A stretch of DNA of 34,957 bases from Thermoanaerobacteraceae bacterium. Lineage in GTDB: Bacteria > Bacillota > JADQBR01. The stretch covers positions 1 through 34,957 of the forward strand of contig JACDOG010000022.1 of NCBI GenBank assembly GCA_017656305.1, read 5' to 3'. Positions 1 through 34,957 of this stretch are shown piece after piece (position 1 is the first letter of the stretch; the number at the start of each line of letters is the position of its first letter). A program made the position numbers and the translations under genes. The notes below the pieces were generated by a model. The model had not been told where the DNA came from. It was given only the letters and a program-made list of their open reading frames with translations, and made no database searches.

Positions 1-83
1 ATCTCTGCCGGAGCGCCGGGGTTGCTTTGAACCGTTGTTTTTTCACTTTAACGTACCTCTTTCTGTGGAGTTATCGATATCAG

Positions 84-106
84 GGGCGCTTTGGCGCCCT
101 TTCTTG
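84..106 (+). terminator. Terminator-like hairpin upstream of cysK
   Basis: GGGCGC (84-89) pairs with GCGCCC (94-99) around a 4-nt loop and is followed by a short T-rich tract. It probably ends transcription of a gene left of the window. I see no convincing gene in the first 361 bases. A second inverted repeat, ATAACAG/CTGTTAT (190-206), lies between this hairpin and the next and has no clear role. Confidence 0.45.
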
Positions 107-237
107 TGTGCGCCCGGCATGGGCGAAGGCTTACGAGTTGCGTCGGGTGGTCGGAAATAAAAAAATATTCCACAACCCCATAAATTAAGATAACAGTTGC
201 TGTTATTTTCAGATGTTCCCGGACACTTTCGTTGAAC

Positions 238-267
238 CCGCCTTCAGTACAGGCGGCTTTTTTTTTT
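238..267 (+). terminator. Rho-independent terminator just before the cysK promoter
   Basis: CCGCCT (238-243) pairs with AGGCGG (251-256) over a 7-nt loop and is followed by C and an uninterrupted run of about 10 T. It insulates the cysK-cooS operon from whatever lies to the left. Confidence 0.8.
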
Positions 268-268
268 A

Positions 269-297
269 TTGACAAAACCAACTAAACCAGTTAGAAT
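269..297 (+). promoter_or_regulatory. Promoter of the cysK-cooS-ABC operon with an internal dyad
   Basis: A perfect -35 TTGACA (269-274), a 17-bp spacer and a near-consensus -10 TAGAAT (292-297). The spacer carries overlapping short dyads, AACT-n5-AGTT and CTAA-n5-TTAG (about 280-294), where a repressor would block RNA polymerase. Rrf2-type regulators of cysteine and Fe-S genes in Firmicutes often bind such AT-rich dyads, so a sulfur- or Fe-S-responsive operator is possible. That assignment is inference. Confidence 0.7.
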
Positions 298-361
298 ACT
301 ATAGAAAGACTAATGCCGAGTTTACAGGTCGGTAATTAGGGTAATAAAGGGGGCGGCACAG

Positions 362-1276
362 ATGGTTTTTAACAGTATTACCGAATTAATAGGAGGGACA
401 CCTTTAGTACGACTTGACAGAGTAAATAGTGGTAAAGCAGAAGTGCTGGCCAAGCTAGAAGCGTTTAATCCTGGCGGTAGTGTCAAAGACCGTATTGCCT
501 TAAGTATGATTGAAGCTGGAGAAAAAAGCGGGTTGATTAATAAGAACACAGTAATTATTGAACCGACCAGCGGTAATACAGGCATTGGCCTGGCCTTGGT
601 AGCAGCAGCCAAGGGTTACCGGCTGATTTTAACAATGCCGGATACGATGAGCATTGAACGACGGAAACTGTTAAGAGCTTACGGGGCTGAGTTAGTTCTT
701 ACTCCTGGCAGCGAAGGAATGAAAGGAGCAATTCGTAAAGCGAAACAAATAGCTGAAGAAATCCCCGATTCATTTATTCCGCAGCAATTTGCCAACCCGG
801 CCAATCCGGAGATACATCGTAAAACTACGGCTGAAGAAATTTGGGCCGACACCGAGGGACAGGTGGACATATTTGTCGGCGGCGTGGGTACTGGCGGTAC
901 TGTTACCGGAGTTGGCGAAGTGCTGAAAGAAAAGAATCCGGACGTTAAAGTGGTAGCAGTGGAACCGGCGGATTCGGCGGTTCTTTCTGGGTGCATGCCC
1001 GGGCCGCATAAAATTCAAGGTATTGGTGCTGGATTTATTCCGGAAATATTTAATGTCGAGATTGTTGACGAAATTTTTCCGGTAACCGATGAGCAGGCCC
1101 TGACAACAGCACGACGGCTGGCGGTTGAGGAAGGATTGCTGGTAGGTATATCATCTGGTGCTGCGGCGTTTGCGGCGTTACAACTTGCTAAAAGAAAGGA
1201 AAATGAGGGTAAACGTATTGTAGTGGTGCTGCCTGATACTGGTGAAAGGTATTTGTCTACGGAACTTTTTAAATAA
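362..1276 (+). CDS. cysK: Cysteine synthase (O-acetylserine sulfhydrylase)
   Basis: A PLP enzyme making L-cysteine from O-acetylserine and sulfide in the cytoplasm. The 304-residue length is normal for CysK/CysM. The PLP lysine is K42 in the NPGGSVKDR motif; the substrate loop TSGNTG is at 69-74; the phosphate-binding loop [10 protein letters not shown] lies near 175; the ISSGAA motif near 264 contacts the pyridine nitrogen. The ATG follows an AAAGGGGG ribosome site at a proper distance. It is the first gene of an operon and lies 15 nt before cooS, which is an unusual partner: no cysE accompanies it. It could serve general cysteine synthesis, or supply cysteine/sulfur for the Fe-S clusters encoded downstream; the latter is inference. 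Confidence 0.93.
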
Positions 1277-1291
1277 ACGGGAGGGGAAGAG

Positions 1292-3262
1292 ATGAAGTAT
1301 TATTATCCTTTACTAAACGCTGAAATGCCCGGCCGAGAAGATGTTAAGGAATTGACTCCTAATCCGGCGTCCAAAGAGTTGCTGGAACGATTAGAACAAG
1401 AAGGAGTTGAAACAGTTTTTGACCGGTTTGAGGCCCAACAGCCACAATGCAGCTTTGGCCTACGGGGTTTATGCTGTCGTAACTGCCAGTGGGGACCCTG
1501 TCGTATTGGGCCGAAATCGCCGCGGGGGATTTGCGGTAAAGACCTTAATTTAATCGTTATGGGTAACATTGTTCGGGCTCTGGCTGCAGGTTTGGCTGCC
1601 CATGGCCGGCATGCCCATGAGGTCTATATGACTATTATTGCAGCGGCAGAAGGCAAGGCCAATCTTTCCCTGAAGGGTGAAGAGAGAGTATGGCAGCTGG
1701 CGGAAAAATTTGGTATTTCCACAGAAGGTAAAGAACTTGCTGCAGTGGCCAAAGAAGTGGCGGAATACCTACTTGAAGACTTGGGTCGCATGACTCAAGA
1801 GCCTATGCATATGCTGGAGGCGTTTGCTCCTGGAGAAAGAAAAAAGGTATGGCAGGAACTGGGAGTGCTACCTCGTTCCGGGAGTTATGAAGTAATGGAA
1901 ACATTACACATGACTACTTTAGGAGGGTGTTCTGACTGGACGGCCCTGGCTGAACAAGAATTGCGTATGGCACTGGCTTACTGCTACAGCACTCTGTACG
2001 GCTCATCTCTTGCCACGGAAATTCTTTTTGGCATCCCTAAACCCAAGCTCACCGAAGTGAATTACGGGGTACTTAAAAAAGATTATGTAAATATCTTGGT
2101 GCACGGACATTCGCCTGTAATGGTGGAAAAAATCTTGGAAAAAATCAATTCGCCGGAAATCCAGCAACTTGCCAAGAAACAGGGTGCCAAAGGTATTGTA
2201 GTGGGAGGAATGTGCTGTACCGGCGATGAGTTGCTGGCCCGGTACGGTATTCCAACTGTGACTAATATTATGGGACAGGAACTGGCTATTGGTACCGGAG
2301 CGGTGGATGCGGTGGTGGTGGATATGCAGTGCGTCATACCAGGGATGAAAATTGTGGCTGATTGTTTTGGAACCGAGATTATAACCACCTGCAATTCTAA
2401 CCGCATACCCGGGGCAGTGCATATACCTTTCGATCCGGAAAAACCGGAAACTTTGGACCAGGATGCTTTACGAGTGGCTCAAATAGCTGTAGAAGCCTTC
2501 AAAAAGCGGGACCGGTCAAAAATGAATATTCCCGAGGAGCGCACCCGTGCCATGGGGGGGTGGAGCTATGAAGCGATTGTGGACACTTTCGGTGGTTTGG
2601 ACACAATAGTCCAGCTTTTAAAAGATGGGACAATTAAAGGGATTGTTACCGTGGTTGGCTGTAACAACCCTAAAGTTCCGTATGAACACAATCATGTTAC
2701 TATTGTCAAGAAGCTAATTGAGGGAGGAATTTTGGTAACAACCACCGGATGTTGCTCTCATGCTCTTTTAAACGCCGGCTTATGTGCACCGGAGGCTGCG
2801 GAAATGGCTGGTGAGGGTTTGAAAGAGGTGTGCCAAAAGTTAGGCATACCACCGGTGCTGGCAGTCGGTGGTTGTGTGGACAATACTCGCTCTTTGCGAC
2901 TGTTTATCGACCTGGCTGAAAAAGCGGGCCGGGCTGTGAAGGATATGCCGTTTATGTTTGTTGGTCCGGAACCGGGTAATGAGAAGACTGTGGGACAGGG
3001 AGTATCTTTTCTGGCCCATGGTGTCAGCAATTTGGTAGGCTTTCCTGCACCCATACCAGTACCCCTTCCCAAACCAAAGAAAGGTGCTCGAAGCAATGAT
3101 GAGATGGAACGTGGCAGTAATGATATTGCTGACTTTTTTGCCGGTGATGGCTTATATACTAAGGTGGGTGCGCGAGTATATACCGAGCCGTATCCTACAC
3201 TGGCTGCCCAAACCATTCGCATGCATATTAGACGTAAACGGTTAAATCTTGGTTGGAAATAG
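1292..3262 (+). CDS. cooS: Anaerobic Ni-Fe carbon monoxide dehydrogenase catalytic subunit
   Basis: Catalyses CO + H2O to CO2 + 2 e- + 2 H+, reversibly. All cluster ligands appear present. C53 and C61 fit the intersubunit D cluster. C62, C65, C70 and C81 fit the B cluster. H273, C309, C347, C457, C487 and C528 fit the Ni-Fe C cluster. K565 matches the catalytic lysine. Assignments come from motif order and spacing against known CooS. At 656 residues it is slightly longer than usual, with a Pro/Lys-rich linker near 585-600 and a basic C-terminus, so it probably belongs to a divergent clade. GGGAGGGG precedes the ATG. No cooF, cooC, cooA, hydrogenase or acs genes occur in the window; the partners are cysK and an ABC importer, so its electron acceptor and role are unknown. 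Confidence 0.95.
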   Translation: MKYYYPLLNAEMPGREDVKELTPNPASKELLERLEQEGVETVFDRFEAQQPQCSFGLRGLCCRNCQWGPCRIGPKSPRGICGKDLNLIVMGNIVRALAAGLAAHGRHAHEVYMTIIAAAEGKANLSLKGEERVWQLAEKFGISTEGKELAAVAKEVAEYLLEDLGRMTQEPMHMLEAFAPGERKKVWQELGVLPRSGSYEVMETLHMTTLGGCSDWTALAEQELRMALAYCYSTLYGSSLATEILFGIPKPKLTEVNYGVLKKDYVNILVHGHSPVMVEKILEKINSPEIQQLAKKQGAKGIVVGGMCCTGDELLARYGIPTVTNIMGQELAIGTGAVDAVVVDMQCVIPGMKIVADCFGTEIITTCNSNRIPGAVHIPFDPEKPETLDQDALRVAQIAVEAFKKRDRSKMNIPEERTRAMGGWSYEAIVDTFGGLDTIVQLLKDGTIKGIVTVVGCNNPKVPYEHNHVTIVKKLIEGGILVTTTGCCSHALLNAGLCAPEAAEMAGEGLKEVCQKLGIPPVLAVGGCVDNTRSLRLFIDLAEKAGRAVKDMPFMFVGPEPGNEKTVGQGVSFLAHGVSNLVGFPAPIPVPLPKPKKGARSNDEMERGSNDIADFFAGDGLYTKVGARVYTEPYPTLAAQTIRMHIRRKRLNLGWK

Positions 3263-3274
3263 GGGGAAAGGTTA

Positions 3275-4243
3275 ATGGCAAAATATTCACGTAGGCAGTT
3301 TATTAAGTTTGGGGGCGGGGTTCTGGCTATGGGAACCCTTGCTGCTGTTGGCCTGTTGGGCTGCAGCAATAACAGCGGAAAGCCTGTCTTGCGAGTAGGC
3401 TACTTACCTATTACTGACCATTTGACTATTATAGCCCATGACCAAACTGAATATACTAGCGTCCATATTCAACCGGTGAAATTTGCCAGCTGGCCGGCGC
3501 TGGCGGAGGCCTTGAAAACAGGAGCTATAGAAGCTGGATTTACGCTCACGCCTATTGGTCTTAAATTGCGGCAGGATGGTGTACCAATTAAAGCTGTAGC
3601 TTTAGGACACCGTAATGGCAGTGCCATTACGGTGAAAAACGATGATTCCATCCAAACGGTGGAGGACCTAACCGGGCACAAAATTGCTATTCCCAGCCCT
3701 TTTTCTACCCATAACATTATAATTCGTAAGATTTTGGATGAGCGGGGCATAGATGCTGAAAAAAAAGTCGTCTTAATTGATATGGCACCGCCGGAAATGG
3801 TATCAGCCCTGGCTAACGGGCAGATTGACGGTTTTGTAGTGGCTGAACCTTTTGGCGGGCAGGCGGAATTACAAGGGACCGGACGAGTGTTAATGCTGTC
3901 TAAAGATATTTGGCCGGATCATATTTGCTGTGTATTAAATGTACGCGAGGAAGCGCTGAAAGCCAATCCGGAAGGTGTTCAGGAACTGGTTCAAAGTATG
4001 GTTGCGGCGGGTAAGTTTATTGAAGGAAACTCCGAAGAAGCTGCCCGACTGTCGGTAAATTATCTTGGTCAACGGCCTGAGGTGATTCAGTATGTACTGG
4101 AAAACCCGACTGACCGGGTAACCTTTGACAACTTACGTCCGGAAGTGAAGGACTTTAGCGATACTCAAGATTTGATGCTCCGATTTGGCATTGCTGCAAG
4201 CAAGGTGAACTTGAACCAATATCTAGACTTACGATTTTTCTAA
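3275..4243 (+). CDS. ABC transporter substrate-binding lipoprotein, NitT/TauT/SsuA type
   Basis: The N-terminus carries a twin-arginine-like motif (SRRQFIK, residues 5-11), a hydrophobic stretch and a lipobox ending LLGC, so C30 is the probable lipidated residue. The protein should be exported and anchored outside the membrane. The mature part (LRVGYLPITDHL, then a DLTGHKIAIPSP segment and a DGFVVAEPFG segment) is a two-lobed periplasmic-binding-protein fold of the nitrate/sulfonate/taurine/thiamine-precursor superfamily. 322 residues is normal. The ligand cannot be read from sequence; sulfonates, nitrate-like anions, pyrimidines or metal complexes are all possible. It lies 12 nt after cooS and before its permease, so it is cotranscribed with them. 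Confidence 0.85.
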   Translation: MAKYSRRQFIKFGGGVLAMGTLAAVGLLGCSNNSGKPVLRVGYLPITDHLTIIAHDQTEYTSVHIQPVKFASWPALAEALKTGAIEAGFTLTPIGLKLRQDGVPIKAVALGHRNGSAITVKNDDSIQTVEDLTGHKIAIPSPFSTHNIIIRKILDERGIDAEKKVVLIDMAPPEMVSALANGQIDGFVVAEPFGGQAELQGTGRVLMLSKDIWPDHICCVLNVREEALKANPEGVQELVQSMVAAGKFIEGNSEEAARLSVNYLGQRPEVIQYVLENPTDRVTFDNLRPEVKDFSDTQDLMLRFGIAASKVNLNQYLDLRFF

Positions 4244-4261
4244 TTTACCGGGGTGATAAAA

Positions 4262-5059
4262 GTGGCTTCAATGGGTAAAAAGTCACCAACAGGTTTAGAA
4301 AAATATTTACTTCCTTTGCTAACTGTTACCGGGCTACTGGGTATATGGCAGTTGGTAGCCTGGCTGGGTATCTGGAAGCCTTACGAACTGCCCGCTCCTT
4401 CCGCGGTGGTAACTGCCCTGGTGGAATTAGCTGGCCAGGGGATATTGTGGGAACATATTGGAATTAGTCTTTACCGTTTTTTCATTGCTTATTTAGTGGC
4501 TGCCGTATTGGCGATTGTTATTGGATTGATTTTAGGATGGAATTTAAGGCTGCACGCTGCCTTTGACCCCTTGATTCAGATTTTGCGGCCTATTTCTCCC
4601 ATTGCCTGGTTTCCCCTGGCGGTTATTTGGTTTGGAATAGGAACTAAACCGGCTTTATTTATCATCTTCATGTCAGTGTTTTTTCCGGTGTTGCTGGCTA
4701 CCATAACGGCGGTGAGAAATATAGACCCTCTTTATATTAAAGTAGCCCGGAACTTTGGTGCAACGGAACAGGATATTTTGCGTAAAGTGGCCATACCTGC
4801 CGCTTTTCCCAACATTATGGTGGGCTTGCAAATTGGTCTGGCTACTGGTTGGATACACCTGGTGGCTGGTGAAATGGTAGGGTCCCAGTCCGGGCTGGGC
4901 TACATGATTATTGACGCCCGAAATTTTTTGAGGACTGATGTTGTGATGGGCGGAATGTTTATTATTGGCGGTCTGGGCTTGCTTCTTAGCCGAACGATGA
5001 GCTGGCTGGAACGGCGAGTAGGGGCCAAATGGGGCTTTGCTCCCAGAGAGGAGGGCTAA
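4262..5059 (+). CDS. ABC transporter permease, SsuC/TauC type
   Basis: A BPD_transp_1 permease with about six membrane helices. The EAA loop, which docks the ATPase, is around the segment ARNFGATEQDILRKVAIPAA. I choose the GTG at 4262: GGGGTGA (4249-4255) lies 6 nt before it, whereas the in-frame GTG at 4253 overlaps that ribosome site. An ATG at 4271 is also possible. It is the membrane channel for the lipoprotein upstream and the ATPase downstream, in the usual order for this importer class. Confidence 0.88.
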   Translation: MASMGKKSPTGLEKYLLPLLTVTGLLGIWQLVAWLGIWKPYELPAPSAVVTALVELAGQGILWEHIGISLYRFFIAYLVAAVLAIVIGLILGWNLRLHAAFDPLIQILRPISPIAWFPLAVIWFGIGTKPALFIIFMSVFFPVLLATITAVRNIDPLYIKVARNFGATEQDILRKVAIPAAFPNIMVGLQIGLATGWIHLVAGEMVGSQSGLGYMIIDARNFLRTDVVMGGMFIIGGLGLLLSRTMSWLERRVGAKWGFAPREEG

Positions 5060-5062
5060 ATA

Positions 5063-5842
5063 ATGGGAGTAAAGATTAAAATTCAAGATGTGGACAAAAA
5101 TTTTACAGCCCGGGACGGTACTGTCCACCAGGCTTTAAGCAAGGTGAATCTGAATATCTTTGAGGGCGAGTTTTTATGTCTCTTAGGGCCCAGTGGTTGT
5201 GGTAAGACTACTCTTTTTAACCTGCTGGCAGGTTTTGAACAGCCGACTAATGGCAAAATACTCATAGAGGGCCAGCCGGTAACCGGTCCTAACCCTCGCT
5301 ATCAAACTATTTTTCAAAATTACGGGTTATTTCCCTGGCGTTCTGTGGAGGAAAATATAGAATATGGCCTGGAAGTAGCCGGTGTACCTCGAGAAAAGAG
5401 AAAGCAGCAGGTTAACAGGTACGTTGCAATGGTGGGATTAGAAAAATTTCGCCACAGCCATCCCCGGGAGCTGTCCGGTGGAATGCAACAGCGGGTGGCT
5501 ATTGCCAGGGCACTGGCCGTAGAACCGGAAGTGCTTTTTATGGATGAACCTTTTGGAGCCCTTGATGCCATGACACGTTTTCGGATGCAGGAAGAAATAG
5601 TGCGTATCTGGCATGAAAACCGGCAAACAATTGTTTTTGTCACCCATGATATCGAAGAAGCGGTTTTTTTAGCCGACCGGATAGTCATTATGTCTCCCCA
5701 CCCGGGAAGAATAAAAAACGTGATTGCCGTATCCATGGGACGCCCCAGGGACCGTACTGATTATGATTTTATAAAAATCAGGGATGTTATTTATAAGGAG
5801 TTTGCATTGTCAACAAAAAAAGAACTGGATTATTATATTTGA
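5063..5842 (+). CDS. ABC transporter ATPase, SsuB/TauB type
   Basis: Cytoplasmic ATPase of the importer. Walker A GPSGCGKTT is near residues 42-50, the Q-loop is in FQNYGLFPW, the signature LSGGMQQR is followed by Walker B VLFMDEPFGALD, and the switch histidine is in VTHDIEEA. 259 residues is typical of NitT/TauT ATPases. The start follows GAGGAGG and lies 3 nt after the permease stop. It is the last gene of the operon; a strong terminator begins 6 nt after its stop. Confidence 0.92.
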   Translation: MGVKIKIQDVDKNFTARDGTVHQALSKVNLNIFEGEFLCLLGPSGCGKTTLFNLLAGFEQPTNGKILIEGQPVTGPNPRYQTIFQNYGLFPWRSVEENIEYGLEVAGVPREKRKQQVNRYVAMVGLEKFRHSHPRELSGGMQQRVAIARALAVEPEVLFMDEPFGALDAMTRFRMQEEIVRIWHENRQTIVFVTHDIEEAVFLADRIVIMSPHPGRIKNVIAVSMGRPRDRTDYDFIKIRDVIYKEFALSTKKELDYYI

Positions 5843-5847
5843 ACTAA

Positions 5848-5876
5848 CCCGCAGGGAATTGCCCTGCGGGTTTACT
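5848..5876 (+). terminator. Terminator of the cysK-cooS-ABC operon
   Basis: CCCGCAGGG (5848-5856) pairs perfectly with CCCTGCGGG (5862-5870) around a 5-nt loop, followed by TTTACTTAT. The hairpin may also stop fluC transcripts arriving from the other strand. Confidence 0.8.
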
Positions 5877-5907
5877 TATCAGTCTAAAACATTTCCGCTT
5901 TCTCCTA

Positions 5908-6324
5908 CTAATTATTTTCGGTATCAAGAGAGTTTTCTTTGGCTTTTTTAGAAAAGGCTAAAAAAAAATTCGCCACAACATGACCGCTGGCAACGGCGGC
6001 CAAGCCCAGCAAAATGCTCAACAGCAGGTATAGCAAACCGTTCCCGTATTCGCCGGTTTGCAGCATGACTACTATCTCGTTACTGAATGTGGAGAAAGTG
6101 GTAAAAGCCCCGAGCAATCCCACGGTGATTAAAGCACGGGTGTTGTCGCTTAAAGGCATGTGCAGGTTGATTGTATAGATTAAACCCAGGATAAAGCTAC
6201 CGATAATGTTAACAGCTAAAGTACCGGTAGGGATGGTGTTGCTAAACTGCGCGGCCCAGCTGGAAACCAGGTAACGCATGATTGCACCGGTAGCCCCGCC
6301 AAGCCCTATATAAACTATTAACAC
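5908..6324 (-). CDS. fluC: Fluoride exporter FluC (CrcB)
   Basis: A small four-helix membrane protein that forms dual-topology dimers exporting F-. Family signatures visible are GGATGAIMRYL near the N-terminus, the asparagine in GTLAVNIIGSF on helix 2, and GAFTTFSTFSNE, which holds the pore-lining Phe/Thr/Ser residues. I set the start at the GTG at 6324 because GGAGGT lies 7 nt upstream; a TTG at 6339 would overlap that ribosome site. The product is 138 residues. Only one copy is present, so a homodimer is expected. The gene is single and convergent with the cooS operon. Confidence 0.92.
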   Translation of the reverse strand: MLIVYIGLGGATGAIMRYLVSSWAAQFSNTIPTGTLAVNIIGSFILGLIYTINLHMPLSDNTRALITVGLLGAFTTFSTFSNEIVVMLQTGEYGNGLLYLLLSILLGLAAVASGHVVANFFLAFSKKAKENSLDTENN

Positions 6325-6419
6325 GGAATTTACCTCCAATATTTTCGGTTTCCAGGCTCCCGTTTGTTATCGGTAATGCCGAGAGCCGGTAGCACATAAC
6401 AGCGAAATCGTACAATTAT

Positions 6420-6447
6420 TTTATAGGTAATATCCTTTATTTGTCAA
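6420..6447 (-). promoter_or_regulatory. fluC promoter
   Basis: On the minus strand, -35 TTGACA (6447-6442) and -10 TATAAA (6425-6420) are separated by 16 bp. The leader between here and fluC is about 95 nt and can fold GGCTC/GAGCC with an inner CGG/CCG stem (6355-6387). It does not match the fluoride-riboswitch consensus as I remember it. Confidence 0.6.
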
Positions 6448-6540
6448 CATGTAACATGTCTTGGTCCGTGTCAAGATTCAGTAGGTGTCCAAGAAAATTT
6501 TATCTTTAAGAGATCTCTCCTTCTAAAACATTAACTTTAC

Positions 6541-6701
6541 GGTGGCGGCCTTGACATCCACCCCGCAGGTGGTAGAACATCGGCACCGACGGGGCGGCTC
6601 CGGGGAACAGGTACCGACAATGCACGCGCCCCGTCTCAAAAACAATTCCACCACCTGCGGGGTTCCCGGCTGTCAAGGCTCCCCTCGCGGCGCCGCTTTT
6701 T
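6541..6701. repeat. GC-rich long inverted-repeat element of about 160 nt (MITE-like or structured RNA)
   Basis: This GC-rich block stands between AT-rich flanks and folds almost end to end. Stem I is 6542-6547 with 6691-6696; stem II GCCTTGACA (6548-6556) with TGTCAAGGC (6671-6679); stem III ACCCCGCAGGTGGT (6560-6573) with 6650-6663, extended by GAA/TTC; stem IV GACGGGGCG (6588-6596) with CGCCCCGTC (6627-6635), leaving a 30-nt apical loop. TTTTT follows directly (6697-6701). No reading frame fits it. It could be a miniature inverted-repeat transposon, an attC-like site or a small structured RNA with a terminal T tract. I cannot place it in a known family and see only one copy. Confidence 0.55.
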
Positions 6702-6814
6702 AGACCCTCTGGGGCTCACCAGGGAACAGCTAGCACTGTAAAAAAGTTTACAGCATTAAATCTGGGACTGTTTTAAAATTAAGGAAAAAAATTAAGAAAC
6801 GGAGGGAGAGTAAG

Positions 6815-7126
6815 ATAGTTATTACCAAGAAGATTCAAGACTTAATTCAACAGGCTCCTATTGTCCCTATTGTTACTGTATCTTCTCAAGGAGAGCCTCA
6901 CCTGATAGTTGTTGGTCAGGTGAAGGAAGTAAGAGAAGGGGATACTCTTGTATTTGGGATTTACAAGATGCAGACAACCCAGCGGAACATCCGAGAAACC
7001 GGAGAAATGCAGGTGGTAATTGCTAGCCGCGAGGGCGGCCCTAAAGGCTATCGCCTCACCGGTAAGGCATGGGTAGAGGGGCAGCAGGTTTTGTTTAAAG
7101 CCGAAAGTGCCGAGGCGTTACTGTAG
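6815..7126 (+). pseudogene. Pyridoxamine-phosphate-oxidase-like flavin-binding protein, probably decayed (ATA start)
   Basis: The frame reads VITKKIQDLIQQAPIVPIVT, then a QGEPHLIVVG segment, FGIYKMQTTQRNIRE and GYRLTGKAWVEG. This is the split beta-barrel pattern of small PPOX/FMN-binding proteins. A strong ribosome site, GGAGGGAG (6801-6808), sits 6 nt before an ATA codon at 6815 exactly where ATG is expected. The first in-frame ATG (6920) would remove the first third of the barrel. The product would be about 103 residues, shorter at the C-terminus than family members of 120-140. A G-to-A change in the start codon plus truncation best explains it; a genuine ATA start cannot be excluded. Confidence 0.6.
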
Positions 7127-7254
7127 GGTTTTTTGGATCCGTAAACAGACTACCCCTCATCCACATATATTGTTTCTTCTAGTTAAACATGCGTAGGAAA
7201 TAGAAGATTTTTTGGACAAATTATCATGATAGGAATCGGAGGAGGTTAACAAGG

Positions 7255-7775
7255 ACGGCCCGTGTTAAAATGGTTGAAGTAACAGAAGCTACTGGAAAGG
7301 TAAAAGAAATTTATGAAGACATCCTGGACAATTTCGGTGTAGTTCCAATCTGTTTAAGACCCTGGCATTAAAGCCTGATATACTGGAAGCTAATTGGAGA
7401 AAAATCAAGGCTGTGATGATGCAAGGAGAACTTCCCAGAGACCTGAAAGAAATGGTAGCAGTGGTTGTTTCACAGGCTAATAGTTGTCAATATTGTGTTA
7501 ACGCTCACGGATCGGCGTTGAAAATGCTAGGAATGCCTCGGGAGAAAGTGGTACAGTTATTGGAAGATATTGATGGGAGCGATGTTTCCGAAGCGGTCAA
7601 AAAGGTGTTAAAACTTTCGGTGAAAGCTACCCGGGAACCCTATAAAATCACCGATGATGAATGGCAGGAACTTAAGGCCCAGATAGTTGAATTGTTTTCG
7701 GTGGTAGATCTGTACACCTCGTTTAATAAATTTTTAGACACACTACAAGTTGATATCGATTTTCCTGCTATCTAG
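7255..7775 (+). pseudogene. Carboxymuconolactone decarboxylase / AhpD-like protein, frameshifted
   Basis: Codons from 7255 read ARVKMVEVTEATGKVKEIYE, the usual N-terminus of AhpD-like proteins. GGAGGTT (7241-7247) lies 7 nt before an ACG at 7255, where ATG is expected. The frame then breaks: after CCA (7345-7347) one base is missing (CCAATCTG where CCAAATCTG would restore PNLFKTLALKPDIL). Reading continues in the new frame from CTG at 7350 to the stop at 7775, through CQYCVNAHG, the C-x2-C-x3-H redox/peroxidase motif. Restored, it would have about 173 residues. An internal start at 7413 could still yield the 120-residue C-terminal part with the active-site motif. An in-frame ATG at 7270 also exists ahead of the frameshift. 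Confidence 0.75.
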
Positions 7776-7877
7776 ATGTTCATAACTGATATAGATGATA
7801 TTGTGTGGAGGATAACCTGAAAGCCTGTATTGCGTACATGCAAATAAAAATGTTAAAATCTTTATATGCCATATTAT

Positions 7878-7906
7878 ACCCCGCTTTCTGAAAGCGGGGT
7901 AATTGT
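7878..7906 (+). terminator. Hairpin after the AhpD-like gene
   Basis: ACCCCGCTTT (7878-7887) pairs with AAAGCGGGGT (7891-7900) over a 3-nt loop. The tail AATTGTGTTT is only moderately T-rich. The rest of 7776-8124 holds no gene; a GTTAA-TC-TTAAC dyad at 7954-7965 may belong to the promoter of the next gene. Confidence 0.6.
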
Positions 7907-8124
7907 GTTTCCTCCCAATCGTTCTTAATCAACTGTCAAAAGTTTGTGGAAATGTTAATCTTAACTTTTTAGCATGCTAGCTTACCTGATATCAAATTCT
8001 GCTGAAATATGTGTCCGGGAAATTCAAGAAACCCTTTGGGTACGGAAGAGAATTGTGTACTACGTATCAGTGGACCCGACAGATCGTTTGCGTGAACTTC
8101 TACTATGTTCTAGGGAGGGAAAAA

Positions 8125-8808
8125 ATGAAGCGGTGCATCCTTTGTTTACAAGAACTGCCGATATTCCAGGGGCTTGATAGAAATCAGTTTGCAAATGTAT
8201 GTTTTAGTACCACGAAGAAACGGTTGGATAAAGGGGAGTTTTTGTTCTATCAAGGACAACGGGCCAATACCATTTACCTTGTTAAGTCAGGCAAATTAAA
8301 GCTTATTCAGGCAACAGAAGGAGGGCGAGAAATCATTCTTGATGTAATTGGCCCAGGGGAAGTGCTTGGTGAGACTTCGCTATTTCATGAACAGGAACAA
8401 CTTTTTAGTGCGGTTGCATTGGAAGAGACGAACCTGTGCTGTTTCAGTCGACAACAATTTGAAAAACTGATTCAACAAGATACCTCTTTGGCGGTTAGGA
8501 TTATCAGTTATTTAAGCCAGAAATTGTACGAAACCATGCGGCAAGTAGGAGAAGTAGCGACTCAATCAGTGAAAGAGAAGATACTAAGACTGCTCTTTCG
8601 CTTGGCCGGCGAATATGGACGAGAGATAACAAGTGGAACGGTAATAGAAGTAGAGGTTACCCAGCAGGAATTGGCGAATATGGTAGGTGCCTCGCGGGTT
8701 ATGGTGGCCCAGGTTTTGAAAGAGTTAAAAGAGGTCGGGGTTGTCGATCGTGAAGGAAAGTATTATGTCTTAAAAAATGATCCGTGCCTCAGTAAACATT
8801 TTTCATAA
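8125..8808 (+). CDS. Crp/Fnr-family transcriptional regulator
   Basis: An N-terminal cyclic-nucleotide-binding-type beta-barrel (about 10-125), a dimer helix (about 126-155) and a C-terminal winged helix-turn-helix (VTQQELANMVGASRVMVAQ, wing ending near 215). The ATG at 8125 is chosen because TAGGGAGGG lies just before it; an upstream extension to 8011 has no ribosome site. The product has 227 residues. It carries C4 and C7 (CILC), C26, C105/C106 and one cysteine near the C-terminus. C105 aligns with the Fe-S ligand C122 of E. coli FNR (ALEETNLC against ALETSMVC), but the full FNR cysteine set is not conserved. Redox, O2 or NO sensing is plausible; CooA-type heme sensing is not indicated. The target genes are unknown. 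Confidence 0.88.
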   Translation: MKRCILCLQELPIFQGLDRNQFANVCFSTTKKRLDKGEFLFYQGQRANTIYLVKSGKLKLIQATEGGREIILDVIGPGEVLGETSLFHEQEQLFSAVALEETNLCCFSRQQFEKLIQQDTSLAVRIISYLSQKLYETMRQVGEVATQSVKEKILRLLFRLAGEYGREITSGTVIEVEVTQQELANMVGASRVMVAQVLKELKEVGVVDREGKYYVLKNDPCLSKHFS

Positions 8809-8949
8809 AGAGAAGCTGTTCAAAAACATTTCTTCTACCTTTTTCGGGTGAGGTCTCCTTTTAGGGATAAGCAGGGAAATTATTGCGGTGTCACAGAGGT
8901 CCGAGAACTGGAACGGGAAAAAAGAATACTCTCTTGGCAGGACTAACAG

Positions 8950-8986
8950 AAATAAGCCCGGTTTAAACTGTTGACCGGGCTTATTT
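8950..8986. terminator. Bidirectional terminator between convergent genes
   Basis: AAATAAGCCCGGT (8950-8962) pairs with ACCGGGCTTATTT (8974-8986), giving A-runs and T-runs on the two sides. It serves both the Crp/Fnr gene and the aldolase gene. Nothing else is evident between 8809 and 9015. Confidence 0.8.
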
Positions 8987-9015
8987 AATCCTATAAAAAT
9001 ATAAATTAATCCAAA

Positions 9016-9816
9016 TTAAGCGTCGCAGGTGGCAGCAAGTTCCGTCAGTACCTGTTCCGAAACGGTTTCATCCAGGATTTTACGAATGGCTCTGACAAGT
9101 TGAATCGGATTGGGGTGCTGGAACACGTTTCTGCCGATAGAGACACCCTTGGCGCCTGCTTTCACGGCATCTGCTACTATTGCCAGCAGGTCGCGGGTAG
9201 AATTGAGTTTCGGACCTCCGGCTATAATAACGGGTACTTTAATGGTACTAGTGATTTCGGCAAAACTATCCACCGATCCGGTATAGTTGATTTTTATTAT
9301 ATCCGCACCGGCTTCTTCGGCGACTCGTGCTGCATGTTTGATTTTTGCCGGGTGATACTCACTATCCCTGGAGCCGTCCCTAATATACATCATCGCCAGC
9401 AGGGGCAGTCCCCATAATTCGCAGTGCTCCGCTACTTTGCCCAAATCCTGCAGCATGCGGGCTTCATAGCTGCTGGCCAGGTTTACATGAACCGAAACTG
9501 CAGTTGCTCCTAAGCGAATGGCATGTTCTACCGAAGATACCAGTTCTTTGCGAGTGCTGTCCGGAGCCAGGCTGGTAGAAGCTGAAAGGTGTACGATTAG
9601 TTCGCAGTTTTTCGTGCTTAAAGAGGGAAGAATCTGTTTAACCAGACCTTTGTGGATTATTACCGCGTCTGCACCACCCTCAGCTACCGATTTAACCAGT
9701 TGAGACATATTCTCAAGGCCGGGTATAGGTCCCAGACTGATACCGTGGTCCATGGGTACCGTTAACAGTCGTTCGTGCCTGAATAAACGGTTTAACCGCA
9801 GTTCTTTTCCCGTCAT
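9016..9816 (-). CDS. AroA'-type class I aldolase (2-amino-3,7-dideoxy-D-threo-hept-6-ulosonate synthase)
   Basis: A DhnA/DeoC-like TIM-barrel aldolase of 266 residues. K175 in ADIIKINYTG is the Schiff-base lysine, D23 in PMDHG and Y144 in MMYIRDG match the catalytic Asp and Tyr of the archaeal ADH synthase, and GGPKLNS and GVSIGRNVFQ bind phosphate. In archaea and some anaerobic bacteria the enzyme starts an alternative route to 3-dehydroquinate for aromatic amino acid synthesis. That role fits the next upstream sequence, which is the tail of a probable 3-dehydroquinate synthase II. The start follows GGGGGAAC. A plain fructose-bisphosphate aldolase is the alternative. Its promoter and upstream partner seem to have been removed by the break at about 9903. 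Confidence 0.82.
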   Translation of the reverse strand: MTGKELRLNRLFRHERLLTVPMDHGISLGPIPGLENMSQLVKSVAEGGADAVIIHKGLVKQILPSLSTKNCELIVHLSASTSLAPDSTRKELVSSVEHAIRLGATAVSVHVNLASSYEARMLQDLGKVAEHCELWGLPLLAMMYIRDGSRDSEYHPAKIKHAARVAEEAGADIIKINYTGSVDSFAEITSTIKVPVIIAGGPKLNSTRDLLAIVADAVKAGAKGVSIGRNVFQHPNPIQLVRAIRKILDETVSEQVLTELAATCDA

Positions 9817-9834
9817 GAAAGTTCCCCCTTTATC

Positions 9835-9902
9835 TTACTTTTCGATAATGGTTTCTTCAACCTTGATACCGACATGCCGGCCGGGTTCGCAGACATAGTG
9901 AA
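9835..9902 (-). pseudogene. 3' remnant of a probable 3-dehydroquinate synthase II gene
   Basis: On the minus strand, immediately before the aldolase gene, an open frame ends FHYVCEPGRHVGIKVEETII-E-K-stop (TAA at 9837-9835). The GRH-x-G and terminal IIEK pattern resembles, from memory, the C-terminus of AroB'-type dehydroquinate synthase, the usual partner of the AroA' aldolase. Only about 22 codons survive; beyond 9902 the sequence belongs to a truncated livJ on the other strand. The identity of so short a tail is uncertain, but that it is a coding remnant is likely. Confidence 0.5.
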
Positions 9903-10853
9903 ATGAACCCACAGGTAGCGCTGCAAAAGGCCCGGCGACTGGTTGACGGGGAAAACGTTGATATTGTGACGGGAATAGTAAGCAGTACGGTTGCTTATGC
10001 TTTGCGGGATTATCTAGTGGAAAACAAGGTTCCCGTAATTATTGCCAATGCCGGTGCGGCTGGTTTGACCGGGGAGAAAGGCAGCAAGTATATCTTTAGA
10101 GTTTCCTTTGCCAACGGCCAGTATGAATATCCCATGGGCGACTATGCCTATAACCAGCTCAACTTGCGGAGAGTAGTTGTTATGGCTCCTGATTATGCTG
10201 CCGGCTTGGAAAAAGCTCGGGGCTTTATGGATAGTTTCCGGGCAAACGGCGGGGAAATCATCCAGGAAATTTATCCCAAGCTGGGTACCACTGACTACGG
10301 TCCTTACCTAGCCCAGGTCAACAAGGAAGCTGACGCTGTCTGGGTGCATTTTTCCGGTACGGACTGTATCCGATTTGTCAAGCAGTATGCAGACTACGGG
10401 TTAAAGGATATATTGCCCCTGCTGGCTACCGGTGACCTGGTAGATGAATCTGCTTTGCCGCACCAGGGTGACGCTGCCATTGGCATTGTCAGCTCGCACC
10501 ATTACAGTGCCGCTTTGGACACGCCGGAAAACAGGAAATTTGTTACCAGTTACCGGGCCAAGTACGGGGAAGAACCCAATATGTATGCTGATCAAGGCTA
10601 TGTTGCCGCTAGGGTGATTGTTGAAGCCCTGGAAGCCACCGGCGGCGATATTTCTGATACCGAGAAATTTTTATCTGCCATTCGCAATGTCAGGTTTACT
10701 GCTCCGCGGGGCCCTTTTAAATTTGATCCGGAAACCCAAAATGTTATCTTTGATACCTATATCCAGAAAACTGAAAAAATTCATGGCAAGCTGGTCAATA
10801 CGGTCATTAAGACCATACCTGCCGCTGAAAACGGTTGGAGCCAGCCCAAGTAG
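9903..10853 (+). pseudogene. livJ: Branched-chain amino acid-type ABC substrate-binding protein, 5'-truncated
   Basis: The frame opens at MNPQVALQKARRLVDGENVD, which corresponds to about residue 80-100 of LivJ-type proteins. The signal peptide and first beta-alpha units are missing and no ribosome site precedes the ATG. The rest is collinear with the Peripla_BP_6 fold: a GIVSSTVAYAL segment, the VVVMAPDYAAG hinge strand, YADQGYVAARVIVEAL, and a C-terminal segment with RGPFKFDPETQN, up to a normal stop. Without a signal peptide the product could not reach the cell surface, so it is probably non-functional. The downstream livHMG genes keep their order. Ligand class: amino acids, or aromatic acids and other small carboxylates, as in many Liv-type systems. 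Confidence 0.8.
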
Positions 10854-10880
10854 GTTCTCAGACCGTCTATAGGGGGCAAA

Positions 10881-11756
10881 GTGACAATGGAAGTGACCCA
10901 AATAATCATCCAGGTCTTAAACAGTATATCCTACGGGTTATTGTTATTTCTGCTGGCAGCCGGTCTTTCCCTGATCTTTGGCTTAATGGGGGTTATTAAC
11001 CTGGCCTACGGTTCCTTTTTTATGCTGGGCGTTTACCTGAGCCTGGCAGTAATTGAGCAAACGGGAAGTTTTATCTTAGCCCTGCTAGGAGCGGCAACTG
11101 CAGTTTCCCTGGTAAGCATGGTGATGGAGGTTTGTTTTATTCGAAAAATCTATAACCGGGAGCTGGACCAGGTTTTGCTTACCTTCGGGTTTGCCTACAT
11201 TTTCATGGATATTGTCAGGTGGTGTTGGGGAGGGACGCCCCAGTCCCTTCCCAAACCAGTCATGTTGCAGGGGTCAATCTCTATATTAGGGGCAATTTTT
11301 CCGGTATACCGGCTGGCGGTAATTTTTGTAGGCATACTACTGGCTCTGGTACTGTGGTTAATCGTTGAGAAAACCAGAATGGGAGTCATAATTAAAGCCG
11401 GTGTGGACGACAAAGAGATGGTTAGCGGCCTGGGAATAAACATAAGGTTGTATTTTACCTTGATTTTTGCCCTGGGTGCCTTTCTGGCAGCGGTGGGCGG
11501 CGTGCTTGGAGGCCCTATTACCGGTGCTTACCTGGGATTGGATTCGGAAATTCTGGTACTGGCGCTGGCAGTAGTTGTTATAGGGGGACTGGGTACTCTC
11601 AAAGGGGCCTTTCTGGGCAGTGTCCTGATTGGTTTTATGGAAACCTTTGGTAACGCTTTCTTTCCCAATTACGCCATGATGACCATTTATATTACCATGG
11701 TTGCTGTTCTGGTGTTGAAACCTAACGGTTTACTGGGAAAGGATGAGCGGCCGTGA
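10881..11756 (+). CDS. livH: LivH-type ABC transporter permease
   Basis: A 291-residue membrane protein of the branched-chain amino acid permease family, with about eight hydrophobic helices. Family features include GLSLIFGLMGVINLAYGSFFMLG near the N-terminus (given in parts: GLSLIFGLMG, INLAYG) and the cytoplasmic loop KAGVDDKEMVSGLGIN. Start at the GTG at 10881 close to AGGGGG, or the ATG at 10887, which has wider spacing. Its stop overlaps the livM start by 4 nt (GTGA). With livJ truncated and livF frameshifted it may now be an orphan. Confidence 0.9.
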   Translation: MTMEVTQIIIQVLNSISYGLLLFLLAAGLSLIFGLMGVINLAYGSFFMLGVYLSLAVIEQTGSFILALLGAATAVSLVSMVMEVCFIRKIYNRELDQVLLTFGFAYIFMDIVRWCWGGTPQSLPKPVMLQGSISILGAIFPVYRLAVIFVGILLALVLWLIVEKTRMGVIIKAGVDDKEMVSGLGINIRLYFTLIFALGAFLAAVGGVLGGPITGAYLGLDSEILVLALAVVVIGGLGTLKGAFLGSVLIGFMETFGNAFFPNYAMMTIYITMVAVLVLKPNGLLGKDERP

Positions 11757-12757
11757 AGCTCATGCCTGCAAAAGCTGTAACAATACGGAGGATTTTACCA
11801 ATGTTTTTGGGTGTAACATTGCTGATCGCGTTAATTATATTGCCCTTTGGACTGGGCTCTTACGGGCTGAGCCTGATGATCTCTGTCCTCATTTTTGGGC
11901 TTTTTGCCATGAGCCTGGACATTTTAATCGGGTACACGGGGCTGGTGTCATTTAACCATGCCACCTTTTTTGGGGTTGGTGCCTATGTGGTGGCTATTCT
12001 GTTTTACCGCGGCTGGGACAATTTTTGGCTTGCCCTACCTGCAGCTGTTGCTGCTTCTGTGTTGTTGGCAACGGTTTTGGGTTTAGTGGTGTTAAGGAGC
12101 AGCGGGCCCTATTTTCTTATGATAACACTGGCGTTCGGGCAGATGATTTTTGCTTTAGCCTGGAAATGGCGTACTTTCACCGGGGGAGATGACGGTTTGC
12201 CCGGTATCCCCAGACCTGATCTGGGATTTCCCGTGTCTATGTGGAATGAACAAAACTTTTACTACCTTGTGCTGGTATTCATTTGCTTAAGTTTTTTGCT
12301 GCTGCGCCAACTTTTTCGTTTGCCTTTGGGTAGGGCCATTATCGGGGTAAAGGAAAGCGAGTCTCGCATGCAGGCCCTGGGGTACAACACCTGGCTTCTA
12401 AAGTACTTGGCCTACGTCATTGCAGCAGGTTTTGCAGGATTGGCGGGAGTGTTGTACGTTTATTACAACGGGTTTATCAGTCCCCAGGAACTTAACTGGA
12501 CAATGTCTGGCATGGCCATCTTGATGGTGGTTATAGGCGGGACAGGAACACTGGTAGGGCCGGTGTTGGGAGCGGGAATAATTTTGATTTTGCAAAATTT
12601 GCTAAGTGCGTATACCGAGCGCTGGCCCCTGGTTATAGGCATGCTTTTTGTCATTTGCGTTATTCACGTTAAAGATGGAATTGCGGGTTATGTAATGAAA
12701 TTATGGGAAAAAGGTTGGAAAGGTTATGAAAGCCCTGGAAGTGAGAAGCCTAACTAA
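11753..12757 (+). CDS. livM: LivM-type ABC transporter permease
   Basis: The second Liv permease, 334 residues, about nine or ten hydrophobic helices. Recognised by SLDILIGYTGLVSFNHATFFG-type sequence (key part GYTGLVSFNHATFFG), RSSGPYFLMITLAFGQM and the cytoplasmic GVKESESRMQALGYN loop that contacts the ATPases. The GTG start overlaps the livH stop. The last 32 nt overlap livG, so translation is probably coupled. Confidence 0.9.
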   Translation: MKLMPAKAVTIRRILPMFLGVTLLIALIILPFGLGSYGLSLMISVLIFGLFAMSLDILIGYTGLVSFNHATFFGVGAYVVAILFYRGWDNFWLALPAAVAASVLLATVLGLVVLRSSGPYFLMITLAFGQMIFALAWKWRTFTGGDDGLPGIPRPDLGFPVSMWNEQNFYYLVLVFICLSFLLLRQLFRLPLGRAIIGVKESESRMQALGYNTWLLKYLAYVIAAGFAGLAGVLYVYYNGFISPQELNWTMSGMAILMVVIGGTGTLVGPVLGAGIILILQNLLSAYTERWPLVIGMLFVICVIHVKDGIAGYVMKLWEKGWKGYESPGSEKPN

Positions 12758-13433
12758 ATATTACGGTGAGTTTCAAGTGTTGAAGAACGTATCATTTTCC
12801 GTGGAACCGGGCGAGAGAAGGGCCATTATTGGGCCGAACGGTGCTGGGAAAACCACCTTATTTAACATCATCAGCGGCACGCTTAAACCAACCCTGGGAA
12901 AAATTTTCTTTTTTCACCGGGATGTAACTTACATGTCAGCTTATCGCCGCTCCAGGCTGGGTATCGGCAGAACCTTTCAGATTACCAATCTCTTTTTTAA
13001 TTTGAGTCTCATGGATAATATCAACCTGGCTTTACAGATCAGCAATTCTTCCTTAAACCTGGAAGAATTTTTGCGGTCATGGGGGTTTTGGGAAAAACGT
13101 CGCACGCGCGTCGGGAATCTCTCTTACGGTGAGCAGCGACAGGTGGAACTGTTACTGGCTCTGGCTCAATCTCCGAAATTAATTCTTCTGGATGAACCAA
13201 CTGCCGGTATGTCTCCGGTGGAAACCGAAGCCATTACCCGGATTATAACGGAGCTTCCCCGGGATATTACCATTCTCATTATTGAACATGATATGGAAGT
13301 GGTGTTTACCCTGGCAGACAGCATTACGGTGCTGCACTACGGGCAAATCCTATGCGAGGGAACCAAAGAACAGGTGAAGTCCGACCCGCGGGTAAAAGAG
13401 GTTTACCTGGGGACAGCGGGAGAGGAGGTCTAA
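12726..13433 (+). CDS. livG: LivG-type ABC transporter ATPase
   Basis: Walker A GPNGAGKTT near residues 36-44, the Q-loop in GRTFQITNLFF, signature LSYGEQRQ, Walker B LILLDEPTAGMSP and switch His in IIEHDMEVV. It is 235 residues, some 15-20 shorter than typical LivG, with the loss in the helical segment before the signature (LNLEEFLRSWGFWEKRR). All nucleotide-binding motifs are intact. The start overlaps livM by 32 nt, with GGAAAGG upstream. Confidence 0.9.
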   Translation: MKALEVRSLTKYYGEFQVLKNVSFSVEPGERRAIIGPNGAGKTTLFNIISGTLKPTLGKIFFFHRDVTYMSAYRRSRLGIGRTFQITNLFFNLSLMDNINLALQISNSSLNLEEFLRSWGFWEKRRTRVGNLSYGEQRQVELLLALAQSPKLILLDEPTAGMSPVETEAITRIITELPRDITILIIEHDMEVVFTLADSITVLHYGQILCEGTKEQVKSDPRVKEVYLGTAGEEV

Positions 13434-13437
13434 ATTA

Positions 13438-14135
13438 ATGCTGCAGTTACGTGAGGTTCATACCTTTAAGGGGGATAGTCATATTTTGCAGGGAGTATCA
13501 ATGGAGGTGCCCCGGGGGGCAGTCATAGCATTGCTGGGTCGTAATGGTATGGGAAAAACACTACTATTTCCTCGATTATGGGGTTTCAAAGATCCAGCAG
13601 TGGCAAAATACTCTTCCGTGGGGTAAATATGGTTGGGAAAGAGCCTTACCAGATAGCTCAAATGTGTATTGCGCTTGTCCCTCAGGGAAGGAGAATTTTT
13701 CCTTCCCTGACTGTAGCGGAAAATTTGACTTTGGGATGGCGGAAACGCGGTGTTGGGCAGTTGAGTTACAATTTGGACACTGTCTTTGACCTGTTTCCGG
13801 CACTAAAAGCCAGAAGTAGGCATAAGGGAAACCGGTTAAGCGGCGGGGAACAGCAGATGGTTGCTATAGGACGCGCCCTGATGACCAACCCAGAATTACT
13901 TCTGATGGATGAGCCGTTTGAAGGGCTGGCACCAGCCGTAGTTAAGGAGATCACCAGGAAAATAATGCAGATAAAGGTTTCCGGCGTATCCATTTTATTG
14001 GTTGAGCAAAATATCCCGGTGGCATTACAACTGGCTGATTACGTTTATATCATGAACAGGGGCAAAATTGTTTACGAAGCCGATAGGAAGCAGCTGCAAA
14101 ATCAGGAAGAAATAAAAAAACATTTTCTTCTTTAA
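13438..14135 (+). pseudogene. livF: LivF-type ABC transporter ATPase, frameshifted in Walker A
   Basis: The first frame (from the ATG at 13438 after a GAGGAGG site) reads to GRNGMGKT and then goes out of frame. From about 13560 the +2 frame continues with TISSIMGFQRSSSGKILFRG, VALVPQGRRIFPSLT-like sequence, signature LSGGEQQM, Walker B LLLMDEPFEGLAP and switch His region VEQNIPVALQLADY, to the stop at 14135. One base is missing in the codon after AAA (13555-13557): GGAAAAACACTACT where an extra A or C would restore GKTTTISS. The break hits the threonine codons of Walker A, so neither half can hydrolyse ATP. True mutation or a read error at the short A/C run are both possible. Confidence 0.85.
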
Positions 14136-14244
14136 AGGAAACAAAAAACACTGGCGAAAAATGTAACATTCAGCATATTTTTAGAATAGTGTATTATTAG
14201 GTAATATTAATCAAATTAAAAAATTAAATTTAGGAGGTTTTTTT

Positions 14245-14421
14245 ATGGACAAAAACAATGTAAATGCAGCTGTAGAAATGTTTGTGAAAAGGGTTCATAA
14301 AGCGCTGGAGGGAAGTGATGCGGCCCAGGATATTGTAAAGGCTGTATGGGGAATGTTAGGGGAACTGGGTGTTGACTATTCTCCTCCCCACAAGTATTCG
14401 GTCGATGAACCGGCGAAATAA
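14245..14421 (+). CDS. Small hypothetical protein, 58 residues
   Basis: An excellent ribosome site, TTTAGGAGG (14229-14237), precedes ATG at 14245. The product begins MDKNNVNAAVEMFVKRVHKA and ends GVDYSPPHKYSVDEPAK. The first two thirds should be an amphipathic helix or helical hairpin; the tail is Pro-containing and polar. No signal peptide, cysteine or known motif is visible. An AT-rich stretch of about 110 nt before it could hold its own promoter. It lies after livF and is followed by a terminator, so it is either the last gene of the liv operon or a separate gene. I do not recognise the family. Confidence 0.65.
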   Translation: MDKNNVNAAVEMFVKRVHKALEGSDAAQDIVKAVWGMLGELGVDYSPPHKYSVDEPAK

Positions 14422-14438
14422 TCTGTTCTTTATGCGGA

Positions 14439-14466
14439 AACCCCAAGTCATATGACTTGGGGTTAA
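14439..14466. terminator. Perfect 26-bp palindrome between convergent genes
   Basis: AACCCCAAGTCAT (14439-14451) is followed directly by its exact reverse complement (14452-14464). In RNA it would form a strong hairpin with a minimal loop. It sits between the 58-residue ORF and the minus-strand ligase gene and probably ends both transcripts; flanking T tracts are short. Confidence 0.6.
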
Positions 14467-14473
14467 ATAATGC

Positions 14474-15739
14474 TTACAGGAATTTGGTTTCCTCCGCTTT
14501 AAGATAGGTTTTTTGCTGCATTTCAGCTGCGGTATAAATGTACCGCGGTTTACCTATCCTGCCGACAGAAAGCAACTTGCTGCGGTCCAACAAGGTGCCT
14601 TTTGGAACAATCTCAACCTCCAAAGGAACCTCGTGTAATTGTTCCAACTTGCGTATGAAATGGGCACTGAGGGTCCCGCTGCAGTTTTCCTTTTCGATGA
14701 CAAATTTTACTCCCCTGGTACCCGGCCCTGCTATCCAAAAGCGTCGGTAAGGAAGGAGGGATACCAGGTCATCCAAATCCCATTGATCCAGTACACGTCT
14801 GCCAACTTTGATGGTATTCTGCATGCGCCCACGTATTTCAATAACTTTTTCCTTGCCGCAGGGGCATTCTTCGTGGATCAATTTGGCTCTATCGCCGGTC
14901 AGGTAGCGAATTAATGGAGTGGCTTCTTTATTGAGTGTTGTTACCACCAGGTATCCGGTTTCACCGGGCTCTGCATCGGTTTGCAGGTCCTCTTTTAATA
15001 TTTCGTAGATAAAACTATTCTCGTCGGGATGGGGACGGCAAAATTCGCAGTCATTAATCTGGGAACCTGTCTCCGTCATGCCGTAGTTATTTATAATCTG
15101 TACCTTCCAGATGCTTTCCAGCAGTTTTCGCTTGCCGTCAGTAAGGGGTTCTCCCGCCGTAAAAATGGCCCTCAGGTTGGGAAAGTCTTTTGCAGGATTA
15201 AAGCCCAATAATTCAGCCGTTTCGGCTAGGAGAAGAGCCTGCAGTGGCAGGCAGGCGAGAATGGTTACCTCAAGCTTTTGCATTAAGTGGATAATTCTTG
15301 TAAACGGGCTCACTGTAGAGCGGGAACTGGCCGGAATTACACAAGCGCCCTTTAATTGTGCTGCCCGGTGGACATAATGGGCGATGGTAGATATGGCGTA
15401 CGGGAATCTTACCAGAACTACGTCCTCTTTGGAAAAATTTATGCCCCCGGTGTTGATGTGCCGGGCGTTAAACTTAAAATCTTCTTTAGTTAACCAGGTA
15501 GAAACCGGAGTGCCGGTTGTGCCGAAGGATTCATGGTATTGGTACAGTTCTTTTCGTGGTACGCACACTAGGTCGTACGGCGAACAGCGGCGCAGTTGTT
15601 CTTTAGTGGTTAGTGGTATCTGCTTTAACTCCGAAAGTGATCTGAGCTCTCTCTCAGGGAGTTTCTCCCGGTAAAAGGGAGCTTTTTTACACCGTTTCAG
15701 GAGAGCATTTAAAGCAGCTAGTTTTTCGCCCGGTGTCAT
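14474..15739 (-). CDS. PaaK-type adenylate-forming CoA ligase
   Basis: A 421-residue member of the phenylacetate-CoA ligase family, which activates an organic acid with ATP and transfers it to CoA. Visible motifs are the P-loop ESFGTTGTP near residue 70, a GEPLTDGKR segment, the adenine-binding YGMTETG, and the hinge region LIRYLTGDRA followed by a Cys-containing ECPCGKE segment as in PaaK. AGGAGG precedes the ATG. It is the last gene of a four-gene operon and the second PaaK homologue in it, clearly diverged from the other. The substrate cannot be read; an aromatic acid is a reasonable guess. Confidence 0.85.
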   Translation of the reverse strand: MTPGEKLAALNALLKRCKKAPFYREKLPERELRSLSELKQIPLTTKEQLRRCSPYDLVCVPRKELYQYHESFGTTGTPVSTWLTKEDFKFNARHINTGGINFSKEDVVLVRFPYAISTIAHYVHRAAQLKGACVIPASSRSTVSPFTRIIHLMQKLEVTILACLPLQALLLAETAELLGFNPAKDFPNLRAIFTAGEPLTDGKRKLLESIWKVQIINNYGMTETGSQINDCEFCRPHPDENSFIYEILKEDLQTDAEPGETGYLVVTTLNKEATPLIRYLTGDRAKLIHEECPCGKEKVIEIRGRMQNTIKVGRRVLDQWDLDDLVSLLPYRRFWIAGPGTRGVKFVIEKENCSGTLSAHFIRKLEQLHEVPLEVEIVPKGTLLDRSKLLSVGRIGKPRYIYTAAEMQQKTYLKAEETKFL

Positions 15740-15751
15740 GTTTTTACCTCC

Positions 15752-16513
15752 TTACGTGGCAAGGCCCAGTAAACCTTTAATGTTGTCACAGAGAATTTTG
15801 TCCAGGTCATTTTCTTTAAGGTTCAGGAGAAGTATTTTTTGTATCTCTACCTTCGGGTGTGACAGGGGAAATTCGGAGCCAAAAATTACTTTGCCCGGTC
15901 CTGCTTTAGTGACTGCCTCTTTAATATGCAGGAAACTCCCTGTTGAGGTTTCCAGGTAGAAATTGTCCAATTCCGCTGCCGCTTTTAAGCCGTCCTGGTC
16001 TGCTGGGCCAAATCCCATGTGTCCCAGAATAAAATCGGTTTTGGGAAATTGGCGGGCCAGGGCAACAAACCTGGCGGTAGACGCTCCGGGACTATACAGC
16101 ACATGAGTATATACCGGGTAACTGTAACTGCCGCAGCAGTCTGCCAGTTCCGCCATGGCCTTGCTTGCAAAAGAAAACTGGTGTGTTATGGGCGACAACT
16201 TTAAACCTTTAAAGCCTTTTTGAAAGCCCTGTTCCAATTTGCTGACAGCGTTGGGCTCATGAGGGTCAAGGCACATAAATCCCGTGAGAGAGGTGTCATG
16301 GGCTTTACAAGATTGGGCGACATAATCGTTATCGGGTACCAGACTTTCCGGCTGGGATCGCCCTAAAATATACTCGGTCATCTTGCGGACGTCCACCATA
16401 CCGCCGGGTACGACTACTCCTCGTTCGATACCCGCATCTTCTAATTGTTTCAGGTATATATCAACATTACCATACGTGGTATCGGAGATATGGGCGTGAG
16501 CATCGATGATCAT
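15752..16513 (-). CDS. Metal-dependent amidohydrolase (amidohydrolase 2 family)
   Basis: A TIM-barrel hydrolase/decarboxylase of about 254 residues. The N-terminal IIDAHAHISD provides the HxH metal ligands, a strand with GLKLSPITH and YTHVLYSPG follows, then ILGHMGFG, and IFGSEFPLSH near the C-terminus where the catalytic acidic residue normally lies; here it is Ser-Glu rather than the common Ser-Asp. The ATG at 16513 has GAGGAG 8 nt upstream and is preferred to a GTG at 16522 that overlaps the ribosome site. Relatives include decarboxylases of aromatic acids and lactonases. The gene is set between the two PaaK-type ligases, 12 nt before the second. Confidence 0.82.
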   Translation of the reverse strand: MIIDAHAHISDTTYGNVDIYLKQLEDAGIERGVVVPGGMVDVRKMTEYILGRSQPESLVPDNDYVAQSCKAHDTSLTGFMCLDPHEPNAVSKLEQGFQKGFKGLKLSPITHQFSFASKAMAELADCCGSYSYPVYTHVLYSPGASTARFVALARQFPKTDFILGHMGFGPADQDGLKAAAELDNFYLETSTGSFLHIKEAVTKAGPGKVIFGSEFPLSHPKVEIQKILLLNLKENDLDKILCDNIKGLLGLAT

Positions 16514-16518
16514 GGTGT

Positions 16519-17856
16519 TCACTCCTCTTCATGAACTACGCGGACGGTTTTTTCACGGGGGCGTGGCAGTTTATCGACAATCTCAAATTCACAAGGTATA
16601 CCTACGGCGAATTCCAGTTTGCTGGATAATTTGTCAACTAATTCCGCAGTGGGCTGGACGCCGGGCGCTAGTTCGACACGTACTTTTAATTTGTCATTAT
16701 TGCCTGGTTTCACTACAAATTGATACCAGTTACCTACTTCCGGCATGCGCATCAAAAATTCTTCCAGGTAGAAAGGAGAAAAGTTGGTTCCGTTGATTAC
16801 GATTTCATCTACCACACGTCCCCGTAAAAATAGCCGTGGAAATGTAATGCCGCACTGGCACGGGTCGGGATCTATAAAGCCCAAATCCTGGGTGCGGTAA
16901 CGAATTAATGGCGTGTCGAAACGCAGCAGGCAGGTAACGACGATTTCGCCTATTTGCCCGGGCTCCAAAACCGTTCCTGTATCGGGGTCCACTATTTCTG
17001 TAATTACATGACCCTGGACAATATGATAGCCGTTGTGGGCGTCGCATTCAGCACCAATGCCCCCGGCCTCCAGAGAACCGTAATAAAAATTGGCCTTAGT
17101 TCCCCAGATTTTTTCTACTCGCTCCCGAAACGCTGGCGAGCAGCCCTCACCTGTGAGCCATATTTTCTTCAGGGGTAAAGTGGTCAGGTCAAAGGAGGCT
17201 TCGCTGGCAGCTTCGGCAAGTCTAATGGCCCAGGAAGGCGTCGTGATGACAACGGTTGGCTGGAGGTCGCGCAATATTTTTATGGATTTTTCCGGTGTCG
17301 AGTATGCTCCCCCTTTACCGACAGGGATGGTTGTTGCCTGGCAGCCTTCCATGAAGACTTTATGGAATGACAATCCTGCGGAACTCATTTCGTAGGGCAG
17401 GGCATTAAAGCAGATGTCATCGGACTCAACGGGGAACAGGTTGGGGTAACCCGGGGCTAATTCATTAAGGTAATAGTCATTCCAGGTTTGCATAATATAG
17501 ATTTCTTCACCGCCGGTTGTGCCGGTGGAAATGTGAATAATACTAATATCCTTTTTGTCACAGGCCAGCAGTGCCCAGGGTTTTCCGCGCAGTTCATCCT
17601 TGGTGGTAAATGGCACTCTGGCCAGGTCGTTGATGCTGCCGATGTCCTGCGGTTTAACACCAGCTGCAGCCATTTTCTGGTGGTAAAAGGGTGAATTGTT
17701 ATAGGCTCGGGTAATAAGTTCCTGCAGTGCTTCTTCCTGAAACTTGGCAATTTTGGTTGCCGGCATTTCGTCGGGAAAATCCGGTCCCGAAAAGTATTTG
17801 GTCAACAGTGCCGGTTTGGTTGCGCTCTTGATACGCTTTTCAAATTTGGATGTCAT
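16519..17856 (-). CDS. PaaK-type adenylate-forming CoA ligase
   Basis: 445 residues, close to canonical PaaK. Motifs are the P-loop STGTTGGEE near residue 110, the GEGCSPAFR segment, YGSLEAGGIG in place of the usual YG-x-TE, LIRYRTQDLG and a DPCQCG Cys pair, and a small C-terminal domain ending REKTVRVVHEEE. The adenine-site motif is unusual (SLE instead of S/T-E), which may reflect a special substrate. The start codon overlaps the stop of the TPR-like gene (ATGA), so the genes are translationally coupled. The next gene starts just after its stop. Confidence 0.87.
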   Translation of the reverse strand: MTSKFEKRIKSATKPALLTKYFSGPDFPDEMPATKIAKFQEEALQELITRAYNNSPFYHQKMAAAGVKPQDIGSINDLARVPFTTKDELRGKPWALLACDKKDISIIHISTGTTGGEEIYIMQTWNDYYLNELAPGYPNLFPVESDDICFNALPYEMSSAGLSFHKVFMEGCQATTIPVGKGGAYSTPEKSIKILRDLQPTVVITTPSWAIRLAEAASEASFDLTTLPLKKIWLTGEGCSPAFRERVEKIWGTKANFYYGSLEAGGIGAECDAHNGYHIVQGHVITEIVDPDTGTVLEPGQIGEIVVTCLLRFDTPLIRYRTQDLGFIDPDPCQCGITFPRLFLRGRVVDEIVINGTNFSPFYLEEFLMRMPEVGNWYQFVVKPGNNDKLKVRVELAPGVQPTAELVDKLSSKLEFAVGIPCEFEIVDKLPRPREKTVRVVHEEE

Positions 17857-19841
17857 TGCTTTTTCTCCCCCTTGGAAACGTCCGTCTTATTAATAAGGGC
17901 TTCGTATTTGGAATCCGTGGTTTTTTTTAACAGTCTTGACCAGACTTTTTCGGCCTTTACCTCATCACCAACGCGCTGGTAGCACACACCCAGGTCGTAA
18001 AGAACCTGCCAGTAGGTTGCCTCGGAGATGCTAGCATCGCCTTTTTCATAGGCTGACTTGACGAAGCGGAAGTCCTTGATAGCTTTTTCTAAAAGGTCGT
18101 GGAAAAAGATTGCTGGAAGAGAATAGATGAGGTATCCCCGCAACAAGCGAAGCTCAGCATTGTTCCAGTCAAGTCCGATAGCTTTTTTTAGTGTCGCCAG
18201 CCCTTTTATGGCATTACTAAACATGACACTCGGGTTCTTTGCGTATTTTCCGGTTAAAGCAAGAGAACTGCCGTAATAGCCCATTATTACGGGGTCATGG
18301 GGGTACATGTCACGAGCTTTTTCAAAAATTTCAAAAGCTCTTTGTGCTGCTACGGCATTTCCGGCAACGCCCTGGTCATGCAGGCGTTTTCCTTCTGCAA
18401 GTAGTTTTTCCCTGGTATTAAGTGAGGCTAATTTCGGTGAACTGTCATCCGGATTACGGGTTTGCTGCTTATCTACCAGCGACCGGTACTTGGGGTCCGG
18501 GTTTAGTGATAGCAGTTTTTGCCACGTGGTGGCGGCTTCTTCTTTCATTTCCAAACGTTTATAGGCAGTTCCCAAATCATAAAGGACTTGCCAGTAGGTT
18601 TCCTCTGAGAATACGCTATTATCTTCCTCATACTGCTGGATGAAATAATTGAAATCTTCGATGGCGGTGGCTGTGCGGTGAAAAAACGCTTCGGGGAGCC
18701 TGAAGCTTTGATATGCTCTTATGAAGCGAATCTGAATGTTGCCCGGATCGTTGTTGACACACTTATCCAGGGCTTTCATAGCTTTAATGGCATTGGCAAA
18801 CATATCCTGCGGGCTGGTTGCGTCGCGGCCTGTCATGGAGAGACAGTCGGCACAATATGCAGCGATAAGCTGGTCACCGGGGTATTTCTCCCGAGCTTTT
18901 TGGAAAAATGTAAGTGCCTGGCGGGTGGCCTCGGGATCACCCTTCAGCGCACGGGCGTGAAGTTCGGCCCCCTGCTCTAATAATTGACGGTACTTCTGTT
19001 GTCCATCAGCTGAACGTTTCGTGCTATCTCCAGGACTTGGATTATCGCTTGTTGTCTGGGTTGACTGTTGTTCAATTTGTATCCCCTCAGCCTTTAAAAG
19101 CTCCTGATATCTGGTATCTGCGGCAGTATTTAATAGCTTATACCATGTTTCCTCTGCTTTCTCGGTGTTGTTTACATTTTTATATGCGTGACCGAGGTTG
19201 TAAAGCAATTGCCAGTAAAATTGCTCTGAAAAAACAGTATTATCTTGCTCGTAACGGTTGATGAGATAATTGAAATCTTCAATGGCGGTTGTGGTACGGT
19301 GAAAGTACATCTCCGGGAGCCTGTAGCTGACAAAGCCGCGCAAGGAACGTACCTGGATGTGGTCCGGGTTATTGCTGACAACCCGGTCCAAAATTTTTAA
19401 ACCTTCTAATGCCTTGACAAAACGTTCGTTTGGGTCAACGGCATCGCGCCCCAAGAGGGCAATGGTACTGCCGTAATACCCTTCAACGATAGGGTCTTGT
19501 GGGTTGGCTTCGCGAAGTTTTTCCAGTATTTCGTGAGCCTGAACAACGGCCTCCTTATCACCATTTACTCCGGCATCATGCAATTTCACGGCTTCTACTA
19601 AAAGGGCTTCGTGAGATTGCGTTTTTGGCGCTTTCTTATCTACAGATGATTTTGTCTGGGTCATTTCTTGTTTTTTGACCTCCTTGGTTTTCGTTTTATT
19701 TTTATCCTGTTTCGAAACTTGAATCTCAGCCTGCTGCTTTCCTGGCTGTTCCTGTTTTTTTTCCAATGTATCTTTTTTGGCGGAACTGGGTTTTGGGTTG
19801 CGCCTGTGCGGCGGTCTTCTCCGGTGCCTTAGGTAAAGCAT
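17853..19841 (-). CDS. Large protein of three tandem TPR-like modules
   Basis: 662 residues. The first 75 are Lys/Gln/Arg-rich, low-complexity and probably disordered. Then three homologous modules of about 173 residues follow: 78-250, 283-457 and 477-651, joined by polar linkers. Each module has an opening helix (LLVEAVKLHDAGVNGD, LLEQGAELHARALKGD, LLAEGKRLHDQGVAGN), a YPxDPxIxGYYGSxLALxG-like block, an RxLRGYxxYxLPExxFH block, and a final YWQVLYDLGxAYKR helix pair. This is a TPR/SEL1-like helical-repeat architecture. No signal peptide or membrane segment is visible. AGGAGGG precedes the ATG. It leads the operon with the two ligases and the amidohydrolase, so a scaffold or regulator for that pathway is conceivable; function is unknown. 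Confidence 0.8.
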   Translation of the reverse strand: MLYLRHRRRPPHRRNPKPSSAKKDTLEKKQEQPGKQQAEIQVSKQDKNKTKTKEVKKQEMTQTKSSVDKKAPKTQSHEALLVEAVKLHDAGVNGDKEAVVQAHEILEKLREANPQDPIVEGYYGSTIALLGRDAVDPNERFVKALEGLKILDRVVSNNPDHIQVRSLRGFVSYRLPEMYFHRTTTAIEDFNYLINRYEQDNTVFSEQFYWQLLYNLGHAYKNVNNTEKAEETWYKLLNTAADTRYQELLKAEGIQIEQQSTQTTSDNPSPGDSTKRSADGQQKYRQLLEQGAELHARALKGDPEATRQALTFFQKAREKYPGDQLIAAYCADCLSMTGRDATSPQDMFANAIKAMKALDKCVNNDPGNIQIRFIRAYQSFRLPEAFFHRTATAIEDFNYFIQQYEEDNSVFSEETYWQVLYDLGTAYKRLEMKEEAATTWQKLLSLNPDPKYRSLVDKQQTRNPDDSSPKLASLNTREKLLAEGKRLHDQGVAGNAVAAQRAFEIFEKARDMYPHDPVIMGYYGSSLALTGKYAKNPSVMFSNAIKGLATLKKAIGLDWNNAELRLLRGYLIYSLPAIFFHDLLEKAIKDFRFVKSAYEKGDASISEATYWQVLYDLGVCYQRVGDEVKAEKVWSRLLKKTTDSKYEALINKTDVSKGEKKQ

Positions 19842-20011
19842 AATATCCCTCCTTCTATTAAAAAAATTAAGTACCTTGAAGGCACTCCGAATAACCTCGT
19901 TAATACTATATTCCTGGCACTTTTATGCGTTACAGTTTATACTATTTAAATTCAGGAGGAACTATAGTCCCCGGTGGGATGGTATATTATTATGGCAGTA
20001 AATTGACATTA

Positions 20012-20036
20012 AAATAACCCCGCGAAAATTGCGGGG
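20012..20036 (-). terminator. Terminator of the Mrp gene
   Basis: On the minus strand CCCCGC (20036-20031) pairs with GCGGGG (20023-20018) over a 7-nt loop and is followed by TTATTTTAAT. Confidence 0.7.
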
Positions 20037-20046
20037 CGTTGTGTGT

Positions 20047-21105
20047 TTATGAAAGTTGTTTGATAATCTTTTGAGCCAGTTCATGGTAGTGAGACGCTGC
20101 CGGATTATCTTGCTGCAGAGCGATAGGAGTGCCGGCATCGCTGTTTTCCCGGATTTCGATATTCAAGGGGATCTGCGCCAGCAGCTCTACATTGAGGTCC
20201 GCGGCAATTTTTTCCGACTGCCCTTTACCGAATATGTAGTATTTACGCTCGCATTCGGGACATTGGAAGTAGGACATGTTCTCCACCACTCCCAGGGTCT
20301 TGATATTCATCTGTTTGGCCATATTGCCCAGGCGTACGGACACCTTCGCGGCGGCAGATTGCGGGGTAGTAACCAGCAAGAGCTGTGCTTTGGGCAGCTG
20401 CTGCATGACAGTCAGCGGCACGTCTCCGGTGCCGGGGGGCAGGTCTATTACCAGGTAATCCAAATCTCCCCACCGGACGTTGTAAAAGAACTGGTCCAGG
20501 ACACTGCGTATTACCGGCGCGCGCCAAATCAGCGCCTGGTCGGATTTGATCAGGTTGCCCATGGATAAGGCTTTCAGCCCGTTGACCTGAATGGGAAGGA
20601 TGGTCTGGCTGTCCAGGGCGACGGGGCGTTTATCTTGAATACCCAGCAGGGTGGACACGCTGAAACCGAGGATGTCGGCATCCAAAATTCCCGTGTTGAC
20701 CCCCTCCTGCTGCAGAGCCACGGCCAGGTTTACCGCAAGAGTTGATTTGCCGACACCGCCTTTACCGCTGCCTACGGCTATGACGTTGACGTCCTTAAAT
20801 GCTTCCGCTTTATTTTGGCTACCCTGCTTTAGTGATGCAGCCAGCCTGTTTTTTTCCTCGGGGGTCATTTCACCGAAATTGACAGTGACCTGCTCCACTC
20901 CCTCCAGGGAACCTACTGCTCGCTTGACGTCCTGCTCCATGGTCTTTTTCATGGGGCACCCGGCGACGGTGAGCTTGATTGTTACGGCAACGTGGGACCC
21001 TTCGATGGCGATATCTCCTATCATGTTCAGCGTAACCAGGTCCTTGCCGATTTCCGGGTCAGTTACTTTTCTTAAGGCGTCAATTACCTGTTCTTTTTGT
21101 ATCAA
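20047..21105 (-). CDS. Mrp/ApbC-family P-loop ATPase, Fe-S cluster carrier
   Basis: An N-terminal MIP18/DUF59 domain (about 1-80, with the AGCPM cysteine at 50) is fused to a MinD-like ATPase: deviant Walker A GKGGVGKST near 114-122, DADILGFS, and DLPPGTGD. A C-x2-C motif in FQCPECERKYYIFG would hold a bridging [4Fe-4S] cluster in the dimer. It delivers clusters to apoproteins. Start: TTG at 21105, 7 nt after GGAGGG; the ATG at 21123 would overlap that site. Product about 352 residues. Not CooC: it lacks the CooC arrangement and carries the DUF59 domain. Monocistronic, divergent from the next gene. Confidence 0.9.
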   Translation of the reverse strand: MIQKEQVIDALRKVTDPEIGKDLVTLNMIGDIAIEGSHVAVTIKLTVAGCPMKKTMEQDVKRAVGSLEGVEQVTVNFGEMTPEEKNRLAASLKQGSQNKAEAFKDVNVIAVGSGKGGVGKSTLAVNLAVALQQEGVNTGILDADILGFSVSTLLGIQDKRPVALDSQTILPIQVNGLKALSMGNLIKSDQALIWRAPVIRSVLDQFFYNVRWGDLDYLVIDLPPGTGDVPLTVMQQLPKAQLLLVTTPQSAAAKVSVRLGNMAKQMNIKTLGVVENMSYFQCPECERKYYIFGKGQSEKIAADLNVELLAQIPLNIEIRENSDAGTPIALQQDNPAASHYHELAQKIIKQLS

Positions 21106-21236
21106 TATTGTTCCCTCCAGCATTTCAGTCTTGTATGTTAGTGTTTTCTACTTTTTTTGGAAATATCCCTGCCGCCAAGCCAACAATTTTGAGCATTGGT
21201 TCAAAAAAGCACGGAAATAATTGTTATTCCTGACAT

Positions 21237-21265
21237 TTGTCATGAAGTGCAGGATTTACTACTAT
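21237..21265 (+). promoter_or_regulatory. Probable promoter of the yczE-like/aminotransferase operon
   Basis: TTGTCA (21237-21242), 17-bp spacer, TACTAT (21260-21265), 56 nt before the ATG of the membrane protein gene. Inferred from consensus match only. Confidence 0.45.
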
Positions 21266-21321
21266 GTAACACGAAAATAAAATAAATTGTTAAAGAGCAA
21301 AAGTACCTGGGGAGGCTTTGT

Positions 21322-21999
21322 ATGGGACATAAATTAAGCGTGTATTTTTGGAAACACCTGTACATGATTATTGGTTTTGCAGTGATAGCTATGGGAATTG
21401 ACGTTCAGAGGGTGGCCCGGGTGGGACTGCCCAGTTACGGTGTATTGCAAAGGGGAATTGAGATTCAGACGCCGTTGACCTTTGGCCAGGCGTCCATGGT
21501 GGTAAGTTTCATTTGTATTGTGCTCAGCGCGTGGCTGGGCGTTAAACCACGCCTGGCTACCGTTCTCAATATGATTTTTATCGGCTTTTTTATTGACTGG
21601 TTTTACCCGGCCGTTGATGCGCTGGCTTTAGTTATGCCTCTCTGGGAAAGGATACTTGTTTTTTTCCTGGGAACGGCACAGGTGGCCTGGGGTATTGCCA
21701 TGTATATCAGTGCTAACCTGGGGTCCGGGCCGCGGGACAGTTTGATGATTGCCCTGGTGCAGAAGACTCGGAAACGCGTAGGGGTTGTTGTTACCTGTAT
21801 TGAGGGAACGGTGTTAACCTTGGGATACCTGCTGGGCGGTCCCGTGGGTTTGGGGACCGTGATATCGATGGTTTCCATGGGCTGGCTGGTGGAAACCGGA
21901 CTTAGCTTCTTTCGCTGGTGCAGTAAGCTAGGCCCGCTGGCCCGGGTGATAGAGGTATCCATCGGGCATCAGGCTGCGGGAGAGCAAAAGGGGGGATGA
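21322..21999 (+). CDS. YczE/YyaS-like integral membrane protein
   Basis: 225 residues with about five hydrophobic helices. The segments GIAMYISANLGSGPRDSLMIAL and LGYLLGGPVGLGTVISM (shown in parts: ANLGSGPRDSLM, GGPVGLGT) are typical of the YczE family of uncharacterised membrane proteins; substrate and role are unknown. Start follows GGGGAGG. It lies 4 nt before the aminotransferase gene, so the two are cotranscribed, which could hint at amino acid transport or sensing. Confidence 0.75.
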   Translation: MGHKLSVYFWKHLYMIIGFAVIAMGIDVQRVARVGLPSYGVLQRGIEIQTPLTFGQASMVVSFICIVLSAWLGVKPRLATVLNMIFIGFFIDWFYPAVDALALVMPLWERILVFFLGTAQVAWGIAMYISANLGSGPRDSLMIALVQKTRKRVGVVVTCIEGTVLTLGYLLGGPVGLGTVISMVSMGWLVETGLSFFRWCSKLGPLARVIEVSIGHQAAGEQKGG

Positions 22000-22003
22000 T
22001 ATT

Positions 22004-22843
22004 ATGTATGTTTACCTGAACGGGCAGATCAAGCCTAAAGAAGAGGTGGCTCTTTCGGTAGATGACCGGGGTTTTACTTTTGGCGAAGGCGTTTATGAAG
22101 TGGTGAGGGTTTACGGTAGGGTGCCGTTCCTATTGGCTGAACATATGGAGCGGCTTGAGCGCAGTGCCGCAGAGATGGAAATACCCTTGCCCGAATACTT
22201 TACCCTGGGCCACTGGCAGCAGGCTATCAGCCAGCTGGTGGAGAAAAACAACCTGCCGGAGTGTTTTGTCTACCTGCAGCTGACCAGGGGTGTGCAGTTT
22301 CGTAATCATGCCTTTAAGGATGACCTGCAGCCTACCACGGTGATGTATTTGATTGCGGGAAAGAGTTGGGACCAGGAGCGGCAGGGAGTGAAGGCGACTC
22401 TTGCCGATGATATTCGCTGGCACCGTTGTGATGTGAAATCCACCATGCTCATGGCCAATACCCTGGCGAAAACCCGTGCTGCCCGGCAGGGTTATTTTGA
22501 AGTGATATTTGAGCGTGACGGCTGGATTACGGAGGGTTCTTCCAGCAACGTGTTTTTTGTGAAAAACGGGAAACTGATTACCCCGCCGTTATCCAATTAC
22601 ATTCTACCCGGCATTACCAGGCAGTTTGTGCTTCAACTGGCGGACCGTGTGGGTATCGAATACCAGGAAAGACCGGTTAGGGTTCGGGAACTTCCGGGTA
22701 TGGATGAAGTGTTCATTTCGGCTACGGGGATAGAAATAATTCCCGTCAACCAGCTGGACGGTCTCCGGTACCAGGCACCCGGCCCGGTGTTCTCATGCCT
22801 GAGGGCTGCGTTTGATAAAAGTACGAAAGAATTGAGGAAATAA
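22004..22843 (+). CDS. dat: D-amino acid aminotransferase (class IV)
   Basis: A fold-type IV PLP enzyme of 279 residues. K145 in DVKSTMLMAN binds PLP, E177 in ITEGSSSNVFF contacts the ring nitrogen, and the R100-x-H102 pair in TRGVQFRNHAF is the carboxylate trap that distinguishes D-alanine aminotransferases from branched-chain aminotransferases. DRGFTFGEGVYEV is the expected N-terminal signature. It interconverts D-alanine and D-glutamate with 2-oxo acids for peptidoglycan. A 4-amino-4-deoxychorismate lyase or BCAT role is less likely given the RxH pair. Confidence 0.88.
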   Translation: MYVYLNGQIKPKEEVALSVDDRGFTFGEGVYEVVRVYGRVPFLLAEHMERLERSAAEMEIPLPEYFTLGHWQQAISQLVEKNNLPECFVYLQLTRGVQFRNHAFKDDLQPTTVMYLIAGKSWDQERQGVKATLADDIRWHRCDVKSTMLMANTLAKTRAARQGYFEVIFERDGWITEGSSSNVFFVKNGKLITPPLSNYILPGITRQFVLQLADRVGIEYQERPVRVRELPGMDEVFISATGIEIIPVNQLDGLRYQAPGPVFSCLRAAFDKSTKELRK

Positions 22844-22874
22844 GGACCTTTTTACCGTAAGAAATGTGACCGAG

Positions 22875-22903
22875 GCCCCTGAATTACCATTCAGGGGCTT
22901 TTT
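22875..22903 (+). terminator. Terminator after the aminotransferase gene
   Basis: GCCCCTGAA (22875-22883) pairs perfectly with TTCAGGGGC (22890-22898), followed by TTTTTG. Confidence 0.88.
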
Positions 22904-22963
22904 GTCAATTTAACCTGATAGACGGGTGAGAAACTAGAGTGTTTTTATGTCATTCTTGGAAAA

Positions 22964-23344
22964 TTAGAGAATGTTTTGCAGGTTAAAGATCTCCTTTTTG
23001 GGTATGTGTTGGAGAAAATGTTTTACAATACTGAGCTCCCCCAAAGCCAGGTCAAGATTTTTGGTGTGAAGATATTTTTTTAGTTTGGCAATAGCTTCAT
23101 CCACACTATCCATTTCATGGTGTTCGATGATCAGGTCCCAGTGATCCTGGATGTCGGCCCAGTGCTTCTCAAACTTTGACAGTTCCTGACTGGCGGCTTT
23201 CCACTTGTTTGTTTCAATAAAATTCTCCATATTGTCCGCGTACCGCACCAGTAGTCGTGCCTGAGCATTAAGTTGTGCCTGGGAATAAAAACCAATGGCA
23301 GTCAGTACGAGTAAAAAGATAATTGTACCTACTAGTACCCGCAT
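22964..23344 (-). CDS. DUF4363-family membrane-anchored protein
   Basis: 126 residues: an N-terminal hydrophobic helix (about 3-22), then a helical outer domain rich in Trp/His/Glu (KWKAASQELSKFEKHWADIQ). This matches the DUF4363 family found next to DUF421 proteins in Clostridia. It is probably exported and anchored by its first helix. The start ATG overlaps the stop of the DUF421 gene by 1 nt (TAATG), so translation is coupled. Function unknown. Confidence 0.75.
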   Translation of the reverse strand: MRVLVGTIIFLLVLTAIGFYSQAQLNAQARLLVRYADNMENFIETNKWKAASQELSKFEKHWADIQDHWDLIIEHHEMDSVDEAIAKLKKYLHTKNLDLALGELSIVKHFLQHIPKKEIFNLQNIL

Positions 23345-24069
23345 TAGCTGTGATCATCCTTCCGTGAGTCATTACCAGTTTCCAGAATGTAAGGGGGGCC
23401 GCTTTTGGGCTGAATGTATAACTGCCCGGTAGTGTCCAGGCTTACCAGTAATACCTGTTTCAGGTCGGCGATATTGTTTTCCCGCAGGATATTGCGCAGC
23501 CACCGCTCGGACAGGTTGGCTTTGTCCAGGTTTTTTTTATTTATATTTCCGTCAATCACTAGGTCTAAAGGTAAGCCTTCGTATTTTGTGGGTCGCTGTA
23601 CATCATCGGGAGTTAATGGCCGTTTTTGCGACCGGGGGATTACCGTCAGGTCTCCGGTGGTTTCCAAAATTGCATATTCTACATCCGCTATGTTGGGAAT
23701 ATTTTTTGCCCGCAGCTGCTCCAGCAGGTCATTAACGTTATAGCGCTGGTGGCGCAATTCTTTTTCGATGATTTTACCGTTTTCTATTAAGATGCTCGGT
23801 GTGCCACAAATAATGGCTCGGGCTGTTTGGCTTTTCAGGGTTATAAAGGACAAGATGACGTGTAGTGCAAGTAAAGTGAAAATCGGAATGATGCCATTTA
23901 GCAGGGGGATTTCCTTATCTTCCATCGGTACCGAGGCCAATTCTGCAATCATCAGGGAGATAACAAACTCATACGGGTGCAGCTGGCTGAACTGGCGCTT
24001 TCCCATCAAGCGCATTACCAGCACTACTACTGCAAAGAGAATTACTGCGCGGCTAAAAACTATCAGCAT
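23344..24069 (-). CDS. DUF421/YetF-family membrane protein
   Basis: 241 residues with three hydrophobic N-terminal helices (MLIVFSRAVILFAVVVLVMR, PYEFVISLMIAELAS, GIIPIFTLLALHVILSF) and a soluble C-terminal part with the conserved RAIICGTPSILIENGKI, LLEQLRAKNI and VEYAILETTGDLTVI segments. Members are often seen in spore formers; the biochemical role is unknown. It leads a two-gene unit with the DUF4363 gene. Confidence 0.85.
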   Translation of the reverse strand: MLIVFSRAVILFAVVVLVMRLMGKRQFSQLHPYEFVISLMIAELASVPMEDKEIPLLNGIIPIFTLLALHVILSFITLKSQTARAIICGTPSILIENGKIIEKELRHQRYNVNDLLEQLRAKNIPNIADVEYAILETTGDLTVIPRSQKRPLTPDDVQRPTKYEGLPLDLVIDGNINKKNLDKANLSERWLRNILRENNIADLKQVLLVSLDTTGQLYIQPKSGPPYILETGNDSRKDDHS

Positions 24070-24206
24070 TGTTTCCCCTCCGCGTTTTGCAGGCTTTGGA
24101 TAAAAATATTATTACCGAAAAATTCCTTTACTATTAGTAATACCCATAAATTGACGTTTCAACGTGCCGAAAAATGTTGTAAAATGGAGCGGGAGGAGGT
24201 TTCAAC

Positions 24207-25904
24207 ATGCCGGCATACCCGTATGTAAGAACGAATAAAAACAGGCCGGTGGGGCCTTTTTTATTGTTTATAATTTTTTTCATAACCGGGGGTTTGGTGA
24301 TATATTTGTACCCAAGTTTTGTCCATATCAGGCCTGATACGGAATTGCACTTGATAATAGATGATACCGACATAGGCGAAAACAAAGCCGATGTTATCCA
24401 GGGCGAAGTATTCCTACCGGTGGAGATAGTGCAGGAATATTTGGACCCGGAGATTTACTGGGAAGAAGATACCGGTAGGGTAATTGTTACCACGAAAAAC
24501 AAAGTGGTGAGAATGGCTACCGAGGAAATCTCAGCCCGGGTCAACGCCCAGGATGTTTCCCTGCAGGCGCCTGTTATCGAGAAGAACGGCAGGCCGTGGA
24601 TACCCATAGAATTCCTGGCGCAGCTGTACAGGATTGATGTCTGCTACTACCCTGATACGCAGCGGGTAGTAATTATCAGCAAAGACCGGGAGCACCAGCA
24701 GGGCCGGGTTTTAACCGGTACCAAGCTGCGGACCGCACCGGGGTTTCGCAACCCCTGGCTGGTTGAGCTGCAGCCGGGGGAGAAGGTGGAAGTGTTTGCA
24801 AAAGAAAACGGGTATTACCTTGCTCGTACGTCCCGGGGTATTTTGGGTTACTTACCGCAGGGAGATGTAGCTGTCAGGATAATTTCCAGGCCTTACCCCG
24901 TGGAAACGGAACAGAAACCAGTCCTGTGGCAGCCGCCGGAGGGGAAAAGGATAAACTTGACCTGGGAGTTTGTGGTGAAGCGTAATCCTGACACCGGCAG
25001 GATACCTGCCTTACCGGGTGTGAATGTGGTGGCACCGACCTGGTTTCACCTGAATGACACTGCCGGGTCTATCGCCAACAGGGCCAGCAGCAGTTACGTG
25101 TCCTGGGCCCACCGGCGGGGGTACCAGGTGTGGGCTCTATTCAGTAACGGTTTTAATAAGGAAATTACGCACGCCGTCCTTTCTTCTGCGGAAAAGCGGG
25201 AGAAAGTGATTGACCAGCTGTTGATTTATGCAGAATTGTATGATTTGGACGGCATTAATATTGATTTTGAAAATGTCTACCTCCAGGATGGGCCGCTCTT
25301 GGTACAGTTTGTACGGGAGTTGGTGCCCCTGGCGCACCAGCAGGGACTGGTGGTTTCTGTTGACGTCACTGTTAAGGGGGGGAGCCCCAATTACTCTCTT
25401 TTTTATGATCGTGAAGCCTTGGGTGAAATTGCCGATTATGTGATACTCATGACTTATGACGAGCACTGGGCCGGCAGTTCGGAAGCAGGGTCGGTGGCTT
25501 CGTTGCCGTGGGTGGAAAAAGGAGTCCTGGGTTTGCTGGAAGAAGTACCCCGGGAAAAGTTGATACTGGGAGTTCCTTTTTATACCCGGTTATGGATAGA
25601 AACAGAGCATGAAAATGGTTCCGTCAGTGTCAAGTCCAGGGCTCTGTCCATGGAACAGGCGGAAGAATTACTGGAAAGGAAAGGGGCGGAAGTAGTTTTT
25701 GATGAAGCTGCCGGGCAACACTATGCTACCTGGCGGGAAGGCAAAGTGACCTATGAGATTTGGCTGGAAAATGAAACATCCATGCGTCAACGGGTGCAGC
25801 TAGTCAATAAATATGACCTGGCAGGTATTGCATCCTGGCGGCGCGGCTTTGAAAAAGATGAAATCTGGTATATTATTAAAGAAGAATTGAATAGGAGCGA
25901 ATAA
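24207..25904 (+). CDS. GH18-family glycosidase with stalk-like N-terminal and SH3 domains
   Basis: 565 residues. A short cytoplasmic start, one membrane helix (about 17-37), a copper-amine-oxidase-N-like domain (about 45-160), a bacterial SH3 domain (about 165-225) and a GH18 TIM barrel (about 245-560). The GH18 signature DGINIDFE is at 348-355, with E355 the catalytic acid. [11 protein letters not shown] and the C-terminal [10 protein letters not shown] complete the barrel. Related proteins cleave N-acetylglucosamine linkages in spore cortex or cell-wall peptidoglycan (YaaH/SleL type), so a spore or wall role is likely. GGAGGAGG lies 8 nt before the ATG. Monocistronic. Confidence 0.87.
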
Positions 25905-25935
25905 AAATACCTACAGTACTTCCGTAGGTATTTTT
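25903..25935. terminator. Terminator after the GH18 gene
   Basis: AAAAATACCTAC (25903-25914) pairs perfectly with GTAGGTATTTTT (25924-25935) around a 9-nt loop; it overlaps the GH18 stop codon and works in both directions. Confidence 0.85.
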
Positions 25936-26066
25936 CATGAGATATTAAAAAACTGTCAGCCACGGCCCCAATCCAGGCAATTAGCGGGATATTTTTTCCC
26001 TTTAAGCCGTGAGGGTAGCCGGTACCGTCGTAATGCTCATGGTTGTCCAGCTGGAAAATTGCTTGA
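25936..26066 (-). pseudogene. Remnant of an HD-GYP c-di-GMP phosphodiesterase domain
   Basis: On the minus strand an open frame from 26065 reads [20 protein letters not shown], then [19 protein letters not shown]. This matches the HD-GYP core (HHE-x-YDG-x-GYP ... GLKG-x-x-IPL-x-ARI-x-A-VAD). The HD dyad, the rest of the domain, any start codon and ribosome site are missing. The second His of the HHE triad is Asn here. It is a dead fragment, perhaps of a larger sensor protein. Confidence 0.75.
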
Positions 26067-26148
26067 ATGTATAAGATTTAACCTCACAACCTGAACTTCC
26101 TGCAGAAAATAGACACCTTGTCGAAAAGTATTGAAAACGATTCATGTA

Positions 26149-26430
26149 TTAGACTCCCCGAGGAAACTTGCGAATGATTCTTCCATTTTCATACCTGCTT
26201 TCGTATACACCGTTTTCGCTGCGTTCTGTTAGTTCCAAATCTTTTTCTACATTCCAGCCCAACGATTCACAGATGGGAACCAGTTCATTTACGGTGGATT
26301 CAATGGTGCCGATTTTACTGAAATTAAACTCACCGGAAAACTCATATCCGAGAGGTTCAAGCTGTTTTTGCAGCCGTCTAAGACGTTCTCTTGTCACTCC
26401 CTTGAGACTGCCGTTTACTTTGTGAAGCAT
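26149..26430 (-). CDS. Hypothetical protein, 93 residues
   Basis: Begins MLHKVNGSLKGVTRERLRRL and ends YENGRIIRKFPRGV. AGGAGG lies 10 nt before the ATG, so it is probably expressed. Predicted mixed alpha/beta, charged, no signal peptide or membrane segment, and one cysteine. I do not recognise the family. It stands between the HD-GYP remnant and the c-di-GMP riboswitch. Confidence 0.65.
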   Translation of the reverse strand: MLHKVNGSLKGVTRERLRRLQKQLEPLGYEFSGEFNFSKIGTIESTVNELVPICESLGWNVEKDLELTERSENGVYESRYENGRIIRKFPRGV

Positions 26431-26589
26431 AAACTGTGCCTCCTTTATGGTATTGCATTTATTAAAGTATGCATGAAACTGTTAAATCATACTTGGAAGA
26501 TTGCAAGAAAGTTTTTGGGAAAATTTTCAATTAAAGCAGGAATTTTATAAAAAAACATTGAAATGGAAAAACAAATCGAATATTTAACT

Positions 26590-26677
26590 ATTTCCGATAA
26601 AGGCAAACCTCTCGAAAGGGAGGGACGCAAAGCCAACGGTCTAAGGCTGTAAAGCTATGACGGCAGGGCTGCCGAAG
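26590..26677 (+). promoter_or_regulatory. c-di-GMP-I (GEMM-I) riboswitch aptamer
   Basis: The stretch carries the conserved GEMM-I blocks in order: AAGGCAAACC, a stem capped by a CGAAAG tetraloop, GGGACGCAAAGCC, the A-rich CTAAGG turn, and a second stem with TAAAGCTATGACGGCAGGGCTGCC. It binds cyclic di-GMP and controls the pentaheme cytochrome gene downstream through the switch at 26677-26743. Confidence 0.93.
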
Positions 26678-26743
26678 AAATAGGAATTTCTTGTTGAAAT
26701 TCCTATTTCCTTTAACGGTATTGGGAAATAGGAATTTTTGTTT
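26677..26743 (+). terminator. Riboswitch expression platform: antiterminator/terminator switch
   Basis: Three segments compete. A (GAAATAGGAATTTC, 26677-26690) can pair with B (GAAATTCCTATTTCC, 26696-26710). B can instead pair with C (GGGAAATAGGAATTT, 26723-26737) to give a 15-bp terminator followed by TTGTTTTTT. Segment A begins right at the 3' edge of the aptamer, so c-di-GMP binding should decide which pairing forms. Whether the switch is ON or OFF cannot be settled by eye. Confidence 0.85.
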
Positions 26744-26761
26744 TTTCAAGGGGGAGTTGCT

Positions 26762-27229
26762 ATGGCGAGATGGCTGGTTTTCCTGATAATGATGTCCTTA
26801 TTCCTGTTTACAAACACAAGCTATGCCGGGATAGATTTGGTGGAGAAGCAGCTTTTGGTAGGTGTGGTTTTAAGCGAGGATACCAACCCGGTTGCGAAAA
26901 ACAACCAATTGTCGGTGGAGGCTGTTCAAGGAACATGTTTTAAGTGTCATGAAAAGGAAACGGGGAAATTTGTTCACCAACCGTATGCCAGGCAGGAATG
27001 TAGGCGCTGTCACGAGGAGCAGCAACCGGGTAGCGGCCATCATGGCCGGTTAAAACAACAGGTTAACTTGTTATGCCAGGAGTGTCATCCGCAGGAGGGT
27101 AACAACCATCCCCTTGACGAAGCCGGTTTAACCTGTCTTAACTGTCACCAGGTACACACCAGCGATAACCCCGAACGTGTTCTCTATACTAACGACCAGT
27201 TGTGTTTGGGGTGTCATAATTTTAACTAA
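26762..27229 (+). CDS. Secreted pentaheme c-type cytochrome
   Basis: 155 residues. The N-terminus (MARWLVFLIMMSLFLFTNTS, cleavage likely near YAG) is a signal peptide. Five CxxCH heme motifs follow: CFKCH, CRRCH, CQECH, CLNCH and CLGCH, in a doubled-CxxCH arrangement with extra His residues (FVHQPYARQ, GSGHHG, NNHPL, QVHTSD) that can serve as axial ligands, as in NrfB/NapC-partner and extracellular electron-transfer cytochromes. It should act outside the membrane in electron transfer. Start: ATG at 26762 after GGGGGAG. It is the only gene under the c-di-GMP riboswitch, so its expression follows the c-di-GMP level. Confidence 0.93.
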   Translation: MARWLVFLIMMSLFLFTNTSYAGIDLVEKQLLVGVVLSEDTNPVAKNNQLSVEAVQGTCFKCHEKETGKFVHQPYARQECRRCHEEQQPGSGHHGRLKQQVNLLCQECHPQEGNNHPLDEAGLTCLNCHQVHTSDNPERVLYTNDQLCLGCHNFN

Positions 27230-27249
27230 TAGGCTGCAAAACATAAAAC

Positions 27250-27274
27250 TAGCCTACCCGTCAAGGGTAGGCTA
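27250..27274. terminator. Hairpin between the convergent cytochrome and DUF2680-like genes
   Basis: TAGCCTACCC (27250-27259) pairs perfectly with GGGTAGGCTA (27265-27274) over 5 nt. On the minus strand it is followed by GTTTTATGTTTTG, so it best serves the gene at 27317. Confidence 0.7.
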
Positions 27275-27316
27275 AATTCATCTATTTATACATGTCAAAT
27301 GGGGAGGGGGGTAATA

Positions 27317-27694
27317 CTAAAGAGTGTTGGTTCCTTGTGCACTGTTGCCGCCGTAAGGACCAAATGTTCCGCCGAAACCTGGTCCTCTAAAACCAAAGCC
27401 GCCTATCATGCCACCGCAGCCACCGGGACCCATCATGCCGTATCCGGGACCCCACGCGTAGCCATTTTGTGCATGAAATTTCTGCATGTAATCCAGGCGG
27501 TCTTTCATGTACTTACCCTGTTCCGGCGTTAGCAGGCCGTTTGCTACATACTGGTCAACAATTTGCTTTCGGATGCTAAAGAGATTGTCAAACAGCTCTG
27601 CCAATTTACTATTATCTCCGTCGCCTGCTGCAAAAGCCGGCACTGCTACTGCCAGAACCAGTAGTGCTACCACCGCAATTGTAAGTTTTTTCAT
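27317..27694 (-). CDS. Secreted DUF2680-like (YckD) Gly-rich protein
   Basis: About 125 residues. A clear signal peptide (MKKLTIAVVALLVLAVAVPA, cleaved after AFA) precedes a helical DUF2680-like region (LFDNLFSIRKQIVDQYVANG, LLTPEQGKYMKDRLDYMQKF) and a Gly/Met/Phe-rich tail (GMMGPGGCGGMIGGFGFRGP). ATG at 27694 is preferred: GGAGGTG precedes it and an upstream GTG overlaps that site. Related proteins are envelope proteins of spore formers without known function. The Gly-rich tail is low-complexity. Confidence 0.75.
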   Translation of the reverse strand: MKKLTIAVVALLVLAVAVPAFAAGDGDNSKLAELFDNLFSIRKQIVDQYVANGLLTPEQGKYMKDRLDYMQKFHAQNGYAWGPGYGMMGPGGCGGMIGGFGFRGPGFGGTFGPYGGNSAQGTNTL

Positions 27695-27831
27695 TTTTTT
27701 CACCTCCTCTAGTATTATTGTTCCCGCTGTTCAATAATAAGTATAGACAGTAGTTGTGTTAGCAGTTTGATAAAAATTTTAAGATTTTGTGAACATTTAA
27801 ATTTTCCAGCTTCAAGGGGGCTTTTTTTACC

Positions 27832-29640
27832 TTGCTGCTCACAATTCCACCGGAACTAGACACTGCCGGTAATAATTTTTTACAGTCAGGAAATGAATAT
27901 GTAAGTCTTCCTTGGATTGACGAAAGGGGTGCTGTCAAGCAGGTCGGCGTAATGCACCTGGCAGCAAAAAGCCTTCTGCAGTTTGAAGGAGATGCCGGCG
28001 GGCTTTTATGTCCTTTTGTAAAGCTTAACGGTGAGGAAGTACCGTTGGATTGGGCGTGGGGGTTGCTGGAACACTGGCTGCCGGTAGGCAGGGGAGATGC
28101 ACAGGGCCTGACAGTAACCGCCGGCATTGTTACACCGGTTGAGACAAAAGGGTTCCTGTACAGGCTGACAGCTGTCAACCGTGGCGCTGCTCCCTGCAGC
28201 CTGACCCTGGGTATTAAAGGTGCCTGGAAAGGTGCGACTAAAACTATCTTTCATACCTACCAGCTAAATGGAAAAAACATGTTTTTTCACGAGTGGACCG
28301 GTACCCTGGTGCTGGAGATAACGTCCGGACTGCCGCTGGCTGCCTTGGCCCTTGGAGGAAACGTCAACTGGCAGGAAAGTCGGCTAGAAAGAGAAGAATT
28401 TCGGTTGCAAAGGACTGCCATGCTGCAGCCAAACCAGAGAATGACCGTTGTAATTTACGCTGCCGTTAATCAGGAAGCTGATGGTGCTGCAACCGGCGTT
28501 ATTCACCTGCGCCGGTTGGGCTGGCGAAAGCTGTTTCAGGATACTCTACAGTGGTTAAGAGAGCATAAACCCGGGTTTCCGGAGCACCGTCTCCGCAGTA
28601 CCTTCTACCGCAACTTGTGGTTTAACTATTTTTACGCTGCCGGCCGGGCGGTTGACAGCGATGAGATAGTTGCCGTAACTTCCCGCAGCCCGCGCTACTA
28701 TGTCAGCAGTGCCTTTTGGTCTAGGGATACCCTGCTCTGGTCCTTCCCGGCAGTGTTGCTGGTGTCGCCTGCCCGGGCCAGAGAAATTTTGCAGCTGGTT
28801 TTTACCAGGCATGTAAAAGCTGCCGGAGAGCATGCTCATTACATAGACGGCACCGTGCTGTACCCGGGTTTTGAGCTGGACCAGGTGGCTGCTTATATTT
28901 TGGCCTTGGCGCGATACCTGACCTGGACCGGGGCCGGTATACTGAAGGAAGAAGATATCCTGCGCGGTTTTCAGGGAGTCACGGGTAAACTGCTGGCAAA
29001 CCGGGATGCCACGGGCCTTTACCGGACAATGCTGGACCCCTCGGATGACCCTGTCTCCTACCCTTATTTGACATATGATAACGTACTTTGCTGGCGTGCC
29101 CTGAAAGAAGCAGCAGGAATTTACCACAGGATGGGTAATAACAAAAGGTGTATCCAACTTCAACAACTGGCGCGGCATTTGAAACGGGCAATATACCGTC
29201 ACTGTGTCGTTGACGGTCCGGCAGGCAGGATGTTTGCTTGGGCTACTGATGCCAGGGGAAACTACGAGCTGTACGATGTGCCGCCGGGCAGCCTGCAGCT
29301 GCTTGCCTGGTATGGTTTCTGCGATAGTTTCCAGGCAGTATACCAAAATACGGTTAACTGGATTCATTCTGCCCACAATCCCTATTATTATCCAGGGCGG
29401 TTTCCTGGTGTGGGCTCCAGGCATGCCTCTTATCCCTGGTTGCTGGCGCTATGCAATGACCTGTTAACCGACCGTTACCAGCAGGCGTTGCCGGTTTTAG
29501 AGGGCTTAACCATGGACAGCGGGTATGCCTGTGAAACCTATTCCGCCGAGGACGGCAGTGCGGTGACGGGAGCGGCTTTTGCCACCTGTGCCGGTTTTTT
29601 GGCATACGCCTTATGGGAATGTTTTCAAAAAAATAGTTAG
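27832..29640 (+). CDS. (alpha/alpha)6-barrel glycosidase-like protein (debranching-enzyme or GH125-like)
   Basis: 602 residues. The N-terminal 220 form a beta-sandwich-like region; the rest is helical with FWSRDTLLWSFPAVLLV, DGTVLYPGFELDQVAAYILA, DPVSYPYLTYDNVLCWRALK and ETYSAEDGSAVTGAAFATC segments. The W-x-RDT...FP motif and the helix periodicity match the (alpha/alpha)6 barrel of amylo-glucosidase/debranching and GH125-type enzymes. The family and substrate are uncertain. A TTG at 27832 is the likeliest start, with AAGGGGG 11 nt upstream. No signal peptide, so cytoplasmic. It leads a run of genes with two nitrilase-family proteins. Confidence 0.65.
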   Translation: MLLTIPPELDTAGNNFLQSGNEYVSLPWIDERGAVKQVGVMHLAAKSLLQFEGDAGGLLCPFVKLNGEEVPLDWAWGLLEHWLPVGRGDAQGLTVTAGIVTPVETKGFLYRLTAVNRGAAPCSLTLGIKGAWKGATKTIFHTYQLNGKNMFFHEWTGTLVLEITSGLPLAALALGGNVNWQESRLEREEFRLQRTAMLQPNQRMTVVIYAAVNQEADGAATGVIHLRRLGWRKLFQDTLQWLREHKPGFPEHRLRSTFYRNLWFNYFYAAGRAVDSDEIVAVTSRSPRYYVSSAFWSRDTLLWSFPAVLLVSPARAREILQLVFTRHVKAAGEHAHYIDGTVLYPGFELDQVAAYILALARYLTWTGAGILKEEDILRGFQGVTGKLLANRDATGLYRTMLDPSDDPVSYPYLTYDNVLCWRALKEAAGIYHRMGNNKRCIQLQQLARHLKRAIYRHCVVDGPAGRMFAWATDARGNYELYDVPPGSLQLLAWYGFCDSFQAVYQNTVNWIHSAHNPYYYPGRFPGVGSRHASYPWLLALCNDLLTDRYQQALPVLEGLTMDSGYACETYSAEDGSAVTGAAFATCAGFLAYALWECFQKNS

Positions 29641-29644
29641 GGTG

Positions 29645-30442
29645 ATGGTGGTGCAAAAAAAGGTAACTGCAGCGGTGATAAACCGGGTAAATTCCTTTGA
29701 GCCTCATGTTTTAACGGAAGTGCTTTCAGAGATTGTTAATGCGAGAAATGTGCCGGACTTGGTGGTGCTGCCTTCGCTGGTAGGGCACGGGATTTTATCC
29801 CCTGGTGCTGCTGAGCAGAGGTTGCATGAGCTGGGAGCTCTGGCACGTTCCTTTAGTGTTTATTTAAGTGTCCACGGGTGGTTAGAAGACGACCATAAGT
29901 TACGCTCACGGGGCTGGCTGGTAAATCCTGGCGGAAAACTTTGCCTGTTTCAGGACCAGACTCACGACCGGAGCGGCAGGTTGGCGGTCGGCAGTGACTT
30001 ACGGGTGACGGAAACGAGTATTGGAAAGGTTGGGTTTTTACTCGGTGATGACGTGTTTGTTCCGGAAGTGGGACGAATCCTGCGTTTAAAAGGTGCCAAC
30101 CTGTTTATTGCCTATTCCTTTCTGTCGGTACCGCCAAACCCGTGGCGGCAGTGGGCGGGGGTCTGGCAGCAGGTGCAGCAGAACCAGGTTTTTGCCGTGG
30201 AATCCGGTTTTAAAGGGGAGGCTGGTGGCAGGAAATTCTCCGGAGAAAGCATCATCCACGGGCCGTGTGAGCTGACCGCAGGTGAGACCGGATTTTTGAT
30301 AAGGGATAAGCTGACAGAACCGCATGTCGTGGCAGAATTGGATTACGTAAAGTTGCAACAGGTAATTGCCGGTTACCCGCTGCATAGGTATTACAATAAA
30401 GAACTCTATCAAACCGCTTTAAGGCAGTGTTACCTGAGGTGA
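29645..30442 (+). CDS. Nitrilase-fold protein lacking the catalytic triad (pseudoenzyme)
   Basis: 265 residues collinear with carbon-nitrogen hydrolases, but all three catalytic positions are changed: the Glu position is S44 (VVLPSL for VVFPEL), the Lys position is Q105 (DQTH for RKTH), and the Cys position is G134 (FLLGDDVFVPE for LICYDxxFPE). The fold landmarks GKVGF, LKGANLFIAYSF and a C-terminal VAELDY remain, and no stop or frameshift interrupts it, so it is a maintained protein, not a dead gene. Start is uncertain among ATG 29645 and GTG 29648/29651; GGTGAT precedes. It lies 4 nt after the glycosidase-like gene and overlaps the start region of the next nitrilase. It may be a regulatory or structural partner. 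Confidence 0.75.
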   Translation: MVVQKKVTAAVINRVNSFEPHVLTEVLSEIVNARNVPDLVVLPSLVGHGILSPGAAEQRLHELGALARSFSVYLSVHGWLEDDHKLRSRGWLVNPGGKLCLFQDQTHDRSGRLAVGSDLRVTETSIGKVGFLLGDDVFVPEVGRILRLKGANLFIAYSFLSVPPNPWRQWAGVWQQVQQNQVFAVESGFKGEAGGRKFSGESIIHGPCELTAGETGFLIRDKLTEPHVVAELDYVKLQQVIAGYPLHRYYNKELYQTALRQCYLR

Positions 30443-30447
30443 GCGAC

Positions 30448-31485
30448 ATGGGCTGGCTGCAAAGCATCCAGGAAAAAATGTTGTTGAAATACCTGTTATG
30501 GAAAGGGAGAACGTCGCGGATACGGGCATATTTACAGGCAAAAAAGCCGGTGAAAGCAGAGCCCTTGCTCCCGGGTAAAGCCAGGGTGGCAGCGGTGCAG
30601 GGGGAACTGGTGCTGATAGGCGACCCCCTGCAGTATGCGGATCTAATGTACCAGGCGGTGCACGAGGCGGTGAGCAGGGGTGCCCAACTGGTAGCATTTC
30701 CCGAGGATAACGCTACCCACCTGGTGGGAATGCTGCCGGGACTGACAGGTGGTAAGGACGTGTCGCAGTTAGTGGCGGAACTGGGTGAAGAGGTAAAGGT
30801 GGCGGATATTTTTAATTACCTCACACCGGTGACCAAACAGGTTTATTTTGCTGTTTTCAGTGAACTGTCGGCGCTGTTTGGCGTTTTCATTATGGCCGGC
30901 AGCATCGTAGTTGCCGGGGATAATGGGAAGACGGTTAACGAGGCGTACTTATTCGGACCCGACGGGAGCATAATCGGCCGGCAGCAGAAACTACACCTGC
31001 TTCCCCTGGAGGAAGAATGGGGCTTGAGCTGCGGTAACCACCTATCCGTTTACGACACCCCTGTAGGTAAACTGGCTTTTCCCATTTGCATGGATGCTAC
31101 TTATTTTGAAACTTTCCGGATCGCAGCGGCAAAAGGTGCGCAGACAATAATCATTCCCACAGCCAATCCCGATCAGTACAATTTTTGGAAGGAACTGCGT
31201 GGTATCTGGCCCCGGGTGCAGGAAAGCGCGGTGTTTGGAATCAAAAGCAGCATGGTGGGGAATGTGATGGGGCTGACCCTGACCGGTCGTTCTGGTATCT
31301 TTGCGCCCCTGGAATTAACGCCCAATAAGGATGGTATTCTGGCACAGGCGGAGACTTATGACAGGCCGGAGGTGGTGGTGGCGGACCTGGACTACCAAAT
31401 GTTGCAGGAGTACCGGCAGGACAACCTGTTTACAAACTATTTAAATACCGAATTGTGTCGGAGATATCTGCCTCAACTGTACTGA
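30448..31485 (+). CDS. Nitrilase-family carbon-nitrogen hydrolase
   Basis: 345 residues. The catalytic triad is intact: E86 in AFPEDN, K181 in RQQKLHLLP, C214 in FPICMDATYFET. It should hydrolyse an amide or nitrile by a Cys thioester; the substrate is unknown. About 40 extra N-terminal residues (MGWLQSIQEKMLLKYLLWKG) form a basic amphipathic helix that could contact a membrane. ATG at 30448 is preferred, with GAGGTGAG just upstream; a GTG at 30427 would overlap the preceding gene. It is paired with its catalytically dead homologue. Confidence 0.85.
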   Translation: MGWLQSIQEKMLLKYLLWKGRTSRIRAYLQAKKPVKAEPLLPGKARVAAVQGELVLIGDPLQYADLMYQAVHEAVSRGAQLVAFPEDNATHLVGMLPGLTGGKDVSQLVAELGEEVKVADIFNYLTPVTKQVYFAVFSELSALFGVFIMAGSIVVAGDNGKTVNEAYLFGPDGSIIGRQQKLHLLPLEEEWGLSCGNHLSVYDTPVGKLAFPICMDATYFETFRIAAAKGAQTIIIPTANPDQYNFWKELRGIWPRVQESAVFGIKSSMVGNVMGLTLTGRSGIFAPLELTPNKDGILAQAETYDRPEVVVADLDYQMLQEYRQDNLFTNYLNTELCRRYLPQLY

Positions 31486-31542
31486 GGGCCTGTTGGATAG
31501 ATTAAGGGGCTAATGCGCATAATATTACCGGAGGTGGATATC

Positions 31543-31881
31543 ATGAAAAAACGCGTTGCTGTAGAACAAACGCTAAAGAATGTCAGCCAGTATCTTGCGG
31601 AAAAGGGTTATGAAATTGCTACGTTGGACCCGCTGAGTGAAAGCCAGACAGAATTACATAACGTTTCGGCAGTCATCATTAGCGGTCAGGACGAAAATGT
31701 CATGGGCATGCAGGATATCCAGACTAAGGCTCCGGTAATTGATGCCAGGGGTATGACTGGAGAGGAAGTGTACAACCACCTGCAGGAACTGGAACAGCAG
31801 GAACGGGGACAGGGAGCACGGCAACAGGAGACACAGGGAGCAAAAGATACTTACAGAAAAATTAACAAAACTCAGCTATAG
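31543..31881 (+). CDS. YkuS-like (UPF0180) protein
   Basis: 112 residues. The first 80 match the YkuS/UPF0180 pattern: KKRVAVEQTLKNVSQYLAEK, then GYEIATLD, AVIISGQDENVMGMQDIQ and APVIDARGMTGEEV. The C-terminal 30 residues are a Gln/Glu/Arg-rich extension. The family is common in Bacillus and Clostridia and has no known function. ATG at 31543 follows GGAGGTG. It ends at a strong terminator. Confidence 0.85.
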   Translation: MKKRVAVEQTLKNVSQYLAEKGYEIATLDPLSESQTELHNVSAVIISGQDENVMGMQDIQTKAPVIDARGMTGEEVYNHLQELEQQERGQGARQQETQGAKDTYRKINKTQL

Positions 31882-31888
31882 CCTTGAG

Positions 31889-31920
31889 GAACTACCTTGT
31901 GTTAAGGTAGTTCTTTTTTA
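31889..31920 (+). terminator. Terminator after the YkuS-like gene
   Basis: GAACTACCTT (31889-31898) pairs perfectly with AAGGTAGTTC (31904-31913) over 5 nt, followed by TTTTTTA. Confidence 0.9.
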
Positions 31921-31992
31921 TTTGCAAAAAAAAGGAAACCGGTATCTTTTACAGAATATTCTAAATAAAATTTAGTAGGGGGGTTGATACCG

Positions 31993-32649
31993 GTGTTTGT
32001 TGAGGAAGTCATGCGCAGGAAAGTGATTACAGTAAGACCTGACCAAACCGTGTTGGAAGCACTGCAGCTGGCAAAGGTCAACCGTATTCGGCATTTGCCT
32101 GTCACCCGTGATAATAATAATAAACTGGTAGGAATTGTTTCCGACAGGGATTTGCGAGATGTCAGTCCCTCGGTACTTCTGGAGCAGCAGCATTCCGCCG
32201 TATTGCAGAGCACCAAGGTAGAAGAAATCATGAAACGAGAAGTCATTACTGTTCACCCTTTAGATTACCTGGATGATGCAGCTCGCTTAATGTATAAACA
32301 CCGGATTGGCTGCTTACCGGTTGTCCGCCGGGACCGGCTGGTTGGCATTATTACCGATACCGACCTGCTGCGCACCTTAATAGAGCTTATCGGTTCTACC
32401 GACACTGGTTCCACGCTGGAGATTAAGGTGCCGGAACGCTACGGGTCGTTGGCGGAAATAACTGAGATAATTAAGAAACATAAAATCAGTATCGCCAGCT
32501 GTTTTATACGTCCTGACAAATCACCGCAACACCGGTTGATTGTAATGCGGTTAAAGACAATTGATCCCACCCAGATTATTGCCAAAATCCAAAAAGCCGG
32601 TTATCAAGTATTGCGCCCCTTTGCGGGAGAGGATGAACACCATGAGTGA
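31993..32649 (+). CDS. acuB: AcuB-like protein, CBS pair plus ACT domain
   Basis: 218 residues. Two CBS domains (about 8-60 and 77-130; RHLPVTRDNNNKLVGIVSDR and GCLPVVRRDRLVGIITDTDL) followed by an ACT-like domain (about 140-210). Start: GTG at 31993 gives FVEEVMRRKVIT, which lines up with B. subtilis AcuB, and GGGGGGTTGA lies at the right distance; the TTG at 31984 overlaps it. AcuB probably binds adenine nucleotides and senses energy charge in control of acetate/acetoin use. It overlaps acuC by 8 nt. Confidence 0.92.
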   Translation: MFVEEVMRRKVITVRPDQTVLEALQLAKVNRIRHLPVTRDNNNKLVGIVSDRDLRDVSPSVLLEQQHSAVLQSTKVEEIMKREVITVHPLDYLDDAARLMYKHRIGCLPVVRRDRLVGIITDTDLLRTLIELIGSTDTGSTLEIKVPERYGSLAEITEIIKKHKISIASCFIRPDKSPQHRLIVMRLKTIDPTQIIAKIQKAGYQVLRPFAGEDEHHE

Positions 32650-33826
32650 CAATCCCAAGTTTATCTATTCGCCTGATTTGCTGATATATAACTTTGGTCC
32701 GCAGCATCCCTTTAACCCGCTGCGCTTAAAGCTTACCATCGATATGATAAATGACTTTAAATTGCTGGCACCGGAAAATCTGCTGGAACCCCAGGCAGCC
32801 GGTGAACAGGATATTCTACTGGTGCATGACCGTCACTACGTGGAGGCGGTGAAGCGAGCCGGGGAAAAGGGTGAAGCTAGTGAAGAGGATGTACAGTACT
32901 ACGAGCTGGGCACCGAAGACAACCCCGTTTTTGTCAACATGCATGCAGCCGCTTTGCTGCTGGTTGGCGGCACCTTAACTGGGGCCAAGCAAATTCTCTC
33001 TGGCAAGGCAGACCACGTATTGAACGTGGCAGGTGGCCTGCACCATGCTCAGCGGGCAAAAGCGTCGGGTTTTTGTATCTACAATGACCTGGCAGTGGCA
33101 ATTACGCACCTGCGGCACCAGGGGATGCGGGTTGCCTATATAGATATTGACGCCCACCACGGGGATGGGGTACAGTGGTTATTTTATGATGACTCGGAAG
33201 TGCTCACCATTTCCTTTCACGAAACCGGTAAGTTTCTTTTTCCCGGCACCGGCACCATTTACGAACGGGGGAGTCGCAATGGTTTTGGCTATTCCGTCAA
33301 CGTGCCGCTGGAACCGTTTACCGAGGATGATTCCTTTATAGAGGTATTTGAGACTGTGGTGCCCGAAGTTTTGGCAAAATTTCAACCGGATATCATAGTC
33401 AGCCAGCATGGCTGCGATGGTCATGAATACGATCCCCTGGCACACCTGTCAGTTACCACGCGTACTTACGGTTACGTGGCAAAACGCTTGCACGACCTGT
33501 CCCACAAGTACTGCTCCGGGCGCTGGCTGGCAACCGGTGGCGGTGGCTATGACTTTTGGCGGGTGGTACCGCGGGTTTGGACTGCGTTGTGGGCGGAAAT
33601 CCTGGGCAGGAAACTGGCTGGTGATGTGCCGGGCAGCTGGTTGGCCAGGTACCGCGAGGTGGCTCCAAAATCCTTACCGGAACAAATGGAAGATCCGGAG
33701 GATTTATTCCTTCCCAAGCCGAGACGAGTAGAAATATCGGAAAAAAATCGCTTAACGGCGGAAAAAGTAATGAACTGGCAGTTCCTTATGAAAGGAGACC
33801 CCCAGCAGGCTAGCTTGGCAAAATAA
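32642..33826 (+). CDS. acuC: AcuC-type deacetylase (class II histone-deacetylase family)
   Basis: 394 residues. HDAC signatures: GGLHHAQ with the catalytic His pair H134-H135, DIDAHHGDG with Zn ligands D170 and H172, and QHGCDGHEYDPLAHL holding the third Zn ligand region. It removes acetyl groups from acetyl-CoA synthetase and so activates it, reversing AcuA. GGAGAGG precedes the ATG at 32642. Translationally coupled to acuB. No acsA gene is in the window. Confidence 0.93.
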   Translation: MSDNPKFIYSPDLLIYNFGPQHPFNPLRLKLTIDMINDFKLLAPENLLEPQAAGEQDILLVHDRHYVEAVKRAGEKGEASEEDVQYYELGTEDNPVFVNMHAAALLLVGGTLTGAKQILSGKADHVLNVAGGLHHAQRAKASGFCIYNDLAVAITHLRHQGMRVAYIDIDAHHGDGVQWLFYDDSEVLTISFHETGKFLFPGTGTIYERGSRNGFGYSVNVPLEPFTEDDSFIEVFETVVPEVLAKFQPDIIVSQHGCDGHEYDPLAHLSVTTRTYGYVAKRLHDLSHKYCSGRWLATGGGGYDFWRVVPRVWTALWAEILGRKLAGDVPGSWLARYREVAPKSLPEQMEDPEDLFLPKPRRVEISEKNRLTAEKVMNWQFLMKGDPQQASLAK

Positions 33827-33885
33827 TATACCAAGTTGTCTAATAATTTGAAAATGTTTTAACATTAAAACTTTAACGTGAAATA

Positions 33886-33915
33886 TTGCACAAACATGCC
33901 TTTACCAGGTATAAT
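33886..33915 (+). promoter_or_regulatory. acuA promoter
   Basis: TTGCAC (33886-33891), 18-bp spacer and consensus TATAAT (33910-33915), 64 nt before the acuA ATG. A perfect AATGTT-TT-AACATT dyad lies upstream at 33853-33866 and may bind a regulator. Confidence 0.7.
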
Positions 33916-33978
33916 GCAGTCAAACTGGAAATAATATGCATAAATAGGCTTGCTGAAACAGCTTGGGGGGGAATTACC

Positions 33979-34644
33979 ATGCCTTATAAAACTTTAGTCA
34001 ACAATGATCTGGTATTGCAAAAGGCAGGCTCACGGTGTAAGGTGCTGCATACGGATAAAGGGCAGGTATTTGTCACCGGTCCTGTGGAGGCTGAGGAATT
34101 GGCCGAATGGACCCTGGATGAGGGTCTGCGTGCATTTCGCCCTCCCAAGCAGCAAAAAGAAGCACTGATTACCATTACCAAAATGAAACACGGGCAGATT
34201 TTTGTGGCCCGTCATGAGGATACGGTAGTCGGTTACGTCACTTTTCACGCCCCTGAAGAATTTGAGCGCTGGGGACAAAGTTCTCTGGACTGCATTGTTG
34301 AACTGGGTGCCATTGAAATCAGTCCTCCCTGGCGCCAGCACGGCATTGGTAAGGCGCTGCTGGACGTGGCCTTTGCCGATGGGGCTTTTGACGAATATAT
34401 CGTACTGGCTACGGAATACTACTGGCATTGGGACCTGAATAATACGGGGCTCAGTGTCTGGAAATACCGTGATTTTATGACCCGCCTGATGGGACGGGTG
34501 GGCATGGAGCCCATGGGAACCGATGATCCGGAAATTACCTCTCATCCCGCTAACATGCTCATGGTACGCATTGGTCCCAAGGTGAGCAGGGAAGATATTA
34601 TAGAATTTGAAAACTTGCGCTACAAGGGAAAACGCATGCTTTAA
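33979..34644 (+). CDS. acuA: AcuA-type protein N-acetyltransferase
   Basis: 221 residues with a GNAT domain in the middle: GYVTFHAPEEFERWGQ, then GAIEISPPWRQHGIGKALLD, where RQHGIGKAL is the acetyl-CoA pyrophosphate loop. It acetylates the active-site lysine of acetyl-CoA synthetase and inactivates it. ATG at 33979 follows GGGGGGGAA; an upstream extension to 33886 covers the promoter and is rejected. In B. subtilis the order is acuA-acuB-acuC; here acuA is last and separately transcribed. Confidence 0.9.
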   Translation: MPYKTLVNNDLVLQKAGSRCKVLHTDKGQVFVTGPVEAEELAEWTLDEGLRAFRPPKQQKEALITITKMKHGQIFVARHEDTVVGYVTFHAPEEFERWGQSSLDCIVELGAIEISPPWRQHGIGKALLDVAFADGAFDEYIVLATEYYWHWDLNNTGLSVWKYRDFMTRLMGRVGMEPMGTDDPEITSHPANMLMVRIGPKVSREDIIEFENLRYKGKRML

Positions 34645-34645
34645 G

Positions 34646-34670
34646 AAGAGCCAAACGGCTCTTTTTTTTA
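34646..34670 (+). terminator. Terminator after acuA
   Basis: AAGAGCC (34646-34652) pairs with GGCTCTT (34657-34663) over 4 nt, followed by TTTTTTA. Confidence 0.9.
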
Positions 34671-34679
34671 TTTGTAAAC

Positions 34680-34957
34680 TCTTTAAAAATAAGAAAACGG
34701 CTGATAGAAAGCGCAGTTCTATCAAGCCTTCCAGCTTAATGGCTTTTTTCTGGTTTTGCTTATTTTTTCTTATCCATAAGCAGGGAAATGTTGTCCAGTT
34801 TGACTACAGGTGCCATTCCCTGCAGTAGCCGAGAATAGGACTTGAATATCTTTTAAGGGGTAGTTCTTCCGGATTTAAACCATCCTGAATATTAGTCCTG
34901 ATAGTATCTCCTGTAATTGTTTTCTATTTATGTTATGTAACTTGTTAATGAATTTGT
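34680..34957. other. Right-end stretch with weak hairpins and degenerate coding-like sequence
   Basis: No intact gene. GATAGAA/TTCTATC (34703-34723) and AAGCC/GGCTT plus TTTT (34724-34749) are weak hairpins. On the minus strand, 34880-34800 reads TIRTNIQDGLNPEELPLKRY and, after a frame change, FKSYSRLLQGMAPVVKLDNI then SLLMDKKK and a stop near 34769. These pieces look protein-like but are broken, so a decayed gene is possible. Confidence 0.3.

Follow-up and report, generated by a model that had tools for sequence, protein, structure and literature searches.

Two genes truncated at one shared point: a dehydroquinate synthase II remnant joined head to head with a livJ fragment in a Thermoanaerobacteraceae bacterium

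The truncated genes and their joint

The window analysed here (34,957 nucleotides) is the whole of contig 22 (JACDOG010000022.1) of the Thermoanaerobacteraceae bacterium assembly GCA_017656305.1, a 2.70 Mb draft genome in 62 contigs that is 99.95% complete and 0.4% contaminated. The minus strand at 9835-9897 carries the remnant of a 3-dehydroquinate synthase II-type gene, consisting of its last 20 codons (YVCEPGRHVGIKVEETIIEK, 9838-9897) and a stop codon at 9835, with approximately 356 upstream codons gone. This tail matched positions 325-344 of the Pfam DHQS model in a profile search (E=0.0023), was identical at 19 of 20 residues to the C-terminal end of a 376-aa Thermincola protein by tblastn (E=1.6e-7), and aligned closely with the C-termini of the synthase in 17 relatives. 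The preliminary description had reported 22 codons of a dehydroquinate synthase II before its AroA' partner; the identity held, but the extra F-H proved to be livJ antisense. The orphaned partner, an intact 266-aa aldolase of the ADH synthase or AroA' type, lies at 9016-9816 on the same strand, and was assigned by matches to Pfam DeoC/LacD (1.7e-58), to the ADH-synthase equivalog model NCBIfam TIGR01949 (326 bits, above the cut-off of 299) and to the structure of MJ0400 (8.9e-74). To the left of the aldolase are a GC-rich hairpin (approximately 8957-8986), which a consensus terminator scan did not call as a terminator, and then a Crp/Fnr gene. Since these and not livJ occupy that side, the synthase-aldolase pair was a separate unit here. 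An ordinary, canonical aroB is present in the genome, so that the cell could lose the synthase and still make aromatic amino acids.

On the plus strand, 9897-10853 encodes a livJ-type substrate-binding protein from which approximately 82 N-terminal codons are missing, along with the signal peptide, the start and the promoter. The fragment opens at about codon 83 in a gene for ~400 aa, its match to Peripla_BP_6 starts at profile position 53 (E=2.6e-65), and it is collinear with intact relatives from Ser-Glu-Met-Asn onward, the ~82 codons absent being those of the homologue in BRH_c20a. Upstream of the fragment we found neither a start codon nor a Shine-Dalgarno-like site, and no signal peptide, in agreement with the abrupt start noted previously. 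The ATG at 9903, from which the frame is open for 316 codons, is an internal methionine codon of livJ in all relatives aligned. The dN of the fragment was 0.12, compared with 0.21-0.22 for livH and livG, a comparison for which dN alone is usable as dS is saturated between livJ copies. Because the surviving part of livJ keeps an open frame of 316 codons and shows no acceleration in dN, its truncation, if real, is recent. The permease genes livH (10881-11756, placed by tblastn synteny) and livM (11753-12757) and the ATPase gene livG (12726-13433) follow intact on the plus strand. The second ATPase gene, livF (13438-14135), has a one-base frameshift in its Walker A motif near 13558-13560 (GKT / TTISSI). 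The operon thus carries two lesions, and the separate livF frameshift suggests that it is decaying. A carboxymuconolactone decarboxylase-like gene to the left of the site (7225-7775) also seems to be interrupted by a one-base frameshift, at about 7345-7350, and sequencing error is therefore possible for single-base lesions, that of livF included.

We located the joint by comparing the DNA of relatives at both ends. The plus strand of the window reads ...GCAGACATAGTGAAATG... across the joint, where the synthase of relatives has ...CTG GCC TAT GTC... and livJ of the relative G389 has ...GAA GAT AGT GAA ATG.... From either side, collinearity with intact relatives runs as far as the same four bases, ATAG at 9895-9898 (CTAT in the synthase sense). 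Because these bases are assignable to either side, the two genes meet cleanly and share 3-4 bases, a probable microhomology in which the ancestral letters are those indicated by relatives. This places the joint at 9895-9898 instead of approximately 9903, the position given before, which is the internal livJ methionine codon. The earlier claim that two genes were truncated at one shared point is confirmed: both flanks are homologous to intact genes and are cut at a single point, as expected of a deletion. The flanks of the joint contained no long direct or inverted repeats of note, and terminator and promoter scans of the window gave hits no more numerous than in shuffled sequence. The sole match in an Rfam scan of the window was a c-di-GMP-I riboswitch (26592-26676), unrelated to the joint; a multihaem-cytochrome-like gene lies downstream of it at 26738-27229.

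Relatives and the lost 5' parts

The synthase was intact directly before the aldolase in 17/17 relatives readable at the site; an 18th was unreadable at the place of the synthase, its contig starting 88 bases before the aldolase. Among genomes readable at the site, only that of the window has the aldolase without the synthase. The junction of the window was absent from every relative examined, and in none of them was the synthase divergent from livJ. Two Thermincola-like genomes have a TPR protein gene on the minus strand followed by synthase, aldolase and livJ-H-M-G-F collinear on the plus strand. BRH_c20a likewise has the TPR gene (minus) beside livJ-H-M-G-F (plus); its synthase-aldolase pair lies further to the right on the minus strand and converges with a second livJ. 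These arrangements suggest that the pair moves around among relatives. The closest livJ, at 81%, is that of G389, in which the order livJ-H-M-G-F-lig1-amidohydrolase-lig2-TPR on contig 117 is the same as in the window, where lig1, the amidohydrolase, lig2 and the TPR protein occupy 14474-19841 on the minus strand. This identity of order indicates that the right flank of the joint is an old arrangement. The G389 contig starts within livJ, and that genome yielded no synthase and no aldolase; two other genomes of the window's family lack both the aldolase and this livJ. The livM gene of G389, the closest syntenic relative, has an in-frame TGA (L010:2518-2520).

As proposed in the preliminary description, we sought the missing 5' halves elsewhere in the genome, and they were absent from the 2.70 Mb assembly. 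A DHQS-family search of the assembly returned nothing, the tail alone being too short for the threshold, and a full-length livJ query returned only this fragment and a distant paralogue of 22% identity, without the 5' part. Searches of the rest of the window for remnants of the lost halves gave chance matches only (tblastn to E=10). The assembly contained neither the genuine continuations that an assembly join should leave at the ends of other contigs, nor the reciprocal joint of synthase and livJ 5' parts expected of a simple inversion, and the reciprocal joint was also absent from the window. The lost DNA should be missing from the genome after a deletion, but not after a simple mis-join. 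Together with the homology of both flanks and the intact synthase beside the aldolase in all readable relatives, these results support the initial reading of the site as a recombination or deletion junction or an assembly join. They also leave that reading with a synthase homology that extends over 20 of the 22 codons first assigned, and with no relative sharing the arrangement.

Origin of the joint

On balance we favour a real and recent scar of gene loss, in which one illegitimate event between head-to-head operons took both 5' ends. The ancestor would have had a minus-strand operon of synthase then aldolase, head to head with the plus-strand liv transporter operon. A single deletion at the 3-4 nt microhomology would then have removed ~356 synthase codons, the shared promoter region and ~82 livJ codons, at least ~1.3 kb in all. 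The aldolase would thereby have lost its operon promoter, and the transporter operon both its promoter and a working binding protein. The present sequence is reached most directly by a single deletion between divergently oriented operons, since the hairpin and Crp/Fnr gene, and not livJ, immediately follow the aldolase, and since neither lost end is present. Against it stand the collinear order in both Thermincola genomes and the convergent pair and second livJ of BRH_c20a. The word deletion in the title of the preliminary description presupposes a divergent ancestral order seen in no relative examined. As in microhomology-mediated (illegitimate) bacterial deletion or rearrangement junctions, two unrelated truncated genes in the window meet cleanly at a few shared bases, with the DNA between them lost; nothing specific sets the window apart, its ancestral order being a presumed one.

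An artefact of assembly or amplification is possible but considerably less probable; it could be a mis-join, a gap that was collapsed, or an inverted chimera such as multiple displacement amplification (MDA) produces, and at the joint itself such a chimera would look no different. Most chimeras formed in MDA are inverted joins at short complementary sequences, with the DNA in between deleted (PMC1855051). If the ancestor was collinear as in Thermincola, the window resembles them in its short-homology joint, its inversion and its missing DNA. The 62-contig draft, the lack of decay in the stubs, and the single-base frameshifts elsewhere in the window (7345-7350 and 13558-13560), which could be sequencing errors, point the same way. 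However, a mis-join should leave continuations at other contig ends, and neither 5' part occurs anywhere in this nearly complete and scarcely contaminated assembly, in which respect the window differs from MDA chimeras; moreover, unrelated sequence and not livJ lies left of the aldolase. We consider it rather unlikely that a collinear synthase-aldolase-livJ arrangement underwent inversion with breakpoints in synthase and livJ, and lost the other joint at once or later. Two Thermincola genomes do have the collinear order, and the relative orientation of the pair and livJ varies among relatives, but this route takes more steps, needs a second loss from the Thermincola order, and predicts the 5'-5' joint that was not found; in addition, agreement with G389 from livJ to TPR implies that the liv block kept its orientation. 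That the head-to-head arrangement is conserved and functional, with a short livJ or a synthase tail having its own role, is highly improbable: the 316-codon open frame would allow it, but this frame lacks a ribosome site and a signal peptide, its ATG falls inside the gene in relatives, none of which shares the arrangement, and livF is broken too. Both truncated genes are very likely dead, with products that would be non-functional. The scar is an ordinary rearrangement or deletion, possibly an assembly error, and not a new kind of element.

Pathway context

GriI and GriH together form 3,4-AHBA, and Bag/Fev-type proteins act in pathways to metabolites derived from it (PMC10179220). The aldolase is related to BagB/FevI, the synthase to BagC/FevH and lig1 to BagE/FevW (E=1.2e-65), in each case below the cut-offs of those models. 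Like GriI/GriH-type (3,4-AHBA) pairs, the window has the aldolase and a DHQS II-like tail, arranged as in all relatives; it differs from them in that the synthase is destroyed, and the identity of the pathway in these Firmicutes is putative. Since aroB is also in the genome, the pair more likely serves a specialised or other aromatic pathway than the shikimate route. In anaerobic Firmicutes we observed a conserved neighbourhood of a DHQS II-like and ADH-synthase-like pair, BagE/FevW- and PaaK-like ligases, an amidohydrolase, a large TPR protein and sometimes a liv transporter (window 9016-9816 and 14474-19841; loci L032, L033, L035, L036, L061-L067 and L075), which by its gene content appears to resemble a 3,4-AHBA-type pathway. 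A more speculative reading, to which we give limited credence, is that a 3,4-aminohydroxybenzoate-type pathway, often rearranged in anaerobic Firmicutes, is being dismantled in this genome, the synthase, binding protein and transporter ATPase having been broken nearly simultaneously and the livM of the syntenic relative having acquired its stop independently.

By itself the joint carries little weight, being one more scar of gene loss or a fault of a draft genome. It does call for caution in annotation, as 9903-10853 should not be annotated as a working LivJ, and there is no dehydroquinate synthase II to be counted here. The intact neighbourhood of the relatives, with its GriH/GriI-like pair beside BagE/FevW-like ligases, is the better lead and may merit study.
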